The notes below the pieces were generated by a model, which worked only from the letters and a program-made list of their open reading frames with translations, was not told the DNA's origin and searched no databases. DNA of 34,318 nt from Rhodospirillaceae bacterium (GTDB taxonomy: Bacteria > Pseudomonadota > Alphaproteobacteria > UBA828): NCBI GenBank assembly GCA_018666805.1, contig JABIXB010000216.1, positions 1 to 34,318 on the forward strand, given 5' to 3'. Of this stretch, positions 1 through 34,318 are shown piece after piece (positions within the stretch are counted from its first letter, which is position 1; every line of letters starts with the position of its first letter). The position numbers and the translations under genes were made by a program.

Positions 1-288
1 ACCGCTGCCGCAGCTTCTGATGGCAACGGAAATAGCAGCGGCGATGGTAATGGTAACGGAAACGGAAACGGAAACGGAAATTCAGGCGGTTCAGGTGGCT
101 CCGGCGGTTCTGGTGGTTCTGGTGGTTCTGGTGGCTCCGGCGGTTCGGGTGGTTCGGGCGGCTCCGGTTCCGGCGGCTCCGGCGGCTCCGGTGGCTCCGG
201 TTCAGGTGGCTCCGGTGGTTCTGGCGGCTCGGGTGGCGCCAGCGGTGGTAATGGCGGCGGCAACGCCGGTGGTAATGGCGCCGGGTAA
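1..288 (+). CDS. C-terminal tail of a Gly/Ser-repeat protein (5' end outside window)
   Basis: Reading frame 1 is open from the first base to a TAA at 286-288. It encodes only low-complexity sequence: a Gly-Asn alternation (about bases 40-80), then many GGS units with a few GS interruptions, then a Gly/Asn/Ala end. There is no catalytic or membrane segment in the visible part, so no function can be assigned. The third codon positions vary within the GGS units (tcc, tct, tcg, tca), which points to selection on the peptide rather than a fresh DNA-level expansion. The next gene encodes a CHASE2 sensor. In many Proteobacteria CHASE2 proteins lie next to FecR-domain proteins, so the missing N-terminal part could be of that kind; this is inference only. 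Confidence 0.75.
   Translation, partial: TAAAASDGNGNSSGDGNGNGNGNGNGNSGGSGGSGGSGGSGGSGGSGGSGGSGGSGSGGSGGSGGSGSGGSGGSGGSGGASGGNGGGNAGGNGAG
78..240 (+). repeat. GGS-coding low-complexity repeat
   Basis: A run of 9-bp units of the form ggy-ggn-tcn codes for repeated Gly-Gly-Ser at the C-terminus of the truncated first gene. Units are imperfect at synonymous positions. It behaves as a flexible linker or tail and is not a CRISPR or intergenic repeat. Confidence 0.8.
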
Positions 289-360
289 ATTATGTGGGCT
301 CTATTCCACTTGTTTATCGCCTATGCCGGTGAGGCACGGGTTAATGAAGAGGGGCGGGCA

Positions 361-2637
361 GTGAGATTGCCCAGTGCGCTTGCGTCGTTGCTGCGCAGGA
401 GGCTGCTGTTCGTCTGTCTTTTCGCCGCACTACTCGTGGCCTATGTCTTGGGCGGTTTGACCGGACTCGACAATCTTTTAACCTCTTCACGGTTTAAATT
501 GGCGCGCTCGGATGCCAGCCAAAATCTGGTGTTGGTTGAGATTGATTCGCGCAGTCTGGCGGCATTGGATGCCTGGCCGTGGCCGCGTTCCTACCATGCG
601 GCGCTGATCGAACGATTGACCGAGGCGGGCGCTGTTTCCGTTGCTCTCAATATTGATTTTAGCGCGCGTTCCTCCGCCGAAGAAGATGGCCAATTGGCGC
701 GCGCGCTGGCCAACACGCCAAGCAAGGTGGTCCTGCCCGTATTCCGCCAGATTTCATCACGCGCCGGGGGAGAGGACCACATTAGCCTGGTCGGCCCGAT
801 TACGTCGCTGCGGGAAAATGCGCTGCCCGGTTCCGTCAACGTTATCGCCGATTCCGATGGTGTCATTCGGCGCCACAACACGAAGGAAAGCTGGAACGAT
901 AATTCCGTCACCAGCATGGCGGCATTGTTGGCAAATATATCCCAAGAGGAAGGCGATATTTTCCAGGTCGATTACGGTATTCGGGCTGGCTCCATACCGG
1001 TCTATTCCTATGCCGATATCTATCTGGAGAAAATTGACCCGGCTTTATTGGCGGGAAAAACAGTGCTGATTGGCGCCAGCGCAGCCGAATTGGGCGCCCG
1101 CTTCACCGTTCCCTCTTATGGCACTGTACCGGGAACGATTGTTCATGCGTTGGCCTATGAATCTTTAGTCCAGGGGCGCATGTTGCAGCAATTGCCGACT
1201 GCCGCCGTGGCAGCCATCGGACTTATCCTGGCAATTGCCTTTTTTGCGCTATTCTCGGCAACCTCGTGGCGCCGTGGTGCGGGCATCTTGTTTGCGGCGC
1301 TTGCGCTTGTCTACTTTACCGCGCTTGGCGTTCAGGCTTGGTCTCCGACACTCATTGATGCCGGCTTTTGGATGCTCTGCCTCGTCGCCGCCTACCTCTC
1401 CGCGATCGCGCGTGGTATCGACCAACAAGCCTATCGGTTTTTTATTCAGGACATGGCGTTTCAGCACCGGCGCGAAATGATGGACGCCGTGTTGGATAAT
1501 AATTTCCACGGTATTGTTATTACCGACGCTGAGGGCCGGATTCAGTTTTTCAATAAGGCGGCAGCAATTTTATTTAATTGCGAACGTGAGCAGGTGCTTC
1601 GTCAGCCGTTCGAGCAAATCGTTCCGTGGATAAATTCACTGCAAACTGTCTCAGACGAGGAAGCCGGAAAAAATGACGGCATGCCTGCCGCCCAGCACCC
1701 GGTGGAAAATATATTCGTCGACAAGGATGGCGTTGCCACATCGCTCGAAGTGATCCTAAACGAATCTTCCCTGGGAATCGGAGTGAATGTTTCCGAGCGC
1801 CGTAAACGATCGCGCAAGATCAATATATACACATTCCGCAACATAGAGCCGCGCAAACGCCTCGAACTGGCACAAGAAAAAGCCCTCGATGAAGCCATAT
1901 CGGCGGGCCGCTCCAAGGCCGAGTTTCTCGCCATCATGAGCCATGAATTGCGTACACCACTCAACGCCATCATCGGCTTTTCCGATATTCTCAGAAACCA
2001 GATATTCGGCCCGATCGGCAGTCAACAATATCTCGAATACGCCAACGATATCCACCAAAGTGGCGCCGGCCTGTTAACGCTGATCAACGATATTCTCAAT
2101 GTATCCAGGGTAGAGGCGGGAAAATTTAGTATTGAAGATAGTGTCATTCGGCTTCCGGAGGTGCTTGCGCCCTGCCTGAATCTTCTGCGCGGCCTGGCGA
2201 CCGAAAAGTCGGTGCAATTGACGGCGGAAATACCAGACGGTCTTCCGCAATTGCGTGTCGACGAACGTCTACTCAAGCAAATGATGATCAATATTATTTC
2301 AAATGCGGTGAAATTTACCGAGGCGGGCGGTGAAATTCATGTTGGCGCTCATGTCGATGGGGCTGGCCGTTATCTCATTGAGACCACCGATAACGGCATT
2401 GGCATGGCGGAAGAAGATATTCCCAAGGCGTTGGAACCATTTCAACAGGCGGATGGCTCGCTCGACCGCAAATATGAAGGCAGCGGGCTCGGCCTTTATC
2501 TCGTATCCAAATTTGTCGGGCTGCATGGTGGCAGCGTGGAATTAGAAAGCGCCGTGGATGAGGGCATGATGGTGCGGCTGTGTTTCCCGCCGGAGCGCGT
2601 GGTCGCCAGCAAAAAGAGCTCCCACGCCACCAACTGA
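361..2637 (+). CDS. CHASE2-PAS membrane sensor histidine kinase
   Basis: About 758 residues. An N-terminal membrane helix (about 13-33) is followed by an extracytoplasmic CHASE2 domain (about 35-275, including the typical WPWPR motif). Three closely spaced membrane helices (about 279-350), a PAS segment (about 370-500), HisKA and HATPase_c follow. The phospho-accepting His is H528 in the SHELRTPLN motif. The N box (NAVKF), G1 (DNGIGM) and G2 (GSGLGL) boxes are intact, so an active kinase is expected. There is no receiver domain and no response-regulator gene next to it. Start choice: GTG at 361 has GAGGGG six bases upstream (349-354) and puts the first helix at the normal place. An in-frame ATG at 292 would add 23 residues but has no good ribosome site. 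The HisKA sequence resembles PleC/PdhS-type alphaproteobacterial kinases. The signal sensed is unknown. Confidence 0.93.
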   Translation: MRLPSALASLLRRRLLFVCLFAALLVAYVLGGLTGLDNLLTSSRFKLARSDASQNLVLVEIDSRSLAALDAWPWPRSYHAALIERLTEAGAVSVALNIDFSARSSAEEDGQLARALANTPSKVVLPVFRQISSRAGGEDHISLVGPITSLRENALPGSVNVIADSDGVIRRHNTKESWNDNSVTSMAALLANISQEEGDIFQVDYGIRAGSIPVYSYADIYLEKIDPALLAGKTVLIGASAAELGARFTVPSYGTVPGTIVHALAYESLVQGRMLQQLPTAAVAAIGLILAIAFFALFSATSWRRGAGILFAALALVYFTALGVQAWSPTLIDAGFWMLCLVAAYLSAIARGIDQQAYRFFIQDMAFQHRREMMDAVLDNNFHGIVITDAEGRIQFFNKAAAILFNCEREQVLRQPFEQIVPWINSLQTVSDEEAGKNDGMPAAQHPVENIFVDKDGVATSLEVILNESSLGIGVNVSERRKRSRKINIYTFRNIEPRKRLELAQEKALDEAISAGRSKAEFLAIMSHELRTPLNAIIGFSDILRNQIFGPIGSQQYLEYANDIHQSGAGLLTLINDILNVSRVEAGKFSIEDSVIRLPEVLAPCLNLLRGLATEKSVQLTAEIPDGLPQLRVDERLLKQMMINIISNAVKFTEAGGEIHVGAHVDGAGRYLIETTDNGIGMAEEDIPKALEPFQQADGSLDRKYEGSGLGLYLVSKFVGLHGGSVELESAVDEGMMVRLCFPPERVVASKKSSHATN

Positions 2638-2763
2638 CATTTGACGCGGAGCAGGGTTCAGATTCGCCAGCGACACTGTATGGTATAACAGGTAGACCAT
2701 TGCTATACTCGTCCAGTCGACAGCCAAAAAAAACACATAAGCGTCGATTGGGAGAATGCCACG
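2638..2763 (+). promoter_or_regulatory. Likely promoter/leader of the 2764-14349 gene run
   Basis: This 126-bp gap precedes the first gene of the long plus-strand run. It holds a possible -10 hexamer TATACT at 2704-2709, but no convincing -35 at the right spacing. A ribosome site GGGAG at 2750-2754 lies nine bases before the ATG. An A-rich stretch lies at about 2726-2735. No clear operator palindrome is visible. Promoter assignment rests mainly on position. Confidence 0.3.
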
Positions 2764-4740
2764 ATGGTTGCGTCGCCGAGCAGAGCAATCAAATTATTTG
2801 GCACCGAGGAGCCGAGGCCCGAAACCCGGACCCTCCGTGCGGGTGCCTTATCTGTTGAATATGAAGCAGGCAAAGTGCGCTATGTCAGTATCGACGGGCA
2901 TGAGGCAATTCGTGGCATTGCCTTTGTCGTGCGCGGCCCCGGCTGGGAAACATTTCACCCCGAGATATCCAATCTCCAGATAGAAGAGCGGGGCGACGCA
3001 TTCAGCGTCTCCTATGATGGTGAAATTAACGAGGCCGTCGGCTCGATTTTTTTCCACGCGAAAATCGAAGGCTCGGGCAAAGGCGGCCTCACCTTCTCGG
3101 TAGTGGCGCGTGTTGCCGAGGATTTCAATACCGGCAGAACCGGCTTCGTCATTCTGCATCCGGTCGAGGGCGTGGCCGGACAGCCGTGCACGATATTGCA
3201 TGTCGACGGCTCAAGTGACGAGACGGTATTCCCTGAGCATATCATGCCGCTGCAACCGTTTTTCGATATTCGCGCCATGAGCCATGAAGTGACTCCGGGC
3301 TTGCGTGCGACGTGCCGCATGGAAGGCGAGCATGCCTGGGAGTGTGAGGATCAGCGCAATTGGACGGACGCATCCTACAAGACCTATTACCGCCCGCTGT
3401 CGCTGCCCTTTCCCTATACCATCGAGGGCGACAGCGAGATTGTTCAGTCGGTCGCGGTGACATTCGACGGTGCGCCAAGCGCCTCTTCCGTTGGCGCCAC
3501 GGATGGCGTCAATATTTCACTTGGCGACGCGAGCGGCACGGAGATGCCGCGCATCGGTATTGGCGTGCCGGCGCATCTCGGGCGCGCGAGTGTGGCGGCG
3601 CTCGACCTGCTGCGCAATGTCGGCCCGCAATTGTTGATCTGCGAATATAGCGAAAATCAAGCCAAAGAGGATTTGGCCGCCTGTCAGGAATTGGCCGAGG
3701 CATTGAACGCGGAGCTGATGGTTGAGATCGTGGCGCCGTGCGAGCGCGCATTGGATATGGAAATGAAAGATGCCGCTGATGCCATTGCGGCGGCCGGCGT
3801 TAAGCCGGATTCGGTGATCGTCGCGCAGTCGCGGCTGATGGATTTTACCCTCGAGACCCTGGAAGCGATGGGCGTCCCGAGTTTTGAGGAAACTCACGCC
3901 GCGGCACGCAAGGCCTTTCCTGGCATCGCGCTTGGCGGCGGCGTGTTGACGAATTTCACCGAAATGAATCGTAATCACCCGACGCCCGATCTGTTTGATT
4001 TCATCTCGCACTTAACCTCCGCCGTGGTTCACGAGGTTGATGACCGCTCGGTGATGGAGACTTTGCAGTCGCTGCCGTCGATTATCGGCTCGGTGCGCGC
4101 CATGGCCGGTGGCAAACCCTATCGCGTTGGGCCGAGCGCCATCGGTATGCGCTACAACCCTTACGGCCCAAGCACGCACGACAATAAAAATAACGCCCGC
4201 ATGGCGTTTAACCAGCAGGATCCGCGTCACCGCGCCTTGTCCGGCGCGGCCTTTACCCTCGGCTATGTGGCGCGCATGGCCGCCGGCGGGGTGGAGGCGG
4301 TGAGCCTCGGCACTGCGGTCGGCGAGCTCGGACTTGCCTACCGCAAAATGGATCATGCGCAGCCCTGGTATGATGAGGCCAAGGCTGAAGAAGAAGGCTG
4401 GGTGTTTCCGCTCTACCATATTGTTGCCGCCATGTCGGGCGCGACAGGCGCCGAGGTGATCAATGTGGAGAGCTCGGCGCCGGACAAGGTCTTGGCGCTG
4501 TCCTACAAATCAGCAACGGGCCAACTATTGTGGCTGGCCAATTTGACGCCGGAGCCTGAGCGCGTATCGGTAAGCGGCCTGCCGGCCGGTGAAGCGCTTA
4601 TCGGGCGTCTCGATGAAGAAAATTTTGTCACCGCCGTTACCCGGCCCGCCGATTTTGCCGCCGATAGCGGCCCTTCGGGCGATACCGCCGCGTTTGAACT
4701 TGGGCCCTATGCGGTGGTGCGTATCGAGCTGGCAACATAA
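2764..4740 (+). CDS. D-apionate lactonase-like protein (ApnL family)
   Basis: 658 residues. The sequence resembles the three-part D-apionate lactonase family: an N-terminal beta-rich domain (about 20-240), a TIM-barrel-like middle (about 255-550) and a small C-terminal beta domain (about 560-658). The most telling stretch is around residues 195-220, with DQRNWTDASYKTYYRPL, together with GFVILHP and FPEHIMPLQPFFDIRA, all of which I recall from ApnL proteins. Known ApnL hydrolyses D-apionolactone to D-apionate during apiose catabolism. The partner enzymes of that route (ApnO, RuBisCO-like or kinase steps) are not in this window, so the natural lactone may differ. No signal peptide is seen. It heads a close-packed gene run, and its stop overlaps the next start (TAATG). 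The function is inferred from remembered family patterns, not from a search. Confidence 0.6.
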   Translation: MVASPSRAIKLFGTEEPRPETRTLRAGALSVEYEAGKVRYVSIDGHEAIRGIAFVVRGPGWETFHPEISNLQIEERGDAFSVSYDGEINEAVGSIFFHAKIEGSGKGGLTFSVVARVAEDFNTGRTGFVILHPVEGVAGQPCTILHVDGSSDETVFPEHIMPLQPFFDIRAMSHEVTPGLRATCRMEGEHAWECEDQRNWTDASYKTYYRPLSLPFPYTIEGDSEIVQSVAVTFDGAPSASSVGATDGVNISLGDASGTEMPRIGIGVPAHLGRASVAALDLLRNVGPQLLICEYSENQAKEDLAACQELAEALNAELMVEIVAPCERALDMEMKDAADAIAAAGVKPDSVIVAQSRLMDFTLETLEAMGVPSFEETHAAARKAFPGIALGGGVLTNFTEMNRNHPTPDLFDFISHLTSAVVHEVDDRSVMETLQSLPSIIGSVRAMAGGKPYRVGPSAIGMRYNPYGPSTHDNKNNARMAFNQQDPRHRALSGAAFTLGYVARMAAGGVEAVSLGTAVGELGLAYRKMDHAQPWYDEAKAEEEGWVFPLYHIVAAMSGATGAEVINVESSAPDKVLALSYKSATGQLLWLANLTPEPERVSVSGLPAGEALIGRLDEENFVTAVTRPADFAADSGPSGDTAAFELGPYAVVRIELAT

Positions 4741-5039
4741 TGAGCCGTTTCGCCATCATCGTGGAGTTCGAGCTTCTGGAAGGCGGCTTTGACATCTTTC
4801 ATCAGGAGGTTTTGAAAAACGGCGAGGCGTCGAAGCGGGAAGAGCCGGGCTGCCAGTGTTTTGACGTCCTGGTGCCCAACAAGGAAGAAAACCGCATCAC
4901 GCTCTACGAGGTGTATGACGATGAAGGCGCTTTCCAGGTGCATTTGGAAAGCCGCCATTTTAAGGATTTCAGCGACCGGGTAAGCGGTCTGGTAACGGAC
5001 CGCAAGCTAACGCGATTTCGCGTTAGCAACGACGGTTAG
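4740..5039 (+). CDS. ABM-domain (YgiN-like) putative quinol monooxygenase
   Basis: A 99-residue protein of the dimeric ferredoxin-like ABM (antibiotic biosynthesis monooxygenase) fold. Diagnostic features are the opening strand (FAIIVEFEL), EPGCQCFDVLV in the second strand, ITLYEVYDDEGAF, and the following H-x-x-S-x-H-F-K-x-F helix. Family members are small cofactor-free oxygenases, dehydratases or sugar-acid mutarotase-like proteins, so the reaction is uncertain. The start ATG overlaps the stop of the lactonase-like gene by one base, implying translational coupling and a shared pathway. Length is normal for the family. Confidence 0.85.
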   Translation: MSRFAIIVEFELLEGGFDIFHQEVLKNGEASKREEPGCQCFDVLVPNKEENRITLYEVYDDEGAFQVHLESRHFKDFSDRVSGLVTDRKLTRFRVSNDG

Positions 5040-5072
5040 GGGAATATTCAAGCTAACTCAGAAGGAAAAATC

Positions 5073-5873
5073 ATGGTCGATTCAACATTGCGAAACATGA
5101 CTAAACATAGCCGCCTGAAGGTCGGAACCTTCATGGTCGAATTCAACACGCCAGGAATCGGGCAAATTCTCAAAGCCGCCGGCTGCGAATATGTGCTCGT
5201 CGATATGGAGCATAGCGGTTTCAGCATCAGCGACGTCAAACAGATCCTGCGCTATATGCAGGCAGCCGACATGCCGGTGATCGTGCGCCCGCCGTCGAAG
5301 GAATATCATCATGCGGCGCGGGTGCTCGATATGGGCGCGGGCGCGCTTATGTTTCCAATGGTGGGCTCGCCCGAGGAGGTGAAACAGCTTCTCGACTATA
5401 TGAAATACCCGCCCCAGGGAAAGCGCGGCGTCGCCTTGCAAATCACCCACGACCGCTTCACCGGCGGGCCGGTGATGAAAAAACTGCGCGACGCCAATCG
5501 CAACACGGCTTTTTGCGCCCTGATCGAAACGCTTGAGGGCGTCGAGAATGCCGACGCCATCGCATCAATGAAAGATGTAGACCTGATGTGGATTGGCCAT
5601 TTCGACTTGAGCGCCGATATGGGCATTGCCGGCCAGTTCGATCATCCGAAATTCAAAGCGGCCATTCGTAAAATTGTGGCGGCGTGTAAAAAGCACGACA
5701 AGTCGCTCGGTCGGCTGGTGCCGGAAGCCAAGGTTGGCGGTGCATTGTTCAAGCAGGGTTTTGACTTTATCTGCCACTCGAGCGATGTCTGGATGATGCA
5801 AACCACCATGCAGGCCGGTGCGGAAAAACTGCGCGCCACTTGCAAGGGCGGCCGCAAGCGGAAAGGGCGCTAG
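5073..5873 (+). CDS. HpcH/HpaI-family class II aldolase
   Basis: 266 residues, normal length for HpaI-type metal-dependent pyruvate aldolases (TIM barrel, cytoplasmic). Visible family motifs are VDMEHSGF with the catalytic-base His (H47), a metal-binding Glu E152 in ALIETLEGVEN, and the metal Asp D178 in GHFDLSAD, where relatives usually have GPxDLS. PPQGKRG matches the usual PPxGxRG loop. These enzymes reversibly cleave 4-hydroxy-2-oxo acids to pyruvate (or a related keto acid) plus an aldehyde. The gene lies 33 bp after the ABM gene with AGAAGGA as ribosome site, and two bases before a hydroxyacid dehydrogenase that could process a product. The exact substrate cannot be told. Confidence 0.9.
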   Translation: MVDSTLRNMTKHSRLKVGTFMVEFNTPGIGQILKAAGCEYVLVDMEHSGFSISDVKQILRYMQAADMPVIVRPPSKEYHHAARVLDMGAGALMFPMVGSPEEVKQLLDYMKYPPQGKRGVALQITHDRFTGGPVMKKLRDANRNTAFCALIETLEGVENADAIASMKDVDLMWIGHFDLSADMGIAGQFDHPKFKAAIRKIVAACKKHDKSLGRLVPEAKVGGALFKQGFDFICHSSDVWMMQTTMQAGAEKLRATCKGGRKRKGR

Positions 5874-5875
5874 CC

Positions 5876-6889
5876 ATGGCGGAGACATTTCGTGTCGCGG
5901 TAAGCAGCGATTTCATCAAGCCGGACGGCTCGCCCGCCTTTCCCATGTTCGATATGAGCCCGCTCGACGCCAAGGCAAATCTTGAGTGGAATTATCTCGA
6001 GAGCCGGGACGGCCCGGTTTCAGCCGAGGAATTGGCCGGTAATGACGCTTTAATCTTGCTCGGCCAACGTTTCGACCGCGAAAGCATTCCGTCGGATGGC
6101 CGGCTTGCCCATGTCGCCCGCTTTGGCGTTGGCTATGATACCGTCGATGTTACGGCTTGCCGGGAAAATGGTGTTGCCGTCACGATTACGCCCGATGGTG
6201 TGCGCCGCCCGGTCGCGGTATCGATCATTGCCCTGATGCTTGGCGTGACCGGCAAGATGCTGATCAAGGACAAGCTAACGCGCCAAGGCCCCGAAGGCTT
6301 CGCCCAGAAGATCAATCATATGGGCGTTGGGTTGGTCGGTAAGGTGTTGGGCTCGGTCGGCATCGGCAATATCGGCGCCGAGATGTTCCGCCTCGCCATG
6401 CCGTTTGATATGAAGTTCATGGCGCATGATCCTTACGCCGATAAGGCCGTTGCCAAAGAGCTTGGCGTGGAGCTGGTCGATCTCGAAACACTGGCGCGGG
6501 AATCCGATGTTCTCACGGTGAATTGCCCCTATAACGACGAAACCTACCAAATCGTCAGTGCCGATTGCATTGCCATGATGAAGCCGACCGCGTTTCTGAT
6601 TAACACCTCGCGCGGCCCCACCGTCGACCAAAAGGCGCTGACCAAAGCGTTGCAGGAAGACAAAATCGCCGGTGCCGGTCTCGATGTTTTCGATCCGGAG
6701 CCACCCGAAGCGAACGATCCCATTCTCCAGCTTGAGAACGTCATTCTCAGCCCGCATGGCCTGTGCTGGACGGCGGAGTGTTTTGCCGGTATCGGCCAGG
6801 CCGATATCGATGCGGTGTTCGCCACCATGGTGGGCCAGGAGCCGCGCGGCATTGTCGACCGGGGCATATTGGAGAACGCCGATTGGTAA
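5876..6889 (+). CDS. D-isomer-specific 2-hydroxyacid dehydrogenase
   Basis: 337 residues. NAD(P)-dependent oxidoreductase of the D-2-hydroxyacid dehydrogenase family, interconverting 2-oxo acids and D-2-hydroxy acids in the cytoplasm. The Rossmann fingerprint GSVGIGNIG lies near residue 160. The catalytic triad is present: R246 (NTSRGP), E275 (DPEPPE) and H294 (SPHGLCW). The ATG at 5876 lies two bases after the stop of the aldolase and has GGAAAGGG upstream (about 5860-5867). An in-frame TTG at 5840 would overlap the aldolase gene and add a poor N-terminus, so I reject it. Being coupled to the aldolase suggests it reduces or oxidises a hydroxy/keto acid in the same route. Confidence 0.9.
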   Translation: MAETFRVAVSSDFIKPDGSPAFPMFDMSPLDAKANLEWNYLESRDGPVSAEELAGNDALILLGQRFDRESIPSDGRLAHVARFGVGYDTVDVTACRENGVAVTITPDGVRRPVAVSIIALMLGVTGKMLIKDKLTRQGPEGFAQKINHMGVGLVGKVLGSVGIGNIGAEMFRLAMPFDMKFMAHDPYADKAVAKELGVELVDLETLARESDVLTVNCPYNDETYQIVSADCIAMMKPTAFLINTSRGPTVDQKALTKALQEDKIAGAGLDVFDPEPPEANDPILQLENVILSPHGLCWTAECFAGIGQADIDAVFATMVGQEPRGIVDRGILENADW

Positions 6890-6986
6890 GGAAAGATGGC
6901 TGCGTTAAAAGGCCGCTTCGGCACTTAATACGGTTGCGGCGCGGGCTATTCCCGCACATTCTAGGGCGGTATTTTAGGAAATAACC
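6890..6986 (+). other. Short intergenic gap with small hairpin
   Basis: 97 bp between two same-strand genes. A GCGGG/CCCGC hairpin with a five-base loop lies at about 6940-6955 but has no following T-run, so it is a weak terminator at best. AGGAA at 6976-6980 serves the downstream GTG start. This is the largest gap in the 2764-14349 run and the only place where the run might be split into two transcripts. Confidence 0.35.
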
Positions 6987-8159
6987 GTGCCGCATCCGAA
7001 CGCCGATAATCTCCGTTTTCCGCCGCCGCGCCTGCCGCCGGAGGTCGCGGCTCTACGCGCCGAGGTGCGCGCTTTCCTGGCTGAATCCTTTAGCAATGAG
7101 GCGTGGCCGCGCAATAGCGATTTCGGCGCCGGCTTTTCCCCCGATTTCACCCGCAAGATAGCCGCAAAAGGCTGGGTTGGCATGACCTGGCCAAAAAAAT
7201 ATGGCGGCCAGGAGCGCTCCATGCTGGAGCGCTATGTCGTCACCGAGGAATTGCTCGCGGCGGGCGCGCCGGTCTTTGCCCATTGGATTGCCGACCGGCA
7301 AAGCGGCCCGCTGCTGCTGCGCTTCGGCAGCGAGGCGCAGCGCGAAACCGTGCTGCCGCGTATCACCGCCGGCGAATGTTTTTTCTCGATTGGCATGAGC
7401 GAGCCTGATTCGGGCTCGGACCTGGCGTCGGTGCGCACCCGCGCCGAGCGCACATCCCAGGGCTGGCGCTTGAACGGCGCCAAGGTGTGGACCAGCAATG
7501 CGCACCATAATCACTTCATGATCACGCTCTGCCGCACCGGTGATGCCGGCGAAGACCGCCATGGCGGCCTCAGCCAGTTTCTCATCGACCTTAAGAATGA
7601 TGGCGTCGCGATCAACCCGATCATCAACATGTTGGGCGGGCATGAATTCAACGAAGTGGTGTTTGACGATGTCGAAATTCCTGCCGACCGGCTGATCGGC
7701 GGCGAGGGCGATGGCTGGCGCCAGGTCACGAGCGAACTCGCCTATGAGCGCAGCGGTCCTGAGCGCTTTCTCAGCAATTTCCACGTTTTCCGCGCCCTCG
7801 TCGATGAAGTTGGCCCTTCGCCAGACGCGCGCCAGGCGGAGGGGTTGGGCCGTCTCGCCAGCCGTCTTTGGACATTGCGCCGCATGTCGCTTTCCGTCGC
7901 CGCCATGCTCGGAGCGGGTGATGCGCCCGATGTCGAAGCGGCGATCGTCAAGGATCTCGGCAACCGCTTCGAGCGCGAGGTGGTTGAGACGGCGCGCATG
8001 ATCCTGCCGCTGCAGCCTTCCGGCCTGGCAGGCGCCAATCAGAATGATTTCGCCGCCACCATGGCCGAGGCAATCCTGCGCCTGCCATCCTTTACCTTGC
8101 GCGGCGGTACGACGGAGATTATGCGCTCGATCATCGCGCGCGGGTTGGGCCTCAGATGA
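6987..8159 (+). CDS. Acyl-CoA dehydrogenase, FadE-type large chain
   Basis: 390 residues, full-length acyl-CoA dehydrogenase fold with N-terminal helical domain, beta domain and C-terminal helical domain. Motifs include GWVGMTWPKKYGG, the FAD/substrate motif MSEPDSGSDLA, KVWTSNA and the C-terminal RGGTTEIMRSIIARGLG. At the position of the usual C-terminal catalytic Glu (Y-E-G-T in MCAD) this protein has R-G-G-T. A Glu in AYERSG on the helix used by IVD-type enzymes could be the base instead. It is followed, with an ATGA overlap, by a shorter acyl-CoA dehydrogenase. Such pairs often form alpha2beta2 enzymes, as in mycobacterial ChsE complexes. Start is GTG with AGGAA six bases upstream. It probably oxidises a branched or bulky acyl-CoA; the substrate is unknown. 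Confidence 0.9.
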   Translation: MPHPNADNLRFPPPRLPPEVAALRAEVRAFLAESFSNEAWPRNSDFGAGFSPDFTRKIAAKGWVGMTWPKKYGGQERSMLERYVVTEELLAAGAPVFAHWIADRQSGPLLLRFGSEAQRETVLPRITAGECFFSIGMSEPDSGSDLASVRTRAERTSQGWRLNGAKVWTSNAHHNHFMITLCRTGDAGEDRHGGLSQFLIDLKNDGVAINPIINMLGGHEFNEVVFDDVEIPADRLIGGEGDGWRQVTSELAYERSGPERFLSNFHVFRALVDEVGPSPDARQAEGLGRLASRLWTLRRMSLSVAAMLGAGDAPDVEAAIVKDLGNRFEREVVETARMILPLQPSGLAGANQNDFAATMAEAILRLPSFTLRGGTTEIMRSIIARGLGLR

Positions 8160-9139
8160 GCGATGAACTCGACATTCTAAGCGCATCCGCCGAACGCCTG
8201 TTCGCCGATCATGTCACGCCGGAACTGTTCACCCGGGTTGAGGTTGGCGAATGGCCGGACGCGTTGTGGCAGGCGGTCGAGACGGCAGGCTTCGAGCAAG
8301 CCGAAATGCCCGGCCTTGGCACCCTCATCGCCCGAATTGCCGGACGCCATGCCGCGCCGATCCCCTTGGCCGAGACGATATTGGCTGCATCCCTGTTGGC
8401 GGACGCAACGCTGCCCGTTCCAGGTGGTGTTCTGACGTTTGCCGCTGCAGATGACGTCTCGATTAGCGCAGGAGAAAAATTATCAGGAACGGCCAAGCAA
8501 ATTCCCTGGGCACGCAACGCCGGGCATATCGTTGTCGTCATGGGCGATGTTGTGGCGCTCGTCGAAACCGCACGGTGCGAGATTTCGCCGGGCGTCAATA
8601 TAGCCGGCGAGCCGCGCGACGATGTTGTGTTCGACCAGACGCCGATCCAGGAAATGAAAAGCGGTGTATCTCATCTAGAGGCTGATCAACAGGCGGCGCT
8701 ACTGAGGTCGGCGCAGATTGCCGGCGGATTGGAAAGAATTCTCAGCTTGACCGTACAATATGCCGGTGAGCGCCAGCAATTCGGCCGCCCGATCGCCAAG
8801 TTTCAGGCGGTGCAACATCAATTGGCGGCACTGGCCGGTCATACCGCATCGGCCTGTGCTGCGGTTGAGGCGGCGGCAGACGCGCCCGGTTTCTTCGCCA
8901 TTGCCGCGGCCAAGGCATGCGCCAGCGAAGCCGCCGGAGAGGCCGCCGCCATTGCCCATCAAGTGCACGGCGCCATCGGCTTCACGGCGGAACACAGCCT
9001 GCACCGGCATACAAAGACTCTGTGGGCGTGGCGCGAAGAATTTGGCAATGAGGTTTACTGGAACGCCCGGCTCGGCGAAGCCATCGCGGCAGATGGCGGC
9101 GATGCGCTCTGGCCCGGGATTGTTGGTGCCGGTGGATAA
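8156..9139 (+). CDS. Acyl-CoA dehydrogenase, short partner chain
   Basis: 327 residues, a shortened acyl-CoA dehydrogenase. The N-terminal and middle domains are degenerate compared with the upstream large chain. The C-terminal helical domain is clear: ERQQFGRPIAKFQAVQHQL, then QVHGAIGFTAEHSLHRHTK. The RQ-FG-P-I---Q-VQH pattern is the FAD-contacting signature of the family. The ATGA overlap with the upstream gene suggests a tight one-to-one partner, so a heteromeric enzyme is likely. Whether the short chain holds the catalytic base cannot be decided by eye. Confidence 0.87.
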   Translation: MSDELDILSASAERLFADHVTPELFTRVEVGEWPDALWQAVETAGFEQAEMPGLGTLIARIAGRHAAPIPLAETILAASLLADATLPVPGGVLTFAAADDVSISAGEKLSGTAKQIPWARNAGHIVVVMGDVVALVETARCEISPGVNIAGEPRDDVVFDQTPIQEMKSGVSHLEADQQAALLRSAQIAGGLERILSLTVQYAGERQQFGRPIAKFQAVQHQLAALAGHTASACAAVEAAADAPGFFAIAAAKACASEAAGEAAAIAHQVHGAIGFTAEHSLHRHTKTLWAWREEFGNEVYWNARLGEAIAADGGDALWPGIVGAGG

Positions 9140-11243
9140 ACTGCAACATATTCTGGCGCCGCGTAGTATCGCCATCATCGGCGCCTCACCGGACGCGGAG
9201 AAAATCAGAGGCCGCATTGTCGCAGCACCCCTCGCCGGCGGATTCAATGGGCCGATTTATCCGGTCAATCCCGGGCATGAGGAAATTCAGGGGCTGAAAG
9301 CCTATCCCTCTATCGGCGCCATTGGTGCTCCGGTCGACCTTGCCATGATCGCCATTCGCGCCGAACGCGTCACCGGGGTGCTTGAGGAATGTGCCGATGC
9401 CGGCGTTAAGGGCGCGGTTATTCTAAGCTCGGGCTTTGCCGAAAGCGGTGCTGCGGCGGTGGCGCTACAAGACCGTATTGGCGAAATCGCAACGGCGCGC
9501 GGCATCGCGGTGTGTGGGCCGAATTCGGTTGGCCTCCTTAATAGAGACGCAAAGTTAAACGCCACCTTCAGCCCCGGCGCCAAAGTGGCGGGCGCGCCGC
9601 GCGCACCGCACCGGCCGGGCAAAAGCGTTGCCGTAATATCGCAAAGCGGCGGCCTCGGCTTCGCCATCTATAACCGTGGCATGCGGCGCGGCATCGCCTT
9701 CAGCCATGTGGTCAGCACCGGCAATGAAGCCGATCTCGGCGTGCTCGATTTTGTCGATTATTTGCTCGGCGACAGTGAAGTCGGCGCCTTCATCATTCTT
9801 GCCGAACAAATACGCCATGCCTCCAGCCTGCTCGAAGTGGCGGACAAGGCGGCGGCGCTCGGCAAACCGCTGATTATCGCCAAGCTCGGCCGTTCCGAAG
9901 CGGCAAAACGCGGCGCCCTATCCCATACCGGCAGCATGACCGGCGCCGAATTTGCCTATGACGCGGTGTTTCGCCATGCCGGCATCATCCGCGCCGACGA
10001 TCAGGACGAGCTCCTTGATATCGCCGCCGCTTTCACCTCCTGCCCGCTCCCAAAAGGCCGGGATATTGGAATTGTGACGATCAGCGGCGGCGTTGGCGTC
10101 TGGCTTGCCGATGTCTGCGAGAAGCACGGCTTCAATGTGCCCGAACTCGGGAAAAGCGTGCAAGACGAGCTACGCCGTTTCATTCCCGATTATGGTGGCG
10201 TCAGCAATCCGGTGGATATCACCGCCCAGGCGATGGAGCAGGGCGGCAATATCGGCGCGATTGAGCTCTTATATAATTCGCCGCAGACCGATGCCGTGGC
10301 CGTGGTCGCCTCAATGGCCGAAGCGACAATGGTGGCAGCGGAGAAGGGTGAGCTTGCGCGCATTCAGGCGCGCCAGGAAAAGCCGATGCTTTATTATTCC
10401 TACACCATCCCGAGCGAGGCCGCCTTGTCGCATCTCGTTGATGCCGGCGTGCAATGTTACACCTCGCTGCAGGGCTGCGCCCAGGCGCTGAAGTCGCTTG
10501 CCGATTACAGCGGCTTTCTCGAATTGCGTGCTGCCGACCAGCTGCCGCAGAATGTCGAGGTTGCAACACTTCCCGCCGCGCCGGCTGTTCTAACGGAATG
10601 GTCCGCAGCGCCCCATCTTGCGAAACTTGGAATTGCCATGCCGGAGGCGCGTTTGGTGCAAAGTGCCGAGGAAGCCATTGCCGCCGCTGAGGGTTTGGCG
10701 GGGCCGGTGGCGCTCAAAGCACAATCGCCGCAATTGCCGCACAAGGCGGTGGCGGGTGGCGTGGTACTCGGCGTTGAGGGGGAATGGGCGGTGCGGCGCG
10801 CCTATGAGCAGGTCACCACACTGCCGGGCGACATCACGCTGGATGGCGTGCTGGTGCAGAGCATGGCGGCCAAAGGCATCGAGATGATCGCCGGTATTGC
10901 CCGCGACGATGCCTTCGGCCCGCTTGTCATGGTCGGCTTCGGCGGCAGCGAGGTTGAGGTTGAGCGCGATGTGGCGTGGGCGCCGGCACCGTTCGGCGAG
11001 CGCCGCGCCGAGGGCCTGATCCGCTCCTTGCGCGGCGCCGCGCGGTTGAATGGCAGCGCCAGGGCACAGCCAGCGGATATCGACGCCTTGGCCAGGCTGC
11101 TTGCGGCGCTTAGCCTCTTCGCTCAACATAACCGGGACAGCATTGTCGAACTCGATCTGAACCCGCTGGTGGTTTATCAGGAGGGCCAAGGGCTGCTGGC
11201 ATTGGACGCGCTAATTGTTACGGAAGGGACGAAGAATTTATGA
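9126..11243 (+). CDS. ADP-forming-type acyl-CoA ligase (CoA-binding + ATP-grasp)
   Basis: About 705 residues, in the order CoA-binding Rossmann domain (about 8-130, APRSIAIIGAS), succinyl-CoA-ligase-like flavodoxin domains (about 155-460), and C-terminal ATP-grasp domain (about 490-705). The phospho-carrier His is H267 in the SHTGSM motif. This is the single-chain arrangement of ADP-forming acetate--CoA ligases, without the GNAT domain of Pat-type proteins. It converts an acid, ATP and CoA to the acyl-CoA, ADP and phosphate. The gene starts inside the end of the acyl-CoA dehydrogenase gene. GTG 9126 follows CCGGGA, but GTG 9132 is equally possible. An upstream reading frame extending to 8760 is a shadow of the dehydrogenase. 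Neighbours suggest it activates the acid that the dehydrogenase pair then oxidises. Confidence 0.9.
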   Translation: MPVDKLQHILAPRSIAIIGASPDAEKIRGRIVAAPLAGGFNGPIYPVNPGHEEIQGLKAYPSIGAIGAPVDLAMIAIRAERVTGVLEECADAGVKGAVILSSGFAESGAAAVALQDRIGEIATARGIAVCGPNSVGLLNRDAKLNATFSPGAKVAGAPRAPHRPGKSVAVISQSGGLGFAIYNRGMRRGIAFSHVVSTGNEADLGVLDFVDYLLGDSEVGAFIILAEQIRHASSLLEVADKAAALGKPLIIAKLGRSEAAKRGALSHTGSMTGAEFAYDAVFRHAGIIRADDQDELLDIAAAFTSCPLPKGRDIGIVTISGGVGVWLADVCEKHGFNVPELGKSVQDELRRFIPDYGGVSNPVDITAQAMEQGGNIGAIELLYNSPQTDAVAVVASMAEATMVAAEKGELARIQARQEKPMLYYSYTIPSEAALSHLVDAGVQCYTSLQGCAQALKSLADYSGFLELRAADQLPQNVEVATLPAAPAVLTEWSAAPHLAKLGIAMPEARLVQSAEEAIAAAEGLAGPVALKAQSPQLPHKAVAGGVVLGVEGEWAVRRAYEQVTTLPGDITLDGVLVQSMAAKGIEMIAGIARDDAFGPLVMVGFGGSEVEVERDVAWAPAPFGERRAEGLIRSLRGAARLNGSARAQPADIDALARLLAALSLFAQHNRDSIVELDLNPLVVYQEGQGLLALDALIVTEGTKNL

Positions 11244-12037
11244 GCGGCGATATTTTATTCGAGGTGGCGGAGAAGGTTGCCACCATCACGTTGAATCGGC
11301 CCGAGCGGCGCAATGCTTTCACTCTGGCGATGATCGATGAATGGGTTAGCTGCCTGGAGGAATGCCGCGCGCGCGCCGATATCCATACGGTGCTGATCAC
11401 TGGTGCCGGCAAGGCGTTTTGCAGTGGCGGCGATATCGACGAGTTGATGAAGCAAGGCCAGGCGCGCACGCCGCAGGAGCGTAAGGACGAACTGGTTGGC
11501 CATGTTCACAGTATCCCGCTCACCCTCGACCGCATGGATAAGCCGGTGATCGTCGCTATCAATGGCGCGGCGACAGGTGCCGGGCTCGATCTCGCCTTGA
11601 TGTGCGACCTGCGCTATGCCGCAAGCTCGGCGCGCTTTGCCGAAACCTATGTGAAGATGGCGCTGATGCCGGGTGCCGGCGGTGCCTTTGTGCTGCCGCG
11701 CATCGTTGGCCGCGCGCGTGCGCTCGAAATGCTGTGGACCGGGGATTTCATCGATAGTGAAGAGGCCGAGCGTATCGGCCTGATCAACAAGGCGCTACCG
11801 GATGAAGAATTGATGGCCCATGCGCACGCTATGGCGCGCCGCCTTGCCGACGGGCCGGTGCAGTCGATCCGGTCGATCAAGCGCGCCGTCCGCGCCGGGC
11901 AGAATTCCGATCTTGCAACCAGTCTCGACTACGGCGCCTTGAACTATGGTGTTTTGGCATCGGGCGAAGACCACCACGAAGCGGTCGATGCCTTTTTGGA
12001 GAAACGTGCGCCCGACTTTAAGGGCGGCGGGTCATGA
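11240..12037 (+). CDS. Crotonase-fold protein (enoyl-CoA hydratase/isomerase family)
   Basis: 265 residues, normal crotonase length. The oxyanion-hole stretches are present: GKAFCSGGDIDEL and NGAATGAGLDLALMCDLRYAA. The second catalytic Glu of hydratases is conserved (LEMLWTG). The first one (PE-I in rat hydratase, Glu144) is replaced by Tyr137 in ETYVKMALMPGAGG. A standard hydratase reaction is therefore not assured; isomerase, hydrolase or lyase chemistry is possible. It overlaps the CoA ligase gene by ATGA, which places it in the same CoA-ester pathway. The C-terminal KRAPDFKG motif is typical of the family. Confidence 0.88.
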   Translation: MSGDILFEVAEKVATITLNRPERRNAFTLAMIDEWVSCLEECRARADIHTVLITGAGKAFCSGGDIDELMKQGQARTPQERKDELVGHVHSIPLTLDRMDKPVIVAINGAATGAGLDLALMCDLRYAASSARFAETYVKMALMPGAGGAFVLPRIVGRARALEMLWTGDFIDSEEAERIGLINKALPDEELMAHAHAMARRLADGPVQSIRSIKRAVRAGQNSDLATSLDYGALNYGVLASGEDHHEAVDAFLEKRAPDFKGGGS

Positions 12038-12066
12038 CATAACAAATATAACAAGGAGAGAATCCC

Positions 12067-12573
12067 ATGGTCTATCCACACACGATGAACCACGTTGGCA
12101 TCACCGTTACCGATATCGATGCTGCGGTAAAATGGTATCAGGAGATGTTCGGCTGTACGGTTATCATGGACCCCGTTGAATCCGTCGATGACGGCAGCTA
12201 TTTCGCCGAGATCATTGCCGATATTTTCGGCGAAGGATTCGAGCGCATGCAGCTCGCCCATCTCATCACCGGCGACGGCGTCGGCATCGAATTGTTTCAG
12301 TTCGACAAGCCGAAAAGCGAGCGCCCGGACGATAATTTCGAATATTGGAAGGCCGGAATCTTTCACATCTGCATGACCGATCCGGAAATCGAATCGCTGG
12401 CCAAGAAGATCGATTCAAATGGCGGCAAGCAGCGCTCAAAGGTGTGGAAATTATGGCCCGACAAGCCCTACAAGGTGTGTTATTGCGAAGACCCGTGGGG
12501 CAATATCGTCGAGCTGAGCTCGCACAGCTATGTCCAGACCTGGTCCAATTTCCTGGTTCCGCACACGCCTTGA
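12067..12573 (+). CDS. VOC-superfamily metalloenzyme (glyoxalase/dioxygenase fold)
   Basis: 168 residues forming two beta-alpha-beta-beta-beta modules. The four metal-ligand positions can be read off: H9 (MNHVGITV), E75 (GIELFQF), H100 (IFHICM) and E149 (IVELSS). This H/E/H/E set matches glyoxalase I or methylmalonyl-CoA epimerase-type proteins better than extradiol dioxygenases (H/H/E). The ribosome site AAGGAGAG lies just upstream of the ATG, after a 29-bp gap from the crotonase. An epimerase or lyase acting on an intermediate of the operon is plausible. The exact reaction is unknown. Confidence 0.87.
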   Translation: MVYPHTMNHVGITVTDIDAAVKWYQEMFGCTVIMDPVESVDDGSYFAEIIADIFGEGFERMQLAHLITGDGVGIELFQFDKPKSERPDDNFEYWKAGIFHICMTDPEIESLAKKIDSNGGKQRSKVWKLWPDKPYKVCYCEDPWGNIVELSSHSYVQTWSNFLVPHTP

Positions 12574-12583
12574 CGGAGGGGCA

Positions 12584-13375
12584 ATGAAGATTGAAGCAAA
12601 CGGAATATCCTTAAACTATCGCTTGGATGGGCCTGAGGGCGCGCCGTGGTTGATGCTGAGCAATTCGCTCGCCACCAATTTTTCCATGTGGGACGGCCAG
12701 GTTGCGGTTTGGGCCGAGGATTATCGCGTGCTGCGCTACGATCAGCGTGGCCATGGTGCGAGCGAGGCGACGGCGGGCGATTATGATTTCGATCTTCTCG
12801 CCGATGACGCTGCCGCCTTAATGACGGCGCTCGGCATCGGGCAATGCCATTTTCTCGGCCTCTCGATGGGCGGCATGACGGCAATGGGGCTCGGGCTCAA
12901 CCACCCGGACCGTGTGAAGAGCCTGACAATCTGCAATTCGCGCGCCGAGGTAACGCCGGATTTCAAAGGCATTTTCGATGAGCGCATTGCCATCGCCCTC
13001 GACCAAGGCATGGAGCCGCTGGTGAAGCCGACGGTTGAGCGCTGGTTCACGGAGGAATTGCGCGTATCCGCCCCTGCATTTCTCGACAACGTGCGCGAGA
13101 TGGTGCGTACCACGCCGCCGGTCGGCTATGCCGGCTGCGCGCGTGCGGTGCAGAGCCTCGATTACATGGCGCGTCTTTCCGACATCGACAAGCCGGTGCT
13201 GTTCATCGCCGGGGCCGAGGATATGGCAACCCCGGCTGCCGGCATGCGCGCCATGCAGGCGGCCATTGCCGGCTCGGAATATGTCGAGCTTAGCCCGGCT
13301 TCGCATCTCTCCAACCTGGAACAACCGGACGCTTTTACCGCTGCCGCGCAAACATTTCTGGCGGCGCAGAGCTGA
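12584..13375 (+). CDS. Alpha/beta hydrolase, 3-oxoadipate enol-lactonase (PcaD)-like
   Basis: 263 residues, normal PcaD length. Catalytic triad: S94 in GLSMGG, D213 in GAEDMATP, H241 in ASHLSNLEQP. The oxyanion region (LSNSLATNFSMWDGQ) and RYDQRGHGAS agree with the PcaD group, whose reference enzyme opens 3-oxoadipate enol-lactone. No other protocatechuate-branch genes are nearby, so another lactone or ester may be the true substrate. The ATG at 12584 has a strong GGAGGGG ribosome site. An in-frame extension to 12530 would overlap the VOC gene and is rejected. It may be a second lactone-opening step of the operon. Confidence 0.88.
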   Translation: MKIEANGISLNYRLDGPEGAPWLMLSNSLATNFSMWDGQVAVWAEDYRVLRYDQRGHGASEATAGDYDFDLLADDAAALMTALGIGQCHFLGLSMGGMTAMGLGLNHPDRVKSLTICNSRAEVTPDFKGIFDERIAIALDQGMEPLVKPTVERWFTEELRVSAPAFLDNVREMVRTTPPVGYAGCARAVQSLDYMARLSDIDKPVLFIAGAEDMATPAAGMRAMQAAIAGSEYVELSPASHLSNLEQPDAFTAAAQTFLAAQS

Positions 13376-14349
13376 TGGTTGAAGCGCTAACCCTGTCGGC
13401 AATCGAGGCCGCCGGGAAGAAAATAGCCGGCAAGGTAGCGCTCACGCCGCTGCACAATTGGCGCGGCCCCGCCATGTGCGCCGCTGTCGGTGATGGCACG
13501 GAAGTGGTGTTCAAGCTCGAACTCTTGCAACACACCGGCACCTTCAAGGCGCGCGGTGCGTTGCTTAATCTTCTCAGCCTTTCAAAGGATCAATTGGCGC
13601 GTGGCGTGACCGCTGTTAGCGCCGGCAACCATGCCATCGCCACTGCCTTTGCCGCGCAAATAGCCGGCGCCAGCGCCAAAGTGGTGATGATGAAGAGCGC
13701 CAACCCGTTCCGGGTTGCCCAATGTCGGGCCTATGGTGGGGAGGTCGTGTTTGCCGACGATGTTCATCAAGCTTTCGAGTTGGTTGAGCAAATCGAAAAG
13801 GCAGAAGGGCGTACTTTTGTTCATCCCTTCGAGGGCGAATTGACGGCGCTCGGTACAGCAACGCTCGGGTTGGAATTTGCCCGCCAGGCACCGAAGCTGG
13901 ATGCGCTGATCGTCCCCATTGGCGGCGGCGGTCTCTGTGCCGGCATGGCCAGCGCCTTCAAACTGGAGCAGCCCAACTGCGAGGTCTATGGCGTTGAGCC
14001 GGAAGGTGCGGACACCATGACGCGCAGTTTCCAGGCCGGCTCGCCGCAAACCATCGAGAAGGTGCGCACTATCGCCGACAGCCTCGGCGCACCCTACGCC
14101 TTGCCCTATTCTTATGCACTGTGCAAAGCGAATGTCGACGACATCGTGCTCGTCGATGACGCGGCGCTACGCCGCGCCATGGGCCTCTTGTTCCAGGAAA
14201 TGAAGCTCGCGGTCGAGCCCGCCGGCGCCGCCGCCACGGCGGCGCTCTTAGGGCCGTTGCGCGAGCGCCTTCAGGGCAAACGCGTCGGCGTTATCGTGTG
14301 CGGCGCCAACATCGATTTCGCGACATTTGCGGCGCAGGCGATATTCTAA
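13375..14349 (+). CDS. PLP-dependent threonine/serine dehydratase-like enzyme
   Basis: 324 residues, fold type II PLP enzyme. The Schiff-base lysine is K58 in TGTFKARGA. The phosphate-binding glycine loop is PIGGGGLCAG, and SAGNHAIATAFAAQ is the substrate-loop motif. There is no C-terminal ACT domain, so it matches catabolic threonine/serine dehydratases, serine racemases and hydroxyaspartate dehydratases rather than IlvA. It deaminates a beta-hydroxy amino acid to a 2-oxo acid. The start overlaps the previous stop by one base (TGATG). It ends the plus-strand run and abuts the convergent glyoxalase II gene with no base between the stop codons. Confidence 0.88.
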   Translation: MVEALTLSAIEAAGKKIAGKVALTPLHNWRGPAMCAAVGDGTEVVFKLELLQHTGTFKARGALLNLLSLSKDQLARGVTAVSAGNHAIATAFAAQIAGASAKVVMMKSANPFRVAQCRAYGGEVVFADDVHQAFELVEQIEKAEGRTFVHPFEGELTALGTATLGLEFARQAPKLDALIVPIGGGGLCAGMASAFKLEQPNCEVYGVEPEGADTMTRSFQAGSPQTIEKVRTIADSLGAPYALPYSYALCKANVDDIVLVDDAALRRAMGLLFQEMKLAVEPAGAAATAALLGPLRERLQGKRVGVIVCGANIDFATFAAQAIF

Positions 14350-15141
14350 TCACCAGCTATTGCGCAGCTCGCGCAGTTTCACGAACACCGTCTTGGCGTC
14401 GATCTCCGCCGGCAGGTCGGGGAAGGCCTCGCGCAGGCGGGCTATGACCGACGGGTTGTGCAGGCGGAGGAAGGTGTTGACCTGCTTCTCCAGCGCCAGC
14501 GTCGAGACCAGCGGCGCATTGGGGTTCTGGTCGGCGACGTCGGCAAGGAGCAGTTGCGCGGCATTGTTGTCCGGCTCGCGATTGAGGGTAAATTCCAAAT
14601 TGGTGGAGAAGTATTCATGCCCGGGATAGATCAGGGTATCGTCCGCCAGTTTCGCCAACTGGCCGGTGAAGGTCTTGTAAAGTTCTTCCGGGTGGCCGCC
14701 GGAATGACAATTGCCGGCGCCGGCGTTGAACAGAGTGTCGCCGCAAAAGAGTGCCGGCGTATCGCTGCGTGACAGCAGGCAGACATGGCTCATGGTGTGG
14801 CCCGGCGTGTCGAGGCATTCAAGCTCAACCGTCTTGCCGACCTTGATCACATCGCCCGCGCCGAGTCCCCGGTCGATACCGGGGATCGAGTCCTTGGCGT
14901 TGGCATGGGCGAGCAGCTTGGCGCCGGTGGCGGCGATGACCTGCAGGTTGCCGCCGGTATGATCGCCATGCTCATGCGTGTTCAGCACCTGGGTAATGTT
15001 CCAGCCCTTGTCCTTGGCGATGCCGAGGCACTTTTGATGATCGAGCGGGTCGATGGCCAAGGCCTCGCCGGTGTCGGCGCAGGCGATGAGATAGTTGAAA
15101 TTGCGGTAGGCGTTTGCGGTCCAGATTTGTTCGACGATCAT
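14350..15141 (-). CDS. gloB: Hydroxyacylglutathione hydrolase (glyoxalase II)
   Basis: 263 residues, metallo-beta-lactamase fold. The metal motif T-H-x-H-x-D-H gives H56, H58, D60 and H61. The further ligands lie in TPGHTMSH, CGDTLF and PGHEYF. The C-terminal helical glutathione-binding domain (NPSVIARLREAFPDL and similar) is present, and length matches GloB (about 255). It hydrolyses S-D-lactoylglutathione to D-lactate and glutathione. The ribosome site GGGAG lies just upstream. The gene is the last of a four-gene minus-strand group but is set apart from the preceding crotonase by a 60-bp gap filled with a large palindrome, so it may have its own control. Confidence 0.92.
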   Translation of the reverse strand: MIVEQIWTANAYRNFNYLIACADTGEALAIDPLDHQKCLGIAKDKGWNITQVLNTHEHGDHTGGNLQVIAATGAKLLAHANAKDSIPGIDRGLGAGDVIKVGKTVELECLDTPGHTMSHVCLLSRSDTPALFCGDTLFNAGAGNCHSGGHPEELYKTFTGQLAKLADDTLIYPGHEYFSTNLEFTLNREPDNNAAQLLLADVADQNPNAPLVSTLALEKQVNTFLRLHNPSVIARLREAFPDLPAEIDAKTVFVKLRELRNSW

Positions 15142-15154
15142 TTCTATTTCTCCC

Positions 15155-15203
15155 AGTGGATAGAATCTAACTTATGGTTACCATAAATTAGATTCTATCC
15201 ACT
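15155..15203. promoter_or_regulatory. 49-bp near-perfect palindrome upstream of gloB
   Basis: Arms 15155-15178 and 15180-15203 are inverted copies of each other around a single central base (15179), with one mismatch (15171/15187). The core reads TTATGGT-T-ACCATAA and the outer arms AGTGGATAGAATCTAA. It is AT-rich, unlike its surroundings. It lies between the stop of the crotonase gene (which it touches) and the ribosome site of gloB. With one unpaired base it would make a very tight DNA cruciform or an RNA stem. The core TGGTTACCA looks like a GntR-type operator half-site pair. There is no T-run, so it is not a standard terminator. An operator, RNA processing stem or remnant of a small mobile repeat are all possible. 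Confidence 0.75.
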
Positions 15204-16017
15204 AGCGCCCTTTGAACTCGGGCTTGCGTTTTTCCATGAAGGCGCGCCGGCCTTCAACATAGTCTTCGCTGGCAAAGCACTCCTCGACCAGGCGTTCGCA
15301 CATTGCGCTGTCGAGGCCGCTCGGCGCCTTGGCGATTTCATCCACGACGCGCTTGGCGGCCAGCATCGTTAGCGGTGCGTTTTGCGCGATGCGCTTGCAG
15401 TACCCAGCAACATAGGCGTCCAAGTCCCCGGGTGCGACGGTGCGGTTTATCAGGCCCATGGTGAGCGCTTCGGCGCTGTCGAACTGGCGCGCGGTGATGA
15501 TGATTTCCTTGGCGAAGGCGGGGCCGATCAGGGCGACAAGCGGCTGCAGGCCGCTCACGCGGTAACCGAGGCCGAGCTTGGCCGCCGGTATGGCGAAGCG
15601 CGAACCGTCGCTGGCGATGCGCATGTCGCAGCTCAGCGCCACGCCGAGGCCGCCGCCGATGCAATAGCCGCGGATCATGGCGATGGTCGGCTTTCTGGCA
15701 TGGCTGAGACGCAGGCTCGCCTCATGCGATACATGGTCATAGTTCGCCACCGCCTCGGCGCTCGAGCGTAATTTATCGAATTCGCTGATGTCGGCGCCCG
15801 AGATGAACGCCTTCTCGCCCGCGCCCTTGAGCACGATGACGCGAATCTCCGGGTCTTCCTCAAACAGATCGAGAATTTGCGGTATGGCCTGCCACATATC
15901 GAGCGAGAGGGCGTTGTGGCGTTCAGGCTTGTTGAAGATCATCCAGCCGACGGCGCCGATTTTCTCGGCGATCATTTTTTCGCCGAAGGGTATTTGCTCG
16001 GGGCTAGACAATGCCAC
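15202..16017 (-). CDS. Crotonase-fold protein (enoyl-CoA hydratase-related)
   Basis: 271 residues. Crotonase motifs GEKAFISGADISEF and GYCIGGGLGVALSCDMRIAS form the oxyanion hole. In the segment IPAAKLGLGY the first catalytic Glu of true hydratases (P-E) is replaced by Ala; the second Glu is kept in AKEIIITARQF. It could hydrate, isomerise or hydrolyse a CoA ester with altered chemistry. The first possible start is GTG at 16017, but AAGGAG is then only one base away. A TTG at 16011, seven bases from the same AAGGAG, may be the real start. The 5' end overlaps the CoA-transferase gene by 14 bp, implying co-translation. Confidence 0.88.
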   Translation of the reverse strand: MALSSPEQIPFGEKMIAEKIGAVGWMIFNKPERHNALSLDMWQAIPQILDLFEEDPEIRVIVLKGAGEKAFISGADISEFDKLRSSAEAVANYDHVSHEASLRLSHARKPTIAMIRGYCIGGGLGVALSCDMRIASDGSRFAIPAAKLGLGYRVSGLQPLVALIGPAFAKEIIITARQFDSAEALTMGLINRTVAPGDLDAYVAGYCKRIAQNAPLTMLAAKRVVDEIAKAPSGLDSAMCERLVEECFASEDYVEGRRAFMEKRKPEFKGR

Positions 16018-17203
16018 GCTCCTTGAGGCTGGTAATTTCGCTTGGGTTCATGCCGAGGCTATCCAATATTTCGTCTGTATGCTGGCCCAGTTCCGGCGTT
16101 GCGGAATGGATGCGGAACGGCGTGCGGCTGAGCGCGGTGGCCTGCTTGACGATCTCAATCGGGCCGAGCTCGGGATGCGCGACCGGCGCCGCCATGCCGA
16201 GATGTTTGACCTGCGGGTCGTCGAACATTTCGTCGATATCGTAAATCGGGCCACACGGTACGCCCGCCTGGTTGAGAGTATCGACCCATTCGACGCTGGT
16301 CTTCTGCCGGGTTAAGGCATCGAGGCGCGCGTTCAACGCGTCGCGGTTTTCCGAGCGCGCCTGGCCGGTGGCGTAATCGGGGTGGCTGATCAATTCCTCG
16401 TCGCCAAGCGCGCGGCACAGCCGCTCGTAAATCTCGCCGCCGGCCGTGGCGATATTGATATGGCCATCGGAGGTGGGATAGACACCGGTCGGGATGGTGG
16501 TCGGGTGGTTGTTGCCGGCCTGCGGCGGCACTTCATGATCGACCAGCCAGCGCGCCGCCTGAAAATCGAGCATCGAGATCTGCGCCGCCAAGAGTGAGGA
16601 CTGCACCCATTGCCCCTTGCCGGAGGATTCACGTTCGAGCAAGGCGACCATGATGCCAAGCGCGCAATAGAGACCGGCACTGAGGTCAGCGATTGGAATG
16701 CCGACCCGCATTGGTCCTTCGCCGGGCTGACCGGTAATCGACATCAGCCCGCCCATGCCTTGCGCGATCTGGTCGAAGCCGGGGCGCTTTTCATAGGGGC
16801 CATCCTGGCCGAAGCCCGAAATGCTGGCATAGACGAGGCGCGGATTGCTGGCACTAAGCGTCTCGTAATCGATGCCGAGCCGGTGTTTGACGTCGGGGCG
16901 GTAATTCTCGATCACCACATCGGCCTGATCGGCGAGGCGCTTGAAAATGGCAAGACCGTCCGGCGCCTTCAGGTTGAGCGTGAGGCTGCGCTTGTTGCGG
17001 TGCAAATTCTGGAAATCCGGCCCATGGCGCGCCTTGACTGGGTCGGCCGCGGTGTTCTCGCCTGGGTCGGGCGGCAGCTCGACCTTGATCACATCGGCGC
17101 CCCAATCCGCCATCTGGCGCGCGGCGGTGGGACCGGCGCGAAAGCGCGTCAAATCAAGAACCTTAAAGCGCGCCAGCGCCTGTCCGGAGAGATCAAGGGG
17201 CAT
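16004..17203 (-). CDS. CaiB/BaiF family (class III) CoA-transferase
   Basis: 399 residues, typical for the family. The N-terminal Rossmann part has VLDLTRFRAGP...LADWGADVIKVE-like sequence. NKRSLTLNLK and ENYRPDVKHRLGIDY are family signatures. The catalytic Asp that forms the acyl-anhydride is D173 in GIPIADLSAG. The interlocked-dimer C-terminal part is complete. These enzymes move CoA between carboxylic acids, for example from succinyl-CoA or acetyl-CoA to the pathway acid. It overlaps the downstream crotonase gene, and the upstream prpB-like gene is 33 bp away, so the three probably form an operon. Donor and acceptor acids are unknown. Confidence 0.92.
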   Translation of the reverse strand: MPLDLSGQALARFKVLDLTRFRAGPTAARQMADWGADVIKVELPPDPGENTAADPVKARHGPDFQNLHRNKRSLTLNLKAPDGLAIFKRLADQADVVIENYRPDVKHRLGIDYETLSASNPRLVYASISGFGQDGPYEKRPGFDQIAQGMGGLMSITGQPGEGPMRVGIPIADLSAGLYCALGIMVALLERESSGKGQWVQSSLLAAQISMLDFQAARWLVDHEVPPQAGNNHPTTIPTGVYPTSDGHINIATAGGEIYERLCRALGDEELISHPDYATGQARSENRDALNARLDALTRQKTSVEWVDTLNQAGVPCGPIYDIDEMFDDPQVKHLGMAAPVAHPELGPIEIVKQATALSRTPFRIHSATPELGQHTDEILDSLGMNPSEITSLKERGIV

Positions 17204-17236
17204 AGTTTATCTCGTTACTCAGTTGCGGAGCGTAGT

Positions 17237-18136
17237 TTAACGATCAAGATCGAAATTATATATGTCCTGATCGAATTGATTGTATTTGGCGTAGCCGAGC
17301 GCCTCATAAAGACGGCTGCGTGTCCACATATGTTCGACCAGGGCGGCCTGGGTGCCGTCCTCTTTAAGAATAGCGAGCCCATCATTGATGGCTTTCAGGG
17401 CAAGGCGCATGGTGGTCATCGGGTAGATCACCAGGTTGAAGCCGAGTGCCGCCAATTGGCCGGTGTCGAGCAGCGGTGATTTGCCGAATTCGGTCATGTT
17501 GGCCAGCAGCGGCAGGTCGATGGCGCTGCGGAAGGCCTCGAATTCGGCCTCGGTTTCGAGCGCCTCGGGGAAAATCATATCGGCGCCTGAATCGGCATAG
17601 GCCTTGGCCCGCTCAATCGCGCTCTCCAGGCCTTCCGGCGCGCGCGCATCGGTGCGCGCGATCAGGATAAAATTGGGATCGCGCTTGGCCTCGGCGGCAG
17701 CGCGCAGTTTGCGGCACATCTCCGGTGTTTCCACCAGCGCCTTATTATCGAGATGCCCGCAGCGCTTGGGATTGATCTGATCCTCCATATGACAGCCGGC
17801 GAGGCCCATTTCCTCGAGGCGGATAATGGTGCGCGCCGCATTCATCGGCTCGCCGAAACCGGTATCGATGTCGACAATTGTCGGCAGATCGCTTGCCTTG
17901 GCGATATTGTGTGCCCGCCCGACCACTTCTTCCTGATTGGTGAGGCCGATATCGGGAAGACCCGCCTCGGCCGAGATGCCGGCGCCAGAAACATAAACGC
18001 CGTCAAAGCCGCTCTGCTCAACCAGCATTGCGACAAGCGGCGCGAAGGCGCCGGGAAAGCGCAGCAATTCACCATTTGACAGTGCGCTGCGGAACGCCGC
18101 ACGCTTTTCCGCCGCCGTTTTTCCGGTGAGAATCAT
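17237..18136 (-). CDS. prpB: 2-methylisocitrate lyase-like (PrpB / isocitrate lyase-PEP mutase family)
   Basis: 299 residues, against 296 in E. coli PrpB. Key motifs are SGAGISAEAGLPDIGLT, the metal-binding VDIDTGFGEP and MEDQINPKRCGH. The catalytic cysteine is C126 in KRCGH. The C-terminal segment with GTQ..LVEHMWTRSRLYE..GYAKY also follows PrpB. PrpB splits 2-methylisocitrate into pyruvate and succinate in the methylcitrate cycle. No prpC or prpD homologue is in the window, so either the rest of the cycle is elsewhere or the enzyme serves another 2,3-disubstituted malate. Alternatives in the family are oxaloacetate decarboxylase and dimethylmalate lyase. It is the first gene of the minus-strand group. 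Confidence 0.82.
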   Translation of the reverse strand: MILTGKTAAEKRAAFRSALSNGELLRFPGAFAPLVAMLVEQSGFDGVYVSGAGISAEAGLPDIGLTNQEEVVGRAHNIAKASDLPTIVDIDTGFGEPMNAARTIIRLEEMGLAGCHMEDQINPKRCGHLDNKALVETPEMCRKLRAAAEAKRDPNFILIARTDARAPEGLESAIERAKAYADSGADMIFPEALETEAEFEAFRSAIDLPLLANMTEFGKSPLLDTGQLAALGFNLVIYPMTTMRLALKAINDGLAILKEDGTQAALVEHMWTRSRLYEALGYAKYNQFDQDIYNFDLDR

Positions 18137-18204
18137 ATCTGCGCCTTCCGTCTTGCTGCTATGCTTGTCGTCACAATTGCGTCGATAAGAAAAGGAACGC
18201 CATC
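18137..18204. promoter_or_regulatory. Divergent promoter region, prpB-like / S33 hydrolase
   Basis: This 68-bp gap separates divergently transcribed genes and must carry at least the 5' signals of both. AAAAGGA at about 18190-18196 is the ribosome site of the plus-strand hydrolase. No clear promoter hexamers or operator repeats could be picked out. Confidence 0.35.
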
Positions 18205-19092
18205 ATGATGGACGAACGCAAGCCTGACGAGACCTTCAATGTCGAAGTTGATGGCTACAATGTCGTTGCCTATAGCTACGGCGAGGGCGATGAAGTCCTG
18301 TTTTGCCTCAATGGCGGCCCCGGCTTGCCGTGCGATTATGTGCGTGATGCCCATTCCTGGCTGGCCGATAAGGGCTACCGCGTGGTGGCCTTCGATCAAT
18401 TGGGTTGTGGCAGTTCGGACCGGCCCGAGGATGCGTCACTCTGGACGATCGAGCGCTATGTCGAGGAGGCCGAGACCATCCGCAAGGCGTTGGATTTGGG
18501 CAAGGTGCATCTCTATGGCCAATCCTGGGGCACCTGGTTCGGCATCGAATATGCGCTGACCTACCCGGACAACTTCAAGACCATCACTTTGGCCGATGGT
18601 GCCGCCGATATTCCCCATCTGGTGAGCGAATTGAAGCGCCTGCGCCAGGCGCTCGGGCCGGAGACCGAGGCCATGATGCAGCGCCACGAAGCGGAGGGCA
18701 GCCTCGATCATGCCGAATATCAGGGCGCGATAACGGTGTTGAATTACCGCCACGTGTGCCGCCTCGACGTTTGGCCTGACGCCGTCAACCGCTCGCTCTC
18801 CGATTGGAATATGGCGCCCTATAACGCCATTCAGGGCCCGAATGAGTTTTGCTATACCGGCAGTATTAAAGACTGGAACCGGGTGCCGGACCTGCCGCGT
18901 ATTTCCCAACCGGCGCTTGTGGTTTGCGGCATGCATGACGAGTTGACGCCGGCCTGCAGCCAAAAAATGCACGATGCCCTGCCAGATTCCACGATTCGGG
19001 TATTTAAAAATTCCTCGCATCTGCCGATGTGGGAAGAGCCCGGCGAATATTTCGCTACCCTGTTGAATTTCCTCGATAATCACCGCGGGTGA
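18205..19092 (+). CDS. Alpha/beta hydrolase, proline iminopeptidase/amidase (S33) type
   Basis: 295 residues. The S33 hallmark NGGPG (HGGPG in classical members) starts near residue 36 and forms the oxyanion hole. The triad is S107 in GQSWG, D245 in GMHDELTP and H272 in SSHLPMWEEP. The cap region is shaped like that of L-amino-acid amidases and prolyl aminopeptidases. It likely hydrolyses small peptides, amides or esters in the cytoplasm; no signal peptide is visible. Two adjacent ATG codons (18205 and 18208) are possible starts after AAAAGGA. It is transcribed alone, divergent from the prpB-like gene. The substrate is unknown. Confidence 0.88.
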   Translation: MMDERKPDETFNVEVDGYNVVAYSYGEGDEVLFCLNGGPGLPCDYVRDAHSWLADKGYRVVAFDQLGCGSSDRPEDASLWTIERYVEEAETIRKALDLGKVHLYGQSWGTWFGIEYALTYPDNFKTITLADGAADIPHLVSELKRLRQALGPETEAMMQRHEAEGSLDHAEYQGAITVLNYRHVCRLDVWPDAVNRSLSDWNMAPYNAIQGPNEFCYTGSIKDWNRVPDLPRISQPALVVCGMHDELTPACSQKMHDALPDSTIRVFKNSSHLPMWEEPGEYFATLLNFLDNHRG

Positions 19093-19236
19093 TGAAAAAC
19101 TTAACTACAGGTGAGGTATATGTATCAATGGCCACTATATTGGTAGATAAAATTTGAATAAATAACGCTAACTTAATGTTTCCATGAGAAATATCCAAAA
19201 ATTAGACCGCGTTGGCATGGAAAACTGGAGATACGG
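19093..19236 (+). promoter_or_regulatory. AT-rich leader of the Cache histidine kinase gene
   Basis: 144 bp, clearly more AT-rich than flanking coding DNA, lying before a kinase gene. It is a probable promoter region by composition and position. GGAG at about 19227-19230 is the ribosome site. I could not define convincing -35/-10 pairs. No reading frame with good coding character was seen. Confidence 0.4.
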
Positions 19237-21012
19237 TTGAGATTTCGCCTACGTTATATTTTGGCAGCGACATTTACATTGATCGCAATTGTTCCAGTAT
19301 TATTTCTTGGCATTTGGGTTGAGAGAACCAGTTACTCGCGGGAACTTTCCTCGGTCGAGGAAAAACATTTGCTGCTCGCAAAAAATATTACCAACGCGCT
19401 TGAGCTCTACACCCACGATGCCTCGGCGTTGTTCGCCTTTTTAGTCAAATCAGCCGAGCGCGAGCGTTGGCCGCAAGGCGCTGCTACCTTGGCCGAAGCG
19501 CTCGATTTTCGTCATTTCGCGATAATCAATTCAAACGGTATCCTCAGAAAATCTCTCTACCCGGCCGAGGAGGATGAGGCGATCCTGCCGCTGGGCGGTA
19601 TATCACCACTGAAGGAATTGATCGCTGAGGGCGGCCTCAGGTTCAGCGACGTCATGGGCGATGCGGAAGGGCGGCCAACCATTTTTCTCGTCGAATCCCT
19701 TAGTGGCGGTGACATCGCCGTCGGCGCCATGGGCATTCGTTATATCGCCAAATTGCAACAGCAGATCACCTTCGGCAAACGTGGACACGCCGCCATCGTC
19801 GATCGCAGCGGTAATATCATCGCTCACCCCAATCGAAAGTGGAGTGAGACCATGAAGAATATTTCCGCCGTGAAGCCGGTGAAATACATGATCGAGGGTA
19901 ATAGTGGCGTCACCCAGTTCTATTCGCCCGCCGTCAAGATGGACATGATCACCGGTTTCACCACCGTTCCCGGCGTTGGCTGGGGTGTGATGGTGCCGCA
20001 GCCGCTGGAGGAATTGCAGGAAAGGGCCGCCGCCGCGCGCGGCGCTGAAATCGCCATTATTGTTGGCGGAATCCTCATTGCCTCGCTCCTCGGTTGGCTC
20101 CTGTCCGGCTTTTTGACTCGCCCGGTATCGGCGGTCGTCGGTGCCGCGCAGCGTATTGAATCGGGCAAGTTCGATGCGCGGGTGGGGCAATTTTCCGATG
20201 TGACGCCACGCGAGTACCGCGAGCTGGGCACGGTGTTCAACAGCATGGCTGGACAAATTCAGGACGAACGGCGCCAGCTTTCCGCCGTTGCGCGCGACGC
20301 CGAAATGGCAAGCCGGTCAAAATCGGAATTCCTTGCCAATGTAAGTCATGAATTACGCACGCCGCTCAATGCCATTATCGGTTTTTCCGAATCCATGATG
20401 GAGAAGGTTTTCGGTGAATTGGGGCACGAAAAATATAGCGAATACGCGGCCCATATTCACGGCTCCGGCCGCCACCTGCTGTCGATCATTAACGACATTC
20501 TCGACCTTTCAAAGGTCGAGGCCGGCAAGCTCGAGTTCGACATGGCGGCGGTGGACCTCGACAAGGTGATCGATCAGGCCGTCGCCATTGTCCGTGGTAG
20601 CGGTGAATCGAGCGGCGCTAAAATTGAAGTTGCCGATATGAGCGCTTTGCCCGGCTTGCAGGCGAGCGAACAGCGCCTGCTACAAATATTCGTCAATCTC
20701 CTCTCCAACGCCGTCAAATTCACGCCACAAGGCGGACAGGTTACCGTCGACGCCGCGGCCGAAGCCGAAAATATCGTAATTTCGATCAGTGACGATGGTA
20801 TCGGCATGACGGCGGCGGAAATAGAGCAAGCGATGCAACCCTTTACCCAGGTCGACAGCAGCCTCGAACGACGTTTCGAGGGCACCGGCCTTGGCCTGCC
20901 GCTCGCTAAATTATTGGCCGAGGGGCATGGCGGCAACCTGCAAATGGAAAGCGAGCCCGGCAGGGGCACCACCGTCTTCATCCGCTTGCCGGTCGTTTCC
21001 AGCGCAGCTTAA
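19237..21012 (+). CDS. Cache-HAMP sensor histidine kinase
   Basis: 591 residues. Membrane helix 1 (about 6-27), an extracytoplasmic double-Cache-like sensor (about 30-265, with GHAAIVDRSGNIIAHP near the second Cache fold), membrane helix 2 (about 269-290), HAMP (about 290-345), HisKA with phospho-His H371 in SHELRTPLN, and HATPase_c. The N (NAVKF), G1 (DDGIGM) and G2 (GTGLGLPLAK) boxes are intact. It is an active membrane kinase probably sensing a small organic ligand outside the cell. No receiver domain and no neighbouring response regulator are present. The start is TTG with GGAG six bases upstream; it places the first helix correctly. The HisKA part is close in pattern to that of the CHASE2 kinase at 361-2637. 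Confidence 0.93.
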   Translation: MRFRLRYILAATFTLIAIVPVLFLGIWVERTSYSRELSSVEEKHLLLAKNITNALELYTHDASALFAFLVKSAERERWPQGAATLAEALDFRHFAIINSNGILRKSLYPAEEDEAILPLGGISPLKELIAEGGLRFSDVMGDAEGRPTIFLVESLSGGDIAVGAMGIRYIAKLQQQITFGKRGHAAIVDRSGNIIAHPNRKWSETMKNISAVKPVKYMIEGNSGVTQFYSPAVKMDMITGFTTVPGVGWGVMVPQPLEELQERAAAARGAEIAIIVGGILIASLLGWLLSGFLTRPVSAVVGAAQRIESGKFDARVGQFSDVTPREYRELGTVFNSMAGQIQDERRQLSAVARDAEMASRSKSEFLANVSHELRTPLNAIIGFSESMMEKVFGELGHEKYSEYAAHIHGSGRHLLSIINDILDLSKVEAGKLEFDMAAVDLDKVIDQAVAIVRGSGESSGAKIEVADMSALPGLQASEQRLLQIFVNLLSNAVKFTPQGGQVTVDAAAEAENIVISISDDGIGMTAAEIEQAMQPFTQVDSSLERRFEGTGLGLPLAKLLAEGHGGNLQMESEPGRGTTVFIRLPVVSSAA

Positions 21013-21023
21013 GTCAAATTTCT

Positions 21024-22001
21024 CTAAGTTAAGTCAGTGAGCAACGGCATGACCGCTTCGCCGAAATGGTCGATCTGCTCGATTTGATCGTCGCGTTCGG
21101 CGATGAAGTCGAGCACCAGATGGCGCACCCCAGCCTGATGAAATTCGCGGATTGATGCCGCCACTTGTTGCGCCGTGCCGAGGGCGCAATAGCGCTTCGC
21201 CGGCTTGCTGAAATCCATCGCATAGCGCTTGCTCAGCTTCTCCGTGGCGTATTGCAGCGCGCTGTCATAATCCTTGGCCAGGCGGACGAACAGTAGGTGC
21301 CCGGTGGCGAAGCCGGAGAGGTCACGTTCCGCTTCCTCGCCGGCGCGGGCGATAATTTCAAGTGCCGCACGGTATTGGTCCGGTGTGACGACATAAGAGA
21401 GCCAGCCATCCGCCAGCCGCCCGGCACGGCGTAGCGCCGCTTCCTTGCGCCCGCCGCACCATATCGGCGGGCCGCCCGGCTGATGCGGTGCCGGCAGCAT
21501 CAGCGTCTCGGGAAAGGGATAGAATTTTCCTGAATGGGCGACTGGCTCGCCGCGCCACAGTTTGCGCAGCACCTCGATACCTTCGCTCAGGCGCGCACCC
21601 CGCTCTTTAACCGGCACGCCGCTCAAGGCAAATTCGCCGGGGAACTCACCGCCAACGCCGACACCGAAAATAACCCGCCCCGACGACAGTAGATCGAGCG
21701 TCGCGACCTGTTTGGCGACCGGCGCGGGATGACGTAAAGGCAGCAGAAATACCGCCGTGCCAAGCATCAGGCGCTGGCTGATCGCCGAGGCCTGAGAAAG
21801 CTGGATCAGCGGGTCCAGTATCGGCTGGGCGAAGGCCAGATGATCGCCGACCCACATGGCGTGAAAGCCGTTCCGTTCCAACGCCAGGACGAGGCGCTGT
21901 GTGGTTTCGAAATCGGCCAGCCGGAACGCCCCGCCATCATCGGCAGGTGGCAGTACATTCTGAAAGCCGAATTTCAGCGGCCCGCTTGGCGAAAGCGTCA
22001 T
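21024..22001 (-). CDS. LLM-class flavin/F420-dependent oxidoreductase (1)
   Basis: 325 residues, luciferase-like monooxygenase TIM barrel. Typical segments are ERNGFHAMWVGDHLAF, LMLGTAVFLLPLRHPAPVAKQVATLD, SGRVIFGVGVGGEFPGEF, PPIWCGGRKEAALRRAGRLADGWL and a C-terminal helix. Family members are reduced-flavin (FMN) monooxygenases or F420-dependent dehydrogenases; cofactor choice cannot be told here. The ATG at 22001 has GAGGGAA upstream. A longer reading frame to 22118 would overlap the gene before it and is rejected. It follows a second LLM gene by 13 bp, so the two are co-transcribed. It ends 11 bp from the convergent kinase gene. Confidence 0.88.
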   Translation of the reverse strand: MTLSPSGPLKFGFQNVLPPADDGGAFRLADFETTQRLVLALERNGFHAMWVGDHLAFAQPILDPLIQLSQASAISQRLMLGTAVFLLPLRHPAPVAKQVATLDLLSSGRVIFGVGVGGEFPGEFALSGVPVKERGARLSEGIEVLRKLWRGEPVAHSGKFYPFPETLMLPAPHQPGGPPIWCGGRKEAALRRAGRLADGWLSYVVTPDQYRAALEIIARAGEEAERDLSGFATGHLLFVRLAKDYDSALQYATEKLSKRYAMDFSKPAKRYCALGTAQQVAASIREFHQAGVRHLVLDFIAERDDQIEQIDHFGEAVMPLLTDLT

Positions 22002-22014
22002 ATTTCCCTCGGCT

Positions 22015-22977
22015 TTAGCGCACCAAGGGCATGACGTCGGCGGCAAAGCCCTCCATGTTGGCGAGGGATTCTTCGAGGCTGGCGCCGAGGAAATTGAACA
22101 GCACATGGCGCACGCCAAGCTCCTTAAGCGCCTTGATATCGCCGGCGATATCCTGAGCGCCGCCGGTCAGCATCATCCGTTCGCCGCTCTCGAGCATGGT
22201 TGGCGTATCGCCGCCGAACCACACCGCCCAAAAGGCGAGATCGATACTCGCCGGGTCGCGGTCGACTTTCTCCGCTTCCGCCTTCAGGCTGTCGAGCCCG
22301 GCGGAGTATTTCGCGATGGTATCGAGTGGGTGATGCGGGTTGCAGCCGATCGGGTACCAGCAGTCGCCGAGCCGCGCCGTGCGGCGGATGGCCGGCATGC
22401 TTTCGCCGCCGATCCAGATCGGCGGATGCGGATCCTGCACCGGCTTGGGGGCAAAGAAGATATCCGAGAATTCGGTGTATTTTCCTTTGAAGCTCGGATT
22501 TTCGGCGCTCCACAACTCGCGGAACGCGGCGATATATTCGTCCGTCACCTTGCCGCGCTCCTTGAAGGGCGGGGCGTTAACGGCGATGAATTCCTCTTCC
22601 ATCCAGCCGGCGCCGCAGCCGAGAACGATGCGTCCCTCCGACAAGACATCCATGGTCGAGACCAGCTTGGCGGTCAGGATCGGGTCGCGGTAGGGCACCA
22701 CCATGACCGAGGTTAAAATCCGCGCTTTCTTGGTGATCGCCGCCAGGTGCGCCATCAAGGCGAGCGGCTCGAGAAAATCGCCCTCGAAATCTTGCGCGAA
22801 GGTAAAGGCGCCGTCGGCGGAATAGGGGTAGCGCGAGGAAATGCTGCGCGGGAAGACAATATGGTCGGGGATCGCGAGAATGCCGAAGCCCAAATCCTCG
22901 CCGCGCTGGGAGATGGTTGCGATATCGCCGGGCGTGGCGAGCACGCCGCTATTGGGCACGTTAAATCCGAATTCCAT
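22015..22977 (-). CDS. LLM-class flavin/F420-dependent oxidoreductase (2)
   Basis: 320 residues, luciferase-like fold. Motifs include GEDLGFGILAIPDHIVFP near the N-terminus, DVLSEGRIVLGCGAGW, FKERGKVTDEYIAAFRELW, HPPIWIGGES, and a C-terminal segment in which a helix (DIKALKELGVRHVLFN) leads to the last strand. This resembles TIGR03619-type F420-annotated proteins, but assignment to F420 is not proved by the sequence. It is upstream partner of the second LLM gene and clearly not a recent duplicate (low identity by eye). Possible job: oxidation or Baeyer-Villiger-type attack on a pathway ketone or sulfonate. Confidence 0.88.
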   Translation of the reverse strand: MEFGFNVPNSGVLATPGDIATISQRGEDLGFGILAIPDHIVFPRSISSRYPYSADGAFTFAQDFEGDFLEPLALMAHLAAITKKARILTSVMVVPYRDPILTAKLVSTMDVLSEGRIVLGCGAGWMEEEFIAVNAPPFKERGKVTDEYIAAFRELWSAENPSFKGKYTEFSDIFFAPKPVQDPHPPIWIGGESMPAIRRTARLGDCWYPIGCNPHHPLDTIAKYSAGLDSLKAEAEKVDRDPASIDLAFWAVWFGGDTPTMLESGERMMLTGGAQDIAGDIKALKELGVRHVLFNFLGASLEESLANMEGFAADVMPLVR

Positions 22978-23090
22978 TTGTTATTTCCTCCACCAGGATG
23001 TTGTCTTCAGGCATATTATCCGGCACAACCGTGGAAGTCTTGTACGATGCGCCGCTCGGCGACAATTAAAAAATCAGGGAGAAAAAGGGC
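22978..23090. promoter_or_regulatory. Divergent promoter region, LLM pair / SDR
   Basis: 113-bp gap between divergent genes. It carries the ribosome site of the SDR gene (AGGGAG and AAAAAGGG just before 23091) and GGAGGAAAT in the minus orientation for the LLM gene. No clear operator palindrome was found. Confidence 0.4.
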
Positions 23091-23852
23091 ATGGATTTAG
23101 GTTTAAAGGGACGCAAGGCGATCGTTACTGGCGGCAGCAAGGGCATTGGCCGCGCGATTGCCGAACTGTTGGCTGATGAAGGCTGTAATGTCGGCATCTG
23201 CGCGCGAAATGGCGATGAGGTCGATGCGGCGGTCGCGTCGCTTAAGGCCAAGGGGGTTGACGCCTGCGGCAGTGCGATCGATGTGCGCGAGGGCGATGCG
23301 GTCAGGAAATGGGTGGCGGATTGCGCTGCGGCGCTCGGCGGCCTCGATATCGTTGTGCCCAATGTCAGCGCGCTGGCGATCGAGCGCAATGAGGATTCCT
23401 GGCGCGCGCAGTTCGAAGTCGACATTCTGCATACGGTCAATACCTGCGAAGCCGCCTTGCCGCTGTTGGAGAAATCCGACGCCGGCTCGATTGTGATTAT
23501 CTCCAGCGTGTCGGGCGTCGAGATCGATTTTGCCGCCGGCCCCTACGGTGCGTTCAAGGCGGCGCTTATTCACTATGCCAAGACGCTCGCCTGCGAAAAT
23601 GCCGGCAAGAATATCCGCGTTAATTCCGTCTCGCCCGGCAACACCTATTTCGAAGGCGGCGTTTGGGAGATGATCGAAAACAATCTGCCGGATCTGTTTA
23701 GCACGGCGCTTGGCCTCAACAAGACCGGCCGCATGGCAACGGCGGAAGAAGTGGCGAACGCCAGCGTATTTCTTGCCAGCCCGATTGCCACCTTCATTAC
23801 CGGCACCAATCTGGTGGTTGACGGTGCGCTAACCAACCGCGTGCAATATTAG
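23091..23852 (+). CDS. Short-chain dehydrogenase/reductase (SDR)
   Basis: 253 residues, classical SDR. The NAD(P)-binding TGGSKGIG motif lies at about residues 13-20. The catalytic Ser139 (ISSVSG) pairs with Y152 and K156 (YGAFK). The usual NNAG is PNVSA here, a known variation. The C-terminus FITGTNLVVDGALT is standard. It oxidises or reduces a hydroxyl/keto group using NAD(P). The gene stands alone on the plus strand between two minus-strand blocks; a stem at 23870-23893 may end its transcript. Substrate unknown. Confidence 0.92.
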   Translation: MDLGLKGRKAIVTGGSKGIGRAIAELLADEGCNVGICARNGDEVDAAVASLKAKGVDACGSAIDVREGDAVRKWVADCAAALGGLDIVVPNVSALAIERNEDSWRAQFEVDILHTVNTCEAALPLLEKSDAGSIVIISSVSGVEIDFAAGPYGAFKAALIHYAKTLACENAGKNIRVNSVSPGNTYFEGGVWEMIENNLPDLFSTALGLNKTGRMATAEEVANASVFLASPIATFITGTNLVVDGALTNRVQY

Positions 23853-23869
23853 ATTTATGAGAGCGGGCA

Positions 23870-23893
23870 GGGAGGCGGGGATGCCCGTCTCCC
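23870..23893. terminator. Hairpin between convergent SDR and cupredoxin genes
   Basis: A 10-bp stem (23870-23879 with 23884-23893, one G-U wobble) closes a four-base loop in the 50-bp gap between convergent genes. It is GC-rich and well placed for a bidirectional terminator. Neither side carries a strong T-run, so intrinsic termination would be weak. Confidence 0.4.
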
Positions 23894-23902
23894 GCGCCTA
23901 TC

Positions 23903-24226
23903 TTATTCGCTAATCGTGATCACCAGCTTCATCTTCGGATGAATGGCACAACGAACCTCGGCAGCGCCGGCGCGGTCGAAGGAGATCGTGTTTCTGTCGC
24001 CCGGCTTTTGCTTTTTGATCTTGAATTCCAGGCCGGTTGATTTCGAATAAACATTGTGGCGCGTCTTGTCGTCGTTCACGAAAATGATGCTGTCGCCGAC
24101 ATTGATGCTAATCTCTGACGGGCGGAATTTCTTTCCCTTTTGCGAAACCGTGTAGTCTGTGCCGGCAATGGCGGCAAGCGGCATGAGAAGAATTGCCAGA
24201 GTAGTAATTGAAAATAGAGGTCGCAT
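23903..24226 (-). CDS. Secreted cupredoxin (plastocyanin/MauL-like)
   Basis: 107 residues. A signal peptide (about 1-22, hydrophobic core ending AAIA-G) leads to one cupredoxin domain. Blue-copper ligands are visible as H57 (TRHNVYS), C93, H96 and M99 (C-x2-H-x2-M). FRPSEISINVGDSIIFVNDD is the usual N-terminal strand pair. It would act as a periplasmic electron carrier. The ATG at 24226 has GGGAGA upstream and leaves a 22-bp gap after the P460-like gene; an upstream in-frame start at 24265 would overlap that gene and spoil the signal peptide. The neighbour is a haem protein, so the two may pass electrons to each other. Confidence 0.9.
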   Translation of the reverse strand: MRPLFSITTLAILLMPLAAIAGTDYTVSQKGKKFRPSEISINVGDSIIFVNDDKTRHNVYSKSTGLEFKIKKQKPGDRNTISFDRAGAAEVRCAIHPKMKLVITISE

Positions 24227-24248
24227 AAATTTCTCCCGGCGCGCCGGA

Positions 24249-25046
24249 TTAATGAACGCCAACACGGTATTCGTCCGGCAGAAACATCATATTATCGTCC
24301 TCGTCACCGGCAATGATATGGCAGTCATTGCAAAATTGCTGTATCGCCGCTTGGTCTTGCAGCGCACCATTCGGCAGGATCATGGCATAAGACCAATCGC
24401 GCCGCTCCGGAAAGCTGCCGGGCGCGTGTTTCTCCATGATGAACAACGGCCCGACGCCGACACGGCCATCTTGAGATAGGACGAAACTCTCCTTAACGGC
24501 GATTGTGCCGGGCGCCATGTCGCCGGCTTCCTCGTAATTGCCATAATCGCGCCCGGTTTCGTTGGTGTAATTATTGACGTAGCGCAGGCCATGCGCATCC
24601 GAGAGATAGGGAGCTGTGCTGTAGCGCATCCAGCCGCGGTATTTGCCGCTTAAGGAGACGCCCGATTTGCCGTATGCGGCAATGAGATCATCCTTGATGC
24701 AATCGAACGCGGCGGCGGCTTCACGATGGCTGAGCTCGGGCGTTGCTGCGCCGGCGCACGGGCTGCATGGATTGCAAGCGTGGCAGGGCGCCGCTTCGGC
24801 CAGTCTCGGAACGGCGCAATCGGTGGCATAGTTGGCGCCTGCTGCGCAGGGGTTGCACGGGCCACACGGGTTACACGACGCGGCGAGTTGAAAATCCTGC
24901 GGTTTGGCAATAGCGGCCGGATTGTGGCGCGTCGTCGTCGTTTGGTCAGCCGCCTGCACGGAGGACCAGACCGTGACGCTTGCCGCTAAACCAACGAACG
25001 CAGGAATGGCGCTGGAAGTGAATAGCCTACGCTTGTCGATTTGCAA
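24249..25046 (-). CDS. Cytochrome P460-like protein with NPC-type cysteine clusters
   Basis: 265 residues. N-terminal signal or anchor region (hydrophobic about 10-33), then a Cys-rich linker with two four-Cys clusters spaced every three residues: C58/C61/C64/C67 (CNPCGPCNPC) and C88/C91/C94/C97 (CHACNPCSPC), with C77 between. The rest (about 105-262) follows the cytochrome P460 pattern: a W-x-x-Y-x-x-A motif, HGLRYVNNYTNE, a G-T-I-A-V-K-E-S-F strand, RRDWSYAMILPNG, and the c-type haem motif CNDCH (C239, C242, H243) near the end. P460 proteins oxidise hydroxylamine or belong to the related cyt c'-beta group. The start is TTG with GGGGAG about seven bases upstream. The Cys clusters are not part of standard P460 and their role is unknown. 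Confidence 0.8.
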   Translation of the reverse strand: MQIDKRRLFTSSAIPAFVGLAASVTVWSSVQAADQTTTTRHNPAAIAKPQDFQLAASCNPCGPCNPCAAGANYATDCAVPRLAEAAPCHACNPCSPCAGAATPELSHREAAAAFDCIKDDLIAAYGKSGVSLSGKYRGWMRYSTAPYLSDAHGLRYVNNYTNETGRDYGNYEEAGDMAPGTIAVKESFVLSQDGRVGVGPLFIMEKHAPGSFPERRDWSYAMILPNGALQDQAAIQQFCNDCHIIAGDEDDNMMFLPDEYRVGVH

Positions 25047-25182
25047 TAGCGCTCCCCTGTGATTCTATCTGCCCTGTCTGACAGCGAGCGAAGACTACAC
25101 ATAGGTGAATTCAAGTGGTGTAAAAACTAAGTGATCGAGAGAAATATATTCGGGGGGTGTTCGGTTTCGGTTGCGGCGGGGT
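25047..25182 (-). promoter_or_regulatory. Upstream region of the P460/cupredoxin pair
   Basis: 136-bp gap between two minus-strand genes. It carries the P460 ribosome site and an 11-bp palindrome CTGTC-T-GACAG at 25074-25084 that could be a small operator. No terminator with a T-run is evident after the upstream secreted-protein gene. Confidence 0.35.
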
Positions 25183-26739
25183 TCAGAATTTCTTGTGAAT
25201 GCTTGCGCGAGCCAGTTGTTTTCTCGGAGTTGGCAGTGAAGTCAGGCCGCTATCCCGAAGCAAATCGAGCGGGATTTCGTTGATCGTTATCTCCCCGATC
25301 GGCGACAGCAGAATATCGAACATATAGGCCAATTCGCCTTCCGCGTTGATTTCCGGTCGTCCCAACCCTTTGGCTAGCGTCAGCATGGCCAGCAGTTCAG
25401 GCGCATCTTCTCCATTTTCAGCCTGGCGGGCCGCCTCGGCGATAAGATTATCGAGGCCGGTGACCTCGATTTCGGCGCTGCCAACTACGCCCAGAGCGGA
25501 GGTTTCCTCCGCGGTTATTCTGCCACGCGCCATGAGTGTGGTGGCTGCAGAGCGCAATGTAATGTCTTCAAACTCAACAACTGTGCGGTTCGCATAGATC
25601 AACGGCAGCAGGAATTGCTGCAAGGCGTCGCCATACTGGCCGGCCTCGCTATCAGCCACCGGCGCGGGCTCGCGCAGCGGAATAGTCAGAATTTGGCGCA
25701 TGGGAAGGCGTTCAACGTGAAGTTTCAGCGCGGCGAAATGGGGGTAAAATTCCGGCGGGACGTCAATTTCAGCCTGTTCGAGGCCGCTCAATGTAAGCGC
25801 GAAGCTGTATTCTCCCGGCTGAGCGTCATTGTCATAACCCATATCCAGAGTCATTTTTTGCAAGCTGAACTGGTTCTCTAATTGCGTGCCGAAGCGCAGG
25901 CCCGTGAGCGTGAACGCCGCTTTTTCCGCGCCGGCGTGCATCGCGGCAAATATCTTCGCCGCTTGGCCTATCTGCTGATCGTCGGCGGAAAACTCTCCCT
26001 CCTCGGTAAGAATCTGCTCTGCGCCCATCATTGTTGACAGCGCCTGCCAGGCCGGCAAATCAAAGTCGCGCGCATCGTTGGTGAGTAAAAGTTGCTCGAT
26101 GGAAAGTGTTTCTGCCTCTCCGGCGGGGTGAACTTCCAAATTCGTCATCTTGAATACCGAGGGGCCGCTCCACAGGCCGGGGGTTAATTCACCGAGGTCC
26201 TGGTCGATGGTAATGGTTTCGATGGTGCCGTCTTCATGCTCTGGTGTCTGGCTCCGGTCGGTTAGAACCACGTCATGAATGTTACCGTGAAAGACCGGAA
26301 AGGTTTCCAGGTCGGCGCGCCAGACACCGCTGAGAGCGCCGCCTTGCCAGTTAATTCGCTCCTCTGGTTGGCCGGTGCCATCCGAGAGCGAGAGGGTGTG
26401 CGGCAAATCGACTGAGAACTCGAATGCCTCGCCGCCGATTGGGGTAACGCGGGCAGCGGTATCCTCCGACAACAGCCAACTGCCGTCAGCGGACACAATG
26501 CGCGGCGCCGGAAATTTCATTTTAACGCTTTCGCCAACAGCCGAAGCGCTCGTCGCGGCGCCCATCTCGAGCCGCGCGCCAACCTCAGCTTTGCTAATTT
26601 TTTCACTAATGTATTCGAGAATCTCTCTCAGTAAATTTTCCGCCGGCGTCGGCTCTCGTATCTCGGCACGCGCTGCGCCGGCGGCGAGTAGGGTGACGGC
26701 AGTGCCCGCAATAATAAGACGGAAAGGCCAGCGCATCAT
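25183..26739 (-). CDS. Large secreted protein of unknown function
   Basis: 518 residues. A clear signal peptide (about 1-25; hydrophobic stretch then AARA before the likely cut) leads to a soluble, beta-rich, acidic protein with no cysteines noted in the mature part and no catalytic motif I recognise. Repeated strand patterns such as F-x-L-T-x-L and M-x-L-D-M-G, and a late section with IEVTGLDNLIAEAARQAENG, recall DUF2125/DUF945 (YdgA)-like periplasmic proteins of Proteobacteria, but this is only an impression. It starts with two adjacent ATG codons and lies one base after the amidase stop codon, so it is probably co-transcribed with the amidase. Confidence 0.8.
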   Translation of the reverse strand: MMRWPFRLIIAGTAVTLLAAGAARAEIREPTPAENLLREILEYISEKISKAEVGARLEMGAATSASAVGESVKMKFPAPRIVSADGSWLLSEDTAARVTPIGGEAFEFSVDLPHTLSLSDGTGQPEERINWQGGALSGVWRADLETFPVFHGNIHDVVLTDRSQTPEHEDGTIETITIDQDLGELTPGLWSGPSVFKMTNLEVHPAGEAETLSIEQLLLTNDARDFDLPAWQALSTMMGAEQILTEEGEFSADDQQIGQAAKIFAAMHAGAEKAAFTLTGLRFGTQLENQFSLQKMTLDMGYDNDAQPGEYSFALTLSGLEQAEIDVPPEFYPHFAALKLHVERLPMRQILTIPLREPAPVADSEAGQYGDALQQFLLPLIYANRTVVEFEDITLRSAATTLMARGRITAEETSALGVVGSAEIEVTGLDNLIAEAARQAENGEDAPELLAMLTLAKGLGRPEINAEGELAYMFDILLSPIGEITINEIPLDLLRDSGLTSLPTPRKQLARASIHKKF

Positions 26740-26740
26740 T

Positions 26741-27571
26741 CTATGTCACCTGCGGAATGTCCTCCGTCACGCTGCATATGGGCGAATAGAGATCCGGGCG
26801 GCGGTCGCGGAACATGGGGAAATTGCGCCGCGATTCAAATACCAAGTCACGCTCGAGCGAGGCGGTGATGGTTTCATCGCCCTCTTCGCCGGCTTCGACC
26901 AGCACTTCGGAAGTGGGCGAGACGATCATGCTGCGCCCGCCAAACACCCAATCGCCTTCGAGGCCAACTTTGTTGCAGGGCGCCACATAGGCGCCATTCT
27001 CGAACGCTCGGGTCATCATCATCTCGCGCCAGCATTCCTTTTTCGGCGTGGCAAACGGGATAACGATCAGCTCCGCCCCATTCAGCGCTGCGCAACGGGC
27101 TGATTCGGGGAAGAAGGTGTCGTAACAAATATTGATGCCGACGCGCCACTCGCCGATTTTAAAGACCGGAAAATGCGAGCCGTAACGGAAGTATATTTTC
27201 TCCAGGCTGGCCACGGCGGCGGGCTGCACCTTGCGGTATTTACCGATGATGTCGCCCGCGGGGTTAATCACCATGGCGGAATCATAATAATTGCCGGCCG
27301 AATGCTCCTCGAAGATGGTGGCGATGACGTGAATGCCGTGCTGCTTGGCTTTCTCGCGCATGCGGGTGATCGCCACGCCCGCTTCGGTCTCGGCGCAATC
27401 GATATATTTGTAATCGCGATACTGAAAGACATAGACGTGATTGAAGAATTCCGGGATGACCACCAGATCCGGCTTCTCCTTGGCCACCACTTCATCGATA
27501 TAGCGTGCGGCGCGTTCGACATTCTCGTCGCGGTCGGGCGAGCTGTTCATTTGGATAAGTGAAAGTTTCAT
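26741..27571 (-). CDS. Carbon-nitrogen hydrolase (nitrilase superfamily amidase)
   Basis: 276 residues. The Glu-Lys-Cys triad is E41 (VVIPEFFN), K114 (GKYRKVQP) and C149 (INICYDTFFPE). The overall form is that of N-carbamoylputrescine amidase or omega-amidase-type enzymes, which hydrolyse a linear amide or carbamoyl group; true nitrilases usually differ around the Cys. It is cytoplasmic. Immediately downstream (1 bp) is the secreted protein of unknown function, and divergently upstream is a lactonase-hydrolase group. Substrate unknown. Confidence 0.9.
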   Translation of the reverse strand: MKLSLIQMNSSPDRDENVERAARYIDEVVAKEKPDLVVIPEFFNHVYVFQYRDYKYIDCAETEAGVAITRMREKAKQHGIHVIATIFEEHSAGNYYDSAMVINPAGDIIGKYRKVQPAAVASLEKIYFRYGSHFPVFKIGEWRVGINICYDTFFPESARCAALNGAELIVIPFATPKKECWREMMMTRAFENGAYVAPCNKVGLEGDWVFGGRSMIVSPTSEVLVEAGEEGDETITASLERDLVFESRRNFPMFRDRRPDLYSPICSVTEDIPQVT

Positions 27572-27733
27572 GCCAATGCCTTCCCAGTCCTGAATTATCG
27601 CTTTTCAGACTAGCTGGTAATGCGCCGGCCCGCCAGCGGTGCAATCATGACCGCCAAGCGTCAAAATAGGCTTCACGACAGGCCGCAAGGCGTTATCATG
27701 GCGCGGTGGAAACAAACAAAAAGGATACGGGAG
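27572..27733. promoter_or_regulatory. Divergent promoter region, amidase / SMP-30 operon
   Basis: 162-bp gap between divergent genes. AAAAAGGA at about 27717-27724 is the likely ribosome site of the SMP-30 gene. I see no strong inverted repeats. A longer in-frame reading frame to 27620 exists but its N-terminal residues do not resemble the SMP-30 family. Confidence 0.4.
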
Positions 27734-28648
27734 ATGGCTGTTATCGCGAAATCAGACAAGCTGTTTGAATTGATCGCCGAGGATGCCGCAGTCGAGCAGA
27801 TTGCCACCGGTTTTCAGTTCACCGAGGGGCCGCTGTGGAACCCGAAAGAGAATTGCCTCTATTTCAGCGACATGCCGAGCGATGTGCGTCGCCGTTGGAG
27901 TGAGGCGGATGGCGCCACCGTGGTGCGCGAGGCCTCCGGCACGCCGGCCAACAAATGTAACGGCATGACCTATGACGGCGATCTCAACCTCTATATTTGC
28001 GAGCATTCCACATCCTATCTGGCGCGTGAAATGGCGAATGGCGAGCGCCAGGTGCTGGCTTCCCACTTTGAAGGCAAGGAGATCAACAGCCCCAACGATG
28101 TGGTGGTGAAATCCGACGGCGCGGTTTATTTCTCCGATCCGACCTATGGCCGCATGCCGGTGTTTGGTGAGGAGCGCGAATGCGAGCTCGATTTCCAGGG
28201 CGTCTACCGTATCTCACCGAGTGGCGAGTTGACTTGCGTGGCGAATGATTACGGCCAGCCCAACGGCCTCTGCTTCTCGCCTGATGAAAGCCTGCTCTAT
28301 ATCAACGACACGCCGCGCGGGCATATCCGCGTCTATGACGTAAACGGCGATGGCTCGCTCGCGAACGGCCGCATCTTCGCCGAAAATATCGGCGACGGCG
28401 AACTGGAAGGCGGCGTGGTCGACGGCATGAAGTGCGATGAGCACGGCAATATAATCGTCACCGGCCCGCAGGGCTTTTGGCTGTTCGATAGCGCGGGTGC
28501 GCATCTCGGCATCATCGAAATGCCCGAGCATTCGGCCAATCTCAACTGGGGCGGGCCAAATTGGGACATCCTCTATTGCTGCTGTTCGACCTCGGTCTAC
28601 CGCGTGCAAATGAAGGTCTCCGGCAATCGTCTGAGTTATATGAAATAA
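27734..28648 (+). CDS. SMP-30/gluconolactonase-family lactonase
   Basis: 304 residues, six-bladed beta-propeller. Family motifs: the metal Glu in FTEGPLWNPKENCLYFSD, the Asn in SPNDVVVKSDGAVYFSDPTYG, YGQPNGLCFSPDESLLYIND, and the metal Asp in VDGMKCDEHGNI. These residues bind the divalent ion that supports lactone hydrolysis (gluconolactone or related sugar lactones). No signal peptide is evident. The ATG at 27734 gives the normal family length. It heads a plus-strand group with an isochorismatase-fold protein and a PLP enzyme. Confidence 0.9.
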   Translation: MAVIAKSDKLFELIAEDAAVEQIATGFQFTEGPLWNPKENCLYFSDMPSDVRRRWSEADGATVVREASGTPANKCNGMTYDGDLNLYICEHSTSYLAREMANGERQVLASHFEGKEINSPNDVVVKSDGAVYFSDPTYGRMPVFGEERECELDFQGVYRISPSGELTCVANDYGQPNGLCFSPDESLLYINDTPRGHIRVYDVNGDGSLANGRIFAENIGDGELEGGVVDGMKCDEHGNIIVTGPQGFWLFDSAGAHLGIIEMPEHSANLNWGGPNWDILYCCCSTSVYRVQMKVSGNRLSYMK

Positions 28649-28660
28649 GGGAACGGCGAT

Positions 28661-29272
28661 ATGGCAATTGAGATTAACGCGAAAACCACGGCGCTCCTGA
28701 TTCAGGATCTGCAAAACGACGTCATCACCGAAGGTGGCGCATTTGCCGATTCTGGCGCGCCGGCCCATGCCAAAAGCCAGAATGTCGTCGGCAATGTGAT
28801 CGACCTCGCCGCCGCCGGCAGGCGCGCCGGGATGGCGATTATCCATGTGCACTACATTGTCGAAGCGGGTGCGCCGGGGCTCAAACTGAACGCGCCTCTG
28901 TTCCAGGGCCTGAAGGAAGCCAACGCCATGGTGCGCGGCACCTGGGGCGCGGCGCCGGCTGACGGCCTGGAGCCGCAGGACGGCGATTTCGTGGTCGAGA
29001 AAATGCGCATGAACGGCTTTCATGACACCCACCTCGAAACCATCTTGAAGGGCCTCGGCGCGGACACCATCATCGTCTCCGGTGCGTGGACGAATTTCTC
29101 GGTCGAGCATTCGGCGCGGCACGGCGCCGATGCCGGCTACCGCGCCATTGTGGTGACCGACGGCACCTCGACGATTAATGACGAGTGGCAAAATGCCGGC
29201 CTCAATTATGCCCTCGAAAACATCGCCGAGCGCGCCTCGACCGCCGACCTCATTGCCGCGCTCGGCGGATAG
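28661..29272 (+). CDS. Isochorismatase-fold hydrolase lacking the usual Cys
   Basis: 203 residues. The isochorismatase-like alpha/beta/alpha fold is shown by D16 (LIQDLQND), K114 (VVEKMRMNGF) and the cis-peptide segment GAWTN. In cysteine hydrolases of this family (for example N-carbamoylsarcosine amidase or nicotinamidase) the next catalytic residue is Cys. Here it is Ser147 (TNFSVEHSARHG). The Asp and Lys are kept, so it may resemble true isochorismatases, which do not use a Cys, or have changed chemistry. A good AAGGGAA ribosome site lies 12 bp after the SMP-30 stop. The gene is followed seven bases later by a class V PLP enzyme. Confidence 0.88.
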   Translation: MAIEINAKTTALLIQDLQNDVITEGGAFADSGAPAHAKSQNVVGNVIDLAAAGRRAGMAIIHVHYIVEAGAPGLKLNAPLFQGLKEANAMVRGTWGAAPADGLEPQDGDFVVEKMRMNGFHDTHLETILKGLGADTIIVSGAWTNFSVEHSARHGADAGYRAIVVTDGTSTINDEWQNAGLNYALENIAERASTADLIAALGG

Positions 29273-29279
29273 GACCGCG

Positions 29280-30518
29280 ATGACGAAAACGGGCGAGCAA
29301 CTCGACGTCGATTTCGCACGCTCGCATTTCCCTGCCCTCAGCGGCGAATGGGCATTTTTCGAGAATGCCGGCGGCACGCTTGCCGCGGACAGCGTGCTGG
29401 CGAAGACGCAGGCCTATATGGCCGAGAATTTCGTTCAACCGGCGGCGGCCTATGAGGCCTCCGCCGAAGGCACGCGCAAGATCGAGGAAAGCCAGCGCCT
29501 GATGGCCGAGATGATGGGCGCCGAGCCGGATGAGGTGATGGTCGGGCCGAGCACCAGCATGAATGTGTACATGCTGTCCGAGGCGATCCGCCGCTGGTTC
29601 GCGCCGGGCGATGAAATCATCTGCACCAATCTCGATCACGAAGCCAATAATGGCGGCTGGCGGCGGCTCGAGGAATTTGGCCTGGTCATCCGCGAGTGGC
29701 GCATAAATCCCGAGACCGCCGAGCTTGAGCTTGACGCGCTGGATGAGTTATTGGGCGACAAGACGCGGCTGGTCTGTTTCAGCCACCTCTCCAATATCGC
29801 CGGCGGCATTAATGATGTGGCCGAAGTGACGCGCCGGGTGCATGCCGCCGGTGCGCTGGTCTGCGCCGATGGCGTTGCTTACGCGCCGCACCGGGCGATC
29901 GATGTGAAGGCATGGGACGTCGATTTTTATCTCTGCTCGCTTTACAAGCTCTATGGCCCGCATCTCTCGCTGCTCTACGGCAAGCGCGAGCATCTTGCCC
30001 GCGCGCATAACAATAATCACTACTTCTTGGCTGATGATGTGCCGCTCAAGCTCAATCCGGGCGGCCCCAACCATGAATTAACGGCGGCGCTCTCCGGCAT
30101 CACCGATTATTTCGATATTCTCCACCGCCATCATTTCCCCGACAGCAATCTCGCCCTGCATGACCGCATCAAGCAGGTTTATGGCCTGATGGCGGATCAT
30201 GAAGAGCGCATCGCCGCGCCGTTTGTCGAATTTTTACTTGGCAAAAAAGGCGTGCGTCTGATTGGCCGGCAGACGGTGGCGCAAAATCTGCGCGCGCCGA
30301 CCTTCTCGTTTACCGTTGCCGGGCGGCGGTCTGAGGAAATTCCGGCGGCGCTCCTGCCCTACAAAGTGGCGGTCAGCAGCGGTGATTTTTATGCCGCGCG
30401 CTGCATCCGCGATCTCGGCCTGGCGGAGGCCGGCGGCGTCATCCGCGCCTCCATGGTGCATTACAACACCGAAGCCGAAGTGGTGCGCCTGATCGAAGGG
30501 CTCGATAAAGTCATATAA
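29280..30518 (+). CDS. Class V aminotransferase/cysteine-desulfurase-fold PLP enzyme
   Basis: 412 residues, fold type I PLP enzyme. The Schiff-base lysine is K223 in SLYKLYGPH. The PLP-pyridine Asp lies in VCADGVAYAPHR, and the FFENAGGT motif opens the protein. This matches the group annotated as cysteine-desulfurase-like or isopenicillin-epimerase-like, sometimes kynureninase-like; it has no obvious active-site Cys loop. The ATG at 29280 has TAGGA upstream. A reading frame extending to 29178 overlaps the previous gene and is rejected. It may act on an amino group in the same pathway as its neighbours. Confidence 0.88.
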   Translation: MTKTGEQLDVDFARSHFPALSGEWAFFENAGGTLAADSVLAKTQAYMAENFVQPAAAYEASAEGTRKIEESQRLMAEMMGAEPDEVMVGPSTSMNVYMLSEAIRRWFAPGDEIICTNLDHEANNGGWRRLEEFGLVIREWRINPETAELELDALDELLGDKTRLVCFSHLSNIAGGINDVAEVTRRVHAAGALVCADGVAYAPHRAIDVKAWDVDFYLCSLYKLYGPHLSLLYGKREHLARAHNNNHYFLADDVPLKLNPGGPNHELTAALSGITDYFDILHRHHFPDSNLALHDRIKQVYGLMADHEERIAAPFVEFLLGKKGVRLIGRQTVAQNLRAPTFSFTVAGRRSEEIPAALLPYKVAVSSGDFYAARCIRDLGLAEAGGVIRASMVHYNTEAEVVRLIEGLDKVI

Positions 30519-30540
30519 AGAGCTGACCAAAAGAGCTGAC
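30517..30540 (+). repeat. Short direct repeat duplicating a ribosome-site region
   Basis: AAAGAGCTGAC occurs at 30517-30527 and again at 30530-30540, a 13-bp period, directly before the ATG at 30541. The duplication doubles the possible ribosome-binding stretch AAGAG. It looks like a small slippage event. Confidence 0.7.
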
Positions 30541-31146
30541 ATGCCGCATCCGCTGCAAAATCGCGTCACGCCGTTTGGCGAGATTGTCGCCGTAACCGAT
30601 CGTGGCACGATGATGGGCAACCGCGGCGGCTGTATTCATGATGGCAAGCAGAAGCTAGGCCGGCGGCGCTGGGCGTCGCGCCGTTGGATATGCTGTCTGC
30701 TCAGTTTCAAGGGTTGGCACCGTGAAGTGATGACGCCCGGGCGCTATACCGAGCTGTTCTTTCTCGACGAGGCCACCGCGTTTGCCGCCGGCCACCGCCC
30801 GTGCGCCGAATGCCGGCGAGCCGATTACAAAGCATTTCAAGCAGCCTGGCAGCGCGCCGATTTACCGGCGGAAGTGAAAGCGGACGCGATGGATGTGGTG
30901 CTGCATGCCGAGCGCACCGGCACGCGGCGGCAAACGGTTGTGGCGCGCGATATGCCGGATGGCGTCCTGCTGGCGCGCGGCGAAGCGGCCTATCTGGTTA
31001 AGGGCGGGCGCCTCTTTCGCTGGAGCTTTCAGGGTTATGGCGCGGCCAGTGATGACGGCGCGGCGCTATCCCTTCTCACACCGCCGGCGTTGGTGAAAAT
31101 ATTCGCTGCCGGCTTCCGGCCCGGCATTCACCCGTCCTGCGATTAG
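30541..31146 (+). CDS. Conserved-looking protein of unknown function with CxxC
   Basis: 201 residues. I cannot name a function. Visible features: an N-terminal GNRGGCIHD stretch, an Arg/Trp-rich strand (GRRRWASRRWICC), PGRYTELFFLDEATAFAAGHRPCAECRRADY with a CxxC that could bind zinc, and a C-terminal basic/hydrophobic domain. I have an impression of having seen this pattern as a widespread uncharacterised family. The gene follows the PLP enzyme by 22 bp. Its stop codon overlaps that of the convergent molybdoenzyme gene (shared bases 31143-31146), so no room is left for a terminator between them. Confidence 0.85.
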   Translation: MPHPLQNRVTPFGEIVAVTDRGTMMGNRGGCIHDGKQKLGRRRWASRRWICCLLSFKGWHREVMTPGRYTELFFLDEATAFAAGHRPCAECRRADYKAFQAAWQRADLPAEVKADAMDVVLHAERTGTRRQTVVARDMPDGVLLARGEAAYLVKGGRLFRWSFQGYGAASDDGAALSLLTPPALVKIFAAGFRPGIHPSCD

Positions 31147-33209
31147 GCGGGTTTAACCCAGACGGACGTATCGTGGAACACCGCGCCGCCGACCGGCCCG
31201 GCGGGGTCAGCCGAGGTCAGGGTGTTGACGCCGAGGCCGTTCTCAAAGGCGCCGTTCGGCCAGACTGATTCGATCACCACAACACCTTGTTTCTGGCCGT
31301 TCTCGGCGATGCGTGCCGGCAGCGTGATCTCGCCCAGCATGTTGCCGACCCTGAGACGCGTCCCTTTACTGACACCCATTTTCTTGGCGTCAACCGGCGC
31401 CAGCAGGATCGAGGGCTTGTCCTCGCGCTTTATCGAGGTCTCGGTCTCGGTGAAACTTGTATTGAGGTAATTATGCGCCGGTGCGGTGACCAGGCGGAAG
31501 GGATGCGCCTCGTCGCTCGCGTCAATCGCCTCGCAATAGTCGGGCAGCGCCGGCAGGTCCGGGCCGGTGGTGCCAATCGCCGGCCAATCGACCCTGAAAT
31601 GAAATTTCTTGTCGTCGGTCTTGAAGCCACTGAGGAAATGCGCGTCGTCAAAGCTTGGCGCGCAATCGTACCAGCGCATCTCATTAACCGCATCGGCGCT
31701 CGGCCAGCCGGCGCCAAGGAAGATGTCGTCGATCATCTGCCACACGCTCATATCGAAGCCGCGATGTTCCGCACCCAGGCGTTTGGCCAGTTCGCAAACG
31801 ACGAAATGATTGTCGCGCGCCTCGGCGAATGGCTCGATCATCCGGGCGCCGACCATGACATGGCTGTGCCCGCCGGCGAGATAGAAATCGTCATGCTCGA
31901 GAAATGTCGTGGCGGGGAGGACGATATCGGCGAGCTTGGCCGTATCGGTCATGAATTGCTCGTGCACGGCGAGGAAAAAATCCTCACGCCGCAGGCCGGC
32001 ATTGACTTTGGCCGATTCCGGCGCGACCACGGCCGGGTTGGTGTTTTGCATGATCGTTGCTGTGACCGGCGGGCCGTTGCCGAGGTCGGCCTTGTCGCCG
32101 GTTAAGACCGGGCCGATGCGCGACATATCGAGGACGCGGATATCGGGGTCGAGCGCGTCCAGCCCCTGCAGCAGGGTTTTGTCGTAATCATAGAGGCTGC
32201 CATTGCTGAAAAACGCACCGCCACCCTTGTGCCGCCATGCGCCCGTCACTGCCGGCAGGCAGGTTGCTGCATGCATGTTGGCGGCGCCGTTGCGCGTCCG
32301 GGTAAAGCCATAGCCGAGGCGCAGGAAGCTGCGCTCAGTGCGGCCATAGAGGCGGGCGAATTCTGTGATCTCCTCGATCGAGAGACCGGTGATCGGCGCC
32401 GCCCAGTCCGGACCGCGCGCCGATAAATGCTGCTCCAATTCGGGCGGAAAATCGGTGAATTCGGAAAGATAATCGCGGTCGGCAAGACCCTCACGAAAGA
32501 GAATATGCATCACCGCGCAGGCAAGCGCGCCATCGGTGCCGGGCCTGAGCGCGAGGTGGAGGTCAGCCACCTTGGCTGTCCGTGTTTGATAGGGGTCGAT
32601 TACCACCAGCTTGGCGCCGCGCTCTTTCCTCGCGCGGCTGATATGGGTCATCACATTGACCTGCGTCGAGGCCGGATTGACGCCCCAACAGAGAATCAAA
32701 TCTGATTCAGCCATTTCGCGCGGATCGCTGCCCATACAGGCGCCGACGCCGGCTGAATAGCCGGCCCGCGCGGTCGACGAACAGATGGTTTCTAATTGCC
32801 CCGAATAGCGCTTCACATTGCGCAGGCGGTTGAGGCCGAAGCGTTGCACCAGGCCCATGGTGCCGGCATAGAAATAGGGCCAAACCGCTTCGCTGCCATA
32901 GCCTTGCTCGGCCTTGAGAAAGGCTTCCGCTACTTCATCCAGGGCATCGTCCCAGGAAATCTGTTGAAATTCACCGCTCGCTTTGTTGCCGGTGCGCCGT
33001 AAAGGATGCGCCACGCGGCCAGGATGATGTATGCGCTCGGCGTAGCGCGCGACCTTGGCGCAAATCACGCCGGCGGTGTAGTCATTGTCGCGCGCGCCGC
33101 GCACCTTGCCGATTGTATTGGCGTCGAGCCGCTCGACCTCAAGCGCGCAGGTGCTCGGGCAATCATGCGGGCAAACCGTACTGACATAGGTGCTCGCGGT
33201 GGATGTCAC
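31143..33209 (-). CDS. Molybdopterin-dependent oxidoreductase (formate dehydrogenase/DMSO reductase family)
   Basis: 688 residues. The [4Fe-4S] site is C13, C17, C21 and C50 (C-x3-C-x3-C-x28-C). Mo-bisMGD motifs include the GVNPASTQ, VIDPYQTRTAKVADLHLALRPGTDGALACA and VLPATTFLEHDD blocks, plus a C-terminal molybdopterin dinucleotide-binding domain (about 575-688). The metal ligand is likely near ICSSTARAGY (about residue 145), with Cys or Ser possible; no UGA selenocysteine codon is seen. No TAT signal peptide is present, so it is cytoplasmic. No small subunit or electron-transfer partner gene is adjacent. The start is GTG with GGAGAG upstream. Substrate unknown. Confidence 0.9.
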   Translation of the reverse strand: MTSTASTYVSTVCPHDCPSTCALEVERLDANTIGKVRGARDNDYTAGVICAKVARYAERIHHPGRVAHPLRRTGNKASGEFQQISWDDALDEVAEAFLKAEQGYGSEAVWPYFYAGTMGLVQRFGLNRLRNVKRYSGQLETICSSTARAGYSAGVGACMGSDPREMAESDLILCWGVNPASTQVNVMTHISRARKERGAKLVVIDPYQTRTAKVADLHLALRPGTDGALACAVMHILFREGLADRDYLSEFTDFPPELEQHLSARGPDWAAPITGLSIEEITEFARLYGRTERSFLRLGYGFTRTRNGAANMHAATCLPAVTGAWRHKGGGAFFSNGSLYDYDKTLLQGLDALDPDIRVLDMSRIGPVLTGDKADLGNGPPVTATIMQNTNPAVVAPESAKVNAGLRREDFFLAVHEQFMTDTAKLADIVLPATTFLEHDDFYLAGGHSHVMVGARMIEPFAEARDNHFVVCELAKRLGAEHRGFDMSVWQMIDDIFLGAGWPSADAVNEMRWYDCAPSFDDAHFLSGFKTDDKKFHFRVDWPAIGTTGPDLPALPDYCEAIDASDEAHPFRLVTAPAHNYLNTSFTETETSIKREDKPSILLAPVDAKKMGVSKGTRLRVGNMLGEITLPARIAENGQKQGVVVIESVWPNGAFENGLGVNTLTSADPAGPVGGAVFHDTSVWVKPA

Positions 33210-33397
33210 AGCGCTCTCCTCAGACTTTAAATTCGATGGGAATTCTCATAGCATCAAATAGTGACCGGTTTGCCGGCGCCTGTCACGAGGGAGCGATGAA
33301 ATAGATATTTCGATGGAAATAATTTATTAAATTCAATGTGTTGTGTTAGCTTTTTTAATATTCGACCGAGTTGCGCTATGGTGCGCGGATACGCGGC
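33210..33397. promoter_or_regulatory. AT-rich divergent region, molybdoenzyme / coiled-coil gene
   Basis: 188-bp gap between divergent genes, AT-rich from about 33295 onward. It contains a small palindrome GAAATA-GA-TATTTC (33298-33311) and a T-run at 33351-33356. No firm promoter hexamers could be assigned. An in-frame TTG at 33371 could extend the coiled-coil gene by nine residues. Confidence 0.4.
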
Positions 33398-34174
33398 ATG
33401 AGCATGAATTTAGACCCAGACACTTCAGCACCGAGTCTTGAGCATGAGCTCGAGGTCGATAATCGGCATTTGCAGCAAACCATCGGCGCGCTGCGCGATC
33501 AGCTCGAGCGCACGCAGCTCGAGAAAAGCGAGGCTGTGCAAAGGGCGGTGGCGGCCCTATCCGATGAATTGGCGCAGTTGAAGGCAACCGCCAATGCGTT
33601 GCGCGACAGGCTCGAGCGCGAGCGCCTCGACAGCCAGGAGGCGGTGCAGAAGGCACTTGCGGCGGCAAATGCCGAAAACGCACAGGTGCGGGAAACCGCG
33701 AGTGCGCTGCGCGACAGTATGGAGCGCCTGCGGATTGAGAAAGACGAAGCTGTGCAGCGCGTCCGCTCCGATGCCAATGACGAAGCCCGGCAGTTGCAGT
33801 CGACCACGAATGCCCTACGGGATGAGTTGGAAAAAATGCGCATCGATAGCGACGAAAGCGAGCAGCGTGTCCGCTCCACCGCGCAAAATGAGAGCGCGCA
33901 ATTGCGCGAGACGATCAATGCCGTGCGCGATGAGTTCGACAAGGCGCGCATCGACGGGGATGAGAAAGCACAGAAGGTAAATGCCTCATCGCAGGATGAG
34001 ATCGCGCAATTACAATCCGCCGCCCATGCCCTGCGCGACCGGTTGGAACGGGAATCCGCTCAATATTATGCCAAATTAGAGAGAATTGAGCGAGACTCGC
34101 AGTCGGAAATTGCCCAATTGCATGATACCATAGCGGTGCTGCGCGAACGGCTGGAGAGCGAACATGGCGCGTGA
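33398..34174 (+). CDS. Coiled-coil protein made of 36-residue repeats
   Basis: About 258 residues, almost entirely alpha-helical and strongly charged, with no membrane segment, signal peptide or known domain. After a short N-terminal part it consists of six complete 36-residue units and a partial seventh. Each begins (Q/H)-(L/V)-x-x-T/A and contains A-L-R-D-x-(L/M)-E-(R/K), then a stretch such as DEAVQ-(R/K) and a Ser/Asp/Glu-Ala end. 36 can be read as two heptads plus two hendecads, which is compatible with a long rod. Function unknown; a structural, scaffold or DNA/granule-associated role is possible. The start is uncertain (ATG 33398 or 33404, TTG 33371). Its 3' end overlaps the next gene by 11 bp. 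Confidence 0.85.
   Translation: MSMNLDPDTSAPSLEHELEVDNRHLQQTIGALRDQLERTQLEKSEAVQRAVAALSDELAQLKATANALRDRLERERLDSQEAVQKALAAANAENAQVRETASALRDSMERLRIEKDEAVQRVRSDANDEARQLQSTTNALRDELEKMRIDSDESEQRVRSTAQNESAQLRETINAVRDEFDKARIDGDEKAQKVNASSQDEIAQLQSAAHALRDRLERESAQYYAKLERIERDSQSEIAQLHDTIAVLRERLESEHGA
33467..34171 (+). repeat. 108-bp tandem coding repeat (6 full units plus partial)
   Basis: Units start at 33467, 33575, 33683, 33791, 33899, 34007 and 34115, with the last truncated at the gene end. The period is exactly 108 bp with no insertion or deletion. Units differ considerably at nucleotide level, so the duplication is old and the length has been held by selection. Confidence 0.85.
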
Positions 34175-34318
34175 AAAGCAAGGCGGAAAATCTGCCGCAA
34201 AACGCTCGAGTAGACGTGGCGTGGTGCGCGCCGGAAAAGTGACGGCTGCAACGAACGGCAGCAAGAAAAAGAATAACGCTAAAGCGGCGGCGCGCGGCAA
34301 GGCAAAAACCAATGGCGG
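34164..34318 (+). CDS. Lys/Ala-rich basic protein (3' end outside window)
   Basis: The frame opens at ATG 34164, preceded by GGAGAG, and stays open to the window edge (51 codons visible). The peptide is rich in Lys, Arg, Ala, Gly and Ser with KKKNNAKAAARGKAK, resembling the basic tails of histone H1-like, AlgP or PhaF-type proteins. No domain can be called from this part. It overlaps the coiled-coil gene by 11 bp, so the two are surely co-translated and may work together, for example on nucleic acid or a granule surface. Confidence 0.7.
   Translation, partial: MAREKQGGKSAAKRSSRRGVVRAGKVTAATNGSKKKNNAKAAARGKAKTNG

Follow-up and report, generated by a model that had tools for sequence, protein, structure and literature searches.

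A cysteine-array cytochrome P460-family protein encoded beside a cupredoxin in an alphaproteobacterial genome

According to a 2025 review, hydroxylamine (NH2OH) oxidation by cytochromes P460 requires both a lysine-heme cross-link and a distal carboxylate (i.e., Glu96/Asp102; PMC11928373). NsP460 of Nitrosomonas sp. AL212 has the cross-link, carries Ala in place of the carboxylate, and is inactive (PMC11928373, Table 2). Bufferins are Sec-exported, Cys-rich RiPPs that chelate copper, and a few of them occur as fusions with cytochrome c and FGE-type domains (PMC12452194). Judged by titles and abstracts, the papers retrieved on P460 together with cupredoxins concern ammonia oxidizers and encapsulins. 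Open-access literature searches returned nothing for the Cys array presented here, for P460 in combination with cysteine-rich, FGE, or Rhodospirillales, or for DUF6969, and no description was found of the array with its recurrent neighbors (i.e., SUMF1-like genes, DUF6969 genes, and array peptides). On the basis of this literature, the array gene cluster is apparently undescribed.

The window (i.e., the whole stretch of 34,318 nucleotides that was analyzed) carries two ORFs on its minus strand, where the initial annotation had placed them. The first (24249 to 25046, minus strand; 265 amino acids) encodes an apparently exported Cys-array protein of the cytochrome P460 family, as assigned by profile, model, and Foldseek; its TTG start lies 5 nt downstream of an AGGGGAG ribosome site. 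Signal peptides were called by eye, and a Sec signal peptide is predicted for residues 1 to 32 (24951 to 25046), with a KRR n-region and an SSVQA/ADQ end. The two C-x2-C-x2-C-x2-C clusters and the C-terminal CNDCH described in the initial annotation are present in the protein. Cluster 1, CNPCGPCNPC (C58, C61, C64, and C67; 24846 to 24875), was identified by sequence, orthologue comparison, and a DNA pattern scan; cluster 2, CHACNPCSPC (C88, C91, C94, and C97; 24756 to 24785), was identified by sequence and orthologue comparison. A single Cys77 (in DCAVPRL) stands between them and opens a C-A-V-P-R-L element (residues 77 to 82; 24801 to 24818) recognized from the arrays of relatives. The P460/c'-beta domain (residues 103 to 265; 24252 to 24740) contains the C-x2-C-H heme c attachment site (F238-C239-N-D-C242-H243; 24318 to 24332), as seen in sequence and alignment. 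All of these features lie on the minus strand.

The second ORF (23903 to 24226, minus strand) encodes an apparently exported, amicyanin-like cupredoxin of 107 amino acids, on the basis of profile and alignment. Its ATG at 24226, which is preceded by GGGAG, follows the P460 stop by 22 bp, exactly the spacing first reported; a GTG start listed at 24265 is less likely. The surrounding genes have no evident link to the pair. The gene upstream of P460 (25183 to 26739) had DUF945 as its sole match, just under the family cut-off, and the window also encodes a CHASE2 sensor histidine kinase (292 to 2637) and a molybdopterin oxidoreductase (31143 to 33209), again with no evident link to the P460/cupredoxin pair. 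Going by the sources of its named relatives, the host is marine.

Profile, fold search, and homology all place the heme domain in the cytochrome P460/c'-beta superfamily. The window protein scored 22.9 to 24.3 bits against Pfam PF16694 (E ~1e-4), under the 27-bit cut-off; two P460 paralogues in the window's own genome exceeded this cut-off, and all 23 aligned members matched PF16694 at E ≤ 0.01. A profile built from the relatives matched 7s5o and 7ead in the PDB at E < 0.01 and 8gar and 2je2 weakly. In the AlphaFold (AF2) model, pLDDT was mostly >90 in the heme domain and 35 to 64 in the Cys part, which is thus modeled with low confidence. The top 16 Foldseek matches of this model were all P460/c'-beta proteins (9 at E ≤ 1e-3; best, 7ead), and the CxxCH heme site (C239-x2-C242-H243) occurred in 107/107 aligned rows. 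Thus, the P460-type domain proposed in the initial annotation, which had been made to depend on profile searches, is supported by the match of the window protein (E = 1e-4) and by those of its relatives. The protein is predicted to be exported and loaded with heme.

Lys185 (24492 to 24494, minus strand) aligns with the heme cross-linking Lys70 of Nitrosomonas europaea P460 and is invariant among the relatives (107/107); a lysine-heme cross-link is predicted from this alignment. A bridge alignment with diverse P460s from across the phylum, in which the M-x-K motif served as the anchor, matches Phe202 (24441 to 24443, minus strand) to the distal carboxylate, which is Glu96 in N. europaea P460; 104 of the 107 relatives have Phe there. 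One HMMER alignment (to 7ead) placed Glu205 at this position instead; Glu205 was set aside as the distal carboxylate after the bridge alignment. With its conserved cross-link Lys and the Phe at the carboxylate position, the window P460 appears to resemble the "halfway-house" P460s.

These residues bear on the action on hydroxylamine that was initially suggested for the protein. A classical P460 hydroxylamine oxidase, which would pass its electrons to the cupredoxin and detoxify NH2OH or NO from neighboring ammonia oxidizers, would agree with the P460 family membership, the invariant Lys, and the adjacent electron carrier. It would also agree with the result of a search of the window's genome (a draft assembly) for ammonia monooxygenase, which gave no match and had no positive-control match; given this result, a detoxifying role fits better than nitrification. 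However, the distal carboxylate needed for this chemistry aligns with Phe in nearly all relatives, and the Ala-bearing NsP460 is inactive (PMC11928373), so the hydroxylamine-oxidase reading is weak and we regard it as unlikely. As a substrate chemistry, the oxidation of NH2OH is less probable, and NO binding is a live rival.

Similarly doubtful is a periplasmic protein that binds or senses NO or another gas and that uses the Cys array as a redox-sensitive signaling or anchoring tail. The nonpolar distal position, as in cytochromes c'-beta and NsP460, speaks for such a protein, as does the fusion of P460 domains to class III nucleotidyl cyclases in an array-less sister group; however, these fusions have no array and form a separate clade, and a cupredoxin or cytochrome c encoded next to the P460 gene is a sign of electron transfer. 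In the fusions, the P460 domain is preceded by a class III adenylate/guanylate cyclase domain and what looks like a membrane segment (L061:1968-3236, L067:4245-5522, L076:4239-5522, and L104:490-1821; cyclase domain assigned by Pfam in L067 and by eye in the other three), and these proteins are candidate periplasmic NO- or hydroxylamine-sensing cyclases.

Sequence comparisons indicate that the Cys clusters of the window P460 are not incidental. The nearest orthologue (L036; domain ~80% identical) shares 8 of the 9 N-terminal Cys residues of the window protein, contrary to the absence from orthologues that the initial annotation had named as grounds for dismissing the clusters. Cys-rich N termini were found in 84 of the 109 related ORFs collected, and a degenerate DNA pattern for the CNPC array matched 2 of 398 sampled genomes of the phylum, while the reversed control pattern matched none; together, these results place the clusters beyond chance. 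Between the window protein and its nearest orthologue, the NG86 dN/dS was ~0.18, a rough value given the 51 codons compared and the saturated dS. In L036, a TGA codon just upstream of 4857 interrupts the frame after the signal peptide and before the Cys array; either this copy is broken or the assembly is wrong here. Intact copies occur in relatives.

More distant relatives have 5 to 88 N-terminal Cys residues, mostly in N-P-C units; the counts cover whole N-terminal frames and may include a few Cys residues before the true start or outside the array, and frames truncated at a contig end are correspondingly short. A spacing of three residues greatly predominates (1,615 cases; next, 398), and the element C-x-[VI]-P-[RG], of which CAVPRL is the window version, occurs in 65 of the 84 arrays. 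L038, the outgroup within the window's subclade, and L037 carry 30 to 34 N-terminal Cys residues, from which we infer that the window clusters derive from a long CNPC array by reduction. The array residues are mostly C, A, P, N, G, and K, with so little His (0.06%) and Met (0.19%) that ligands other than thiolates are hardly possible. This thiolate-only composition, the cupredoxin neighbor, and the analogy with bufferins suggest that the array probably binds Cu(I). The very variable array length argues against the metal reading, since it is not required for a defined metal site. The number of Cys residues was even in 45 arrays and odd in 39 and thus follows no even-number rule, which is a mild argument against obligatory full disulfide pairing.

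In a quick-search tree with SH-aLRT support alone, the array-bearing P460s formed one group of 82 rows (98% SH-aLRT), in a few of which CxxC motifs are scarce or absent. All hosts with a named class were Alphaproteobacteria, and those with a named order were mostly Rhodospirillales. Arrays as a feature of P460s at large were rejected, given their absence from all 28 P460 loci sampled across the phylum, and plasmid-borne spread was rejected with no plasmid matches. Tandem P460 pairs, an array-less copy followed by an array copy, occur in L050, L055, L057, L060, L062, L066, L069, L070, L090, L092, and L107; in some of these loci, cytochrome c genes or an Rrf2 regulator of the SUF type lie close by.

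The cupredoxin identified in the initial annotation proved to be of type 1, scoring 32.1 bits against PF00127 (cut-off, 21.2) and presenting, in alignment with amicyanin, candidate copper ligands in RHNV (His) and CAIHPKM (C-x2-H-x2-M). A cupredoxin gene lies directly downstream of the array P460 gene in all four members of the window's subclade (i.e., the window, L036, L037, and L038), which amounts to one change on the tree. A different cupredoxin adjoins the array P460 in L106, which was omitted from the tree; the pairing is therefore nearly confined to the window's subclade and this separate case. Other array loci encode a class I cytochrome c (the example that was tested resembled c550) or neither carrier. 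Matches to cupredoxins or class I cytochromes c numbered 18 at 0 to 1.5 kb, 3 at 1.5 to 3 kb, and 0 at 3 to 5 kb. Among the 45 array loci for which 2.5 kb was available on either side, taken from the best 80 of 316 matches in one scan and not phylogenetically independent, 13 had an electron carrier within 2.5 kb (cytochrome c, 10; cupredoxin, 3) and most had none, which speaks against the redox unit favored below; SUMF1/FGE-like and DUF6969 genes were neighbors in 25 and 23, respectively.

The SUMF1-like neighbor matched PF03781 strongly, and every member with its C terminus read contained the motif GGSWDD-x-GCG-[VI]-C-R. Its CGVC motif seems to differ from the two-Cys active site of FGE, and a canonical formylglycine enzyme was rejected for this neighbor despite the PF03781 match. 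This gene (L124:526-1413 and ~37 related loci) is usually divergent from the array P460 gene, and DUF6969 (PF22308; L124:1525-2307 and ~40 loci) recurs beside the SUMF1-like and array P460 genes. In several genomes of the window's genus or family, the DUF6969 gene adjoins genes for small secreted proteins that consist of a CNPC array only. Such stand-alone proteins are encoded at L124:2405-2638 (minus strand), L182 to L193, and L125:4486-4878, and in the window's family they mostly have a leader like MIKETVVAVSIVTMAAGAALAPSAVSA; that of L125 lies between a pyridine-nucleotide disulfide oxidoreductase gene and a histidine kinase gene. The occurrence of secreted stand-alone CNPC proteins near DUF6969 and SUMF1-like genes shows that the array is an independent module. 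In the window's genome, contigs C15 and C247 both end inside the array and therefore appear to carry the two parts of this second (array/DUF6969) locus.

A broader reading of these neighborhoods, to which we assign the same low probability as the hydroxylamine oxidase and the gas sensor, is that the CNPC array is the working part of an undescribed periplasmic copper-handling (or RiPP-like) system in Alphaproteobacteria, in which the SUMF1/FGE-like protein, with its near-invariant GGSWDD-x-GCG-[VI]-C motif, and DUF6969 would act on or with exported arrays, free or fused to P460, and the heme with a cupredoxin or cytochrome c would provide a redox step. Least probable of all is a structural array, a disulfide-linked extended stalk by which the heme domain would be tethered to itself, to further array proteins, or to the cell envelope. 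The mostly three-residue spacing, the Pro in most units, the highly variable length, and the stand-alone array proteins as possible cross-link partners speak for such a stalk; the absence of an even-Cys rule and the retention of just two 4-Cys clusters and one lone Cys in the window protein speak against it.

We tentatively favor, at somewhat less than an even chance, an exported two-gene redox unit that combines a P460 heme c protein, a thiolate array likely to hold Cu(I) or another soft metal, and a cupredoxin partner. In this unit, a P460 heme c domain with a predicted Lys-heme cross-link and a nonpolar distal position would be fused to a thiolate-only Cys array. NO-type molecules or similar small ligands would bind to the heme, which would also pass single electrons, in either direction, between itself and the adjacent cupredoxin; the latter would replace the c-type cytochrome seen beside some relatives. 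Periplasmic Cu(I), or some other soft metal, would most likely be bound or buffered by the array, which may also contribute to supplying or protecting the copper partner. Electron transfer, substrate, metal binding, and catalysis of the window P460 are thus all put forward as predictions.

With these sequences, the P460 superfamily gains a large alphaproteobacterial branch in which the cross-link Lys is invariant and the catalytic carboxylate has apparently been lost, and which bears on the role of the "halfway-house" P460s. The array and its recurrent neighbors (i.e., the SUMF1-like protein, DUF6969, and the secreted array peptides) offer a testable link among heme P460, NO-type chemistry, and copper.

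The array proteins resemble the bufferins (PMC12452194) in being exported and Cys rich, in the fusions to cytochrome c or FGE-type domains known for a few bufferins, and in the copper link, which for the array is a predicted one. However, the array motif differs, and the MNIO enzyme (PF05114) is missing among the recurrent neighbors; a search of the window's genome and of 11 genus or family relatives gave no match, while two control genomes were positive. MNIO/bufferin membership was rejected accordingly, since the window array protein is not a bufferin by the MNIO definition. The cupredoxin shares the type-1 ligand pattern and the short C-x2-H-x2-M loop of amicyanin and pseudoazurin, but it scored far under the equivalog cut-offs and neighbors a P460 rather than methylamine dehydrogenase or NirK. 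Cytochromes c'-beta (7ead, 7s5o, and 6hih) share the nonpolar distal residue but have Phe or Met where the array-P460 family has its invariant Lys. The P460s of N. europaea and Methylococcus capsulatus (2je2 and 6hiu; PF16694) share the fold, the CxxCH, the cross-link Lys position, and the c-heme at ~18 to 19% identity over the Foldseek alignment, whereas the window protein has Phe for the distal Glu/Asp, an N-terminal Cys array, and an adjacent cupredoxin (or, in relatives, a cytochrome c). NsP460 (6amg) combines the same cross-link Lys with a nonpolar residue at the carboxylate position, which is Ala in this array-less protein and Phe in the window protein.
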